A DNA stretch of 45,624 bases from a virus. The notes under the pieces were generated by a model, which made no database searches, had not been told where the DNA came from, and worked only from the letters and a program-made list of their open reading frames with translations. Numbering within the stretch: the stretch's first letter is position 1; each line of letters begins with the position of its first letter. The position numbers were made by a program, and so were the translations under genes. The stretch covers positions 1 through 45,624 of the IMG/VR virus record IMGVR_UViG_3300005471_000025; one strand, 5' to 3'. Below are positions 1 to 45,624 of this stretch, in pieces.

Positions 1-111
1 GCGAGACTGCTGGGAGGAGAGTTGCCGGAGCCAGTCGTCCACGCCCTGAAGCTCACGGCGAGTCTGCTCGTCCGGGAAGGCTGCGAGGCGGATCGGGCGG
101 TAAGGTCTCAT
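1..111 (-). CDS. N-terminal end of the tail fibre, cut by the window edge
   Basis: A reading frame opens at ATG 111, overlapping the stop of the nozzle gene (ATGA, 111-108), and runs off the left edge after 37 codons. It reads as plausible protein (begins MRPYRPIRLAAFPDE). If the two window ends are joined with a shared GC dinucleotide, this frame continues without a stop into the long ORF at 43085-45613, giving one protein of about 882 residues. I infer that this is the start of the tail fibre gene and that the molecule is circular or circularly permuted. With a blunt join the frame would be off by two and would end about 40 codons later. Confidence 0.6.
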   Translation of the reverse strand, partial: MRPYRPIRLAAFPDEQTRRELQGVDDWLRQLSSQQSR

Positions 112-2591
112 GTGCGCGACTCCTCTAGCCCGTGGCCCGAGAGTTGGAGGCCCATCTGGGTCAGGCGCACGGCCCCGCCCGCATCCGCCCCGGGCTCCGT
201 GAACTTGAGTTGAAGCGAGTCAAAGAGCGTGTCGATCGCGAGGTAGGCGACCCCACCGTTTGTGTTCGTGAAGGTCTTCGCCGTGCCGTTTACCTGAGCG
301 TCGGCCGATGTGCGCGTGATCGGCGTTGCGGTCACGGTGGAGACGGGAGAGTCGCTCCGATGCCGCACCCAGAGCGAGTTCAACGTCACCTGCCCGCCCC
401 AGCCCCCGGGGTACATCTCCCGAGACTGGACCGAGAAGGGGATCGTGCCGCCTGCGTTATGCGTGTAGCCGCGATCCTCCACGTAGACAAACCCAGCCGC
501 CTGGCCCGTGAGGAGCGTGTCCTCGCCTGCGAGGCGCCCGCAGCAGGCGGACAAGGCGGCCACGTCCACTGGCCCCGTGATCTTCAACGTCCCATCCTCA
601 CGCCGGTGCTGCGGGTCGTAGTGGAGCACGAGCGCCTTCGTGTTCGCCGTCTGGCCCGGGGGCGTGTAGTAGAGCCAAAGCTGCCTGAGGAGCGGGTAGT
701 CGACCAGCACGGACGTGCGGAGGTAGTTGGTCACGTCGGCGGCAGACGGGAGGCGCACAGTCGTGGCCCAGTCGAGGTCGTTCGTGAGGACCTTCGTCTG
801 GAAGCCGTCGGTAGTGTGGAGGCCGTCGTGGGAGACGTAGGCGAGGAGTTGCGCCCCGCCGTCGGGGGAGAAGAGGGCTGCCGCCATGGCCCCAACGATG
901 CCGTGGCTCTCCGAGATCGCCTCGTAGCACCGCCCCCGATCGAACTCGGCGTCCGTCTCGCGCGGGAAGTAGTTCAGGCGGTAGATCTGGTGCGTGAGGC
1001 CGATGACGATCTTATTCCCCACGCGGCGGATGCACGTGACGTTGTCCGCCTCCTTCGTCTCGAAGTTGACGAAATAGGGCGCGGGGAAGGACTCGACGTT
1101 CCCGGGGAGGCTGCCTCGGATGATCGAGGGGTCTCCAGTGTCGTTCAGGATCATCTGGTCCTCGAAGATATCGCCCGTGGTGGCGACCGGGGGCGGCATG
1201 TCCGAGGGGTAGACGGTCGTGATGCCCGCCTCGCTCACGACCACGACTTGGTAAGGGCGGCCTGTGAGGTCGATCGGGCGCGCGGTCCCGGTCGTGTAGG
1301 GCACGATGCGAATCCAGTCGATGTTCACGGTCGTCTGGCTCGATCCCGCGTACTCCTCCCCGTACTTGACGCGCACCCCGAAGGAGGCGTTCCCGTTGAT
1401 GTCGCCCAACGCCCACCCGGCAGCCCGGCCCCAGAGGTCGTACTGGTTCCCGAGGACGACCGTGACGTAGCCGTTTGTGATCCCCTGCACCGTGCGGCAG
1501 ACGATGTACCGCGTGTTTCCGCCCGGGAAGAAGTTCACGCCGTTGTGGGTCAGGTCGAGGATCACGAGGGGAGAGTTCGGGCCGATCCCGAACACGTGGG
1601 GGCCGAACCCCGTGATCTTCAGGCGCATGTAGACCTCAAACCCAGTCACGACGCCCGTGAGGCCAGAGAAGCCGAACGTGTTCAAGAGCGCTGTGGAGAG
1701 GTTCGTGGTGCTCGTCATGCCGAGGTTGTCGGTCGCGCTGAAGACGTTTGACGTGTTGGTCCAGCCGGAGGCACCGTTCGCGGTAGCCAAACGCCCCGCC
1801 GTGGCGTTCCCGTTTCCGATCACCATCGTGGTGTTCGCGATGTCCTGCTCTCCGACCTGACGGAAGTCAGAGATGGGCGGAATCGGAGTCTCTGCCACCG
1901 TCGGCCCCGCCATGTACACGCGCCAGTGGGTGGCGTTGGCGTTGGCCAACGTGGGCTGGGTCAGGGAGACCTGCTGGGTCGCAACCGTGGTGATCTGGAC
2001 TGACTTCGGGGTGCCGGTGAAGGCGCTCTCAACGACCTGCCCGGTCAGTGTGTCTCGGTACACCTCCGTCGTGAGGAAGTGGTAGAAGCCCGGGCCGAGG
2101 GCGCTATTCCAGGCGCCTGCAACCTGGGTCGGAGCCGTCGTTAGTTCGGGGACGGGCTGGAGACCCTGATTGCGTACCCCACCGTCCGTCCGGACGACCT
2201 GGTTCGGCCCCGCACCGTAGAGGAGGTAGTGACGGTTGTTGTAGTGGACGGCGTCGAGGCTCACGCCCGAACCCACGTTCAGGGCGCCCGTGAGGACGTT
2301 GAACGCGCCCGTCTCAGCCGAATACTGGGAGAGGAAGATGTCATCCGACTCGTGAGCGGCGAGGAGGGCCGACCCGTTGTCGAACTCCAGGTAGCGGAGT
2401 CCCTTGACGTTGCCCGCTGCCCCGAGCGCCACGGCGTTGTACTTCGTGCGTCCTCTAACCTTGTGGATCGCCGAGTCGCCCGGGCGGTAGATGGCGTTAT
2501 TGGCGAGGGTTAGCTCCCCAGGCTCCAAGGTAGCCGCATCCCGAGCCGTCACGAGCCCGCCGTCAAACCCTTCAGGCGTGAGGTCGGCCAC
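108..2591 (-). CDS. tail nozzle/hub-like structural protein
   Basis: An 827-residue protein that follows the head-tail adaptor with a 2-nt gap. Its N-terminus (residues 1-35, with GFDGGLVTARDAATL and ANNAIYRPGDS) and the many short beta-like repeats resemble the P22 gp10-like nozzle or packaged-DNA stabilisation proteins of short-tailed phages. Those proteins close the tail tube below the adaptor. The middle part (about residues 280-440) looks like an inserted carbohydrate-binding or jelly-roll type domain, which is an impression only. Position and size fit a podovirus tail; the family call rests on N-terminal similarity from memory and on gene order. Confidence 0.6.
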   Translation of the reverse strand: MADLTPEGFDGGLVTARDAATLEPGELTLANNAIYRPGDSAIHKVRGRTKYNAVALGAAGNVKGLRYLEFDNGSALLAAHESDDIFLSQYSAETGAFNVLTGALNVGSGVSLDAVHYNNRHYLLYGAGPNQVVRTDGGVRNQGLQPVPELTTAPTQVAGAWNSALGPGFYHFLTTEVYRDTLTGQVVESAFTGTPKSVQITTVATQQVSLTQPTLANANATHWRVYMAGPTVAETPIPPISDFRQVGEQDIANTTMVIGNGNATAGRLATANGASGWTNTSNVFSATDNLGMTSTTNLSTALLNTFGFSGLTGVVTGFEVYMRLKITGFGPHVFGIGPNSPLVILDLTHNGVNFFPGGNTRYIVCRTVQGITNGYVTVVLGNQYDLWGRAAGWALGDINGNASFGVRVKYGEEYAGSSQTTVNIDWIRIVPYTTGTARPIDLTGRPYQVVVVSEAGITTVYPSDMPPPVATTGDIFEDQMILNDTGDPSIIRGSLPGNVESFPAPYFVNFETKEADNVTCIRRVGNKIVIGLTHQIYRLNYFPRETDAEFDRGRCYEAISESHGIVGAMAAALFSPDGGAQLLAYVSHDGLHTTDGFQTKVLTNDLDWATTVRLPSAADVTNYLRTSVLVDYPLLRQLWLYYTPPGQTANTKALVLHYDPQHRREDGTLKITGPVDVAALSACCGRLAGEDTLLTGQAAGFVYVEDRGYTHNAGGTIPFSVQSREMYPGGWGGQVTLNSLWVRHRSDSPVSTVTATPITRTSADAQVNGTAKTFTNTNGGVAYLAIDTLFDSLQLKFTEPGADAGGAVRLTQMGLQLSGHGLEESRT

Positions 2592-2593
2592 GG

Positions 2594-3499
2594 CTAGATC
2601 CCTAAGAAGTCATCGAAGCTGTCGACCTGGCGCATGCGGGCGTGGTCCATTTGAGAGACGAGGACGGCGTCGCGGTCCCCCGTGGCGCGGGTGTCGTCCC
2701 AGATCGCGCGGCGGAAGAGCACCTCCGCCCTCTCCTTCGCTTCCCCCGTGCGCGGGTTCTCGGTGTCCAGGTTCCGGAGGAAGTAGTACCGCCCCAGTTC
2801 GAGGAGCGCGTAGACGTAGCGGTCCGGGAGATCGAGGTCGGTACCGTCGGCGGCTGTCTCGGCGATCGGGCGGTGATAGCGCGCACGGAGCGTGTCGGCG
2901 GAACCAGGTACCGGGAAGACCTGGATCTTCCCGTTCTGGGTGCCGGGGGCGAAGGTGGCTGGGTTATAGATGTTGTAGAAGGCCGGGGTGCCGGGCGAGG
3001 TGAGGTCAGAGAACATGCGATCGATCTCGCGCTGCTCGCGGTACTGGAGCGGCTGTGGGTTCGTCAGGGTGCGCACGGAATAGGGACGCTTCATGGGTGT
3101 GGGAAGCGCGTAGATCGCTACACCCGTGCGGAGCGGAATGTCGGCGGAGAAGGTCAGGGTCTCGGGGCCGTTATTGACACCGCCCGTCACCGTCACGGTG
3201 GTGGAAGAGGTCACGGCTGTGACGGTCACCGTGCCGATTGTTGCGCCTACCGCCGTCTGGCCCACGTTCACGCCTGCGAAGCCGTTTGCGGTGGAGGTCG
3301 TGACCGTGCCTGCTGCGAGCGTACAGGCCGCCACCGTGAACCCGCCCGACGTGTCCATGAGGAGAAAGGACCAGTCGTGGCGCAGGTTCCACTCTTCGAT
3401 GGCGGCGAAGAGGGCGTCCTGGGCGAGGGCGAGGCGGTTCGCGTCCGAGGCGCCCGAGAGCGCCTGGGCGATGTAGGTCTTCGCGGCGGAGCGGAGCAT
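2594..3499 (-). CDS. head-tail adaptor protein (P22 gp4-like)
   Basis: A 301-residue protein. It starts with a helical segment (SAAKTYIAQALSG, then AIEEWNLRHDWSFLL) and ends with the typical pattern LPDRYVYALLELGRYYFLRN followed by a charged helix. This is the signature of short-tail phage adaptors (gp4/gp6-like) that bind the portal ring. Residues about 50-110 form a threonine- and valine-rich insertion resembling a small beta-sandwich, which many simple adaptors lack. Its ATG abuts the glycosyltransferase stop (3500-3502). The role at the portal-nozzle junction is inferred from family and position. Confidence 0.65.
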   Translation of the reverse strand: MLRSAAKTYIAQALSGASDANRLALAQDALFAAIEEWNLRHDWSFLLMDTSGGFTVAACTLAAGTVTTSTANGFAGVNVGQTAVGATIGTVTVTAVTSSTTVTVTGGVNNGPETLTFSADIPLRTGVAIYALPTPMKRPYSVRTLTNPQPLQYREQREIDRMFSDLTSPGTPAFYNIYNPATFAPGTQNGKIQVFPVPGSADTLRARYHRPIAETAADGTDLDLPDRYVYALLELGRYYFLRNLDTENPRTGEAKERAEVLFRRAIWDDTRATGDRDAVLVSQMDHARMRQVDSFDDFLGI

Positions 3500-4753
3500 C
3501 TAAGCCGTGACCTGCACGCGCTTCTTCGCACGGAGGTGCTGGTAGAAGTCAAAGAGGCCGGGCACGGTCTTCGTGTAGTGGCGATTGGCGAAGACCCACT
3601 CACGCGCCGATTCGGCAAGCGTGCGGCGGAGGTCCGGCTTCTCGATCAGGAGCGAGAGCTTATCGATGAACTCCTTCGGGTCGTGGTAGAGGAGCCCCGT
3701 TTCCCCATCGACCATCTCCTCGCTGTAGGGCGGGACCGCGCCCGCGAGAGTGACCTCGGGGCGATGGGGCATGGCCGCCTCGTACCACTTGATGGCCGAC
3801 TTCCCGCGATTGAAGATGTTGTCGACCAGAGGGCAGAGATTGATATCCGCGTCCACGATCGTGCGGAGCGGCTTGTAGGCGTCATAGGGAGCCCACGGGT
3901 GTAGCTCAAGCTGCTCTGGCGGGATGTTGTCGTGGACCCATTTGAACTCCGTCCCCCAGATGACGAACTTCACCTTGGGGTACTTCTGGGCCACGATGCG
4001 CACGGCGTCCCGGAGCGGGAACCAGTCGACGAGGTGGCTTGCTCCACCCTGCCAGAGGATGCGCACTTCGTCAGCGGGGCGCTCCTGGAGGCGAGGTTTG
4101 GGGTAGTCCTCCGGAATGACCGAGTTCGGGAAGACATACACGTCCTTACACCCGACCTCATCGCGGTAGAAGTCGCGGAGGCCGTTTGAGGGCACGGTCA
4201 CGGCATCAGACCGCCTCGCTGTGTCAAACGCCATCTCCACCCGGCGCCAGTTCGCCTCCACGTCAAACGTCTGGTTGTCGTGGCGCGTCACCCCGTCCTC
4301 CCACACGACGATCTCAGCCCCGTCGGGGAAGGTCGTGATGATGCGGTCTCCGCGCTTTAGCTTCTCGCCGTTCGGGGAGCGCACACCCAGGTGTACGAAG
4401 GCCGGGTTGAACGGGTGGAGGCAGTCGACACGATCATCGATGTCGTACACGACCGAGGGCGGGAAGAGCATCTCGGTGCGGTCTTCGTTCCAGCCGGGCT
4501 TCATGTTCCCGACGATGTTGAGGACGGACTCCATGTTCGGGCCGGTCAGGGCGTAGTCCACGATCACGTCGGCCGTGAACATCGCCTGGATGGCGTCATC
4601 GTTTGACTGCTTCCCGAAGTCGATGAACGCTTCACCGAGGCCCAGGCGATAGAGCGACTTCGCAGGCGTGAGGAGCCGGTAGTAGAGGCAGCCCGAGGGC
4701 TCTCCCATGGCTTTGGCATAGAGGGCGAACCCGGGCTTCTTGCGGTCTCTCAC
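3500..4753 (-). CDS. GT4-like glycosyltransferase
   Basis: About 417 residues from a GTG at 4753. I chose this start because an AAGGAGGA site lies 8 nt upstream; the frame stays open further upstream, but that part is a shadow of the next gene. The C-terminal half has a GT-B/GT4 Rossmann pattern: VRILWQGGASHLVDW, then KFVIWGTEF, then DINLCPLVDN with a following KWYEAAM and GETGLLY stretch, i.e. the nucleotide-sugar binding region with its acidic residue in ETG. The N-terminal half contains YDIDDRVD and SDAVTVPSNGLRDFY, the usual acceptor-side landmarks. It probably transfers a sugar from a nucleotide donor. Sitting between virion genes, it may glycosylate virion proteins or host glycans; substrate unknown. 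Confidence 0.8.
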   Translation of the reverse strand: MRDRKKPGFALYAKAMGEPSGCLYYRLLTPAKSLYRLGLGEAFIDFGKQSNDDAIQAMFTADVIVDYALTGPNMESVLNIVGNMKPGWNEDRTEMLFPPSVVYDIDDRVDCLHPFNPAFVHLGVRSPNGEKLKRGDRIITTFPDGAEIVVWEDGVTRHDNQTFDVEANWRRVEMAFDTARRSDAVTVPSNGLRDFYRDEVGCKDVYVFPNSVIPEDYPKPRLQERPADEVRILWQGGASHLVDWFPLRDAVRIVAQKYPKVKFVIWGTEFKWVHDNIPPEQLELHPWAPYDAYKPLRTIVDADINLCPLVDNIFNRGKSAIKWYEAAMPHRPEVTLAGAVPPYSEEMVDGETGLLYHDPKEFIDKLSLLIEKPDLRRTLAESAREWVFANRHYTKTVPGLFDFYQHLRAKKRVQVTA

Positions 4754-4766
4754 GCGACGGTCCTCC

Positions 4767-5105
4767 TTAGGAAACGACTGACTTGACCTTGTACTCCGGG
4801 TGGAGATCGTAGAAGCGCACCACCTTGACCGGGTCCTCCCAGAAGCCGGGATCGATCTCGCGGATCGCAGCCCGCACCGAGATGGGGGTCGTCCCCACGT
4901 ACTGCATCGTGCGGCTACCCTTCCACCAGCCCGAGGTCTTCGTGTAGCGCCCCTTTCCGTCCGCCTCCTGTGCCAGAGCGGCACGCATGTCCTCCACGCC
5001 CTTGAAGAACTCCTCCATCCGAGGGACGCGTTGGACGAGCGTCTCGGGATCGACGATCTGCCCGATCAGGCGCTCGTCCGCCATGTTGATCCGGTAGGTG
5101 GACAT
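4767..5105 (-). CDS. small virion-region protein, unknown
   Basis: A 112-residue protein starting at ATG 5105, where the A is shared with the stop of the upstream gene. It is mixed alpha/beta with a region SGWWKGSRTMQYVGTTPISVRAA and an acidic end (GFWEDPVKVVRFYDLHPEY). No family recognised. It belongs to the late operon, directly upstream of the glycosyltransferase whose ribosome site lies just beyond its stop. Confidence 0.7.
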   Translation of the reverse strand: MSTYRINMADERLIGQIVDPETLVQRVPRMEEFFKGVEDMRAALAQEADGKGRYTKTSGWWKGSRTMQYVGTTPISVRAAIREIDPGFWEDPVKVVRFYDLHPEYKVKSVVS

Positions 5106-5344
5106 CAGCGTGGGCTCCTCGTGGGGCGCTTTCTCTTCAGGCTCGGGTCGATCATCGACTCGACATCTCCGAAGTCATCGCCCATCTGCACGGTGCCCTT
5201 CGTGGTCTGGGCCGTACCCGAGTTGGCTGCCTTCTGCTGCATCGAGGTGTTCTTCGCCAGAGCCGCCGCCCGCGCCCCCGTTTGGGTGGCGGTGAAGGAG
5301 CCCTTCTTGAACTTCTTTGCCTTTTGCTGCCCGTAGTCCGCCAT
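5105..5344 (-). CDS. small basic protein, unknown
   Basis: A 79-residue protein, rich in Lys, Ala, Thr and Gln at the N-terminus (QQKAKKFKKGSFTATQTGARA) with an acidic middle (MGDDFGDVESMID) and a basic tail. It looks largely disordered. Stop and start overlap the next gene by 1 nt, so the two are probably translated in a coupled way. No function can be assigned. Confidence 0.65.
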   Translation of the reverse strand: MADYGQQKAKKFKKGSFTATQTGARAAALAKNTSMQQKAANSGTAQTTKGTVQMGDDFGDVESMIDPSLKRKRPTRSPR

Positions 5345-5359
5345 GACGCCTCCCCCAGC

Positions 5360-5719
5360 CTAGATAGTGGCCTTTCGCTTCCGATATGCGGAGATCGCCT
5401 GAGCGCCCTTCGCAGCCTCCTCGAAGTGGCGGATCGCGAGGGCTCGGGCGCCCGACTGCCGGGCCGTATAGTTGCCCTGAGCTTGCGAGCCCTTCTTCCG
5501 GAAGGCCGCCTCCTCCAGGGCCACGCGCTTGCGCCGGGCTGCGATCTCCGGCTCTGGCCCACCTGGCACACGACCCTGCGGCCCCCGGATTGGGTTCACA
5601 TTGATGGTCGAGGGATCGGTCGTGTCCTCCTCCGTCCCACGCCCCGGCCCGCGCCCCTGCACGCGCGTATTGGGCATCGCGCGCTTCCTACGAATGGGTC
5701 CTGGATTATCCCCGGCCAC
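5360..5719 (-). CDS. small Arg/Gly-rich virion-region protein
   Basis: A 119-residue protein from a GTG at 5719, which lies inside the 3' end of the preceding 59-residue gene (overlap 14 nt). The first 60 residues are Gly/Pro/Arg-rich and probably disordered; residues 60-119 form a charged helix (EIAARRKRVALEEAAFRKKGSQ and later IRHFEEAAKG). The GAGGAGTAAAC sequence just upstream supplies a ribosome site. No family recognised. Confidence 0.65.
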   Translation of the reverse strand: MAGDNPGPIRRKRAMPNTRVQGRGPGRGTEEDTTDPSTINVNPIRGPQGRVPGGPEPEIAARRKRVALEEAAFRKKGSQAQGNYTARQSGARALAIRHFEEAAKGAQAISAYRKRKATI

Positions 5720-5885
5720 GTTTACTCCTCTTCGGGCGCTCTGACGCGCGCCCAGCCACCTTCTCGGGTAAATCGCGGCCCTTAGACGCTTGGTCCCACT
5801 CCGCTACCTTGGAGCGGCCCCCAAGCGCCTCTGTCCCGCGTTTGGTGTGAGCCCAGCGGCGCTGGGCATCACTCCGATAAGGCAT
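5706..5885 (-). CDS. 59-residue conserved phage protein
   Basis: A short frame from ATG 5885 to TAA at 5706-5708. It encodes a basic protein beginning MPYRSDAQRRWAHTKRG and continuing through ALGGRSKVAEWDQASKG. The pattern SDAQRRWAHT...G...ALG...K...EWD...SKG matches a small protein seen in many short-tailed phage genomes (recalled, not searched). It starts 2 nt after the stop of the preceding gene. No strong ribosome site is visible, so coupling to the upstream gene is likely. Confidence 0.65.
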   Translation of the reverse strand: MPYRSDAQRRWAHTKRGTEALGGRSKVAEWDQASKGRDLPEKVAGRASERPKRSKRGRG

Positions 5886-5887
5886 CG

Positions 5888-6211
5888 TTAGGCAGCAGGC
5901 GTGTTCGCAGCCACCGCAGCCGCGAGGGCGTCAGCGGACGTGGCCAACTGCGTCTGGAGCGCCGAGATCTTCGCCGGATCGCCCGAAGCGATCGCCTCAG
6001 CGAGCTTCTGCGCGATACCCTGGATCAGGACTACGGCCGACGCCTCGACATCCGAGTTCTTCTGCACCTGCAGCGTGAGATCGTCCAAACCTGCCATGAT
6101 GATTTCTCCCTCTTTGAGTTGAGCCCGGTCAAGGGCCACACCCAGCCCTGTCTGACGCAGAAGCTGGTCCAGCTTTCTCTCGATTCGATCGAGACGAATA
6201 TCCGTGGTCAT
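5888..6211 (-). CDS. small coiled-coil protein with two possible starts
   Basis: From ATG 6211 the frame encodes 107 residues. A charged helix (LDRIERKLDQLLRQ) is followed, after an internal Met at ATG 6097, by a 69-residue unit beginning AGLDDLTLQVQKNSDVEASA and ending in an Ala-rich helix. The second unit alone resembles a very common stand-alone phage protein, and ATG 6097 has a good AGAGGGAG site 8 nt upstream, whereas 6211 has none. Either start, or both, may be used. Function unknown. Confidence 0.65.
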   Translation of the reverse strand: MTTDIRLDRIERKLDQLLRQTGLGVALDRAQLKEGEIIMAGLDDLTLQVQKNSDVEASAVVLIQGIAQKLAEAIASGDPAKISALQTQLATSADALAAAVAANTPAA

Positions 6212-6219
6212 GACGCGCA

Positions 6220-6522
6220 CTACCAGCCGCCGCCCGGCGTAGGGTCGGCCTTTTTCACGTTGGGGTCGAGATGAACGAACCGCGTGTCTTCCGGTGCTGC
6301 CTCGACCTTCCACTGTCCGTTCCCCTGCGTATTCTCCTGGTTGTTCGGGACCTTCGACAGATCGCCCGGGAAGCCGAACGATGCATCGATATACGGCGGC
6401 TCGATCGGGTCCTGGCCCAGGTCCTTTCCTGCGAGGAGGGTGCGGGTGTCGATCTCCAGAATCGATCCACCCTTCCGCATCCGCATCGGGCGTCCCTCGC
6501 CCCACTGGTTTCCGGTTCCCAT
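6220..6522 (-). CDS. small hypothetical downstream of capsid
   Basis: A 100-residue protein from ATG 6522 with an AGGAGG site 6 nt upstream. It contains GGSILEIDTRTLLAGKDLGQ and a Pro/Asn-rich middle and ends in a Gly-rich tail. It is the first gene after the capsid gene, behind two hairpins, so its expression may be set by read-through. No family recognised. Confidence 0.65.
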   Translation of the reverse strand: MGTGNQWGEGRPMRMRKGGSILEIDTRTLLAGKDLGQDPIEPPYIDASFGFPGDLSKVPNNQENTQGNGQWKVEAAPEDTRFVHLDPNVKKADPTPGGGW

Positions 6523-6547
6523 CCTGTCCTCCTATCCCCAGGCGAGG

Positions 6548-6580
6548 GAGTGAGGAGCGAGGCCCCGGCCTCACTCACTC
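6548..6580 (-). terminator. stem-loop downstream of the capsid gene (distal)
   Basis: GAGTGAG at 6548-6554 pairs with CTCACTC at 6574-6580, and inside this GAGGCC (6559-6564) pairs with GGCCTC (6567-6572), leaving a 2-nt tip. There is no U-tract on the - strand, so this is either an attenuator or an mRNA-stabilising 3' structure rather than a classical terminator. Confidence 0.4.
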
Positions 6581-6599
6581 ACTTCCCTCTCTGGCACCA

Positions 6600-6619
6600 A
6601 GAGGGCATCCATGCCCTCT
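6600..6619 (-). terminator. stem-loop just after the capsid stop
   Basis: A perfect inverted repeat, AGAGGGCAT and ATGCCCTCT around a 2-nt centre, begins a few nt after the capsid stop (6622). No run of T follows on the - strand. Together with the second stem-loop at 6548-6580 it could raise capsid mRNA stability or lower transcription of downstream genes. Confidence 0.5.
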
Positions 6620-6621
6620 GG

Positions 6622-7641
6622 TTAAGCGGTGACGTTACTCACGCGCGCGATACGGTAGTTCGCACGCGCGTTCAGGACCTCCAACGTGACCTCGCCGAGG
6701 ATCGTTCCCGCAACCGAATCCCCGCGCTTCCCAATGAGCGTGTGCTGCATCGGACGGAGCCACGCGAGACGGTTCTTCGCGCGTTCGAGGAAGAACATAT
6801 TCCCCGACGTGTCCGTGGCCTGTGCGGTGGCCGTGGAGGTCGAACCCGCCTGCGGCACCCAGCGATCCAGGACCACGTGCACGACGCCGAAATCGGAGAT
6901 GTAGTCGTCAATCGAGTTGACGAGGCGCTGCTCGATCGCGGCGATGTTCCGGTTCTGCTGGCTCACGGTGAACGCCGAGATCTGGCGCTTGATGGCCGGA
7001 CTGACGTAGCACGACTCCGGATTCCCGCCGTTGGAGTAGGCGTCTTGGAGGGCGTCGTTGAAGTTGCCCTGCGTCAGGACGCCTGAGTTATTGGTAGCCG
7101 TGCCGAGGTTCGACACGTTTCGGCCTGCCGCAGCCGTCGTCGAGATGAACCCCTGGAAGCCCAAGGCATACCGCGCCGCCGCCGAGGAGCCGGTGACGGA
7201 GGCCGACGCGTTCCCATGGAAGAACCAAACCTCCATGTCGCGCGCCAACTCCTTCGTCCCCTTCGCGATCTCATAGGCGTAGGCGTCCTTGAACCCAGCA
7301 GGGTTCACGGCACGCTGCGTCTCCGACACCGCAATGTCCTTCCGGAAGATCATCGTGTTGTTCGTGATACGGACCGGGCGCGTGGTCAGCGTGTTGTACG
7401 CCCAGTCGTCCCCTTCCACCGCCACCACACCGCCTGCGCCGGTAGCCGTGGATGTGGCGGCCAGCGTGTCGGTGAGCCATTCGTGGACGGTGTGCATCGC
7501 CCGTACCTTGGGCGCCTGCGAGACCCATGGGGTGTCCCACGGGTCGATATTCGTGATGAGATCGAGTAGATCTTCACGGTTGGCACCTGCGCCAGCCGCA
7601 AAGCCATATCCATATACGCCAAAATTGCCCGGAGCAGCCAC
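6622..7641 (-). CDS. major capsid protein (DUF5309, SU10-like)
   Basis: A 339-residue protein from GTG 7641 with AGGAGG 8 nt upstream. The N-terminus has REDLLDLITNIDPWDTPWVSQ and a nearby HTVHEWLTDTL, then NNTMIFRKDIAVSETQ and GTKELARDMEVWFFHG. These are the signatures of the DUF5309 group, HK97-fold capsid proteins found in SU10-like podoviruses. The end, LEVLNARANYRIARV, is also typical. It forms the capsid shell. Hairpins follow the stop, and the scaffold gene precedes it, as expected. Confidence 0.9.
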   Translation of the reverse strand: MAAPGNFGVYGYGFAAGAGANREDLLDLITNIDPWDTPWVSQAPKVRAMHTVHEWLTDTLAATSTATGAGGVVAVEGDDWAYNTLTTRPVRITNNTMIFRKDIAVSETQRAVNPAGFKDAYAYEIAKGTKELARDMEVWFFHGNASASVTGSSAAARYALGFQGFISTTAAAGRNVSNLGTATNNSGVLTQGNFNDALQDAYSNGGNPESCYVSPAIKRQISAFTVSQQNRNIAAIEQRLVNSIDDYISDFGVVHVVLDRWVPQAGSTSTATAQATDTSGNMFFLERAKNRLAWLRPMQHTLIGKRGDSVAGTILGEVTLEVLNARANYRIARVSNVTA

Positions 7642-7694
7642 TTCAGAGCCTCCTTGCTCTTTCGGTCTAGGGCTTCCTTGCCCCTACCGACTGG

Positions 7695-8684
7695 CTAGAC
7701 AGTATCCGGGAAAACGTCCTTTGGCAGGAAATCACCGATCGTTCTGCGCCAAAGCGGGGTGTCGTAGCCCTCGCGCGCCAGTGCAGTCAAGCGTTTGAGT
7801 TCATCGCGAGTGACGGTTGGATTCGGGACCTGTTGGTCTGGCTCCAAACGCGGCGCGGTGGTCTGGGCGCGGGGCATGGTGCGAGCGTCGGATCGTTGAG
7901 TCTGCCTCACCGTTTTCCTCTCTTCCGATTCCTGCTTGAGAGTAGATTCAGCCTTCCCCGCCTCGCTGGCCGTGAAGTGAAGCCACGCATACTCGCGAGC
8001 GAGGAGGTGGTACCCCGCCTTCTCGGCCTCGCTCACTTGCTTCTCCAGAGCGGGCTGAGTGTGGAGGAACGACGTGAGATCGTCGAACCGCTCCTTGTAG
8101 GCCGGGTAGCGTTCGATGATGGAGCGGTCTGCTTCGAGCCGCGCCTGGAACGCTTCGTTCGCTGCCTTCTCTCGTTCTCCGAGACGGCGCTCTACGGCTT
8201 GATCCATCGCTTTCGCAAAGGGTTCCTTCGGAAGACCGTAGCTAATGAGGTCGTCCAAGGGGTCGGGCTCTGAGGCAGGCTCGGGTGTGGGCGTGGCAGT
8301 CGCCTGCCCGTTTGCTTGCCCATTGCCCAACGCCTGGATCAGGTTGTGGATGCCCTTCTTTGCTTCCGCGAGGGAGTCGTACTTGCCGACTAATGGGCCA
8401 AGCTCCTTCAGCACCATCGCCTCGGCGTCCGCGAGAGTCATCTCGGACTTCTCGGCGGGCTCTTCACCCGTCGATGCAGGGGCGGAGGTAGACTCCTCGC
8501 CTGCCTTCGGTGGCGGCTCGTTTAGACCCGCACGTTCAATTGCCGCGTTAGAGGGACCGAGGGGTTGACCCGCGTTCCATGTATCGCCTCCGGTCTTGTC
8601 GAGCGCCTCACCTGCGATGCGTTCGAGCATGTTGGCCTCGGGCGTACCCTCAGACGGCATTCTTGGTTCTACGTTGCCACTCAT
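7695..8684 (-). CDS. capsid scaffolding protein
   Basis: A 329-residue acidic protein with a disordered Pro/Ala/Glu-rich N-terminal half (to about residue 150) and a long helical, coiled-coil-like region (about 155-260, rich in E, R, A, K), ending in a basic Pro/Arg-rich tail (about 265-329) that would contact the capsid protein. Composition, length and the place directly upstream of the capsid gene fit a phage scaffold. No protease was found in the window, so it is presumably released intact. Confidence 0.75.
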   Translation of the reverse strand: MSGNVEPRMPSEGTPEANMLERIAGEALDKTGGDTWNAGQPLGPSNAAIERAGLNEPPPKAGEESTSAPASTGEEPAEKSEMTLADAEAMVLKELGPLVGKYDSLAEAKKGIHNLIQALGNGQANGQATATPTPEPASEPDPLDDLISYGLPKEPFAKAMDQAVERRLGEREKAANEAFQARLEADRSIIERYPAYKERFDDLTSFLHTQPALEKQVSEAEKAGYHLLAREYAWLHFTASEAGKAESTLKQESEERKTVRQTQRSDARTMPRAQTTAPRLEPDQQVPNPTVTRDELKRLTALAREGYDTPLWRRTIGDFLPKDVFPDTV

Positions 8685-8986
8685 CCTGCTTCCTCCATCT
8701 GCCCAAAGAGGGGTTGAAGCGGGGGCTTCGGCCTTTGCTCCACTTGGATCGCCTCAATCGCCCGATTCATCTCCTCCTCCGGGAAGGTGAGCATCCACCT
8801 GCATGCGCCGATAAAACCACGGATGTAGTCATCGGGCAAACGTTCTTTGCGTTTCTTCGAGGGATCGACAAGCTGGTCGTACATCATCTTCACGCGTTGG
8901 TTCACGGCCGCCTTGATGATCCCGTCCCACGCGGGGGAGAGGAGGAGGTGGCTGAGTTGATCGTGCTCGGGAGAGAGGGGGCTCAT
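8681..8986 (-). CDS. small helical protein between portal and scaffold
   Basis: A 101-residue protein whose stop overlaps the scaffold start by 4 nt. Helical, with SPLSPEHDQLSHLLLSPAWDG at the N-terminus and DDYIRGFIGACRWMLTFPEEE in the middle. Many phages carry a similar short gene here. Function unknown; coupling to the scaffold suggests a role in head assembly. Confidence 0.7.
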   Translation of the reverse strand: MSPLSPEHDQLSHLLLSPAWDGIIKAAVNQRVKMMYDQLVDPSKKRKERLPDDYIRGFIGACRWMLTFPEEEMNRAIEAIQVEQRPKPPLQPLFGQMEEAG

Positions 8987-8993
8987 GCGCGCC

Positions 8994-10862
8994 TCACTGG
9001 ATCGTCTCCACTCCGGCGCCCGCGAGGTTCTCCTGCGAACCTGGCACGGCCTCGGTCGGAGCCGCCTGCCCCGCCTGGAGCTTCCCCATCATCTCTTGCG
9101 GGGTTGCGATCATCTCGTTGATGTTCGGGATCTCGAACTCGTACATGACCTGCCGCGCGAAGTTGATCCAGTTGACGGCCGACGCCACGAGCGGGTTCTG
9201 GCTCATCGCCTGGATCAAGAACGTGAGGGACTGTTGGCGCTGGCTCTTCGACAGGCGCGTGATCGATCCAATCGCCTTCGCCTCGTAATTCGGGACGAGA
9301 TCCCACCCCTCGACCATCTCGCGCGTCATGTTGGGGACGGGCTGGTTCGTCACGGGGTCCACCTCCGCCGACTGGCCCAGGATGAAGACCTCACGCCCCT
9401 GTTCGAGGAACTGGCGGTTTAGGTCGACGAACGTATCGCCCAGGGGTTCGAGGAAGTTCTCCTCGAAGAGGCGTGACTCCATGAGAAGGCGTGTGGCCAC
9501 CGCCTCGCTCCGCCCGAGGAACTCGCGTGCGGTCTGACGATTCCCGCTCCCTCCCATGACCGTGTCCTCAACGATGCCCGAGCCCTGTTGCATCCACCGC
9601 CACGCGGTCTCGGTCATCATGCCGCCCATCTGGAGCCCCTGGAGGTTCGGCATGAGGGGCATGATGTTCTCTTGCGGGCTTCCATCAATGTCGATGAACT
9701 TCCCAGGGCGGAGGAAGAGGTTCCGCGTGTCGAGGTTCATGTTCTGGTTCACGAAGAAGATCGGGTCGATATAGATCTCCAACGCGTCGAGTTGCTGGTT
9801 CGTGAAGCGGTTCGCGAGGATCTGGAGCTTCCGCGCGATCTCGGCCTTCCCCGGCGCGAAGAAGTAGTGCGGGTCTGGCATCGGCGAGAAGGCGAGGAAG
9901 GGTTTCCGCCCGTTCCAGAAGGGCAGAGGGCGATTGCGGAGGAGGTAGCGCTCGTTCGCCACGGTGATGACGCGGTCTACGAAGCCGTCGGGGGCGAGTT
10001 CGCTCGGCACCCGGCCCCAGAAGGTGATTAGCTCAACCGGCCGCGCGTAGCGCTCCTGCCCGCGTGCATCCTCCTCCATCTGGCTTCGAGCCGTGACGCG
10101 CCAGGACTTGTAGTCGTCCTCGGGAGCGGCCGTGCCCAGGCCCTCCGTCTGCATGCGTCTGACCTCAGCCGGATCGAAAAACGTCCCGCCCCCCATCTCG
10201 ATCTCGGCGAGCGCGCGGATCTCATCGAAGTCCATGTAATCCTTCTCGCAGCACCAGGCCATGTCATCGATCGAGCGATACCCAGGCTGCGGGAAGAAGT
10301 CGAGGAGGTCCTTCACGACCAGGTTCGGGCCGTCAAAGGTCACGGTTTCCTTCTTCTCAGCGACGCGCACGAGGCGCCCGGAGAGGGGCAACTGGTCATA
10401 GCGCTCCACCTCAACCGACATCTCGCGGTGATCCCAGCCCCAACGCGCCACCGAGGTCCCGTAGAGGTCCGCCCCGAGGAAGATCTCGTAGCCCAGTTGG
10501 AAGATGCCGAGGTCTTTCATCTGTGCCTGGATGAGCGCCTCGCGCTTCCGGGCAATGGGCGCATCGTCCGGCCCGTAGCCCTCAAACGTCAGAAAGGGCG
10601 GCGTGCCGAAGGAGGTTTGGGTCTTCCGCGCCACGTCCGACTGAATCGTCGAGAAGATGAGCGGGATGTGAATGTCGTTCTTATGCGGCGAGAAGCGCCC
10701 CGAGATCACGCCTCGGTAGAGGTTATAGAGCGAGGGCAACTCGCGCCGAATGCCCGTGAAATGGCGCTCGGAGTGCTCTTTTAGGTCGAGGACGTAGTTG
10801 ACTAGCTGGTCATAGGCCGCTTTGGGGGTCGATTCGCGCGTGACGGTGTCGAGTTCGGCCAC
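8994..10862 (-). CDS. portal protein
   Basis: A 622-residue protein from GTG 10862. It has the features of P22/SU10-type portals: an N-terminal helical region with YNLYRGVISGRFSPHKNDIH, then IPLIFSTIQSDVARKTQTSF, a long wing/clip region (ALIQAQMKDLGIFQLGYEI, LLDFFPQPGYRSIDDM), and a helical crown with ARKLQILANRFTNQQLDALE followed by a Gln-rich end. It forms the 12-mer DNA gate at the capsid vertex, binding TerL during packaging and the adaptor afterwards. It lies 2 nt from the upstream gene. Confidence 0.9.
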   Translation of the reverse strand: MAELDTVTRESTPKAAYDQLVNYVLDLKEHSERHFTGIRRELPSLYNLYRGVISGRFSPHKNDIHIPLIFSTIQSDVARKTQTSFGTPPFLTFEGYGPDDAPIARKREALIQAQMKDLGIFQLGYEIFLGADLYGTSVARWGWDHREMSVEVERYDQLPLSGRLVRVAEKKETVTFDGPNLVVKDLLDFFPQPGYRSIDDMAWCCEKDYMDFDEIRALAEIEMGGGTFFDPAEVRRMQTEGLGTAAPEDDYKSWRVTARSQMEEDARGQERYARPVELITFWGRVPSELAPDGFVDRVITVANERYLLRNRPLPFWNGRKPFLAFSPMPDPHYFFAPGKAEIARKLQILANRFTNQQLDALEIYIDPIFFVNQNMNLDTRNLFLRPGKFIDIDGSPQENIMPLMPNLQGLQMGGMMTETAWRWMQQGSGIVEDTVMGGSGNRQTAREFLGRSEAVATRLLMESRLFEENFLEPLGDTFVDLNRQFLEQGREVFILGQSAEVDPVTNQPVPNMTREMVEGWDLVPNYEAKAIGSITRLSKSQRQQSLTFLIQAMSQNPLVASAVNWINFARQVMYEFEIPNINEMIATPQEMMGKLQAGQAAPTEAVPGSQENLAGAGVETIQ

Positions 10863-10864
10863 GA

Positions 10865-11614
10865 TTAGGTGCTCGGGCGGAGCGAGAGGGCTTCCGGCAC
10901 GTTAATCGGGAGCGGGAGGCCGTCCTTATCCGACAACCAGCCCTCGCGGCGGGTAAATGTGACCAAGTCGCGGAGGAGGAGCGTGTCGTGGAGGCATCCG
11001 TTGACCAATTCGCCCCATTTTCCGGCTTGGTAGAGGCGCGGAGCGTCGCTCGCTTCGCCCGAACGGTCTCGTTGGAGGGTGGAGCGTCCCAAAGCACCGA
11101 GTCCCTGCCCCTTCCAGTCGACTCCGGCGCGTTCACACGCCTCCTGCACGGCCTGGAAGAGGTCAAAATGGCGTTTCAGAGGGATTCCGAAGTGCGTGTG
11201 GGCTTCGAGGAGGCGGAGGTCGAACGCGCGGCCGTTGAACGTGACCACGACATCCGCCTCGCGCAGGTCGCGCACGAGGTCATCGACCGTCTCCTGCGTA
11301 TAAAAGCGCGGGGCCTCGTCCTCTGACCTCCAGAGACAGGCGATAGACACCGCGCCCTCGCGAATCGCACCGAGCCAGCCGCCCAGTTCCTCAAGCGGCC
11401 GAGCCACGCGCAGGGTCAGATAGACAACGCGTTGGGTTTCGTGTGGAGGACGAGGGGCGCCCGAGGGGAGGTGAGTTCCACCAGAGAAGGACTCGGCTTC
11501 AGAGGTGGCTGTCACACCTCCGGGCTCGGGCTTGGGCGCCGGGGAGGGCGCTTGAGGCAGGATATGGGCGGCTAGTTCATCGACAAGTTCGCTATACGGG
11601 TCCGATGCGGCCAT
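10865..11614 (-). CDS. YprB-like RNase H-fold protein, probably inactive
   Basis: A 249-residue protein. The first 60 residues are Pro-rich. Residues 62-220 match the YprB/RNase H-like 3'-5' exonuclease group: VVYLTLRV, ELGGWLGAIREGAVSIACLW, then ADVVVTFNGRAFDLRLLEAH, RHFDLFQAV, and finally NGCLHDTLLLRDL. In active members the first strand reads like FDLET and supplies Asp and Glu. Here it is LTLRV, so both are lost (Thr67, Arg69), while Asp132 and Asp210 remain. It may bind nucleic acid without cutting it. Its place between TerL and portal suggests a packaging-related role. Confidence 0.7.
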   Translation of the reverse strand: MAASDPYSELVDELAAHILPQAPSPAPKPEPGGVTATSEAESFSGGTHLPSGAPRPPHETQRVVYLTLRVARPLEELGGWLGAIREGAVSIACLWRSEDEAPRFYTQETVDDLVRDLREADVVVTFNGRAFDLRLLEAHTHFGIPLKRHFDLFQAVQEACERAGVDWKGQGLGALGRSTLQRDRSGEASDAPRLYQAGKWGELVNGCLHDTLLLRDLVTFTRREGWLSDKDGLPLPINVPEALSLRPST

Positions 11615-11635
11615 CCTTGGCCTCCGGTAGGTGCG

Positions 11636-11677
11636 GCAAAGCCGAGGCTAGCGACGATACCTCGGCCTCGGCTTTGC
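11636..11677 (-). promoter_or_regulatory. 13-bp hairpin between TerL and the RNase H-fold gene
   Basis: GCAAAGCCGAGGC at 11636-11648 is the exact inverse of GCCTCGGCTTTGC at 11665-11677, with a 16-nt loop. CCTCGG occurs twice in tandem on one arm (11660-11671), so a shifted pairing is possible. No T-run follows on the - strand. It lies about 20 nt before the start of the downstream gene and may act as an attenuator, RNA processing site or mRNA stabiliser. Confidence 0.6.
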
Positions 11678-11718
11678 AGGGACTGGGCTCGCTCGCCCGA
11701 AACCCCGGTCCGTGGAGC

Positions 11719-11749
11719 ACAATACGCCTTACGGGATGCACAGCGTCAA
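11719..11749 (-). promoter_or_regulatory. weak candidate late promoter at the TerL stop
   Basis: On the - strand TTGACG (11749-11744), overlapping the TerL stop codon, is followed after 19 nt by TATTGT (11724-11719). The spacing is longer than the preferred 17 nt, so this is only a candidate sigma70-type promoter for the RNase H-fold gene and portal. Confidence 0.25.
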
Positions 11750-13497
11750 TAAAGTTTTTTGTAGCCGGGTCCATAGAGTTGCTCCAGTTCGCGGCTCGCC
11801 CAGAAATCGGAGACCCACTCCGAGTTCGCTACGTCGTAGTAGCGCCGTGCGCCGTCGTCGGTCAAGCGGCGCCCGAGCATGTCGTCCCCGGGCTGACGCG
11901 GGTAGGCGCCCTTGTCGTTGTCGCCTGCCTTGGCGGGGTTAAGCATGGGCTTGTAGACCTCGGGCGCGAACACGTCGGCTGCTGCATCCGCCCAGTCGTC
12001 GTGCGCCGCGATACCCAAGCGCACCATCTGCTGGATCAAGCGGTGGGCTCCGGGCGCTCCCCGAACCAACCGCACGTGCCCATCGACCCAGAACCCAGCC
12101 GCCTCGCGGATGCGGATCTCCTTCTTCAGGCGCGAGCGCGCGAGCGAGGTGAAGGGCGGCATGGTCATCCCCGCACCGGCGAAGCTCGATCGCAACCACG
12201 ACTCCCACGTGGTCGCCTTCCCACCCATCTCGCGTTCGTCGGTCATCAACCGTATGCGCTTCCCCATCTTCTTGTAGCGCTGGCAGAGGCGGAGTAGCTC
12301 ATCGGTGAAGTCCTCGATCCTCCACGTGTTCGACCCATAGCCCTCGATGTAGTACACGTCGCCATTCCCGCGCATATCGTGGCCCCAGACTTCGATCACG
12401 TTCTCATCGCCTCGGCCCTGCCGCGCGGGGACCTTAAACGCCGTGTCCATGTGCACGGTGTATTGCATGTAGGTCGGGATGTCCTTCGGGTCGACCCACA
12501 ACTGCTCGATCTGTTCCATCGTCAACGCCATGTGCTCGCCCGAGGCTGGGTCGTTCATCATCTGACTTGCGAACTCGATCGCGCGGGACGCCTCGTAGCG
12601 GCGCAGTTCGGGCGTGGGCCACATCTCGGGGAAGGTGGACTCGCCCTTGTTGTCCAACGCCTGGAGGAAGTACACGTCCCACTCCCCGTCCGCGCGCGGC
12701 ATGAAGTCGTCTTGGGGGCAGGACATCCCGGTCCACGACCTCACGCCCTCCGACTTGAGGTATGTGCCGATCGCATCGTTGTCGCGGTAGCGCGTCCCGA
12801 CGAGCATGAAGAAGGAGTCCGTGCGGAACGCAGGGCGGAGGGCTGCGATGGACGTGTTGACGGCCGTGATCCACGCGCCCGACTCCTTCAGCTTTTCCTC
12901 CGATATGGGATCGTCGAAGATGCCGAAGTCCGGGTGCGCGCCGGTGATCCCCTGCTCCACGCCCCACGTGTCGAAGGACGCCTCGCTCCGGCCCATTTGC
13001 TCGCGCGCGCCGTGGATGACCGTGCGGGTGGTCCACAAGCGTTCGGGATTGAACCACGACCCGTAGAACTCGGTGAAGCGCCCAAACGAGTCGGTCCCGT
13101 CCATCACGGCCTTGACCGGGCGGAGGAAGTCGATCGCCTTCTCAACCGTCTCGCTACCAATGTAGGTTGAGAGGTTGGGCTGCCTCACGTGCGCCCAGAG
13201 GGGGAGCGCCTTCGTGGCGATCACTGTCTTGCCGTACGAGCGCGGAATCACGAGCGCGAGTTTCTTCCGGACCTTGTGCCCGGCCCGGCGCGCCACCTCC
13301 CACTCCTCCACGTGCATCTGGAGCCAGTCGCAGATCGGCTTGTGGAGGCGCTCGGTGAGCCAGCGTTCGTTCGGGTTCGCCTCCATGAACCGGCGCGCTC
13401 CCCACGCCTCCTGGAGGAAGAGCCAGAAGTTCTCGCGGCAGAGGGACGCCCAGATCATCCTCTCGCGCGCAAGGAAGTCGAGGGGATCGAAGTCCAT
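11746..13497 (-). CDS. terL: terminase large subunit
   Basis: A 583-residue DNA-packaging motor. The N-terminal ATPase has a Walker A variant VIPRSYGKT (about 83-91), Walker B with acidic pair FGIFDDP (191-197) and a coupling motif VGTRYRDND. The C-terminal nuclease has the RNase H-like acids in TVHMDTAFK, in MTDEREMGG and in HDDWADAAADVF. It pumps DNA through the portal and cuts concatemers. Its ATG overlaps the stop of the preceding small gene by 1 nt. Length is normal for the family. Confidence 0.95.
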   Translation of the reverse strand: MDFDPLDFLARERMIWASLCRENFWLFLQEAWGARRFMEANPNERWLTERLHKPICDWLQMHVEEWEVARRAGHKVRKKLALVIPRSYGKTVIATKALPLWAHVRQPNLSTYIGSETVEKAIDFLRPVKAVMDGTDSFGRFTEFYGSWFNPERLWTTRTVIHGAREQMGRSEASFDTWGVEQGITGAHPDFGIFDDPISEEKLKESGAWITAVNTSIAALRPAFRTDSFFMLVGTRYRDNDAIGTYLKSEGVRSWTGMSCPQDDFMPRADGEWDVYFLQALDNKGESTFPEMWPTPELRRYEASRAIEFASQMMNDPASGEHMALTMEQIEQLWVDPKDIPTYMQYTVHMDTAFKVPARQGRGDENVIEVWGHDMRGNGDVYYIEGYGSNTWRIEDFTDELLRLCQRYKKMGKRIRLMTDEREMGGKATTWESWLRSSFAGAGMTMPPFTSLARSRLKKEIRIREAAGFWVDGHVRLVRGAPGAHRLIQQMVRLGIAAHDDWADAAADVFAPEVYKPMLNPAKAGDNDKGAYPRQPGDDMLGRRLTDDGARRYYDVANSEWVSDFWASRELEQLYGPGYKKLY

Positions 13498-13724
13498 CAG
13501 ATCGCGTGCCCATACGCACGAAGGAGGGTTTCGAGGTCAGAGATGCAGGAGCGGAGCGCCTTGATCGTGAGGTCGCGTCGGGCAGCGCGCTCCTCTAGCT
13601 CCCGGATCTTCTGGAGGAGATCGGCTTGGTCGGCGACCCGAGCCTGCGCCTGCCACCGGGCTGCTTCAGCGGGGGGCAGGTGCGTCCTCCGACTCCACGT
13701 CCTCCCGCCCTGCCGCGTGGCCAC
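13497..13724 (-). CDS. small coiled-coil protein between TerS and TerL
   Basis: A 75-residue protein, basic at the N-terminus, then a continuous helix with heptads (ARVADQADLLQKIRELEERAA and later ISDLETLLRAYG). The stop overlaps the TerL start. It might multimerise or bridge TerS and TerL, but this is a guess from position. Confidence 0.65.
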   Translation of the reverse strand: MATRQGGRTWSRRTHLPPAEAARWQAQARVADQADLLQKIRELEERAARRDLTIKALRSCISDLETLLRAYGHAI

Positions 13725-13730
13725 CGGCGC

Positions 13731-13856
13731 CTACGCCTTGTTGCGTTGGAAGAGCGAGATGAACCCGTTGAAGAGGGCCATCCCTGCGGCTAGCCCGAAT
13801 CCGACGAAGAACCCCCAGATGATCGTGGTGATCCAGTTCCCGGTGCCTGCTTCCAT
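13731..13856 (-). CDS. 41-residue single-span membrane protein
   Basis: ATG 13856 with an excellent AGGGAGGTG site 7 nt upstream, stop TAG at 13731-13733. The peptide has one hydrophobic stretch (about residues 9-36, ITTIIWGFFVGFGLAAGMAL) and a short basic C-terminus (QRNKA). It could be a small holin-like or late membrane protein. Its 5' end overlaps the 3' end of the neighbouring frame by 67 nt. Confidence 0.7.
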   Translation of the reverse strand: MEAGTGNWITTIIWGFFVGFGLAAGMALFNGFISLFQRNKA

Positions 13857-14026
13857 GGCGATGCACCTCCCTGTGCATGATCTGGATTGAAGAAGGCTAT
13901 CTTACTCTTCATGCTCCCGAGCAAGAGAGCCAGATGGATTTGACCATGAAGCGAGGTCAGATACCACCCTTCTATGGAGGGCGTCCAGACTGAGATGAGG
14001 TCGTCGAGGACTTGAGCGTCGGTCAC
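13790..14026 (-). CDS. small hypothetical in the terminase cluster
   Basis: Reads from GTG 14026, whose GTGA overlaps the preceding stop, through VTDAQVLDDLISVWTPSIEGWY and LTSLHGQIHLALLLGSM. An in-frame ATG at 14050 is an alternative start. The last 25 residues are low complexity and lie over the better-supported 41-residue membrane gene, so the true end or even the gene itself is uncertain. No family recognised. Confidence 0.45.
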   Translation of the reverse strand: MTDAQVLDDLISVWTPSIEGWYLTSLHGQIHLALLLGSMKSKIAFFNPDHAQGGASPWKQAPGTGSPRSSGGSSSDSG

Positions 14027-14229
14027 GCCGCCCCCACCCGCGATGGCCATCCTTCCTTGAAGAAGTACTGTGCGAGGATGTCGGAATCCACTCGCTGTCG
14101 AGCCGCGTCAGCCCACCGCTGCCCGGCAATGGCGATCCCGATCCAGTACTGCATGTCCCCGAGCCTAAGCCCCTCGACCTCTGGATTCCAGCGGAGAACG
14201 ACCTCATCTGTGATGTAGACCTCCATCAT
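14023..14229 (-). CDS. 68-residue hypothetical after TerS
   Basis: Starts at ATG 14229 (or the second ATG at 14226), overlapping the TerS stop as ATGA. It encodes MMEVYITDEVVLRWNPEVEG, then RLGDMQYWIGIAIAGQRWAD, ending in a short polar tail. Mixed strand-helix protein of unknown function. The overlap implies coupled translation with TerS. Confidence 0.65.
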   Translation of the reverse strand: MMEVYITDEVVLRWNPEVEGLRLGDMQYWIGIAIAGQRWADAARQRVDSDILAQYFFKEGWPSRVGAA

Positions 14230-14792
14230 GCCGTCCCCACCAGAGGAAACGCCTCCTCTAGAGCGCGCCGCGACGCCTGCTGCCCCAGCGCCTGCAAGAG
14301 GAGCACCGTGTGGGCGTGGCGTTCCTCCTCGGTCAGATCCACGCGCCCCTTCTGCCGCTGCGCCCCGGCCATAGCGTCCAGGCGCGCGAGAGTCGACAAC
14401 GCCGAGATCCTGACCTCCTCCCGCATGGCGTTCTCCGCGAGGTAGCTCAACTTCTCCCGCTGCTCGTCGGTCGAGAGGATGCCCCTGCCCGTGGCCCGCG
14501 CCAACTCCTCCTCCACCGACGGGAGGTCCGGGCTCGCCACCGCCTCCACCACCTCCGCCATATGAGGTAGGGTCGTCTCGCCCTTGGTCAATCGCCCCCG
14601 CGTCTTCCCTGCCTGGGCGCTCCTGGGCGGCTCGGGCAGGAGCCCCGCCTCGATCAGCGCGCGGCGGCCCCGGCTCACGGTCATCTGCGTGCACCCAAAC
14701 CGCAACGCCACCTCGCGCAACGTCGGATACACGCCCGCCCCCGCCTGCACGAGCAACCAATCCTGCACCTCCTGCACCACGCGCGGGGCCAC
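14226..14792 (-). CDS. putative terminase small subunit
   Basis: A 188-residue protein from GTG 14792 with GGAGG just upstream, the first gene of the late unit. Residues 1-55 form a winged helix-turn-helix (TLREVALRFGCTQMTVSRGRRALIEAGLL). The middle is helical (VEEELARATGRGILSTDEQREKLSYLAENAM), and the end is a charged helix. This is the plan of a TerS: DNA-binding head, oligomerisation helices and a TerL-contact tail. The call is based on fold pattern and its place at the head of the terminase cluster. Confidence 0.7.
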   Translation of the reverse strand: MAPRVVQEVQDWLLVQAGAGVYPTLREVALRFGCTQMTVSRGRRALIEAGLLPEPPRSAQAGKTRGRLTKGETTLPHMAEVVEAVASPDLPSVEEELARATGRGILSTDEQREKLSYLAENAMREEVRISALSTLARLDAMAGAQRQKGRVDLTEEERHAHTVLLLQALGQQASRRALEEAFPLVGTA

Positions 14793-15463
14793 TCTACCTC
14801 CTCCTCTACCACGGGCTCGCTAGACCCAGGCTGCGGACTCGACCTCGCGCGCCAGACTAGCCCTCTTCCCACCCAAGCGCAAGTCCTGGTAAGTGAAACT
14901 ACACTCTGGTCTGAGAGGGGGCTAGGAATGCATATCGTGCGTGTGCGTGGGGGACGTACCCGGGTAGGGTGCCGCGCGATCCATGTAACCCACGGTGAGC
15001 CATGACTATAGGGCTACTCAACATAATGGTACTTATCCGCCATGCCCTCATGCGTGAGGGTGCACAGCCTAGCGTGTTATCGCTGTTCCACTCTGCAACA
15101 CACACCCCAGCTAGTCATGGTACAAGGTAGGCTAACTATCTAGCAGACAACAGGTTGTACAAGATAGAGAGGGGGGCGCGACCGATGCCATGTTGAGACT
15201 GAGTCGCAAGAGGGGCAAACCGCACGGCTGGATGGGGCATTTCGCCCGATCCTCGCGTGTCCAGCTTGACACAGGCGCTTGTGCTGCAACGAGTTAGCGG
15301 CTGGCACGGCGACTGCCATGATGCTCGGTCGTCGTCGCGACGCTCGGTCGGGTCCGGCGAGAGCGACCCCGGATAGCACAGCCTGAAGGCAGGGGTTGCG
15401 CCACGGAAGGATGATCCGCACGGATGCAAGGCTATGGTTCGGAATAGCGCGGAGGTAACAGTC
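14793..15463. promoter_or_regulatory. gene-free divergent control region
   Basis: No frame here has a ribosome site or sensible composition. It separates the late (-) and early (+) units, so the main promoters should lie here. Seen: TTGACA at 15266-15271 (a perfect -35 hexamer but no good -10 at 17 nt) overlapping an imperfect palindrome (CACAGGCGCTTGTG); a direct repeat GCTCGGTCG at 15323-15331 and 15342-15350; a hairpin CCCTCA-TGCG-TGAGGG at 15045-15060; near-repeats TACAAGGTAG and TACAAGATAG near 15121 and 15160. These could be operators. Nothing is decisive. Confidence 0.5.
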
Positions 15464-15655
15464 ATGGCAGGTAACAACGTCACGTTCAAGGTGCAGGATG
15501 GCAAGCTGACGATGGTCATTGACTTGACCAAGAACGTCGGGCGGAGCAAGTCGGGCAAGAACACGCTCATTGCCACAACGCAAGGGACGCACAAGATGGC
15601 GATTGGCGACAAGATGGTCAGTATCGGCTTGAACGTCTACACACTGGACGCGTAA
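15464..15655 (+). CDS. 63-residue first early protein, unknown
   Basis: ATG 15464 with GGAGG 7 nt upstream; an earlier ATG at 15434 lacks a ribosome site. The protein is all-beta looking (NNVTFKVQDGKLTMVIDLTK, then KNTLIATTQGTHKMAIGDK) and ends IGLNVYTLDA. As the first gene after the divergent control region it should be expressed early. I do not recognise a named family. Confidence 0.75.
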   Translation: MAGNNVTFKVQDGKLTMVIDLTKNVGRSKSGKNTLIATTQGTHKMAIGDKMVSIGLNVYTLDA

Positions 15656-15684
15656 CGCACTGGGGATACGGCCGCCGCGCCTAG

Positions 15685-15717
15685 CCGCTCCCGGGCCGAG
15701 GTAGGAGCCCGGGGCGG
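15685..15717 (+). terminator. stem-loop after the first early gene
   Basis: CCGC and CCCGGGC (split by one T) at 15685-15696 pair with GCCCGGGGCGG at 15707-15717, followed by CATCCCCTTT. The T-run is short, so partial termination or attenuation is more likely than a full stop. Confidence 0.45.
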
Positions 15718-15745
15718 CATCCCCTTTCCATCGGAGGGCAAGGTT

Positions 15746-15898
15746 ATGGAAGCCAAAACGTGGACGCTGGAGCGATTGGCTCGCGTGTGTAGCGGTCCCA
15801 AGCTGACACGGGAGCAGGTAGAGGCGCATCGGGAGCGAGAGCGGCAGGCGGTTGAGCGCTTGGTAGCCGCCGCACGCGAGGAGACGGAGCGATGGTAG
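15746..15898 (+). CDS. 50-residue charged helical protein
   Basis: ATG 15746 with GGAGG 8 nt upstream, stop TAG 15896-15898. Sequence starts MEAKTWTLERLARVCSG and continues as a highly charged helix (REQVEAHRERERQAVERL). The next gene starts inside its last codons. Function unknown. Confidence 0.6.
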   Translation: MEAKTWTLERLARVCSGPKLTREQVEAHRERERQAVERLVAAAREETERW

Positions 15899-16053
15899 CA
15901 GCGTGGATCATAGGCGCGATTGCGTCAGTGGCCCTTGCCGTGGCGCTGGAGCGACGATCGGCGCGCGGCAATGGCAGGGGAAGGGTTGCGCTCCGTTCGC
16001 TCGCCTTGAGCCCCGGCAGACGGGTTAGGCGCGGGGTGGCGCGTGGGGTCTAG
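15892..16053 (+). CDS. 53-residue small membrane protein
   Basis: ATG 15892 overlaps the end of the upstream gene by 7 nt. A hydrophobic N-terminus (AAWIIGAIASVALAVAL, residues 3-19) is followed by a very basic tail rich in Arg and Gly. The plan is a single-span inner-membrane protein with a positive cytoplasmic end. No ribosome site of its own; coupling expected. The reading frame is short, so confidence is moderate. Confidence 0.45.
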   Translation: MVAAWIIGAIASVALAVALERRSARGNGRGRVALRSLALSPGRRVRRGVARGV

Positions 16054-16116
16054 GTGCGTTTGGCAAGTAGACAATCAAACCAGGCCACGGACGGCCGCCA
16101 CTGGAGGGTAGAGGCA

Positions 16117-16602
16117 ATGAGTGAGCCGCAGAAGCCGGAAAAGAAGCATCACCGTCACCCAAGGATCGATGAGGCGCGAGAGTATGCCTTTGCGCCCGTA
16201 TCGGCAACCGTGACGTACATGCTGCCAGACGATCCGGTTGCGCTGGTAACGATAGGGGCGCGACTGAGTTATCGCGTTATCGTGGCAATGAAACACCGGG
16301 GACTCGATTGCACGTGTGAGTTGCCTGACGATGTATGGCTTTGGAACGTGGAACAGCTAGCGCCTCTACTGCGGGAGATGGCTGAGGCGACGATTGCGGA
16401 TCGACTCCCGCCCGAAGCTACGAACCCAGAATCGGCGCCTAAGTTCTGGCATGCTATGGTGTTGAGACTGGAGGATTTCTTTGCACGGATGCAGGTGACG
16501 GCGCTTAAGACGCGGGACGAGGTGCTAGCGGGGCGCGTCTTGACGGTGATGGAGGCGGCATTACAGGCCGAAGGCGGCACGTGGGAGGATGTCCAGCCAT
16601 GA
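16117..16602 (+). CDS. hypothetical protein upstream of the AAA ATPase
   Basis: 161 residues from ATG 16117, chosen for its GGAGG site; the upstream extension to 16054 has no site. A Lys/His-rich start (PEKKHHRHPRIDEAREYAF) is followed by a mixed alpha/beta body (VTYMLPDDPVALVTIGARLS, LPDDVWLWNVEQLAPLLREM) and helices to the end. Its stop overlaps the AAA start (ATGA), so the two are coupled. No family recognised; it may be an accessory subunit of the MoxR module. Confidence 0.75.
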   Translation: MSEPQKPEKKHHRHPRIDEAREYAFAPVSATVTYMLPDDPVALVTIGARLSYRVIVAMKHRGLDCTCELPDDVWLWNVEQLAPLLREMAEATIADRLPPEATNPESAPKFWHAMVLRLEDFFARMQVTALKTRDEVLAGRVLTVMEAALQAEGGTWEDVQP

Positions 16603-17513
16603 GCGTTGCCAAGCCAAGAAAGCCTGACGAGTTAGTCCAGTTGATTGCCGATTATGTCATGCCGCGCTTGCCGTTGGAGCCTGCCATACGCCGCGTCATT
16701 ACCTCGGATGGCAGGTTGCCGGTCGTTGTGTCGGTGCGGGAGTCGGGACAGGCGCCCGTTGACGTGGGAAGGCAGCACAAGAGTTTTCCGGTCTTGGTGT
16801 CGATCCTGGCGCGGCGCCGGAATGTATGGCTCACCGGACCGGCCGGAGGGGGGAAAACGACGGCGGCTCAAGCAGCCGCCCGGGCACTTGGGATACCGTT
16901 CGGGAGCATTTCGGTCGGGCCTCAGACGACACAATCGGCGCTCTTTGGGTACATGAGCGCAACCGGAACCTACGTAGCGTCAGAGTTTAGGCGACGGTAC
17001 GAGCATGGCGGGATATTCCTGCTCGATGAGATTGACCGAGGGAACCCGGGCGTGCTAACAACGCTCAATCAGGCGGTTGAAAACGGCACGTGCGCCTTTC
17101 CTGATGCGATGGTCGCAAAGCATCATGACTTTATCTGCATTGCGGCGGCCAACACGTACGGCATGGGAGCATCGCGAGAGTACATCGGAGCGTTGCAAGT
17201 TGATGCGGCGACGCTGGATCGGTTCGTGATGTTGGACTGGCCCTATGACGAAGCGCTGGAGACTGACTTAACGCTGGCCGTTTACATCGCGGCCGGAGGG
17301 ACGGATGAGGCGGTTCCCAATGATTGGCTTGTCAAGGTCAGATTGGCGCGGAGCCGGGCGAGCGCCTTAGAGATTCGGCACGTTGTATCGCCCCGGGCGT
17401 CGATCATTGGCGCGGATTTGCTCGCGTCGGGAATCGAGCCGGGCGTGGTCGCGGCGGCTGTGCTCTGGAAGGGACTGGATGGGGACACGGTAAGCCGATT
17501 GGGAGGGAACTAG
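16599..17513 (+). CDS. MoxR/CobS-like AAA ATPase
   Basis: 304 residues from ATG 16599. Walker A GPAGGGKT (80-87), Walker B IFLLDEID (139-146), sensor-1 Asn in IAAANTYGM and an arginine finger in TLDRFV. The order and spacing place it in the AAA_5/MoxR group that includes CobS, the ATPase of cobalt chelatase, and the phage CobS-like proteins. Such ATPases usually act with a partner that has a von Willebrand A-like fold, remodelling a protein target. The partner here is probably the next gene. Role in phage growth unknown. Confidence 0.88.
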   Translation: MSVAKPRKPDELVQLIADYVMPRLPLEPAIRRVITSDGRLPVVVSVRESGQAPVDVGRQHKSFPVLVSILARRRNVWLTGPAGGGKTTAAQAAARALGIPFGSISVGPQTTQSALFGYMSATGTYVASEFRRRYEHGGIFLLDEIDRGNPGVLTTLNQAVENGTCAFPDAMVAKHHDFICIAAANTYGMGASREYIGALQVDAATLDRFVMLDWPYDEALETDLTLAVYIAAGGTDEAVPNDWLVKVRLARSRASALEIRHVVSPRASIIGADLLASGIEPGVVAAAVLWKGLDGDTVSRLGGN

Positions 17514-17514
17514 G

Positions 17515-18309
17515 ATGGATTGGGAGGTACGGATACCCTCGCTTAATTGGCTGGCGGATAAGGCGTTAAATGGTCCGGGTGGAGCGTCGCGGGAGAATGA
17601 TGATGACTTCGGGGGGACGTCGTTCGATGAAGCGGTAGCTCGGGCGCGGTACGGATGGCCCGAGAGAGCACGGCAAGCGAGCCGGATGCTCAAATCGATT
17701 ACCGCACAATTGCCGATGTACACGGTACAGAACGCGACCATTGCGAGTGTCACGGGCGCCTACGTGGACGTGGGAGCATACACGGAGGGGATACCGGAAT
17801 CGATGGTCGACTTTCTGCCGGATAAACGGCGCCTAACCCATGTGCAGATACGCGTTTCGGGAGGGTACAACTGCGGGGTAGCGGCACAACAAGCGACCCT
17901 ACGCGGCATTGCCATTGCCGCGATTGTCGACTTGCTGGAGTCGAAAGGGATTCGGTGTACAGTTGTCGTTTGGGTGAGGATTCAGGGGAATGGTGACGGG
18001 TATTTGGATATGTACCAGGAGATTAAGAGCGCTAGTCAACCGTTGAACCTGGATGCGCTTGTCTTTGCGCTTGGTCAGCCGCCCTACTTTCGGCGGCTGA
18101 TATTTGGGCTGATGGAGACGTTTCCGAAAGAGGTTATTAGAGCGTTCAACATCTACGCGGGTGGCGGGTACGGGCACACGATAGACATTCCCAATCCGGA
18201 GGACGGGACGATTGTTTACCAGACGTTGAAAGCGGGCGATAGGTGGACGGAAGAGTATGCCGTGAAGAGAGCATTGGCAACGCTAAGGCAGCTAGAGGCC
18301 GCGACATGA
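17515..18309 (+). CDS. DUF7192-like partner of the MoxR ATPase
   Basis: 264 residues starting 1 nt after the ATPase stop. Seen: an N-terminal helical part with RARYGWPERARQASRML, then SVTGAYVDVGAYTEGIPESM, then a Rossmann-like core with VQIRVSGGYNCGVAAQQATL, RGIAIAAIVDLLESKGIRCT and VVVWVRI. The pattern (GW-G, vDV-yleG-PE-m, RG-a--Ali--LE--G) matches a phage/plasmid family I recall as DUF7192. An alternating strand-helix plan like that of vWA partners of MoxR is an inference, since no MIDAS motif (DxSxS) is visible. Confidence 0.65.
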   Translation: MDWEVRIPSLNWLADKALNGPGGASRENDDDFGGTSFDEAVARARYGWPERARQASRMLKSITAQLPMYTVQNATIASVTGAYVDVGAYTEGIPESMVDFLPDKRRLTHVQIRVSGGYNCGVAAQQATLRGIAIAAIVDLLESKGIRCTVVVWVRIQGNGDGYLDMYQEIKSASQPLNLDALVFALGQPPYFRRLIFGLMETFPKEVIRAFNIYAGGGYGHTIDIPNPEDGTIVYQTLKAGDRWTEEYAVKRALATLRQLEAAT

Positions 18310-18473
18310 GGCGCAGGCGAGCGAACGGGCGAAAGGCGGAACCGCGCCCCGGCAAGGCGCATCCGAAGGGCGTGCGGCTGCGCAGTGTGCGCCTTGTCAC
18401 GGGGCCGGAACTAGTCTTGTCGGGTATCGTGGCGTGCGTGCTGTGGGTCGGATCGTGGAGGAGGAGACGATGA
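18306..18473 (+). CDS. 55-residue basic membrane protein
   Basis: ATG 18306 overlaps the preceding stop (ATGA). An Arg/Lys-rich N-terminal half (RRRRANGRKAEPRPGKAHPK) is followed by one hydrophobic span (LVLSGIVACVLWVGSW) and a terminal Arg cluster. It is likely a single-pass inner-membrane protein. It may be a membrane anchor for the MoxR module, but this is speculative. Confidence 0.6.
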   Translation: MRRRRANGRKAEPRPGKAHPKGVRLRSVRLVTGPELVLSGIVACVLWVGSWRRRR

Positions 18474-18673
18474 CGATGCGACGGAAGAGAACGCGCCCCG
18501 TTCCCGCGAACCTGGACGTTATCGTCCGGGTCCGGGGCGGAATAGCCTACGTGGAACGGATTAACCGATTCGTCAAGGTTGAGGTATGGGACTACGATAA
18601 CGGAAGGGACATGCTAGAAAGCGACCCCATGAAGCACCGGGACGAGAACGGAGACGCCTACGCTCTTGGCTAG
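18470..18673 (+). CDS. 67-residue hypothetical protein
   Basis: ATG 18470 behind GGAGGAGA and overlapping the previous stop (ATGA). A basic start (MRRKRTRPVPANLDVIVRVR) leads to a small beta-like domain (GGIAYVERINRFVKVEVWDYD) and a polar acidic tail. No family recognised. Confidence 0.65.
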   Translation: MTMRRKRTRPVPANLDVIVRVRGGIAYVERINRFVKVEVWDYDNGRDMLESDPMKHRDENGDAYALG

Positions 18674-18740
18674 TGTCGTTCTGATAGGAATGGGATGTCT
18701 CCTCCTGGCCCTGGCACTCGTCACCCTCAAGTACAGGTAG
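18666..18740 (+). CDS. possible 24-residue membrane microprotein
   Basis: A TTG at 18666 inside the end of the previous gene opens a short frame to TAG 18738-18740. It reads as one hydrophobic helix (VVLIGMGCLLLALALVTL) ending in KYR. The ribosome site is poor. It is listed because similar tiny single-span frames recur in this operon. Confidence 0.3.
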   Translation: MASVVLIGMGCLLLALALVTLKYR

Positions 18741-18831
18741 CTCTACCCTACCCCCATGGGGGGGGTATAACCGTCTATCACGACCTGAAGATCCTACCGG
18801 CCCGGCTAACCATCGATCACGATTCCGACCC

Positions 18832-18855
18832 GTCCTGCGACCTGTCCTGCGACCT
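18832..18855. repeat. 12-bp tandem repeat
   Basis: GTCCTGCGACCT occurs twice head to tail (18832-18843, 18844-18855), followed by the start of a third copy (GTC). It may be an iteron or protein-binding site. Confidence 0.6.
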
Positions 18856-18888
18856 GTCATCCGGTTTTTACAAGAGGCCCCTATAAAC

Positions 18889-18984
18889 ATGAGTCAGAAG
18901 CAGGGAGCGCCACCGAGCGCTACCGCTGGCTCTGTTTATATAGGATTAAAAGGAATCGCTAAATCGTTGGGCTGCATTAGGTAA
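18889..18984 (+). pseudogene. truncated helix-turn-helix frame
   Basis: ATG 18889 opens a 31-codon frame. After a polar start it reads VYIGLKGIAKSLGC, the beginning of a MerR/excisionase-type HTH (usually followed by S-RT---), but a TAA comes three codons later. No other frame continues the domain convincingly. It is either a decayed regulator or a short leader peptide for the downstream helicase. Confidence 0.4.
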
Positions 18985-19069
18985 GAGCGGAAATCGTCAG
19001 AATCCCGTGAAGATGTTGCAGCATCTAAGTTTGTGGGCGTTTTTCTGAGGGTGTTTTCCGGCTCACGAG

Positions 19070-19086
19070 GCCCCCATGGAGGGGGC
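19070..19086 (+). promoter_or_regulatory. hairpin next to the helicase ribosome site
   Basis: GCCCCC (19070-19075) pairs with GGGGGC (19081-19086) around ATGGA. It ends 1 nt before the AGGAGG ribosome site of the helicase, so it could modulate translation or be recognised as double-stranded DNA; a similar motif is at 18751-18762. Confidence 0.45.
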
Positions 19087-19101
19087 TAGGAGGTGTCAAG
19101 G

Positions 19102-20232
19102 ATGGTTGACAGTGGGGGTCCGGGAGGGACGTTTGCGGTCGATGGGACGGTTGAGGACTGGGCCAATTGGGAGCATCACATGGGACCGGAAGACAGGGAG
19201 ACGTTCGAGGGACAGTTCGTACCGCTGAGTGGGAATGACCTCTTCCAGGCGCAGGCGACCCCTCCGGCTTGGCTCCTGACTGACTTGATACGCGAGCGGA
19301 GCCTCGTCATGGTGTCGGGAGAACCCTTCTCGGGGAAGACGCTCTTCCTCCTCTCGTTGGCGATCGCGTTGGATACAGGGCATCCGTTCCTCGACGTGTT
19401 TGCGCCTATCGATGGGCATAGGTGTCTGTTTATTGGACAGGATGCGCCCACGTGGGATTACATCGGGTGCTACTCAGCGCTAGCTCGTGGGGTCGTGCGC
19501 GGTGTGGTGCCGCACCTGCCATCGATCTTCATCTTGAACAAGGGGCTCTCGTTAAATCAGCCACAAGCGTTTCGCATAGCGGTTAGCGAGGCGGTGCGCC
19601 TCTACGGGATCGATGTCCTCATGCTCGATGTGCTCAAGTCGTTCCATGATTACGATGAGAACTCGAATGTTGAGATGGCGCGGGTGATGGATATGCTCAA
19701 GGCGTTGAGGGATTCGCTCGGCTTGACGGTGTTTATGTCGCATCACACGGCAAAACCGAACGCGCAAACGGCGGGCGAGAATTATTTTGGAAACTATCGA
19801 GCGAGAGGCGCATCTGTTATAGCGGGTTCGATCGATCAGCACTTTTTGCTGAGGACGGGGACGAAAGATAAGGTGGGTGCGACGATCAAGTTGCATATGC
19901 CGAAGGCGAGAGGGGCGATGAGTGGGTTGAAGTTGGATGATTTGCAGTTGTTGGAGGAGCAAAAGGCGGGGGTGAGGGCGTTGGTGCTGAGGTCGAACGT
20001 GCTTGTGACGGACGAGATGACACGGTTGGTGATGGGGGCGTTAGATAAGGAGGTGAGTCGGAGGCCAGCGGAGGTGCACCGGGCAATCAAGTCGGGGTTT
20101 GGGCATTTGGATGAGGGGCAGACGTACAACAGGATGTATCAGGCGATGAAGAGGCTGGAGAAGCAGGGGTTGGTGGAGCAGCCAGCGAGGGGGTTGTGGC
20201 GCAGGGTGCGAGAGACGGTGGAGGTAGCGTGA
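19102..20232 (+). CDS. RepA-like helicase (AAA_25, RecA fold)
   Basis: 376 residues from ATG 19102, which has AGGAGG 8 nt upstream; a GTG at 19093 lies on the ribosome site itself. Walker A SGEPFSGKT (72-80), strand LFIGQDAP, Walker B GIDVLMLDVLKSF (169-181) and a sensor-like VFMSHHTAKP (210-219). This is the AAA_25/RepA hexameric helicase group. The C-terminal 80 residues look like a winged helix (AEVHRAIKSGFGHL, YNRMYQAMKRLEKQGLVE). It is probably the replicative helicase, as no DnaB-type protein or primase was seen. Confidence 0.85.
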   Translation: MVDSGGPGGTFAVDGTVEDWANWEHHMGPEDRETFEGQFVPLSGNDLFQAQATPPAWLLTDLIRERSLVMVSGEPFSGKTLFLLSLAIALDTGHPFLDVFAPIDGHRCLFIGQDAPTWDYIGCYSALARGVVRGVVPHLPSIFILNKGLSLNQPQAFRIAVSEAVRLYGIDVLMLDVLKSFHDYDENSNVEMARVMDMLKALRDSLGLTVFMSHHTAKPNAQTAGENYFGNYRARGASVIAGSIDQHFLLRTGTKDKVGATIKLHMPKARGAMSGLKLDDLQLLEEQKAGVRALVLRSNVLVTDEMTRLVMGALDKEVSRRPAEVHRAIKSGFGHLDEGQTYNRMYQAMKRLEKQGLVEQPARGLWRRVRETVEVA

Positions 20233-20534
20233 AGACGGAAGAGTTGCACGAGAAGGCAAGAAGGTGCCTCAAGGAGCTAGGGCCTAGTTCGGATAAGGTG
20301 GCGATGACGTTGAAGCGGATGGGGGTCAAAGGAATACCAGGTGAGGCCAAACATTGCCCAATCGCTAACTATATGAAGAAGAAGACGTTTAGGCTATTGA
20401 GTCCTTTGGTTGCGGGTACGTTCTCGTTTAACGGACCGCTTGGGCGTGAATTTGTTTACCTCCCAAGGTCTGTGACGGCTTTCGTGAAACGATTCGACCA
20501 GGAGAAGTATCCGTTTCTCAAGAGGGGCAAATGA
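20229..20534 (+). CDS. conserved small phage protein
   Basis: 101 residues from GTG 20229, overlapping the helicase stop as GTGA, with GGAGG 5 nt upstream. The pattern AMTLKRMGVKGIPGEAKHCP, IANYMKKKTF and FVKRFDQEKYPFL is one I recall from short uncharacterised phage and plasmid proteins (CPIANY core). It may bind nucleic acid, but nothing specific can be said. Confidence 0.7.
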   Translation: MKTEELHEKARRCLKELGPSSDKVAMTLKRMGVKGIPGEAKHCPIANYMKKKTFRLLSPLVAGTFSFNGPLGREFVYLPRSVTAFVKRFDQEKYPFLKRGK

Positions 20535-20743
20535 GACTGGGCGTAACGACGGTGAGTGTGACGCGGGAGATCAAGCTGACGATGAGGGAGGATGAAGGTG
20601 GAGGGCTAGAGTGGTTCCTGACGATAGAGGAGGCGCTCGTGACAATGTCGGAAGAGACGTTCCAGGCGCTGATTAGGGAGAGAGAGAGACTGCTTAGGAC
20701 GGCGCGGGTGACCAGGTCAGATAAGGAGATAGTCGGTGGGTGA
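20531..20743 (+). CDS. 70-residue hypothetical protein
   Basis: ATG 20531 overlaps the previous stop (ATGA). Two strands (VTREIKLTMREDEGGGLEWF) precede a helix with FQALIRERERLLRT. Acidic-basic mixed composition; no family recognised. Confidence 0.6.
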   Translation: MRLGVTTVSVTREIKLTMREDEGGGLEWFLTIEEALVTMSEETFQALIRERERLLRTARVTRSDKEIVGG

Positions 20744-21407
20744 TCTGCAGAGGTTGAGTGGGTTGATGGAGCACGTTAATCGGGAACTGGCGAAGATGGA
20801 GTACCCGGACTTCGCCAAGGCTATGTTGGCAGAGGAGTTGTGGCCCTTGGTGAAGGAGAAACCGGAGAAGGAGGCGAGGGTAGAGTCAAGGGGCGATAAG
20901 ACGCTCCAAGAGACGCTTCAGGCGCTGCGGGAGGATAACTGGACGCTGGATCAGATCTCGCAGAAGGTTGGGGTGACGAACTCGACCGTGAGGATGGCGC
21001 TCCTCGGGAGGCGCCTCAATGCGACCTCGCGGAGGAAGTTCGCGAGGGCGTTTGAGTTGAAGATGGTGGAGCCGAAGGTGGCGCGGGGCATACCCCCGAG
21101 CAAGAGGCCGGATAAGAAGGCGGAGTACAACCGGAGGTACAGGGAGAGGCTCCAGTCGAGCGAGGCGCTCCAGACGTTTGCCACGACGTTGACGAAGCTG
21201 CGACAGGCTAGCGGCATGACGCAGAAGGAGTTGGAGAAGAAGAGCCAGGTTAATATAAGCCGGATCGAGAACCGCTGCACGGTGCCGACGCTTGCGGGCA
21301 TTGAGAAGATCGCCGATGCGTTAAGGGTGTCGACGAGCGTGTTCCCGGATCTGGCGGAGTTGAGGAGTGTGGACTATAGGAATCTGAGGCACCGGGCGAG
21401 CGTCTAA
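20736..21407 (+). CDS. two-HTH DNA-binding regulator
   Basis: 223 residues from GTG 20736 (GGAG site upstream, 8-nt overlap with the preceding gene). A first helix-turn-helix lies around residues 65-92 (NWTLDQISQKVGVTNSTVRM). A basic linker (PSKRPDKKAEYNRRYRER) leads to a C-terminal XRE/Cro-type HTH (LTKLRQASGMTQKELEKKSQ, then NISRIENRCTVPTLAGIEKI). It is probably a transcription regulator of the phage. No repressor-cleavage or integrase partner was found, so it does not by itself imply lysogeny. Confidence 0.8.
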   Translation: MGDLQRLSGLMEHVNRELAKMEYPDFAKAMLAEELWPLVKEKPEKEARVESRGDKTLQETLQALREDNWTLDQISQKVGVTNSTVRMALLGRRLNATSRRKFARAFELKMVEPKVARGIPPSKRPDKKAEYNRRYRERLQSSEALQTFATTLTKLRQASGMTQKELEKKSQVNISRIENRCTVPTLAGIEKIADALRVSTSVFPDLAELRSVDYRNLRHRASV

Positions 21408-21413
21408 GGGTGA

Positions 21414-22253
21414 ATGAGGTGGCGTTGGGTTCTGGTGGTGTGGGCGGCGTGGCTCCTGCTGCTGATATTGGCGCTCGGGACGGCACACAGCGAGACGATC
21501 GGGTATCGGTTCACTGCTCCGACGAGCGATCAGAGAGGGTGCCCGGGGACGGTGGCGTATGACTCGCTCGCGTTGTTGCCGCCTTTGCCGCTCACGGGGC
21601 TCACACGGTTTGAGATCTGGGGCGTTAGGTTTAGGGACCTCGATACGTTGATGCTGGGGGATATCCCGTGCTCGGGGTGCGCCGGGGACACGATTGGGTT
21701 TGACCTCGATATCCTGCCCGGGACGATGGGGAGCTTGTGGATACGGGCGTTTGATGCGGAGAATAATCGGTCGTGTATCGGGAGTCAGAGCGTGTTCGCG
21801 GTGCCTGCGCAGGAGACGGTGGGAGATACGATTGGGCACGGGGCGGGGTTAAAGTGCGAGATGTACGCGGACCGGGAGCAGACGGTGAAGGTGGGGGAGC
21901 GCGTCGATAGCACGGTAGCGTTTGTGTGGGGCGATCAGGCGGCTTGGCTGGGCGGATCGATAGACAACTTCTCGATGCGGTGGAGCGGGATGGTGCACGT
22001 GCCCACGAGCGGCGTTTGGAATCTATACGTGCAGTCGGACGATGGGAGGCGGCTCTGGCTCGATGGTGTGAAGGTGATGGACTTCTGGGTGCCGACATGG
22101 AGCGAAGGACAGTGGGCAGGTAGCCTTGCGGAGGGTGACCATGCCATACGGGTTGATTATTTCGAGGCTGGGGGCGGAGCCCTCTGCACGTTGCAATGGG
22201 CCGGGCCGGGACAGGGGAAGTCCATCGTGCCGGGTAGCAGGTTAACCCACTAG
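21414..22253 (+). CDS. exported PA14-domain protein
   Basis: 279 residues from ATG 21414 with AAGGGTG just upstream. Residues 1-25 form a signal peptide or anchor (basic RWRW, then WVLVVWAAWLLLLILALGTAHS). Residues 30-140 look like an Ig/beta-sandwich (TGLTRFEIWGVRFRDLDTLM). Residues about 143-279 are a PA14 domain: YADREQTVKV, NFSMRWSGMVHVPTSGVWNL, VQSDDGRRLWLDGVKVMDFW and HAIRVDYFEAGGGALCTLQW. PA14 domains bind carbohydrates. An exported PA14 protein in the early operon is unusual; it could coat the host surface and block further phage adsorption. Confidence 0.8.
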   Translation: MRWRWVLVVWAAWLLLLILALGTAHSETIGYRFTAPTSDQRGCPGTVAYDSLALLPPLPLTGLTRFEIWGVRFRDLDTLMLGDIPCSGCAGDTIGFDLDILPGTMGSLWIRAFDAENNRSCIGSQSVFAVPAQETVGDTIGHGAGLKCEMYADREQTVKVGERVDSTVAFVWGDQAAWLGGSIDNFSMRWSGMVHVPTSGVWNLYVQSDDGRRLWLDGVKVMDFWVPTWSEGQWAGSLAEGDHAIRVDYFEAGGGALCTLQWAGPGQGKSIVPGSRLTH

Positions 22254-22268
22254 GATGAGGTGAGAAGA

Positions 22269-22733
22269 ATGGCTGGGAAGAAGGCGAAACTGACCGGGGC
22301 AGGGAGGATCGCGCTCGCGAAGGTGAAGAAGCTCTATCCGAAGGTGATGAAGGTTGTGGATGCGGATGAGAAAGTCGTGATTACGGTGACGGAGAAGGAT
22401 GGGAATACGGGGCATCAGCTTGACTTGACGGAGTGTGCCCTGGCGATTGCGTGTAAGAGGCAGCTTGGGTTGCAAGGGGCGATCATTGGGTTGGGGACGA
22501 GTTACCTCGTGAGGGGGACGGTGGCGACGCGCTATAAGACGGGCCAGTCGATCACGCGGGAGATCACGTCGTTTGATCGGCACAAGGACTTTAAGCCGGG
22601 CGTGTATACGTTGGTGCCGTATCCCACGAAGGCGCATCTGGGTGCGTATGAAACGTCGACCAAAGGGCACGCGACAGGAAAGAACCCGAGGTACGCCGCG
22701 CGCCACGTGACGACCGGGGTGAGGTCGAGCTAG
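22269..22733 (+). CDS. conserved hypothetical (CALA...FDR type)
   Basis: 154 residues from ATG 22269 (GAGGTGAGA site upstream). A basic start (AGKKAKLTGAGRIALAKVKK) is followed by a compact alpha/beta domain with LDLTECALAIACKRQLG, LGTSYLVRGTVATRYKTGQS and REITSFDRHKDFKPGVYTL. I recall this pattern from uncharacterised actinophage and metagenomic phage proteins. Function unknown; a regulator is possible. Confidence 0.7.
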   Translation: MAGKKAKLTGAGRIALAKVKKLYPKVMKVVDADEKVVITVTEKDGNTGHQLDLTECALAIACKRQLGLQGAIIGLGTSYLVRGTVATRYKTGQSITREITSFDRHKDFKPGVYTLVPYPTKAHLGAYETSTKGHATGKNPRYAARHVTTGVRSS

Positions 22734-22811
22734 ATGGTGGGGGTGCTGGTGGTCTTGGTCGTTGTGGTGGTCTGTCTGGGCATGCTGCTCGAACGGAAGA
22801 AGCGCCCGTGA
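22734..22811 (+). CDS. 25-residue membrane microprotein
   Basis: ATG 22734 follows the previous stop directly, with GAGG about 10 nt upstream. The peptide is one hydrophobic helix (VGVLVVLVVVVVCLGMLL) with a basic end (ERKKRP), the plan of a tiny single-span inner-membrane protein. Confidence 0.5.
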   Translation: MVGVLVVLVVVVVCLGMLLERKKRP

Positions 22812-22912
22812 CCAGGGCGATTACATAGAGGCAGGGCCGCTCGGGGCATCGAGGCCCTGGCGGAAACGGAGCAGGGATGGCGCGTTTACCCCTTTGGTTG
22901 GAGGTACTCCCC

Positions 22913-23287
22913 ATGCGTTTCCTCGTTCTTGCGGCGGTGGTGGTGGTGGTGGCGGGCTGCGGCGACAAGGTGAAGAATCCCTATTTCAAGCCGGAGATTT
23001 CCGGTGCGACCTATGCGGTGCCGGTTGCGACGACAGGGCACAAGATCCCACGTATTCCACTCAACATGCCCAACTCCTGCGTGTACGTGCAGGGCGAAGG
23101 TTGGACGTGTAGTGGGGAAATCTGGGATGAGAACGGGCGGTTGCAGATGGCGGACGACGATGTCATCTACGCTGCGCCCAAGTTCACGCCCGTGGCACAG
23201 CAGGCGGTGCCCGTAATTCAGGCGACGACGCCGGATAGCGAGCCGATCCTGATCTACCGGGTGGGTGATCCGACGGCGGACGATTAG
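22913..23287 (+). CDS. small lipoprotein
   Basis: 124 residues from ATG 22913, chosen because GGAGG lies 9 nt upstream; an earlier start at 22877 would bury the signal. The N-terminus is a lipoprotein signal (RFLVLAAVVVVVAGC) with lipobox V-A-G-C and Cys16 as the lipid site. The mature part is polar with two further Cys (NSCVYVQGEGWTCSG) and an acidic Pro-rich tail. It is probably anchored in a bacterial membrane. A superinfection-exclusion role is possible; its length and lack of coiled coil do not favour an outer spanin. Confidence 0.75.
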   Translation: MRFLVLAAVVVVVAGCGDKVKNPYFKPEISGATYAVPVATTGHKIPRIPLNMPNSCVYVQGEGWTCSGEIWDENGRLQMADDDVIYAAPKFTPVAQQAVPVIQATTPDSEPILIYRVGDPTADD

Positions 23288-23307
23288 GCGCAGGCGGCTT
23301 GGCGCTC

Positions 23308-23379
23308 GGCACCACACATCGACTGGAACGAGGCCGGTTTCCTAAACCGGAGGTGGAGGTTCGAGTCCTCCTGGTGCCG
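23308..23379 (+). tRNA. tRNA-Arg (anticodon CCU)
   Basis: Acceptor GGCACCA pairs with TGGTGCC. Anticodon arm CCGGT-TTCCTAA-ACCGG with anticodon CCU; T arm GGAGG-TTCGAGT-CCTCC; discriminator G. No CCA is encoded. The D arm is weak (TCG/CGA with GG in the loop), so the tRNA is slightly divergent. AGG codons are common in the early genes, which may be why it is kept. Confidence 0.78.
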
Positions 23380-23395
23380 CTTGTGATGCAGGACC

Positions 23396-23509
23396 GGGCC
23401 GATGAGCCCAACGAGTCCCTCCTATCACACTAGGAGGGTGGTGAACCGAAAAGGGGCGGGTTCCCCCAGTGGGATGAGAGCTACTGTTGCCCTGCGGTAG
23501 GCCCGCCCC
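23396..23509 (+). other. three consecutive stem-loops between tRNA genes
   Basis: GGGC-CGATGA-GCCC (23396-23409), CCCTCCTA-TCACAC-TAGGAGGG (23417-23438), and a larger structure closed by GGGGCGGG/CCCGCCCC (23453-23460 with 23502-23509) containing CTACTG/CGGTAG. No gene fits here. It may be a structured RNA or processing region of the tRNA transcript. Confidence 0.45.
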
Positions 23510-23543
23510 TCCCATCGGTCTGACGAGGCAGGAGGAGGACACG

Positions 23544-23651
23544 CTGAATCCTTACGATAGAGAGATCACGATTGGCTTCATCCTTATCATGCTCCTCGCG
23601 GTTATTGCAGGAGTGATGCTTATAGTCGGAGTCTTGACGCACACGATGTGA
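23544..23651 (+). CDS. 35-residue membrane protein with a possible CTG start
   Basis: An AGGAGG site ends 5 nt before a CTG at 23544. The frame has no ATG, GTG or TTG close by and runs to TGA 23649-23651, overlapping the tRNA-Cys by 2 nt. It reads NPYDREITIGFILIMLLAVI and then AGVMLIVGVLTHTM, a polar head plus one long hydrophobic helix. The strong ribosome site and the membrane-like sequence argue for a real gene with a rare start codon. Confidence 0.45.
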   Translation: MNPYDREITIGFILIMLLAVIAGVMLIVGVLTHTM

Positions 23652-23724
23652 CGCCGTGTCCGAGTGGTGCAGGAGACGGTCCGCAAAACCGTTTACGGGG
23701 GTTCGACTCCTCCCGGCGTCTCCA
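23650..23724 (+). tRNA. tRNA-Cys (anticodon GCA)
   Basis: Acceptor GACGCCG/CGGCGTC, D arm TCC-GAGTGGTGCA-GGA, anticodon arm ACGGT-CCGCAAA-ACCGT (GCA), T arm GGGGG-TTCGACT-CCTCC with one G-U pair, discriminator U as expected for Cys, and an encoded CCA. Confidence 0.95.
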
Positions 23725-23734
23725 GGTTAGAGGT

Positions 23735-23810
23735 GGCTCGTGGCCCATCTGATGGGTCTTGTCCACAATCGGGTGGCAACGACGCCGGTATCAAGCCCGG
23801 CCCACGAGCC
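23735..23810 (+). ncRNA. tRNA-sized cloverleaf without a clear anticodon
   Basis: A 76-nt segment closed by GGCTCGTGG (23735-23743) and CCACGAGCC (23802-23810). Inside are three hairpins: CCCAT/ATGGG; TTG+CCAC/GTGG+CAA around AATCGG; and GCCGG/CCGGC around TATCAAGC, which resembles a T loop with one extra base. Size, closing stem and position right after tRNA-Cys suggest a decayed tRNA or a tRNA mimic. There is no 7-nt anticodon loop with U33. Confidence 0.5.
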
Positions 23811-23991
23811 GTTTGAGTAGCGCGCGGTGGCATCTATCGGACCTCTCTTGGAGAAGGGGGAGGTTGCAACCCCGGGTAGGTCTTGCGGGGGAACCGAGGA
23901 AACATCGGGGGGAGTGGCGCACCCCCGGGGCCGCTTGCACAGCCACCAAGCCACGTTTGAATCCCGTTCGGAAGAGGAGCATCCAAAGCGC
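23811..23991 (+). other. noncoding stretch with tRNA-like fragments
   Basis: No gene is supported. Two T-arm-like motifs, GGTTGCAACCCCGG (about 23863) and GTTTGAATCCCG (about 23955), and a D-loop-like GAGTGGCGCA (about 23912) follow the cloverleaf at tRNA-like intervals, but no complete tRNA can be folded. Confidence 0.35.
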
Positions 23992-24264
23992 ATGGCTAAC
24001 GAGAAGAAGGTGAGGCACACGGCGGCAGTTGACGCGTCGATCGAAGCGGAGTGGCAAGAGAACAAGTTCATCGTGACGATGGAGGTCAAGAACCCGAGGG
24101 CGCTGGAGGGGGTGCCGGAGGAAGTGCGCGATAGCATGACAATGACGGTCATGGCGCATGCGCTGTTGGAGAAGGCGAGTGAGATTCGGAAGGAGGCGGG
24201 GCTGGAGAAGGATTGGCAGGTCGAGGCGCACAAGGTGAAGCCGGACGATGCGAAGATCCACTAG
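23992..24264 (+). CDS. 90-residue acidic helical protein
   Basis: ATG 23992 with GAGGAG about 14 nt upstream; the long upstream extension is noncoding. Reads KKVRHTAAVDASIEAEWQEN, then FIVTMEVKNPRALEGVPEEV and a helical end. Highly charged, no membrane segment, no family recognised. Confidence 0.65.
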   Translation: MANEKKVRHTAAVDASIEAEWQENKFIVTMEVKNPRALEGVPEEVRDSMTMTVMAHALLEKASEIRKEAGLEKDWQVEAHKVKPDDAKIH

Positions 24265-24280
24265 CGAGAGGGAGGTGCAC

Positions 24281-24652
24281 GTGAGCGAGAAGGTGCAGGC
24301 GCATCAGGGGGATATCTTCTTCGAGAGGTTGGATGGCGTGCCGAAGGGCTATACGTACAATGCGGAGTTGTCGAGCAAGGGACGCATTGTCTTGGCGGAG
24401 GGAGAGGTGACGGGCCACTTCCACGCGATCGAGGAGGATACGGATACGGTAGTGCTTTCACCCCGGGAGAAGGCAGCGATCGATGATCTCATTCTCCACG
24501 TTAGGCGGCCTGAAGGCGTGGTGGTCCAGCATCCGGAGCACGGGCCGATTACGCTGGAGCCGGGCATTTGGAAGGTTAAGAGGCAGCGGGAATACGAGTA
24601 CGGAAGCGAGTCGCGGGAGAAGGAAGCGCGGGCGCGGCAGGTCGCGGACTAG
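24281..24652 (+). CDS. conserved phage protein (GEVTGHFH...EHGPI...QREYE)
   Basis: 123 residues from GTG 24281 with GGAGGTG 6 nt upstream. Key pattern: HQGDIFFERLDGVPKG, VLAEGEVTGHFHAI, then VVQHPEHGPITLEPG and KVKRQREYEY. It matches a recurrent uncharacterised phage family whose conserved His and Glu residues suggest a cupin-like metal-binding beta barrel (inference). Followed by a charged tail. Confidence 0.75.
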   Translation: MSEKVQAHQGDIFFERLDGVPKGYTYNAELSSKGRIVLAEGEVTGHFHAIEEDTDTVVLSPREKAAIDDLILHVRRPEGVVVQHPEHGPITLEPGIWKVKRQREYEYGSESREKEARARQVAD

Positions 24653-24762
24653 AGGCGGAGGCGAGTACGAGATACACACCGACCCTGCGGCAAGGCAGGG
24701 AGCAGCAGCAGTCCGCAAAGCAGCAGTTTTTTGAAGAGCTAGCGAAGCTGAAGCAGGCGGCA

Positions 24763-25590
24763 ATGACGGATGAGCCGCCGCTATACGGCTTACCGCTAGA
24801 GTCTAGATTCGCCGACTTTCTCGAAGGACCACTGACCTACGCCCAAGCGTCTAGACGTATGGGCTTTCCCACCACACTGACCGAGTCGGAGATGGCAGAC
24901 CCGAGCCCGATTGAGATGGACCCAGGCAAGATGACGGATTTGGATCGCGGTAGGCTGGCGGCCAAGCGTCTCGCGGAGGGGCTCTTGCCGGTCGTTGGCG
25001 TCTCCGCGAGCGTGCCGAAGAAGTTCACGCCACGCGGGGTAACGGCTGCGTTTCAGATGGGCCAGTCGATCCAGACCGTGTGGCAGGCGGCGACCTACTA
25101 TGCACCCGATGGGGATAAGGAGACGTTCTACCCGCTCATGGTGAGGCTGGATGCGGCGGGGCGCCTCCACTGCGAGGACGGTCCGTCGATGACGTTCTCG
25201 GATGGGTTTGAGACGTTTCATATCCATGGGATCGAGGTGGGGCGGCAAGTGATCGTCGCCCCGCACGAGATCCCGGTGGAGATGATCCAGGCGTGTAAGA
25301 ACGTGGAGCAGAGGCGGGTCATCATCAAGAGATACGGGCAGCAGAGGTATATGGAGAAGCTGGGCCTGAAGCCCGTGCATCGGGATGACTGGGGGGAGTT
25401 GTACAAGGCCCCCGTGCCCGGGGATGAGGACCTGACGATGGTGAAGGTGGTCAACAACACGCCCGAGAAAGACGGGACGTACAAGGACTACTGGCTCCCG
25501 GTGCCGCCCAGCATGAAGACGGCGAAGGAAGCGGTGGCGTGGACGTGGGCCAAGCCGGAGCAGGAGTTTAATCCAACCGAGAGGTCGTGA
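24763..25590 (+). CDS. DUF6745-like protein
   Basis: 275 residues from ATG 24763. The core has RLHCEDGPSMTFSDGFETFH, IHGIEVGRQVIVAPHEIP, NVEQRRVIIKRYGQQRYMEK and GELYKAPVPGDEDLTMVKVV, then VAWTW near the end. These features match the DUF6745 group (GPam-y-DG, N-E-RRv--e--G). The upstream sequence (24688-24762) in the same frame is open and reads like a Gln-rich helix (REQQQSAKQQFFEELAKLKQ), but has no standard start codon, so the true start may be upstream at a rare codon. Role unknown. Confidence 0.7.
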   Translation: MTDEPPLYGLPLESRFADFLEGPLTYAQASRRMGFPTTLTESEMADPSPIEMDPGKMTDLDRGRLAAKRLAEGLLPVVGVSASVPKKFTPRGVTAAFQMGQSIQTVWQAATYYAPDGDKETFYPLMVRLDAAGRLHCEDGPSMTFSDGFETFHIHGIEVGRQVIVAPHEIPVEMIQACKNVEQRRVIIKRYGQQRYMEKLGLKPVHRDDWGELYKAPVPGDEDLTMVKVVNNTPEKDGTYKDYWLPVPPSMKTAKEAVAWTWAKPEQEFNPTERS

Positions 25591-25811
25591 CGATGCGCGG
25601 GCATGGGCAGAGCGATATCGAGAGGCGGCTTGTGGAACTAGAGCGGCGGCAACAGGTGTTTGTGAGCCAGATGGCGGAGGCGGTGGTGTGTCTGGCGGAG
25701 AGTCAGTTGATTGTGGCCGAGAGGGCGGGGATCGAGATACCGGATGGGATGAAGAACCGGATTGGGTCGTTACAGTTGATGCTCAGTTCGCTCTCGGCGG
25801 GGCAGGGGTGA
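25587..25811 (+). CDS. 74-residue helical protein
   Basis: GTG 25587 overlaps the preceding stop (GTGA); ATG 25593 has GAGAGG 8 nt upstream and is equally possible. Helical throughout, with IERRLVELERRQQVFVSQMA and an end like LQLMLSSLSAGQG. No family recognised. Confidence 0.6.
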   Translation: MTMRGHGQSDIERRLVELERRQQVFVSQMAEAVVCLAESQLIVAERAGIEIPDGMKNRIGSLQLMLSSLSAGQG

Positions 25812-26020
25812 TGGCAGACAAGATTGAGTTTGGTATTAAGAAGGATCATGTCACCAAGGCTATCGGACTGAAGTTCGATATCACAACGGAGAACATGGAA
25901 GCCTTCCACAAGGCGTATATGGATGCGAAGAGCTACATAGACATCGAAGCAACGATCGATGGCCAAACCAAGACGTTCACCTGGGAGGAGTTTAAGGTGG
26001 CGTTGGGGTTTGCGAAGTAG
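25811..26020 (+). CDS. 69-residue hypothetical protein
   Basis: ATG 25811 shares its A with the previous stop (TGATG). Small alpha/beta protein: ADKIEFGIKKDHVTKAIGLK, FDITTENMEAFHKAYMDAKS and TKTFTWEEFKVALGF. No family recognised; it is coupled on both sides. Confidence 0.65.
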   Translation: MADKIEFGIKKDHVTKAIGLKFDITTENMEAFHKAYMDAKSYIDIEATIDGQTKTFTWEEFKVALGFAK

Positions 26021-26919
26021 TGCTCCTCTCCGTCAGCGACATCAACCTCTTCCTCCGCTGTGAGCACGAGTGGTGGTGTAAGTGCGTTCGGAAGCGCGTG
26101 CCGAGGCGTGGGGATGCGGCACTCTATGCCGGATCGTTGTGGCACGTGCTCCTGGCTGAATACGCAAAGAGCCAGGACAAGACGAAGGCGCTGGAGACGG
26201 CGACGGGGGAGTTGGCGCGGTTGAGGGACGAGCTAGCCGTGTTCGGCATCGAGAAGACGGTCGAGGACTTCCAGAAGCAGGCGGACGGGTTGCTCGCGGC
26301 GTTCGCGCTCTATGAGGACCCGACGCTGGGGTTTGAGACGCTGGCGATTGAGACGCCCATTCAGGCGCGGCTGCCGTATCGGAGGCTCGTGCAGCATGAG
26401 TTGATCGGCACGCCGGATCGCGTCGTGAGGGCGCCCGATGGCCGGGTGTGGTCGGTCCAGTACAAGACGATATCGGATCGCACACCGCCAGCCGTGTTCG
26501 TCGAGATGGCGCAGCGGACGTTGCACGAGCTAGTCTACGCGTTCTTGATCTCGGAGAAGTACGTCCTACAGGAGAAGGACTATGGCGGGACTATTCTCAA
26601 CGTTACTCGGAAGCTCTCTGCCCGGGGTCTTCGGGAGCGCCCTGAGTCAGCATTCATCCATGAGCCGATCCCCATACAGTGGGAGCAGGTATCAAGCGCA
26701 CTCCACGATATCGCCACCTGGGGGGACCGTATGGAGCGAATCGCCCTGGGGCTGGAGCCTCCTACCCAGAACCGGACCGCTGACTGCAACCGCTACGGGA
26801 ACGTTCTCTCTCCCTACTGGGAAGTTCGGGTGGGTCGGGCAAGACTTGAGGACGACCTCTGGTATATGGACGCAAGTCCACGGTATGGGGAAGTTGGAGC
26901 CCTGGAGTCCGCTCGATAG
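26020..26919 (+). CDS. PD-(D/E)XK exonuclease (Cas4/RecB-like)
   Basis: 299 residues from GTG 26020, overlapping the preceding TAG by 1 nt. Features of the PDDEXK_1 family: an N-terminal SVSDINLFLRCEHEWW(C) entry helix, YAGSLWHVLLAEYA, and the catalytic core ELIGTPDRVVRAPDGRVWSV-QYKT, in which Asp, then Q-x-K supply the active site (Gln replaces the second acid, as in some members), followed by a QRTLHELVYAF helix. An Fe-S cluster of the Cas4 type is not obvious, as only a few Cys are present. Likely trims DNA ends for recombination with the Sak4-like ATPase. Confidence 0.8.
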   Translation: MLLSVSDINLFLRCEHEWWCKCVRKRVPRRGDAALYAGSLWHVLLAEYAKSQDKTKALETATGELARLRDELAVFGIEKTVEDFQKQADGLLAAFALYEDPTLGFETLAIETPIQARLPYRRLVQHELIGTPDRVVRAPDGRVWSVQYKTISDRTPPAVFVEMAQRTLHELVYAFLISEKYVLQEKDYGGTILNVTRKLSARGLRERPESAFIHEPIPIQWEQVSSALHDIATWGDRMERIALGLEPPTQNRTADCNRYGNVLSPYWEVRVGRARLEDDLWYMDASPRYGEVGALESAR

Positions 26920-26966
26920 TCCGGAGGTGTTTGGACTTGACCTGAAAGGGGTTAGCGACCGCGTCT

Positions 26967-27872
26967 ATGCTCTCCTTAATCTTGTCTTCTCCTATTCGTC
27001 TTGGCCAGTTGAGGTCGCTGCGCAATCAACGATGGTCTCCCACCGATGAGGCGATCGTGTTCGTCGCACCGGGGGAGGAGGCGGAACTAGCGGTGCAGGG
27101 GTTACAGGTCGCGGGGCTGATTCCGAATCTGAAGGTGCTGGAGCCCCCGATGGAGGAGCGGTTGCCACCGTGGGATGCGTTGGTGCAGGGAGTGGCCGAG
27201 GCGGCGAACGATTGGGTCTGGCTCCTCCCGCCCGAGATGAAGCCTGCTCCGATGGCGTTGGAGACGATACGCGGGGCGATCGAGGCAAGGGAGGACGCGA
27301 AGATCCACGTGTTCCGGGCGTATGGGTTGAATGGGTGCCTCATGCCGAGCCACCCCGCGAGGGAGGCGTTTGTGCCTCGCGAGATGACCGTGGCGTGCGC
27401 TGTGGTGCCGCGCGGGCTTGCGCGCCTCGCGACCTTTCACGCTGGACAGTGGGGCGATCTCGCGTGGCTGGATGAGGCGGCGCGGTTGCACCCGGCTGGA
27501 GAGGGGTCGGTCGTTTGGCACAACCGGCTCGTGGCGGTGAGGGATACGGACACGGTGTACATCGAGGAGAGGTTGGGGGACGCAACGCCCAGGTGGAGTT
27601 TCCGGCCGCAGGAGTTCATCAAGACTTCGGAGAAGGAGGAGGTTGGGACGCTGGAGTTGGCGCACGTTGGGGAGGGATGGCTCGGGCAGTTGAGGCTCGC
27701 GGAGAAGGCGCGGGGGATGGGGTATCGGGCGCCGCTCGCTCGGTTCGCGCTGGAGGCGTGTAGCGGGGAGAGGTTGACCTTGCGAGGGCCGGGCGAGGAT
27801 GACGTGGAGGAGCATGCGGGCTTGTGCTACCTGTGGGACGAGTTCGAGAAGCACGCGGGGGCGAAGGCGTGA
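26967..27872 (+). CDS. possible GT-A-fold glycosyltransferase
   Basis: 301 residues from ATG 26967. The start LSLILSSPIRLGQLRSLRNQ followed by EAIVFVAPGEEAEL resembles the first strand and turn of family 2 glycosyltransferases. Later ANDWVWLLPPEMKPAPMALE sits where the donor-binding DxD strand would be, but the acids are missing (PPE). A further WGDLAWLDEAARLHPAGEG resembles the late catalytic acid region. Tentative call, supported by the methyltransferase gene that overlaps its stop. Could be inactive or unrelated. Confidence 0.4.
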   Translation: MLSLILSSPIRLGQLRSLRNQRWSPTDEAIVFVAPGEEAELAVQGLQVAGLIPNLKVLEPPMEERLPPWDALVQGVAEAANDWVWLLPPEMKPAPMALETIRGAIEAREDAKIHVFRAYGLNGCLMPSHPAREAFVPREMTVACAVVPRGLARLATFHAGQWGDLAWLDEAARLHPAGEGSVVWHNRLVAVRDTDTVYIEERLGDATPRWSFRPQEFIKTSEKEEVGTLELAHVGEGWLGQLRLAEKARGMGYRAPLARFALEACSGERLTLRGPGEDDVEEHAGLCYLWDEFEKHAGAKA

Positions 27873-28630
27873 GCGAGCGCTTCAACCCAGTCGACCACCC
27901 GACCTGCACGGTGCTGCCGGATCGTTTGACCAACGTGGATGACTTCCACCCGCATCTACCAGTGGCGATGGCGTTGGTATCGATGCTCCGGCCGAGTCGG
28001 GTGGTGGAGCTAGGCGTGTACCTGGGGGATAGCTTGTGCAGCATGGCCCAGGCGGTGAGGCTGCTTGCGCTCCCCACGAAGCTCTATGGCGTGGACACGT
28101 GGAAGGGCGATGAGCACTCGGGGCGGTACGGCGAGGAGATCGTGCAGGATCTGAGGCGCTACCTCGTGCGGAACGATTACCAGAACGTTGAGTTGATTCG
28201 GAAGACGACCTTGCAGGCGGTGCCGCATTTTAGAGATGGGTCGGTGGACCTGCTGCACATCGATGCGGACCATACGTATGAGGGCGTGAAGGCGGATTGG
28301 GAGGGGTACCTCCCGAAGGTGAGCGAGCAGGGGGCGGTGATCCTGCACGATATTTATACGTTCACGCATCCTCAGTTGAAGGTGTGGAAGTTGTGGGAGG
28401 AGATTAAGGCCGCGCACCCGGGGAGGACGTTTGAGTTCCCGCATGCGTGGGGTGTGGGGTTGGTGCAGCCGAATCGCGTGCATCCCAATTTGGTGGACCT
28501 CTTCGCGATGGGGCAAGAGGACGTGGAGAAGACGCAGCAGTTCTTCGCGGTGCTGGGGCAGAGGGTGATGGACTACGGCGAGGCGCGGAGGCAGGCGGTA
28601 GAGGCGTTGACGCAGGCGTTAAAGAAGTGA
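27869..28630 (+). CDS. family-24 SAM-dependent methyltransferase
   Basis: 253 residues from GTG 27869 (GTGA overlap with the previous gene). Motif I VVELGVYLGDSLCSMAQAV, motif II YGVDTWKGDEHSGRYG, a DLLHIDADHTYEGVKADWEG segment after DGSV, and GAVILHDIYTF. This is the Methyltransf_24 plan, often found near glycosyltransferases in surface polysaccharide clusters, where it methylates sugars or small acceptors. In a phage it could alter host or virion glycans; substrate unknown. Confidence 0.8.
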   Translation: MSERFNPVDHPTCTVLPDRLTNVDDFHPHLPVAMALVSMLRPSRVVELGVYLGDSLCSMAQAVRLLALPTKLYGVDTWKGDEHSGRYGEEIVQDLRRYLVRNDYQNVELIRKTTLQAVPHFRDGSVDLLHIDADHTYEGVKADWEGYLPKVSEQGAVILHDIYTFTHPQLKVWKLWEEIKAAHPGRTFEFPHAWGVGLVQPNRVHPNLVDLFAMGQEDVEKTQQFFAVLGQRVMDYGEARRQAVEALTQALKK

Positions 28631-28679
28631 ATCGCGCGCGGGCGTTGAGGCGTCTAAGTAGGTTCAGAGGAGGTGGCAC

Positions 28680-29003
28680 GTGATGATAAAGAGTCAACAT
28701 GAGAACGTATGGGAAGAGATCTATCTATCTGACCTCAAGTACCAGAATCAGATTGAGTCCCGATTCAAGAATAACCCAGGGCGACACGGGATGAGGAACG
28801 AGGTACCGATCCAGTCAGTGCGTGGTGGGTGCCCTCCGGTGGCTGTGCTGGTTGACTGCTGCCTCGCGTGCACGATTCCGAGTCTGCACCACTACCAGGA
28901 TGTAGATTGGGATGACAAGAACGAGAGGGAGATTGTCACCTGGAAGCTGCAATTCAATGAATATACCCAGGTCTACCATGCTAACTGGCGGTTGCTTGAC
29001 TAA
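28680..29003 (+). CDS. hypothetical protein with Cys pairs
   Basis: 107 residues from GTG 28680 or ATG 28683, with AGGAGG 7-10 nt upstream. A charged N-terminus (HENVWEEIYLSDLKYQNQIE) leads to a Cys cluster (RGGCPPVAVLVDCCLACTIP), possibly metal-binding, and an aromatic C-terminus. Codon use is less GC-rich than its neighbours. No family recognised. Confidence 0.6.
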   Translation: MMIKSQHENVWEEIYLSDLKYQNQIESRFKNNPGRHGMRNEVPIQSVRGGCPPVAVLVDCCLACTIPSLHHYQDVDWDDKNEREIVTWKLQFNEYTQVYHANWRLLD

Positions 29004-29833
29004 TGGCGATCGCAACCGGCACACCCGATCTATATGAACGCATCCTAATCTACGGGGCACCCAAGGTAGGGAAGACGCGCTTCGCCACGGCTCTGACGGG
29101 GAGGTTTGGCGAGGCCGTTTACTTTGCCGTCGATCCGGGCGCAGAGCGACTTGACTCGGTACTAACCGGGTATCGGAGCCGCCTCCACGTGGTCCAGTCG
29201 AGGCCGAAGGTAGGCGAGGTGTACGACCCGAGGAAGGACGCCTTCATCATCGCCCAGGAGGACTGGACGAAGCAGTTCCCCGGGGTGAAGACGTTGATCT
29301 GGGACACGTTGACCATCACGAGCCAGTCGATCCTCGCACACATTGCCGATACCGGAGCATTCAGCGCCACCCAGCATATCTCGATGGGGCAGAAGGGGTC
29401 GAAGGAGTACCAGACCGTGCCGATGCAGGGGGATTACGGGGCAGCGCAGAATGCCGTGGACCGATTGATAACGTTCCTATTCCAGCAGCCACTTCACGTG
29501 ATTGTCTTGGCGCACGAGGGTTACCGAGAGGCCATGGAGGGAGGGGCCAAGACTCTGATTGGAGGCCCGCTGACGGTAGGCTCCAAAACGATCGGGTCGT
29601 TAGCGGGGCGTTTTCCCACTGCAATCAGACTCACGAGGAAAGAAGAGTCGGCAGGGTTTGAGAAGAAGACGAAGGTCGTGGCGTGGACGGAGACGAAGGG
29701 CGTGTGGGTTGCCGGAGTGAGGTCGGGGCATCTGATGAACCCGATGCCGATGGTCGACGTGCCGCCCGATCCGATTGGGTTCTGGGAGCAGTACGATCGA
29801 ATGTTTCTAGCCGAGGAGGGGGCGAATGTCTGA
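29003..29833 (+). CDS. Sak4-like RecA-fold recombinase
   Basis: 276 residues from ATG 29003 (TAATG overlap). Walker A IYGAPKVGKTRFA (18-25), strand VYFAVDPGAERLDS, Walker B TLIWDTLT (97-103) and a sensor-like VIVLAHEGYRE. Length and plan fit the AAA_24 single-domain RecA-like group that includes phage Sak4 annealing proteins. It would assist single-strand annealing or recombination-dependent replication with the putative SSB encoded next and the Cas4-like nuclease upstream. Confidence 0.8.
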   Translation: MAIATGTPDLYERILIYGAPKVGKTRFATALTGRFGEAVYFAVDPGAERLDSVLTGYRSRLHVVQSRPKVGEVYDPRKDAFIIAQEDWTKQFPGVKTLIWDTLTITSQSILAHIADTGAFSATQHISMGQKGSKEYQTVPMQGDYGAAQNAVDRLITFLFQQPLHVIVLAHEGYREAMEGGAKTLIGGPLTVGSKTIGSLAGRFPTAIRLTRKEESAGFEKKTKVVAWTETKGVWVAGVRSGHLMNPMPMVDVPPDPIGFWEQYDRMFLAEEGANV

Positions 29834-30398
29834 GGGCGGATTCCTGACGATTTCAGGGGGAGCGATCAAGGCGGCAGAGGAGGCGGCTGAGAACAAGATG
29901 AAGGTGCCGGAGACGGCACGGACGGGGAGGGACAAGGAGGTCAGGTTCTGGGAGGAGGCGGGCACGATCACAGCCGCCTACTCGAAGAAGTACACGGACA
30001 CGAAGACCAACACGGAGGTCCGGGTCCTGACGTATGAGGTTGCGTGCTCGGCTGATGGGTCGGGGGAGAACGTGGGGTTCGTCATTAAGAATGGGTTGAG
30101 GTTCGCACCCTCGGCTATGGCGATGGGGGAGCCCCAGAACCTGGCGAAGATGTCGTTTCTCTCGGTCAACAAGTTGGTGGGGCTGCTCCGCGCCCTGGGG
30201 TTCCAGGGCGATCAGCCGGACGGAGGGTATAGCCAGGAGATGCTCGCGGCCTTGTTCCCGGCTGAGGATGCGTTCGGGGAGATGAGTGCGCTCGTGAACC
30301 GGACGTTGAGGTTTGAGGTGCGGCAGGCTCCCACGGTGGGGAACGACGGGCAGAAGCGGTTCTTCCCTGAGATAAGCAAGGTGTTTGAGGTCGTTTGA
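29826..30398 (+). CDS. putative single-stranded DNA-binding protein
   Basis: 190 residues from ATG 29826, overlapping the Sak4-like gene by 8 nt. An OB-like beta region (EVRVLTYEVACSADGSGENV, GFVIKNGLRFAP) is followed by a helical part (FLSVNKLVGLLRALGF) and a final strand with VFEVV. Single-stranded binding proteins commonly neighbour Sak4 genes, and size and pattern fit, but no acidic C-terminal tail is present. Function inferred from context. Confidence 0.5.
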   Translation: MSEGGFLTISGGAIKAAEEAAENKMKVPETARTGRDKEVRFWEEAGTITAAYSKKYTDTKTNTEVRVLTYEVACSADGSGENVGFVIKNGLRFAPSAMAMGEPQNLAKMSFLSVNKLVGLLRALGFQGDQPDGGYSQEMLAALFPAEDAFGEMSALVNRTLRFEVRQAPTVGNDGQKRFFPEISKVFEVV

Positions 30399-30446
30399 AC
30401 GCTTGAGACGATTGCCACGGACGGGCATCTAAACGGGAGGTAGCTC

Positions 30447-30893
30447 ATGGAAGAGCAGGGTGGGCGTGATCTGGTCAATAGGATGGCGCGCGATGTCGTG
30501 AGGATGCAACAACCTCCGGCCGCAGCCGAAGAGGGGGCTGATTGGCAAGAGCCCCCCGGAATGCAGAACGGGCCGCAGCCTGGCCCCGCGCCGACAGAGG
30601 TGCAGCGTAACGCGCCCGAAGCCGCCCCTACCCAGCCTCCGGCTCCCGAGCTTCTTGGAGTCGACGTGAAGGCAGGGATTCTCTTCACGAGCATCGGGAA
30701 CTTCCCGATCGAGATTAAGGAGCGGAACAGGATTGCGAAGGCATGCTTACGAACTATAAAGGCGCAATTGGCCTCAACCTACACGGTAATGGCAAGAGGG
30801 ATTTCCGTGAGGCAGCGGGCCGTCCGATCGGACAAAGGGAAGGCGAAGCCCAAACGGCGGCCCAGCAAGACCGCCCCTGGCGTGGCCTCCTAA
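30447..30893 (+). CDS. hypothetical protein with Pro-rich linker
   Basis: 148 residues from ATG 30447 (GGGAGGTAG upstream). The N-terminal helix (GRDLVNRMARDVVRM) is followed by a Pro/Ala/Glu-rich linker (about 25-70), a short beta-helix region (GILFTSIGNFPIEIKERNRI) and a very basic tail (GKAKPKRRPSKT). DNA contact by the tail is possible. Its 3' third overlaps the next frame by 151 nt. Confidence 0.55.
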   Translation: MEEQGGRDLVNRMARDVVRMQQPPAAAEEGADWQEPPGMQNGPQPGPAPTEVQRNAPEAAPTQPPAPELLGVDVKAGILFTSIGNFPIEIKERNRIAKACLRTIKAQLASTYTVMARGISVRQRAVRSDKGKAKPKRRPSKTAPGVAS

Positions 30894-31099
30894 CCCGCTG
30901 CCGTAACTGTGGTCGGACAGAGATCCCCTCTGGGCGGGAGAGCCTCCGTGAGGGCTTTCGGCTCCAGCCGGAGGGGCTCTGTCTTGACTGCTCCAGCGTA
31001 GCAACTCACTTCGCCGCGAGAGGTCTCGCCGCCTTCCGGGGCTCCTTGAAGGGAGTCTCATGCAAGGATGCGTTGAGACCCGGGCAGATGGACAACTAG
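30743..31099 (+). CDS. zinc-ribbon protein with unusual overlap
   Basis: The visible start is ATG 30743, deep inside the preceding gene; no nearer ATG, GTG or TTG exists. Only the second half looks protein-like: a four-Cys ribbon, TRCRNCGRTEIPSG, then EGLCLDCSSVATHF. Either the overlap is real or translation starts later at a rare codon near the previous stop (30893). It overlaps the polymerase start by 40 nt. Confidence 0.5.
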   Translation: MLTNYKGAIGLNLHGNGKRDFREAAGRPIGQREGEAQTAAQQDRPWRGLLTRCRNCGRTEIPSGRESLREGFRLQPEGLCLDCSSVATHFAARGLAAFRGSLKGVSCKDALRPGQMDN

Positions 31100-33114
31100 C
31101 TCCACTAACTAAGGTACAGGTGGCGTGTGGACGTGACGAGGCGCGTGAGGTCGGGCTTCCCAAGTGGGTCGGACACGCTGCTGAGGAGTGGGGTGTCGAG
31201 TTGGTCGGTGCAGATGCCGAATGCGCACTTCAACATGCACCACTCGGTCTCTTTGGAGGCGACCTACTTCGAGCTTGGACTGGCACGGCTCGTCGAATCG
31301 AGGACGTACGGGGATATCTCAACCAGCCAATTGGTCCAGGCGTATCCGTTCTTAGGCGATCATATAATGTTCGAGGCAGCTATCGTACTGAGCGCAAGGG
31401 TCGGGACGGCACGGTCCTTCACCGAGTCGGCGACCCCAAGCACGGGTGGGTGGATCACCGTGTCGACTCCCCGCTTTCACGATTGGATGTTGGCTTCATG
31501 GGACTTCATCGTCCTGAGACGATCTCTAGTGGTAGGTTTCACTGGCTTCCTGTATTCAAGGCGGATCTTGAACGACTTGCTCGATGGACGCGCGGGGAAG
31601 TCCATCCCCTCAAGATCGACATCGCGGGCTGGGGTGGTGCGGAACGACTTCTAGACGCGCGTGAGGTGACGCTCGACATCGAGACCTCGATGGACGGGAA
31701 GCGCATCCACCTCGTGGGGTTGGCGGGAGAGAGCGGTCCGGCGCACGTGCTCCCGTGGGGGAGCGAGGCGCGCGATCTCTTGCAGGAGTTGGTCAGGCGG
31801 GAGGTCCTGCTCATCGGGCACAACCTGACGTTTGACCTCACGTGCTTGAGCCAAGCCGGGGTGGAGTTCCCCGAGGGGCAAAAGGTCTACGACACCCTCC
31901 ACGCCACGAGCCTCCTCCTTCCCGATTACTACAAGGGCCTCGGCCGTGTGGCCTCCGTGTACCTCGACCTCTACCCCTGGAAACACCTCGCACGTGTGGA
32001 TCGTGTCCGATACAACGCCACCGATGTGCTCGTGACCCGGGCGCTGAAGGGGAGGCTGGAGGGGTTGATTGCAGAGGCGGGGATGACTGGGCTGATGCAG
32101 ACGGTCAATGCGCGCCTCCTCCCGTGGGCGAGGATGAGTCAGAGGGGGATGCGGGTCGACCTCGCACAGTTGGACGTGTGGAAGCGCGATACGGCGAGAC
32201 GGCTTGAGGAGGCACGGATAGAGTGGGAGAAGTATGCCGCCGTGCCGCTTGGGTCGGTGGCGAAGGTGGGGCGCTACTTCTACGGGAAGGCGAGGTCGGC
32301 GGGGTGGCTGGAGGATGAGGCGCTCGGGCGGCTCGCGCTCCGACGGCCGGAGAAGCTCGCGGCTGCGATGGCGTACTCGCGGTGGAGACGGGTGAAGCGG
32401 GAGGCGGACGTGAGGATCGAGCCGGATGCGGATGGGCTGATCCACCCCGTGTGGATGCCCTATGACCCGGAACGCGGGGGGAAAACGACGCTGGAGCCGG
32501 ATCTCGCGCTCCTTGGGCCGGTGGGGCGGAGGATGATCGTGCCACGGCAGAAGGATCACCGGATCTGGGTACTGGATTACGGGGACACGTTTACGGAACT
32601 GCTCTTCTCGAAGGAGAACACCATGGTTGGAGTGGATGCAGTGCGCTCCAAGGCGACGTTGGAGGGGTTCCTCAGGCGGTGGTCAGCCGGGAGTCTAGCG
32701 GCGCGCTTGACGATCAAGGGGTTCACGACCACGGTGAAGCAGGCGGAGGGGTTGTACGAGCGCTTCCGCGAGGCGTCCCCCAGGCTTACTGCGTGGGTGA
32801 AGGCGGTCGAACGCGAGGGTGTGGAGAAGGGCTTCCTCACGAATAGCTATGGGCGCGTGCGGTACTTCTACGGGAATCGGATGGAGGAGGGAGAGCCGGT
32901 TGGGGCAACGGTCCATGAGATGGTCGAGTGGATGGTGGAATCGAACATGGAGGACCGGATGAGAGTGAACAGTGAAGGTTGGACGATTGGGCGGTATGCC
33001 GTGGGGGAAGGGGAAGATAGCCCCGTCGACTACATGGGTTGGCATCCGCATGAGAACTGGCAGGCGGCGATCGATGCATCGGAGCCGCTACCCAAGCTGG
33101 GAGAGCCGCGATGA
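31060..33114 (+). CDS. UDG-like/exonuclease/family A polymerase fusion, divergent palm
   Basis: 684 residues from ATG 31060 (GAAGGGAG upstream). Residues 1-180 weakly resemble a uracil-DNA glycosylase-like domain (GRDEAREVGLPKWVGHA, LLRAWTGTARRIEDVRGYL, then GLHRP and WLPVFKADLERLARW). Residues 200-330 are a 3'-5' exonuclease with all acids: TLDIETS (D206, E208), GHNLTFDL (D259) and YNATD (Y318, D322). The polymerase part has GGKTTLEPDLALLG (the usual GRLSS-dPNLQN), motif A as LDYGDTFTE (usual DYSQIE), motif B R549...K553, and at motif C VNSE where HDE is expected, so that catalytic Asp is missing. It is the only polymerase seen. Confidence 0.8.
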   Translation: MQGCVETRADGQLAPLTKVQVACGRDEAREVGLPKWVGHAAEEWGVELVGADAECALQHAPLGLFGGDLLRAWTGTARRIEDVRGYLNQPIGPGVSVLRRSYNVRGSYRTERKGRDGTVLHRVGDPKHGWVDHRVDSPLSRLDVGFMGLHRPETISSGRFHWLPVFKADLERLARWTRGEVHPLKIDIAGWGGAERLLDAREVTLDIETSMDGKRIHLVGLAGESGPAHVLPWGSEARDLLQELVRREVLLIGHNLTFDLTCLSQAGVEFPEGQKVYDTLHATSLLLPDYYKGLGRVASVYLDLYPWKHLARVDRVRYNATDVLVTRALKGRLEGLIAEAGMTGLMQTVNARLLPWARMSQRGMRVDLAQLDVWKRDTARRLEEARIEWEKYAAVPLGSVAKVGRYFYGKARSAGWLEDEALGRLALRRPEKLAAAMAYSRWRRVKREADVRIEPDADGLIHPVWMPYDPERGGKTTLEPDLALLGPVGRRMIVPRQKDHRIWVLDYGDTFTELLFSKENTMVGVDAVRSKATLEGFLRRWSAGSLAARLTIKGFTTTVKQAEGLYERFREASPRLTAWVKAVEREGVEKGFLTNSYGRVRYFYGNRMEEGEPVGATVHEMVEWMVESNMEDRMRVNSEGWTIGRYAVGEGEDSPVDYMGWHPHENWQAAIDASEPLPKLGEPR

Positions 33115-33380
33115 TCCCCGACTATAGCTGGATGAAGCTGAAGTGGGGGTATGAGGTCAAGCGGTTCGAGAAGGACCCGCGCTACCGATGGCAAGTGTAC
33201 ATCCCGAAGCTCGTCCGGTGGAGGTCGCCTCAGTATAACTCGCAGGATATCATCATGCCGAAGTCGGCGGCTCAGGCGCTGATGGAGGAGCTACAACGCA
33301 TCCTAGCGGAGCCCGGGCTAGAGGGCGTGGTGTTGGAGAAGCGCGCACGAGAGACGGAACCAGATGAGCGAGTCGACTGA
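33111..33380 (+). CDS. 89-residue hypothetical protein
   Basis: ATG 33111 overlaps the polymerase stop (ATGA). Aromatic/basic first half (WMKLKWGYEVKRFEKDPRYR) and a helical end (ALMEELQRILAEPGLEG). No family recognised. Confidence 0.65.
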   Translation: MIPDYSWMKLKWGYEVKRFEKDPRYRWQVYIPKLVRWRSPQYNSQDIIMPKSAAQALMEELQRILAEPGLEGVVLEKRARETEPDERVD

Positions 33381-33852
33381 CATTCACGAGGCGTACTGCC
33401 ACTACTACAGGTGCAAGCGTCCGCTGATCCCGAACCACTTCTACTGCGAGTGGCACTTCACGCTGGAGACGTTGGTGAAACACAAGCTGATCTATCCGCT
33501 TGCCGGGATGAAGTCGGCAATGTGGGTGTCAAGGCAGCTTCACCTGCGCGATTACTACATGGGGTTCTTCATTCAGAGGATACGGAGGCTCCTCGCGCGA
33601 GAGATCGATCCGGTGGATAGCGGATGGAGGCTGTTGGAGGTCGCAATGTCGGCCTTGCCCGGGAATCCTTCGACCGTGTGTGGCATCAAAGTCTCGACCG
33701 AACACATGGTGAGGCTGATCGCGAGCGTCAAGGAGATCGATCACAAGGTGTCGTGTTTGCTGCTAAAGAAGAAGCAGAGGGCAAGGAGGCCCAACGGTGC
33801 CGTGGCCAGAGATAAAGCACTTCAAACCAGAGGAGTTCGACTCTCCGGATGA
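33364..33852 (+). CDS. small zinc-finger-like protein
   Basis: 162 residues from ATG 33364, overlapping the previous gene by 17 nt. An N-terminal AYCHYYRCKRP and FYCEWHF give Cys/His ligands for one zinc. The rest is helical and basic (FFIQRIRRLLAREIDP). The last 56 nt overlap the endolysin, whose ribosome site lies inside this gene. Function unknown. Confidence 0.6.
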   Translation: MSESTDIHEAYCHYYRCKRPLIPNHFYCEWHFTLETLVKHKLIYPLAGMKSAMWVSRQLHLRDYYMGFFIQRIRRLLAREIDPVDSGWRLLEVAMSALPGNPSTVCGIKVSTEHMVRLIASVKEIDHKVSCLLLKKKQRARRPNGAVARDKALQTRGVRLSG

Positions 33853-34189
33853 ACCGGGTAGCGGGGAGAGGATGCAGATGGCGTTTGTTCAGACGTTGGA
33901 CAGGTTGAGGGAGGAATGTGGGTTTCCGTTTTATATCTCGTCTGGGTTTAGGACGGAGGCGCATAACCAGGGGTTGGTAGGAGCGGTGGATGGATCGGCG
34001 CACACGAGAGGGTGGGCGGCCGATATTGCCTTGATAGGGCGCACGTCGGGGGAGATCACGTGGAAGAGGGCGGCGCTGGTGATTTCGGCGGTCAGAGCGG
34101 GGATCGTGAGGATGGGGATTGGGGTGACGTTCGTACACCTGGACATGGACCCGGCGCTGCCGAAGCCGCGCGTGTGGCGGTATGACTGA
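33797..34189 (+). CDS. M15 peptidase endolysin
   Basis: 130 residues from GTG 33797 with AGGAGG 8 nt upstream. Peptidase_M15 signatures: YISSGFRTEAHN, then GSAHTRGWAADI with His69 and Asp76, and the late FVHLDMD with His114, the three zinc ligands. It would cleave peptidoglycan cross-links (an L-Ala-D-Glu or D-Ala-D-Ala type activity). No signal peptide, so release needs a holin. The length is typical of minimal phage M15 enzymes. Confidence 0.9.
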   Translation: MPWPEIKHFKPEEFDSPDEPGSGERMQMAFVQTLDRLREECGFPFYISSGFRTEAHNQGLVGAVDGSAHTRGWAADIALIGRTSGEITWKRAALVISAVRAGIVRMGIGVTFVHLDMDPALPKPRVWRYD

Positions 34190-34451
34190 GGCGGTGAAGG
34201 AGCTTGAGGCGATCAAGGCGGAGGTGGGATCGTTGTGCGAGGGGAATGTAACGCACCATGAGTGGTGTGGGTGTCAGATTGCGAAGAGGCTTGGGCGGGC
34301 GATTGAGGCGGTGAAGAGGTGGGAGGAGGAGGCGGAGAGGGCGGAGGAGGCGGAGTACCGGGAGACGATGCGGTTACTGAAGGAAAAGGACGAACAGATC
34401 GAGAGGTTGGAGCGGATGGTGGACGATGCGGCGAGACGGGGGAGAGTGTGA
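34182..34451 (+). CDS. 89-residue coiled-coil protein
   Basis: ATG 34182 overlaps the endolysin stop by 8 nt. A Cys/His patch (CEGNVTHHEWCGCQIAKRLG) precedes a long charged coiled coil (WEEEAERAEEAEYRETMRLL and onwards). It has no membrane segment itself; the next gene supplies one. Together they might form a spanin-like or lysis-accessory pair, but this is a guess from position. Confidence 0.6.
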   Translation: MTEAVKELEAIKAEVGSLCEGNVTHHEWCGCQIAKRLGRAIEAVKRWEEEAERAEEAEYRETMRLLKEKDEQIERLERMVDDAARRGRV

Positions 34452-34651
34452 GCTACATGGAAGGGAAAGAGAGAGCTAAGGTGTGGGTCTGGGTTGCTCC
34501 ATTCGTGGCTGCTGCGTTTGCGTTTGCGGTCTATAGCGTGGCAGATTGCCAACGGGCTAATTATCAGGCTCAAGTGGATGGGATGGTGCATATGACTATC
34601 TATTACAATGGTCCAATCCTGCCCGACACGCTTGTCATGGTGCGCCCATGA
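34448..34651 (+). CDS. 67-residue single-span membrane protein
   Basis: GTG 34448 overlaps the previous stop (GTGA); ATG 34457 is an alternative. A basic start (EGKERAKVW) leads to one transmembrane helix (VWVAPFVAAAFAFAVYSVA) and an outside part of about 35 residues (YQAQVDGMVHMTIYYNGPIL). It lies two genes after the endolysin, so it is a holin/pinholin or spanin candidate. Confidence 0.55.
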   Translation: MSYMEGKERAKVWVWVAPFVAAAFAFAVYSVADCQRANYQAQVDGMVHMTIYYNGPILPDTLVMVRP

Positions 34652-35100
34652 GCGAAGAGGCGTTGATGTCCCTGGAGGAGGTGGCGCGGCACCTGGGACG
34701 CATGACTACTGGCGTAGTGAACGGCAACATGGCGTATCTCGATGTTGGATTGGCGCAGCGGATGGCCCGCGCCCTCCGCGCCCACATCGAGGGCGGGTGC
34801 GTGCCAGTTTCCGAGTTACAGGATTTGCTTGATCGAAGAGACGCCTTCGCTACGCGTGATTTAGACACCATGTTCGTAGATTCATTTCTACAGGGAGTCC
34901 GCCGCGTACACAGGCAAATCAAAACCCTCCTCGACAAGCACGCCCCAGCGAAGCCCGCGCCGGACCCGATTGTAGAGGCGCGACAGGCGATGCTGGATGC
35001 GCGGCGCAAGTTTAACCATCCATTACTCGGGGGCGCATTTCAAACGCTGGACCGTGCCGTCTCGCTCCTCGACCAAGCCATCGCGGAGCGCGGGAAGTGA
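34648..35100 (+). CDS. 150-residue hypothetical protein
   Basis: ATG 34648 overlaps the previous stop (ATGA). Mostly helical, with MSLEEVARHLGRMTTGVVNG, a Cys-Val turn and AVSLLDQAIAERGK at the end. No domain recognised. Its codon choice is closer to GC-rich host-like usage than the AGG-rich genes upstream. Confidence 0.65.
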   Translation: MSEEALMSLEEVARHLGRMTTGVVNGNMAYLDVGLAQRMARALRAHIEGGCVPVSELQDLLDRRDAFATRDLDTMFVDSFLQGVRRVHRQIKTLLDKHAPAKPAPDPIVEARQAMLDARRKFNHPLLGGAFQTLDRAVSLLDQAIAERGK

Positions 35101-35110
35101 GGGCCGAGAG

Positions 35111-35332
35111 GTGAGGGTTTACGAGGATAAGAGGACTGGCGGACTGGTTCATGCGATTGCGATTTGCCGGACCTGCGGCTGGAACTGTGAGAATTACCTG
35201 ACGGCGTGGTCGCTTGGCAAAGCCCACGCTTCCCGTAAAGGTCACGAGGTATCGGTGGATGTTGGGCACAACTACGTCTACGACGGGACGCAACAGGCGC
35301 TCAAAAGGAAGAAGAAGGCAAACACCCCATGA
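35111..35332 (+). CDS. small C2H2-like zinc protein
   Basis: 73 residues from GTG 35111. The core ICRTCGWNCENYLTAWSLGK followed by AHASRKGHEV gives Cys-x2-Cys and two His, a typical single zinc finger of phage accessory proteins. C-terminus strongly basic (KRKKKAN). Nucleic-acid binding is plausible. Confidence 0.6.
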   Translation: MRVYEDKRTGGLVHAIAICRTCGWNCENYLTAWSLGKAHASRKGHEVSVDVGHNYVYDGTQQALKRKKKANTP

Positions 35333-35580
35333 CCCAGCCCGAGAAAGCCAAGGGGGAGCTACCGCCACTACCCGATTACGCTCGCGGCGATTGGTCTGAG
35401 GTATCGCCCGTGATCGGCTTCACGTCTGGAGGTGCGTTCGGGGTTGCAGGCACGCTCGGCCCTAATGAGGTTCCGTACACGCGAGAGACGTTTATTCGAG
35501 GTGCCGCCCATATGCTCTACGGCAAACGTGCGGAAGAAGTAATCGAGCATTGGAAGCGATTGAAAGAGGCAAAGCCATGA
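35329..35580 (+). CDS. 83-residue hypothetical protein
   Basis: ATG 35329 overlaps the previous stop (ATGA). Pro-rich start, a Gly-rich middle (VIGFTSGGAFGVAGTLGPNE) and a helical end (RAEEVIEHWKRLKEAK). No family recognised. Confidence 0.6.
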   Translation: MTQPEKAKGELPPLPDYARGDWSEVSPVIGFTSGGAFGVAGTLGPNEVPYTRETFIRGAAHMLYGKRAEEVIEHWKRLKEAKP

Positions 35581-35924
35581 CCCCCGACCCCAAGGACGAC
35601 CCGCTGGGGGTGCTGGTGTGCGTCGAGTCCATGTTGCGGGATCAGTCCCAAGCCGAAGCGTCGGCGGATTGGAATGGCTCGGCGGCTTGGCACAATGGAC
35701 TGGCCGATCAGGTCCACGCAGCGCGGGAGGGGCTGGAGGAGCGCGACAAGTGGCAGGAGCGTGGGCTCCCATATCTAAGGCAACTGGTTCGCGCCCTGAT
35801 GATCGCTGGCGATGGAAAGAGAGTGCTGACCCAGGGAGAGATAGCGGACCTGTACAACGTGGGGCGACTTGCGCTGGACACGCTCCCACACGCAGCGGCC
35901 CGAGACATGGAGGAGCGCCCGTGA
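35577..35924 (+). CDS. 115-residue hypothetical protein
   Basis: ATG 35577 overlaps the previous stop (ATGA). The sequence is acidic and helical with DWNGSAAWHNGLADQVHAAR and RQLVRALMIAGDGKRVLTQG. Unknown function; part of a string of short accessory genes. Confidence 0.6.
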   Translation: MTPDPKDDPLGVLVCVESMLRDQSQAEASADWNGSAAWHNGLADQVHAAREGLEERDKWQERGLPYLRQLVRALMIAGDGKRVLTQGEIADLYNVGRLALDTLPHAAARDMEERP

Positions 35925-36256
35925 AGCGCATGACGATTGGCGAGCAAGTCGATAAACACGGCATGTCTGAGGCGTTCTTGGCAGTCGCGGACGCTTTCCT
36001 GCGGCGAGATGTGGCCCCGATCAAGGACAAGATCGTGACTGAAACATTCGGCAAGTGGATCGTCTGCGTAAACGGAACGCGGGAGACGGTGAAGGCCGAG
36101 CCTGAAGGGACGATGGGTTGCAACGAGGTTCCGCCAGTCCATGCGGCCCTATTTTACAACGGCTGGCTTGCGGGCCTCATCTCCCCTGCTGGCGGATGGA
36201 TTGCTGCTGGCGAGGGTGCGAACGAAGCGACCTTCATCGAAGCGATACGGTCGTGA
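35921..36256 (+). CDS. 111-residue hypothetical protein
   Basis: GTG 35921 overlaps the previous stop (GTGA). Alpha/beta protein with EQVDKHGMSEAFLAVADAFL, ETFGKWIVCVNGTRETVKAE and a Gly-rich loop near ALFYNGWLAGLISPAGGWIA. No family recognised. Confidence 0.6.
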   Translation: MKRMTIGEQVDKHGMSEAFLAVADAFLRRDVAPIKDKIVTETFGKWIVCVNGTRETVKAEPEGTMGCNEVPPVHAALFYNGWLAGLISPAGGWIAAGEGANEATFIEAIRS

Positions 36257-36822
36257 CCGACCAACGCGACGAGGTGGTGCTGTTGCCGTGTCCGTTTTGC
36301 GGGGTTACGCCAGTTCATACCAATTACCAGGTTATTTGCTGCACTACTTTGAGATGCCCGATACGAGCCCTAAATGTTTTCAGCTTAGAGCAATGGAACA
36401 CCCGCGCACCACAAGGCGCTGTTAGCGATGGAGGGGCGCCCCAAGAAGGGTCTGCTGCTATCGAAGTGCCGAAGGCCAAGGCCGATAGCGCGGAGGTCGG
36501 TAAAAGTCCGATCCCGCCCAGGACACCCTCGCCCCCGCAGGTTTCGAGTAAAGGAGGAACGAATGCTGTGGATGCTGGCAAGAGATTGGTGGAGGTACCG
36601 ATGGGCAAGCCCAATGTGGCGGCGAATCAACACAATGAAAACGTGGCGCCCGCTCCCGATGTGAGCCTGGCGGGGCCGCGTGTGTTTACTAGTGAGGAGC
36701 GGAAGGCGCTGGACCTAGCAGCGACACGTTGCGAAGTATGGGCTGGCGCTTACGAGGATGGTGGAAGCGTGGATGAACGCAATGCAGCCGCCACCATCCG
36801 CAAACTCCTGGAGAAACCATGA
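36253..36822 (+). CDS. Lar-like zinc protein with long linker
   Basis: 189 residues from GTG 36253. The first 50 residues match the Lar/restriction-alleviation zinc domain: VVLLPCPFCGVTPV, then VICCTTLRCPI and LEQWNTRAP. A Pro/Ala/Lys-rich linker (about 60-135) joins it to a helical C-terminal part (TSEERKALDLAATRCEVWAG). Lar proteins modulate type I restriction in enteric systems, but this zinc motif also occurs in many phage proteins of unknown role. Confidence 0.65.
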   Translation: MTDQRDEVVLLPCPFCGVTPVHTNYQVICCTTLRCPIRALNVFSLEQWNTRAPQGAVSDGGAPQEGSAAIEVPKAKADSAEVGKSPIPPRTPSPPQVSSKGGTNAVDAGKRLVEVPMGKPNVAANQHNENVAPAPDVSLAGPRVFTSEERKALDLAATRCEVWAGAYEDGGSVDERNAAATIRKLLEKP

Positions 36823-37019
36823 TCCTGTCTTGGCTCAAATGCGCTAGATGCCAAAAGCTCTACGAGGTGCTCGACGAGGATGATTGGGCCTACTGGTGCC
36901 GCGAATGCGTGCAGGCCGCAACGGAACTGCTGGGCCATAAGCCGTTCGTGATGTTTAAGCCCGCAGATGTCCCAGAGGGCTTCTATAAGAGTGAGCAGAG
37001 CAAACCACCCCATGACTGA
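36819..37019 (+). CDS. 66-residue zinc-ribbon protein
   Basis: ATG 36819 overlaps the previous stop (ATGA). Ligands in KCARCQKLYEV and YWCRECVQAA form a four-Cys zinc ribbon; the rest is short and polar. Accessory gene of unknown role. Confidence 0.6.
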   Translation: MILSWLKCARCQKLYEVLDEDDWAYWCRECVQAATELLGHKPFVMFKPADVPEGFYKSEQSKPPHD

Positions 37020-37037
37020 CACACCCGAGGCGAAGAC

Positions 37038-37298
37038 GTGACCCGCCTCTTCATCACGCTGCCCGGCGAGGTGGAGACGCGGCTCACGGTGGAGTCGGAG
37101 GATGAGGCGCGGTGTCGGCAGGTGGCGCGGTGGCTCCTTAGGCTAGTGGCAGAGGGACTGATCCCCGAACCAGACCAGACCGACGAGGCGACCATGATCG
37201 CGCTCCTCAAGCTGGGCAAGAAGAAGCGGCAACCGGGTCTGACGGAGCAGTCGGCTGCCGCTCGTAGGGCGGTGAAGCAGTATCGTTCGTCTACTTGA
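37038..37298 (+). CDS. last gene of the early unit, unknown
   Basis: 86 residues from GTG 37038 with GAGG about 8 nt upstream. N-terminal strands (RLFITLPGEVETRLTVESED), a helix, and a basic end (GKKKRQPGLTEQSAAARRAV). Its 3' end overlaps the convergent - strand gene by 8 nt. Confidence 0.6.
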   Translation: MTRLFITLPGEVETRLTVESEDEARCRQVARWLLRLVAEGLIPEPDQTDEATMIALLKLGKKKRQPGLTEQSAAARRAVKQYRSST

Positions 37299-37698
37299 CG
37301 ACCTTTCCCTTCGAGTCGAGGTGCAGGTGGTCAGGCTGGGCGGCCTTCAGCTTGAGCAGCTTCCCGAGGATGTAGTGCCAGACGATCTTCCGAAGGACGT
37401 TGTCGGCGAGGATCGCCCCCGTGAAGTTCCCAAGCCAGCCGAGGAGGCCCGAGGCCACGTAGACCGGCACGACGGTCTTGACCACGGCGAGAGAGTCGGA
37501 AGCGAGAAGAGAGTCCGCCGCCTGAGCCATGGCCGCGTGCGGCGCGAAGAGGCCCTGGAGGAAGGTTACGATGGTGGCGAGGACAGCAGCCACGGCCGGA
37601 GCGTTCTCCGCGATCCACGTTCCCACCTTGGGCCACTTCTTTGAGACCTCGATCAGGAGCCACTGCCCGACCCAGATTGCTAGTTGCTGGAGATTCAT
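37291..37698 (-). CDS. membrane protein at the end of the late unit, holin-like
   Basis: 135 residues. Two hydrophobic stretches, about 35-52 (AVAAVLATIVTFLQGLFAPH) and 75-97 (VVPVYVASGLLGWLGNFTGA), with an N-terminal amphipathic region (IWVGQWLLIEVSKKWPKVGT). It may be a holin or a membrane-associated virion protein; the pairing with the upstream tail-anchored coiled-coil protein favours a lysis role. Confidence 0.55.
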   Translation of the reverse strand: MNLQQLAIWVGQWLLIEVSKKWPKVGTWIAENAPAVAAVLATIVTFLQGLFAPHAAMAQAADSLLASDSLAVVKTVVPVYVASGLLGWLGNFTGAILADNVLRKIVWHYILGKLLKLKAAQPDHLHLDSKGKVVK

Positions 37699-37713
37699 TC
37701 GGCCTCCTCAGGT

Positions 37714-38133
37714 CTATCTAGGGAAAAAGAGTTTCACCGCCAATGCCCCCATGGCAGCAGCGATCCCACCCACCGCGATCATCGGGAGCCAGAGGCGGCC
37801 CGCGAGTTCCTTGCTCGCGTCCCGCTCAGTCTGGATCTTCTCGCTGGTCGTGCGTTCCAGGGTCTGGATCTTCTCGGCGAGGGCGCGTTCGAGGTTCTGC
37901 ATTTCGGTCCTCGGAGCCATCTCCTTGTACTGGCCGTCCATCTTCCGCGTGAGGTCGTTATGGGCGATGTTGTACTGGCTCTGGGCGGCCTCGGCCTTGA
38001 CGATCGCCTCCTTCGAGGCTTGGAAGGCTGCGTTCGTGAGCTTCTCGGCGTCGATGAAGCGCTGGTTCAAGCGCTCGTTCTGCTCCTTGAAGATGGCCTC
38101 GAAGTGCTCCTTTAGGCTGACCGTGTCACTCAC
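37714..38133 (-). CDS. tail-anchored coiled-coil membrane protein
   Basis: 139 residues. A long coiled coil (residues 5-110, KEHFEAIFKEQNERLNQRFI, then NLERALAEKIQTLERTTSEK) ends in a single C-terminal membrane span (LWLPMIAVGGIAAAMGALAV) and a basic tail. Similar small proteins in many phages sit next to holin or endolysin genes. It overlaps the ejection protein gene by 8 nt. Confidence 0.65.
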   Translation of the reverse strand: MSDTVSLKEHFEAIFKEQNERLNQRFIDAEKLTNAAFQASKEAIVKAEAAQSQYNIAHNDLTRKMDGQYKEMAPRTEMQNLERALAEKIQTLERTTSEKIQTERDASKELAGRLWLPMIAVGGIAAAMGALAVKLFFPR

Positions 38134-41100
38134 TCGGACTCGCCTTCTTGGGGAGGAGGGTGTTCGAGATGGCGGGGGTCATGGCGGCGACCAGAGGGGC
38201 GGCGCCCGGGGCCATGTAGTAGGCGGCGAGTGGGAGGCCCTCCTCGATAGCGAAGCGGGTGAGGGTTGTCGGGCGACCCTTCTTCGCCTCTCCGATTCCG
38301 GCGCCTAGTTTGCCCATGGTGGAGCCGATCGGGCCGGTCAAGAGGCCGAGCGTCCCGGCTGCACCGTAGTCGGTGGCGCGGGTGGCGTCGTAGAGAAGCC
38401 CCCAGCCAGCAGCGTTGGCCATGTTGTCGGCGAGGCGCTCGATGACGTTCGTGGGGCGGTCCTTCGCGCGCGCAAGGGCCTTGAGGTCCGAGATCGCCTC
38501 CCCACCTGCGGGCATGGTGAGGAGGAAGCGCGTCAGGGGCGCGGGGTCCCCGCCAGGCTTCCCCTCAACCCACTTCATGAAAGGCTTCACGACATGATCC
38601 TTAATCAAGCGCGTCTGCTGGAAGCCAAACGACTTAAACTGCGTGATGAAGCGGCCATACGGGCTGCGGTAGAAGACTGGCAGAGAGAGCGCATCTCCCC
38701 AGAAGTTCACGTCCATGGACACGGACTGCGCGGCCTTCAGGAGTTGCTCCTGGTTCAGCGTCCCGCCCTGTTCGACTATCTCACGCGCGTCGATCCCCAG
38801 TTTGCTAAAGCGGCCCTCTATGGCAGCAATCCGGTTCTGGATCACCTTCGGGACCCCAAGAACATTCAGTCCCGCCTTACCTACACCGCGTACGTTCGCG
38901 AGGCGCTCCGCCTGATGCGTGGCTGACATCAACTCCTGCCCCATGTGCTCGGCCATAGAGGCCCCACGCATGGCCCCGTAGACGCGGGAGGCCATGTCAA
39001 ACTGGGTGAAGAGGACCTTGTCGAGGAACTCGGTCTCGCGGCCCACGAGAGACATCTGGCTGTCGCGCACCACGCCGCGCAGGGCCACGCCGGAACGGAT
39101 CGCGAAGTCGAACACCTCGGGGTCCTGGGAGAGGTAGCGGAAGAAGTCGCGCATGGAGTTCCGGTAGCCGGTGCGGACGTTGGCGGAGAGCATCTGGCTC
39201 GGCTGGGAGATCGCGCCCAGGGCGAGCTTCGTGATGACCTCGGTCTTGGCGAGCCACTCAAGCGCCTTCCTTCCGAACTGGGGCTGGTCGAGGAGGCCGA
39301 ACTGGCCTCGGACCACGGAGGTCGCGAGGTTCTTCATCTCGCCCTCGGGGATCGCCTCTAGCTGGGCGAAGGCGCGCGGGTACTTGAACTCGATCGCTTG
39401 GGCGGCACGGGCAGAGCGTTCGGCTTGGAGCTTACGGGCGTAGACGATCTCCATGGCGGTCTTGTCGGAGAGGGCCTTGGGGTTCGGGGGCGTGTACTCG
39501 ATCGGGCCGGGGGAGACGAGGGCTGAGGAGGCGGGGAGGGTGCCGCCTGGGGCTGCCTCGCGAACCCCAGCCTCCACGGCGTCGGTTAGCTGCTCCGGCC
39601 CGAAGAGGATGTGGTTGGTGAGGCGGCGGGAGAAGTGCTCGTAGTATTGGGGGAGGATGCGATCGAGACGCGTCTCGTAGCCCGGGAGGCCCATCGTGCG
39701 GCCGATTAGGTAGTGGCCCGAGGAGGAGGCTGGGAAGCGGCCCGAGAGGACGCCTTCGTTAGAGGCGCGGATGCGCTGGGCGAAGTTGTCGGTCCATTCC
39801 TTCGCTTGTTCGAGAGTGCGACCCGTCTTCTTCATGAGGGTGTGGACAACCTGGTCTCGGTGCTTCCCGCCCGGCTCGTAGAACTCGGGGTTCACGAGGC
39901 GGTGGGGGATGTAGTTCTTCCGGAGGACGAAGCGGTGGAACTCATTGTCCTCGGGGGAGTAGACCTGCATCCGGGTCTTCTCGGCCATCTTACCGAAGGC
40001 GATCATGCGGCTGGCTTCGCGCTGGGCCACCCCGAAGAGGCGCTCGTCGGCCTTGTTCGTGGTGTACTCGGAGGCGACGCCGTAGAGTTCGGGGTCGGTG
40101 AAGTCGAACTTCTCGATGAACCAGGCGACCCGGGAGGACTCCTCCTCCGAGAGCCCCTCGAAGTTCTTGAAGAAGCCTGCCACGGATTCGCCCGCCTTGA
40201 GGGCCTGGACGGAGCGCGCCACCTTCATCTGGTCGGCGAGGCCCCCGAGGTTCGCCTTCCGGAGCACCTCCTCGCCCGAGGTGCCGAACCAGTGCCACGT
40301 CTTGTCGAAGGCTTCCTTCACGAAGGCTTGGGTGCGGGCTCGGATCGGAGCACCCCCGGGGAGGATATCGATCGCCCGGTTCATGCCTTTGGCGAGGGTG
40401 GAGGTGGTGCCCAGGGCCGCCCGGCCAGCAACCCGAGCGATGGGAGGGGCGATGGCAAGGGCGCCCCCGGTGAGGGCGCCAAAGGTAGCTGCGGTAGCGA
40501 TGTCTCGGGAGTAGGTCTTCGGGTCCTCGTAGCCGTGCTGGAGCGCGGGGACGCCTTCCAGGGCTGCGTAGGTGGCCCCGGCGGCGGCTCCGGCTGTCCC
40601 GAGCTTCCAGATGAGGGCTACGGGGAGCTTGGCCGCGCCCCCACCTGCGAACCAAGACCCCCAGAAGGCCGCCCCCTTCCAGCCGAGGCGCTCCGCTTCC
40701 TCCAGGTTCCGGTCCCGGGTCTCCAGCGGGAGGACGTGGAACATGGGGTCCGCGAGGAGGCCGAGGGCCGCATGCCAGGCCCCGGTGAAGGGAGCCCCCG
40801 CAGCCTCGACCTGGTCCTTGATGATGTCCTCCAGCCGCATGGGGGGCGCCGCGAGATCGGGCACGCGAGCCTGCCCCCCTCCCCTCACACTTCCCTCCCC
40901 CACCCCCCGGCCCCTTGTGCCGGTTTGGCCCGTCGGTGAGACTGCGCCCCCCAGCATTCCCTGTATCGACATGCGCGCCGGGGGAGGCTGTGCTACTGCG
41001 ACCCCCGTCGAGTCTGCGGGCGCCGCCAAAGCCAAAGCCCCCTGGGCCGTCGGTGGTTCCGCGACCGTTGGGGATGGTGGGGACGCCGCTCCCGAGGGCG

Positions 41101-41140
41101 CGGGAGCCTGGCGGAGGAGGCTATTGAGGGACATCGCCAT
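38126..41140 (-). CDS. large internal virion (ejection) protein
   Basis: 1004 residues. N-terminal 110 residues are Pro/Ala/Gly-rich and disordered. Two hydrophobic Ala/Gly-rich segments lie near 150-180 and 215-240 (WGSWFAGGGAAKLPVALIWK; TAATFGALTGGALAIAPPIA), as in ejected proteins that cross membranes. The C-terminal half is helical, with ISQPSQMLSANVRTGYRNSM and FYRSPYGRFITQFKSFGFQQ, a pattern I recall from internal virion proteins of other short-tailed phages. It probably travels with the DNA into the host. Confidence 0.6.
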   Translation of the reverse strand: MAMSLNSLLRQAPAPSGAASPPSPTVAEPPTAQGALALAAPADSTGVAVAQPPPARMSIQGMLGGAVSPTGQTGTRGRGVGEGSVRGGGQARVPDLAAPPMRLEDIIKDQVEAAGAPFTGAWHAALGLLADPMFHVLPLETRDRNLEEAERLGWKGAAFWGSWFAGGGAAKLPVALIWKLGTAGAAAGATYAALEGVPALQHGYEDPKTYSRDIATAATFGALTGGALAIAPPIARVAGRAALGTTSTLAKGMNRAIDILPGGAPIRARTQAFVKEAFDKTWHWFGTSGEEVLRKANLGGLADQMKVARSVQALKAGESVAGFFKNFEGLSEEESSRVAWFIEKFDFTDPELYGVASEYTTNKADERLFGVAQREASRMIAFGKMAEKTRMQVYSPEDNEFHRFVLRKNYIPHRLVNPEFYEPGGKHRDQVVHTLMKKTGRTLEQAKEWTDNFAQRIRASNEGVLSGRFPASSSGHYLIGRTMGLPGYETRLDRILPQYYEHFSRRLTNHILFGPEQLTDAVEAGVREAAPGGTLPASSALVSPGPIEYTPPNPKALSDKTAMEIVYARKLQAERSARAAQAIEFKYPRAFAQLEAIPEGEMKNLATSVVRGQFGLLDQPQFGRKALEWLAKTEVITKLALGAISQPSQMLSANVRTGYRNSMRDFFRYLSQDPEVFDFAIRSGVALRGVVRDSQMSLVGRETEFLDKVLFTQFDMASRVYGAMRGASMAEHMGQELMSATHQAERLANVRGVGKAGLNVLGVPKVIQNRIAAIEGRFSKLGIDAREIVEQGGTLNQEQLLKAAQSVSMDVNFWGDALSLPVFYRSPYGRFITQFKSFGFQQTRLIKDHVVKPFMKWVEGKPGGDPAPLTRFLLTMPAGGEAISDLKALARAKDRPTNVIERLADNMANAAGWGLLYDATRATDYGAAGTLGLLTGPIGSTMGKLGAGIGEAKKGRPTTLTRFAIEEGLPLAAYYMAPGAAPLVAAMTPAISNTLLPKKASPSE

Positions 41141-42171
41141 CAGGGCACCACGGCTACGTCGCGGTCATAGTCCAGGCCGAGGTCGGCGAACGCCTTCCGC
41201 ACCTTGGCCTCATCGTCCGGGGTGAAGTCCTGCCCGGGCTTGTACTTCTTGAGGAAGCCGAGGTCCGCAAGGAGCATCGTCGTGAGGCGGCGCTTCGACA
41301 CCTGCCGCACACCCGACTCCCCCGCGAGAAGCCCCGTGACATACGTGCCCCGGAGCATGTCGCGCTTGTTGACCTTGTTGTTCCCGCCGAAGAAGTAGCG
41401 CCACACGTTGCCCAGGACCCCGTGCTCCTCGGTCGTTAGCTCCTTGTCCTTGTTCACGTCGTCAATCGCCTTCTGGAACTGCTGCGCGGTGAGGGGCTTC
41501 CCGGCGCTCCCTGTCTCCTTCTCCAACGTGAGGCGAAGCTGCTCGGCCAGGGTGAGGCGGTCCTGGCGCCCTCGCTCCTGCTCCTGGGCGATCCGGCCTT
41601 GGGTCTCGGCCGGGGTCTCGACCTCCGCCTTGAGTTCACTCCCGAGCTTCATCTGGTTCTGGGCGATCTTCGCCGCGCGTTCGGTGTCGCCCGATTTGAT
41701 CGCCTCCTCCAGCGCGGTGTCGAGGGACTTCGCCCGGATCGCGATGAGTTGGTTGCGCCGGTTCTGGTCGAACGCCACCCGCGTGGCGAAGTTCTGGCTC
41801 TCGATCGCCTTCCTCTCCTGCTCCTTGTTGATGAGGTATTCGGAGATCTGCTGGGCCTGGGCTGGGTTTCGCGTGAGGCTCGATCCCAGGTTACCCGCAA
41901 GGAGCGATAGAAACGCATTCAAGGGTGGCGTGTGGGGCGGCACGGGCATCGGTTGAGGCGGTGGAAGCGCGTTTAGCTCGTCTCGAATGGGCGAGTAGAA
42001 CTTATCGATCTGGTCCATCGAGAGGGGCGGCGGCAAGGCGGCTTGAGGCGGCACCTTCCCCTTCCGAACGATGGGCGAGGGTCCCGCATCCCCCTTCTTC
42101 CCGCCGCCCGACACGGTGAACTTCTCGCGCACGGTGGCGGTTGGCTGGCTCACGTAACTCGGGGTCGCCAT
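41140..42171 (-). CDS. coiled-coil ejection protein
   Basis: 343 residues. A disordered basic/Pro-rich first 90 residues, then long helices (LLAGNLGSSLTRNPAQAQQI, RVAFDQNRRNQLIAIRAKSL, RLTLAEQLRLTLEKE) and a globular end. It is flanked by two other putative internal virion proteins, so an ejection role is likely. No membrane segment. Confidence 0.55.
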   Translation of the reverse strand: MATPSYVSQPTATVREKFTVSGGGKKGDAGPSPIVRKGKVPPQAALPPPLSMDQIDKFYSPIRDELNALPPPQPMPVPPHTPPLNAFLSLLAGNLGSSLTRNPAQAQQISEYLINKEQERKAIESQNFATRVAFDQNRRNQLIAIRAKSLDTALEEAIKSGDTERAAKIAQNQMKLGSELKAEVETPAETQGRIAQEQERGRQDRLTLAEQLRLTLEKETGSAGKPLTAQQFQKAIDDVNKDKELTTEEHGVLGNVWRYFFGGNNKVNKRDMLRGTYVTGLLAGESGVRQVSKRRLTTMLLADLGFLKKYKPGQDFTPDDEAKVRKAFADLGLDYDRDVAVVP

Positions 42172-42731
42172 TAGAGCATGCCCCCCAATCCACCGGCCGA
42201 AGCGATCCCTCCGAACAGAGACTGGAGTCCCGTTGGCTGGCTGTACTGCTGCTGCTGGAAGGCGCTGTAGGCTTGGAGGCGCGCGAGGAGGTTCTGCTGG
42301 GCGAGGTCTCCCGCTTGGCCAAAGAGCCCACCTCGGAGGGCTTGCTCGCCGAACTGGCCTGCAGACTGACCGGCAGCCATGGCGATCGAGCCGATTCCAG
42401 AGGTCGAGAGGCCACGCGCCCCAAGATTGCTCGCGAGGTTATTCTGGAACGTGGCGGCGTTCACGTTGTTCTGGCTCAATACGCCCTGGAACTGGGGCGA
42501 CCGGGAGAGGAAGTCGTATAGCTGCTGGGTGTCTCCCGAGAGAGCGCCCGGCCCGAAGAGGCGTTTCAACGTGGCCGCGTCGGGCAGCTTCTTCCCGCCG
42601 AAGAGGCTCCCGAGAATGCCGGACAAGGAGCCAATCGCCCCGAGCACGGGGAACTTGCTGCCGCTAGCCTGCTGCTGAGGCTGCTGCTGCATCATTCCAA
42701 GCTGCATCTGCATCGGTCCCGCGAAGGCCAT
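42171..42731 (-). CDS. Gln/Gly-rich ejection protein
   Basis: 186 residues. Starts with a Met/Gln-rich region, then a hydrophobic Gly/Leu segment (FPVLGAIGSLSGILGSLFGG), and ends with SLFGGIASAGGLGGML. This resembles small DNA-injection proteins of P22-like phages (gp7 type) that help form the transmembrane channel. Assignment by composition and position. Confidence 0.55.
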   Translation of the reverse strand: MAFAGPMQMQLGMMQQQPQQQASGSKFPVLGAIGSLSGILGSLFGGKKLPDAATLKRLFGPGALSGDTQQLYDFLSRSPQFQGVLSQNNVNAATFQNNLASNLGARGLSTSGIGSIAMAAGQSAGQFGEQALRGGLFGQAGDLAQQNLLARLQAYSAFQQQQYSQPTGLQSLFGGIASAGGLGGML

Positions 42732-42767
42732 CCCTTGCCCCCTTTTGAGTGCGACTCTAACCCACAG

Positions 42768-43085
42768 CTAGAAGTTTACAATCTGATAGTTGGCTAGCGT
42801 TGTCTTGATCGTGTAGTTGTTGAGACCCTCGCCGATGCGCCGCCCGCCTCGCACGCCAACCGGGGCGCGCCCGGCCGTTGTGAGAGCCGCCATGATCGTC
42901 GTGAACCAGGAGTCGGCCGTCGCCTGCACCCCGCCTGCATCCATGCGTATATCCCAATGGTTTGGCGCGAAGGCGATCCGCCCGTCGACGATGTTGACGC
43001 CTACGGGGAGGACGTTGTCGATGTCGTTCTTGATAAGGGTGACGACCGCGTCAATCGCCGCCTTCGCCTGTATCTTAGTGGCCAT
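42768..43085 (-). CDS. 105-residue protein after the tail fibre
   Basis: ATG 43085 shares a base with the stop of the tail fibre gene. Small alpha/beta protein: KIQAKAAIDAVVTLIKNDID, NVLPVGVNIVDGRIAFAPNH and TTIMAALTTAGRAPVGVRGG. It may be a tail-fibre assembly or tail-tip protein; no family recognised. Confidence 0.65.
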   Translation of the reverse strand: MATKIQAKAAIDAVVTLIKNDIDNVLPVGVNIVDGRIAFAPNHWDIRMDAGGVQATADSWFTTIMAALTTAGRAPVGVRGGRRIGEGLNNYTIKTTLANYQIVNF

Positions 43086-45613
43086 TAAATGATCCTGTAG
43101 GTAAAGGTGAAGTACATGGCTTGGTTCGTAATGTCGGACGCCTTCCACTCCATCTGGGCGCGATCGTTCGTCGCATCCGCGAAGATCCCGGCCGCCTGGC
43201 CCGCGATCGCCTTGGAGGCTGCGGTCCCACCACAGTCCCGTTCCGCCCCAAAGTTGCTCGCCACAGGGAGCGAGATGCCCAACTGGGTTGTCGTGAGCGT
43301 GGTCGTCGGATCCACATCCACTTTGCCCGAGACTGTGACGACCGCTCCCACCCTCATCCACTGGCATTGGTAGGCTGTGCTCGCATCCAGATTGGCCACA
43401 TTCGTGAGTGTGGGGGTGTAGACTCCGCTCGCCGTTCTTTCCAACTCGGTAATCGCGGCGCCCGCAGCGACGGCAAGGCTGGTTGAGGCAACAATCTTCG
43501 TGGCGGTGAGCGTGTCAGTCGCAAAGGTCAGATCCGCATCATCGACAAGGCGACCATTTGTCGTGGCAAAGGGGACTCGACCCGATGTAAGTCGAGTGCC
43601 GTCATCCAGGACAAACGCCTTCCGCGCCGTGCCCGTCGTGATCGTGAAGAAGAGGTCGTCGGTCGTGAACTCAACCGCCCCAGCCTCGGCCGCCGTCATG
43701 TTCGTTCCCGACTGGAACTTGAGGGGCGCGGTTCCCGCAGCCGTCGTCCCAATGGCAAGCATGGCCCGAGCCGTGATTGCAGAGACGGTCGCCGGATTCC
43801 AGCCCAGCGCAATTGGATGGGCGATCCGAGACTTCATGTTGGTCGAGGTGTTGGTGAGATCGAGGCACCACTTGTTCGCGATGGCGGCGGTCAAGCCGGT
43901 CGAGCACCGGAACCCAGACCACGTGACTACGTCCGTGTCGTTCATGAACGTGGGGCCGATGTCGAAGGCAGTCGCCTGAGTCACGGCTGCAGAGATCGTG
44001 AACCCACCGATATTCGAGGCTTGGAAGGCGAGGGCGGTCGTCGTGACGGTGGCGAGCGTGTTGATGCCCACTCGGATACCCACGAGGTTCGTGCACGTGC
44101 CGCCACCGAGAGAGAGCCCCGCCGTGATGTCCGCCCCAGCCACGAGCGTGAAGGTGCCAGAGCCCGCAGGCTGGGCCGAGAAGACTAGCCCCGTGATGCT
44201 GGAGGACGCCCCCGCCGAGACCGTGGGATTCACAAGCATCTGGAATCCCATGATCGAGTAGGAGCCGGAGGTGATGTTGACCCCGCCTTGCACGTCGAGG
44301 CGATAGGCGCTCATTGTCCCAGCTAGGCCAGCCCCGGTCCCGGTGATGTTCATCAAGTTGCGGAACATATTGGTCGTGCCGATGACGCTGACATCGAGGT
44401 CGGACTTGAGCGTGACGCGCTGCCCGGAGACGTAGGCATCGGCTTCGGAGACGCTTGAGCCGAGATACAAGCGCCCGTTCACGGCGAAGTCGGTCAGGGC
44501 GCCGCTCGTGGGGACGGTGGGGCCGAGCGTCTGGCCTGCCGCGCGCCCTGGGAGATAGAGGTAGTCGGTCAAGCTGCCCGGGCCGATCGTGATTGAGGTC
44601 GCCGTGTCGCTCCACGTCATGCCGAAGAACTCGATCGTGTTGGCGCCCGGGGCTCCCGGCCACGTTTGAGAGATGGTGATCTGGGTCGGGCTATCGACCG
44701 AGGTGACGTGGGTGTCTTCGAGGAGCGAGTAGTTGTTCACGGTTTGGCGAAGCCGCATCCCCTTCGCGATGCCAGTGGTCGAGGCCATCGTGACGATTGC
44801 TGAGAGGAACGCGAACGTGCAGGACTTCGATACAAACGGCTGCCAGATGGGGAAGGAGCCCGAGGCGGGCGCTGCCAATGTCCCCTGCGCGGTCGTAAAC
44901 ATCGGGTAGAGTTCAGCACCCGTGCTGGAGCCGTAGAGGAGCCCACCCGGCTCGTAGGGGCGCCCGTTCCCCGAGGAGAACGTGTGGTCGCGCTTGACGA
45001 TCGCCCAGCAGTGGGTGCGATCCAACGCCCCAGCCCCGTTGTCCTTGTAGTCAAGCCCCGGGAACTGCACGGAGGGGATCACCCCGGTCGGGGTGGTGCG
45101 GGTACCCTCGCTGGCATACCCCCCAACAGGCCAACCCCCTCCCCAAGCGTGGGAGAGGATGCGGTTTCGAGTGGCGTTCATCCAGCCGCTCGGGCGTGTG
45201 GTGTCCTCAAGCGAGTAGAAGCAGTCGTTGTTGAAGGTCTTCTTCGCGATGGTTTGGAAGTCGCCTGAGTCCACGAAGTAGTGGAGCCCAGTAGAAGGGC
45301 CACTGTTGATCTCCGTGAAGCTCGGGAAGACCCAGTGGCGCTTCTGCGGGGCTGCAGTGGCGTTGACGTTACTCCCCTGTGCACCGATGAACACGCGTGC
45401 GGGCTGGGCTGAGAGGTCGCTTGTCAACGCGCGCCAGGAGAAGGTGTTCTCGGTGCCGGGCACGACGCCAGATGTGTAGGCTTGGCCGAACGCATCGAAG
45501 CTCACCGGACCGATTGACTTCTGCTCGAAGCTGCGCCCCGGGAGATAGAGGAACACACTTGTGTTGATGTCGGTCGATGGGTTCGTGACGGCCGAGGGAG
45601 TCCCCTGGGGCAT
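43085..45613 (-). CDS. tail fibre / receptor-binding protein
   Basis: 842 residues visible from ATG 45613, probably missing about 40 N-terminal residues found at the other window end. Dominated by Thr/Ser/Gly beta repeats (LAFQASNIGGFTISAAVTQA, ATAFDIGPTFMNDTDVV), as in trimeric fibres. The last about 110 residues (from GVYTPTLTNVANLDASTAYQ through TQLGISLPVASNFGAERD to FTFTYRII) form a compact C-terminal head module that I recall at the end of many phage fibres. It likely binds the host surface. Confidence 0.72.
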   Translation of the reverse strand: MPQGTPSAVTNPSTDINTSVFLYLPGRSFEQKSIGPVSFDAFGQAYTSGVVPGTENTFSWRALTSDLSAQPARVFIGAQGSNVNATAAPQKRHWVFPSFTEINSGPSTGLHYFVDSGDFQTIAKKTFNNDCFYSLEDTTRPSGWMNATRNRILSHAWGGGWPVGGYASEGTRTTPTGVIPSVQFPGLDYKDNGAGALDRTHCWAIVKRDHTFSSGNGRPYEPGGLLYGSSTGAELYPMFTTAQGTLAAPASGSFPIWQPFVSKSCTFAFLSAIVTMASTTGIAKGMRLRQTVNNYSLLEDTHVTSVDSPTQITISQTWPGAPGANTIEFFGMTWSDTATSITIGPGSLTDYLYLPGRAAGQTLGPTVPTSGALTDFAVNGRLYLGSSVSEADAYVSGQRVTLKSDLDVSVIGTTNMFRNLMNITGTGAGLAGTMSAYRLDVQGGVNITSGSYSIMGFQMLVNPTVSAGASSSITGLVFSAQPAGSGTFTLVAGADITAGLSLGGGTCTNLVGIRVGINTLATVTTTALAFQASNIGGFTISAAVTQATAFDIGPTFMNDTDVVTWSGFRCSTGLTAAIANKWCLDLTNTSTNMKSRIAHPIALGWNPATVSAITARAMLAIGTTAAGTAPLKFQSGTNMTAAEAGAVEFTTDDLFFTITTGTARKAFVLDDGTRLTSGRVPFATTNGRLVDDADLTFATDTLTATKIVASTSLAVAAGAAITELERTASGVYTPTLTNVANLDASTAYQCQWMRVGAVVTVSGKVDVDPTTTLTTTQLGISLPVASNFGAERDCGGTAASKAIAGQAAGIFADATNDRAQMEWKASDITNQAMYFTFTYRII

Positions 45614-45624
45614 CTGGACCAGGC

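Follow-up and report, generated by a model that had tools for sequence, protein, structure and literature searches.

The open reading frame at 31060-33114 (+ strand, 684 aa) of the window, which is the whole 45,624-nucleotide stretch of phage DNA analysed here, is assigned from its sequence to the phage UDG-exonuclease-PolA family as a polymerase-dead derivative, neither a working DNA polymerase nor a UDG. It comprises a UDG-derived region, a DEDDy exonuclease, a thumb remnant, and a palm/fingers remnant. The best explanation, which is given a probability of about 0.7, is that the polymerase half has been inactivated in the lineage of the window and its sister genome G003, and that the protein has most likely been kept as a 3'-5' exonuclease in a phage whose DNA would be copied by the host replicase. 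The alignments and searches demonstrate the ancestry of the protein, the loss of its polymerase site, and the conservation of its exonuclease site, and no other polymerase is detected in the complete genome.

The window corresponds to a single IMG/VR viral record and has capsid, portal, and terminase genes. Because its ends fall in neighbouring codons of a single virion gene (SSQQSR on the left and LVQMPQG on the right, as in relatives), it represents a complete, circularly closed genome. The gene at 31060-33114 is real, as judged from a match to PHROG_17 'DNA polymerase' (E 6e-33), a conserved gene order, and the presence in related phages of homologues that are 33-38% identical; the PHROG_17 match and a structural match to bacterial Pol I indicate family A descent. 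The Pfam matches are slighter: DNA_pol_A_exo1 (PF01612) gives a weak 20.2 bits over the exonuclease domain, and DNA_pol_A covers 63 residues at 12.8 bits, below the cut-off of 34.3. A second DnaQ/RNase H-like exonuclease adjoins TerL in the window (10865-11614, - strand) and is common to G003, G004, G005, G006, and G009; it was not found in G001 or G008.

Relatives with the same gene order were recovered using TerL, capsid, exonuclease-alignment, and Sak4 queries. The whole window protein, used as a single-sequence query against viral and genome collections, finds none; tblastn of the protein in named phages yields one weak match, and neither a DNA-level search nor a PDB sequence search gives any. 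Intact polymerases, with PF00476 matches above the cut-off, are encoded by G001, G004, G005 (truncated where its contig stops), G006, and G009; the more distant L117, L119, and L123 also retain the palm, and PHROG_17 matches extend over G016-G021. The known phage UDG-exonuclease-PolA polymerases (PHROG_17; G001, G004, G006, G009, L117, and L045) have the same domain order and exonuclease residues as the window protein, and in close relatives the same place in the genome, but they keep motifs A, B, and C, which the window has lost. A 13-gene tree pairs G003 and the window as sisters with support of 99/99; the alternative groupings of the window with G004 (p 0.004) and of G003 with G004 (p 0.028) are rejected. 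G003 has an exonuclease match and lacks a PF00476 match. (A pair of genes, amidoligase and glutamine amidotransferase-like, is present in G008 at 34675-36926, G003 at 18562-20830, and G001 at 43909-45591; the window and G004 have a MoxR-type AAA ATPase gene and a DUF7192 gene instead.)

Two of the more distant polymerases, L117 (8732-11176) and L119 (9243-12272), are otherwise intact and have Arg in place of the O-helix Tyr (YGTGRGAGP type). The L119 gene also contains an insert of ~240 aa within the PolA O-helix, after IFYG and before GRGAGP, as do L120 and L121. This insert begins with Cys and ends with GN-Thr, giving it an intein-like look, and G021 of L124 shows a split match of similar length.

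The first-pass annotation described a polymerase with an eroded palm and an intact exonuclease. Both the loss of the palm site and the intact exonuclease hold, but motif C has been deleted in frame rather than substituted. Motif A is degenerate, as had been proposed: it reads DYGDTFTE (residues 506-513; 32575-32598, +) in the alignment, where only the first Asp, D506, is retained, the SQIE-type segment is gone, and the Glu position is occupied by F. In the degenerate O-helix (526-541; 32635-32682, +), the Arg, Lys, and Tyr positions are A527, K531, and an Arg, and the YG of the FG--YG segment, correctly noted as missing, reads R539-R540; thus only the Lys is kept. The NSE at 637-639, which had been taken for motif C, is a misalignment that lies upstream of the deletion. 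After about residue 647 (32998-33003, +) the window lacks the stretch that bears HD in the relatives, and past this gap its tail PVDYMGWHPHENWQ lines up with the C-terminus of the family, PVDMKIG.NWGQM. Altogether, the window keeps 2/7 polymerase catalytic positions (the motif A Asp and the O-helix Lys) and G003 keeps 0/7; seven homologues have 7/7, and L117 and L119, with the O-helix Arg, have 6/7.

A search of the relatives for the same changes shows that nine aligned homologues keep the palm, and that G003 has lost it by different deletions. Compared with the intact forms, deletions in the window follow residues 414, 472, 514, and 647; G003 has deletions after residues 400, 419, and 490 and elsewhere, and both its motif A and its O-helix are missing. 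The contrast between the two halves of the protein is seen at positions that are unchanged across six intact homologues. In the exonuclease domain, 26/29 of these invariant positions are retained by both the window and G003; in the palm/fingers remnant (32425-33111, +) the window retains 27/84 and G003 25/84, and in the thumb region (32083-32424, +; pLDDT mostly 78-95) the values are 6/16 and 7/16, respectively. Fisher comparisons of exonuclease and palm retention give p 5e-8 for the window and 1e-8 for G003, values that are only descriptive, since residues within a protein do not vary independently. On a fixed topology, the palm branch lengths are 2.24 for the window, 1.53 for G003, and 0.47 for G004.

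Such lesions could in principle be sequencing or assembly errors in an intact gene, since the window is a single metagenomic contig. This explanation merits almost no weight: several in-frame deletions are combined with many substitutions, gene order is conserved on both flanks, the remnant has a coding-like composition, and the independent sister contig bears lesions of its own. In addition, the palm pieces are absent from other frames. An HMM of the intact palm (269 positions) matches the window at 3-60 and 89-194 and G003 at 2-56 and 158-234, always in the gene's own frame, and it finds only chance-level matches in the others. A frameshift that hides an intact palm is ruled out by this result.

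AlphaFold models, built from 14-sequence alignments, have a mean pLDDT of 72 (window) and 80 (G003), and in both the exonuclease is well modelled. The window model includes the thumb and some of the fingers/palm helices, and its pLDDT falls below 50 at residues 495-508, which lead up to and into motif A, and at residues 639-684, the C-terminus. In the G003 model the thumb and fingers are largely deleted; two palm strands are left, with SRAGF in place of HDSF. Among the matches listed, the best structural match of each model is a bacterial Pol I (window: Z 17.1, rmsd 4.0, 457 aligned; G003: Z 30.9). These models bear on the proposal that the protein is a working but unusual polymerase in which other acids have replaced the palm site. 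Although D506 and K531 are retained and part of the fingers/palm matches the profile of intact forms with 49 bits, such a polymerase is very improbable given that the motif C stretch is deleted, the O-helix is broken, model confidence is low in the motif A and C-terminal regions, and G003 lacks motif A and the O-helix entirely.

The exonuclease domain occupies residues 191-341 (31630-32082, +; PHROG_17, PF01612). As had been noted from the sequence, all five of its active-site residues are present: D206 and E208 in motif I (31675-31683, +), D259 in motif II (31834-31836, +), and Y318 and D322 in motif III (32011-32025, +). These residues, located by alignment and a catalytic table, are the D, E, D, D and motif III Tyr of a DEDDy enzyme; they are invariant in 14/14 aligned homologues, and each of the 11 homologues in the catalytic table has 5/5. 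Selection on the exonuclease is read from this conservation of residues. Because two diverged lineages keep this site unbroken, it can be argued that the exonuclease is still used.

The weak resemblance of the N-terminus to a uracil-DNA glycosylase reflects true homology. In an hhalign comparison against UDG domains from other phage polymerases, about residues 20-190 (31117-31629, +) match at a profile-profile E of 6e-6 and a probability of 85, and the orthologue in L117 matches Pfam UDG (PF03167) with an E of 3e-16. No Pfam UDG match is found in the window protein, nor in G006 or G001; the degeneration of this domain is therefore a trait of the close group rather than of the window alone. The UDG-like invariant positions retained number 10/12 in the window and 9/12 in G003. 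The suggestion of a UDG-type activity does not hold up, since the GEAPG-type motif, the conserved cysteines, and the HPA-type motif, which are present in UDG domains elsewhere among phage polymerases, as in L045, are missing at the matching places in the window, and UDG catalysis by this protein is unlikely. The UDG-like region (31060-31630) has a low third-position GC of about 50%. A +2-frame ORF at 31127-31654 overlies it with a composition that could be coding; BLAST finds no homologue of this ORF in the relatives.

The remnant downstream of the exonuclease resembles a translated gene. The base composition of the palm remnant by codon position is 63/45/79, compared to 59/45/89 for TerL, and no stops are observed where simple neutrality would predict ~6.6 in the window's 343-residue remnant and 2.7 in that of G003. 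An ATGA overlap with the next ORF (33111-33380) at 33111-33114 (+), a possible site of translational coupling, may explain part of this absence. Such coupling could hold the frame open even if the whole gene were decaying, with the palm lost first, the exonuclease next, and the protein already useless. The end state of this process would be G008, which has 127-bp terminal repeats and lacks the polymerase-derived gene. Also in keeping with decay, the exonuclease and UDG-like branches of the window exceed those of intact relatives (exonuclease on a fixed topology: window 1.06, G003 0.59, G004 0.43); this long exonuclease branch, like the survival of D506 and K531, counts against an exonuclease-only reading. 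General decay is nonetheless considered unlikely, as it does not readily account for the five exonuclease residues kept in two diverged lineages, for the equal retention of exonuclease invariant positions in both, or for the open frame of the long remnant. What the absence of the gene from G008 does indicate is that it is dispensable in this phage group.

The first-pass annotation saw no other polymerase, and this is confirmed for the complete window genome: no second polymerase is found with PF00476, PF00136, or PF07733, or in Pfam/PHROG scans of many larger window ORFs, and neither PolB nor PolIII alpha is detected in the window, G003, or G008. The window retains an AAA_25 helicase-like protein (19093-20232, +), a PD-(D/E)XK nuclease, and a Sak4-like protein (29003-29833, +), the last being the conserved neighbour of the polymerase-derived gene. 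A primase-like gene (phrog_2478; PriCT_1 in G008) adjoins Sak4 in G001, G003, G004, G005, G006, G008, and G009. In the window, gene order places it in the interval 28631-29002 (+), where a six-frame search finds no trace, ruling out its loss by frameshift; a small unrelated ORF (28680-29003) occupies its place. No clamp-binding peptides are matched among window ORFs >100 aa. The simplest inference is that the host replicase copies the phage DNA, and the other proposal made at first pass, a host polymerase working with a phage exonuclease factor, fits the lost polymerase site, the kept exonuclease residues, and the lack of another detected polymerase.

Taken together, these observations suggest the following course. 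The ancestor would have been a UDG-like/exonuclease/family A polymerase of the kind still intact in related phages. In the lineage of the window and G003, in-frame deletions and the loss of catalytic residues would have inactivated the polymerase half, and the exonuclease half would have been kept, most likely as a working, metal-dependent DEDDy 3'-5' exonuclease. Because the parts needed for synthesis are lost and the exonuclease site is intact in both sisters, it is suggested that the host enzyme copies the DNA and that the old polymerase is kept as a nuclease. This protein might trim 3' ends as the DNA is replicated, or in recombination together with its neighbour Sak4; any role left to the UDG-derived part and the thumb/palm remnant would be structural or DNA-binding at most.

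Inactivated polymerases are known in family B. Examples are an archaeal PolB group (PMC2527604), the C-terminal module of Pol epsilon (PMC2669801), and poxvirus F12 (PMC4304020), all of which likewise persisted in the genome after losing catalytic palm residues. The present case differs from these in that it concerns family A, the exonuclease site is kept, and no other polymerase is detected in the phages. A note of caution comes from a family B group that was first predicted to be inactive and is reported to have later proved active (PMC8764526). Closer to the window are phage divPolA1 and divPolA2, divergent family A proteins that have also lost one activity; they keep the palm, with the exonuclease inactivated or missing, and occur beside a regular polymerase, so that the window, with its palm lost and its exonuclease kept, is their mirror image (PMC11348598). 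Searches of part of the literature turned up no phage family A protein described as having lost its palm while retaining the exonuclease. As in the polymerase swapping described for Caudoviricetes, close phages here differ in their replicase and the neighbouring genes stay; unlike in swapping, no replacement is found, and either the activity was lost where the gene stands or, as in G008, there is no gene (PMC11348598).

The phages of this group share gene order and virion proteins that are mostly 50-80% identical, yet their polymerase is intact, inactivated, or absent. A broader reading, offered tentatively and at somewhat less than even odds, is that with these states coexisting the group is giving up its own replicase, and that its family A polymerase has been turned into a dedicated exonuclease acting alongside a host polymerase or in Sak4 recombination. 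A PolA-like match alone is not proof of a phage-encoded replicase. The coexistence of the three replicase states in one group offers a natural way to test what a phage retains once its own polymerase is retired, and in the window and G003 it is the proofreading-type nuclease site that has outlived the synthetic site.
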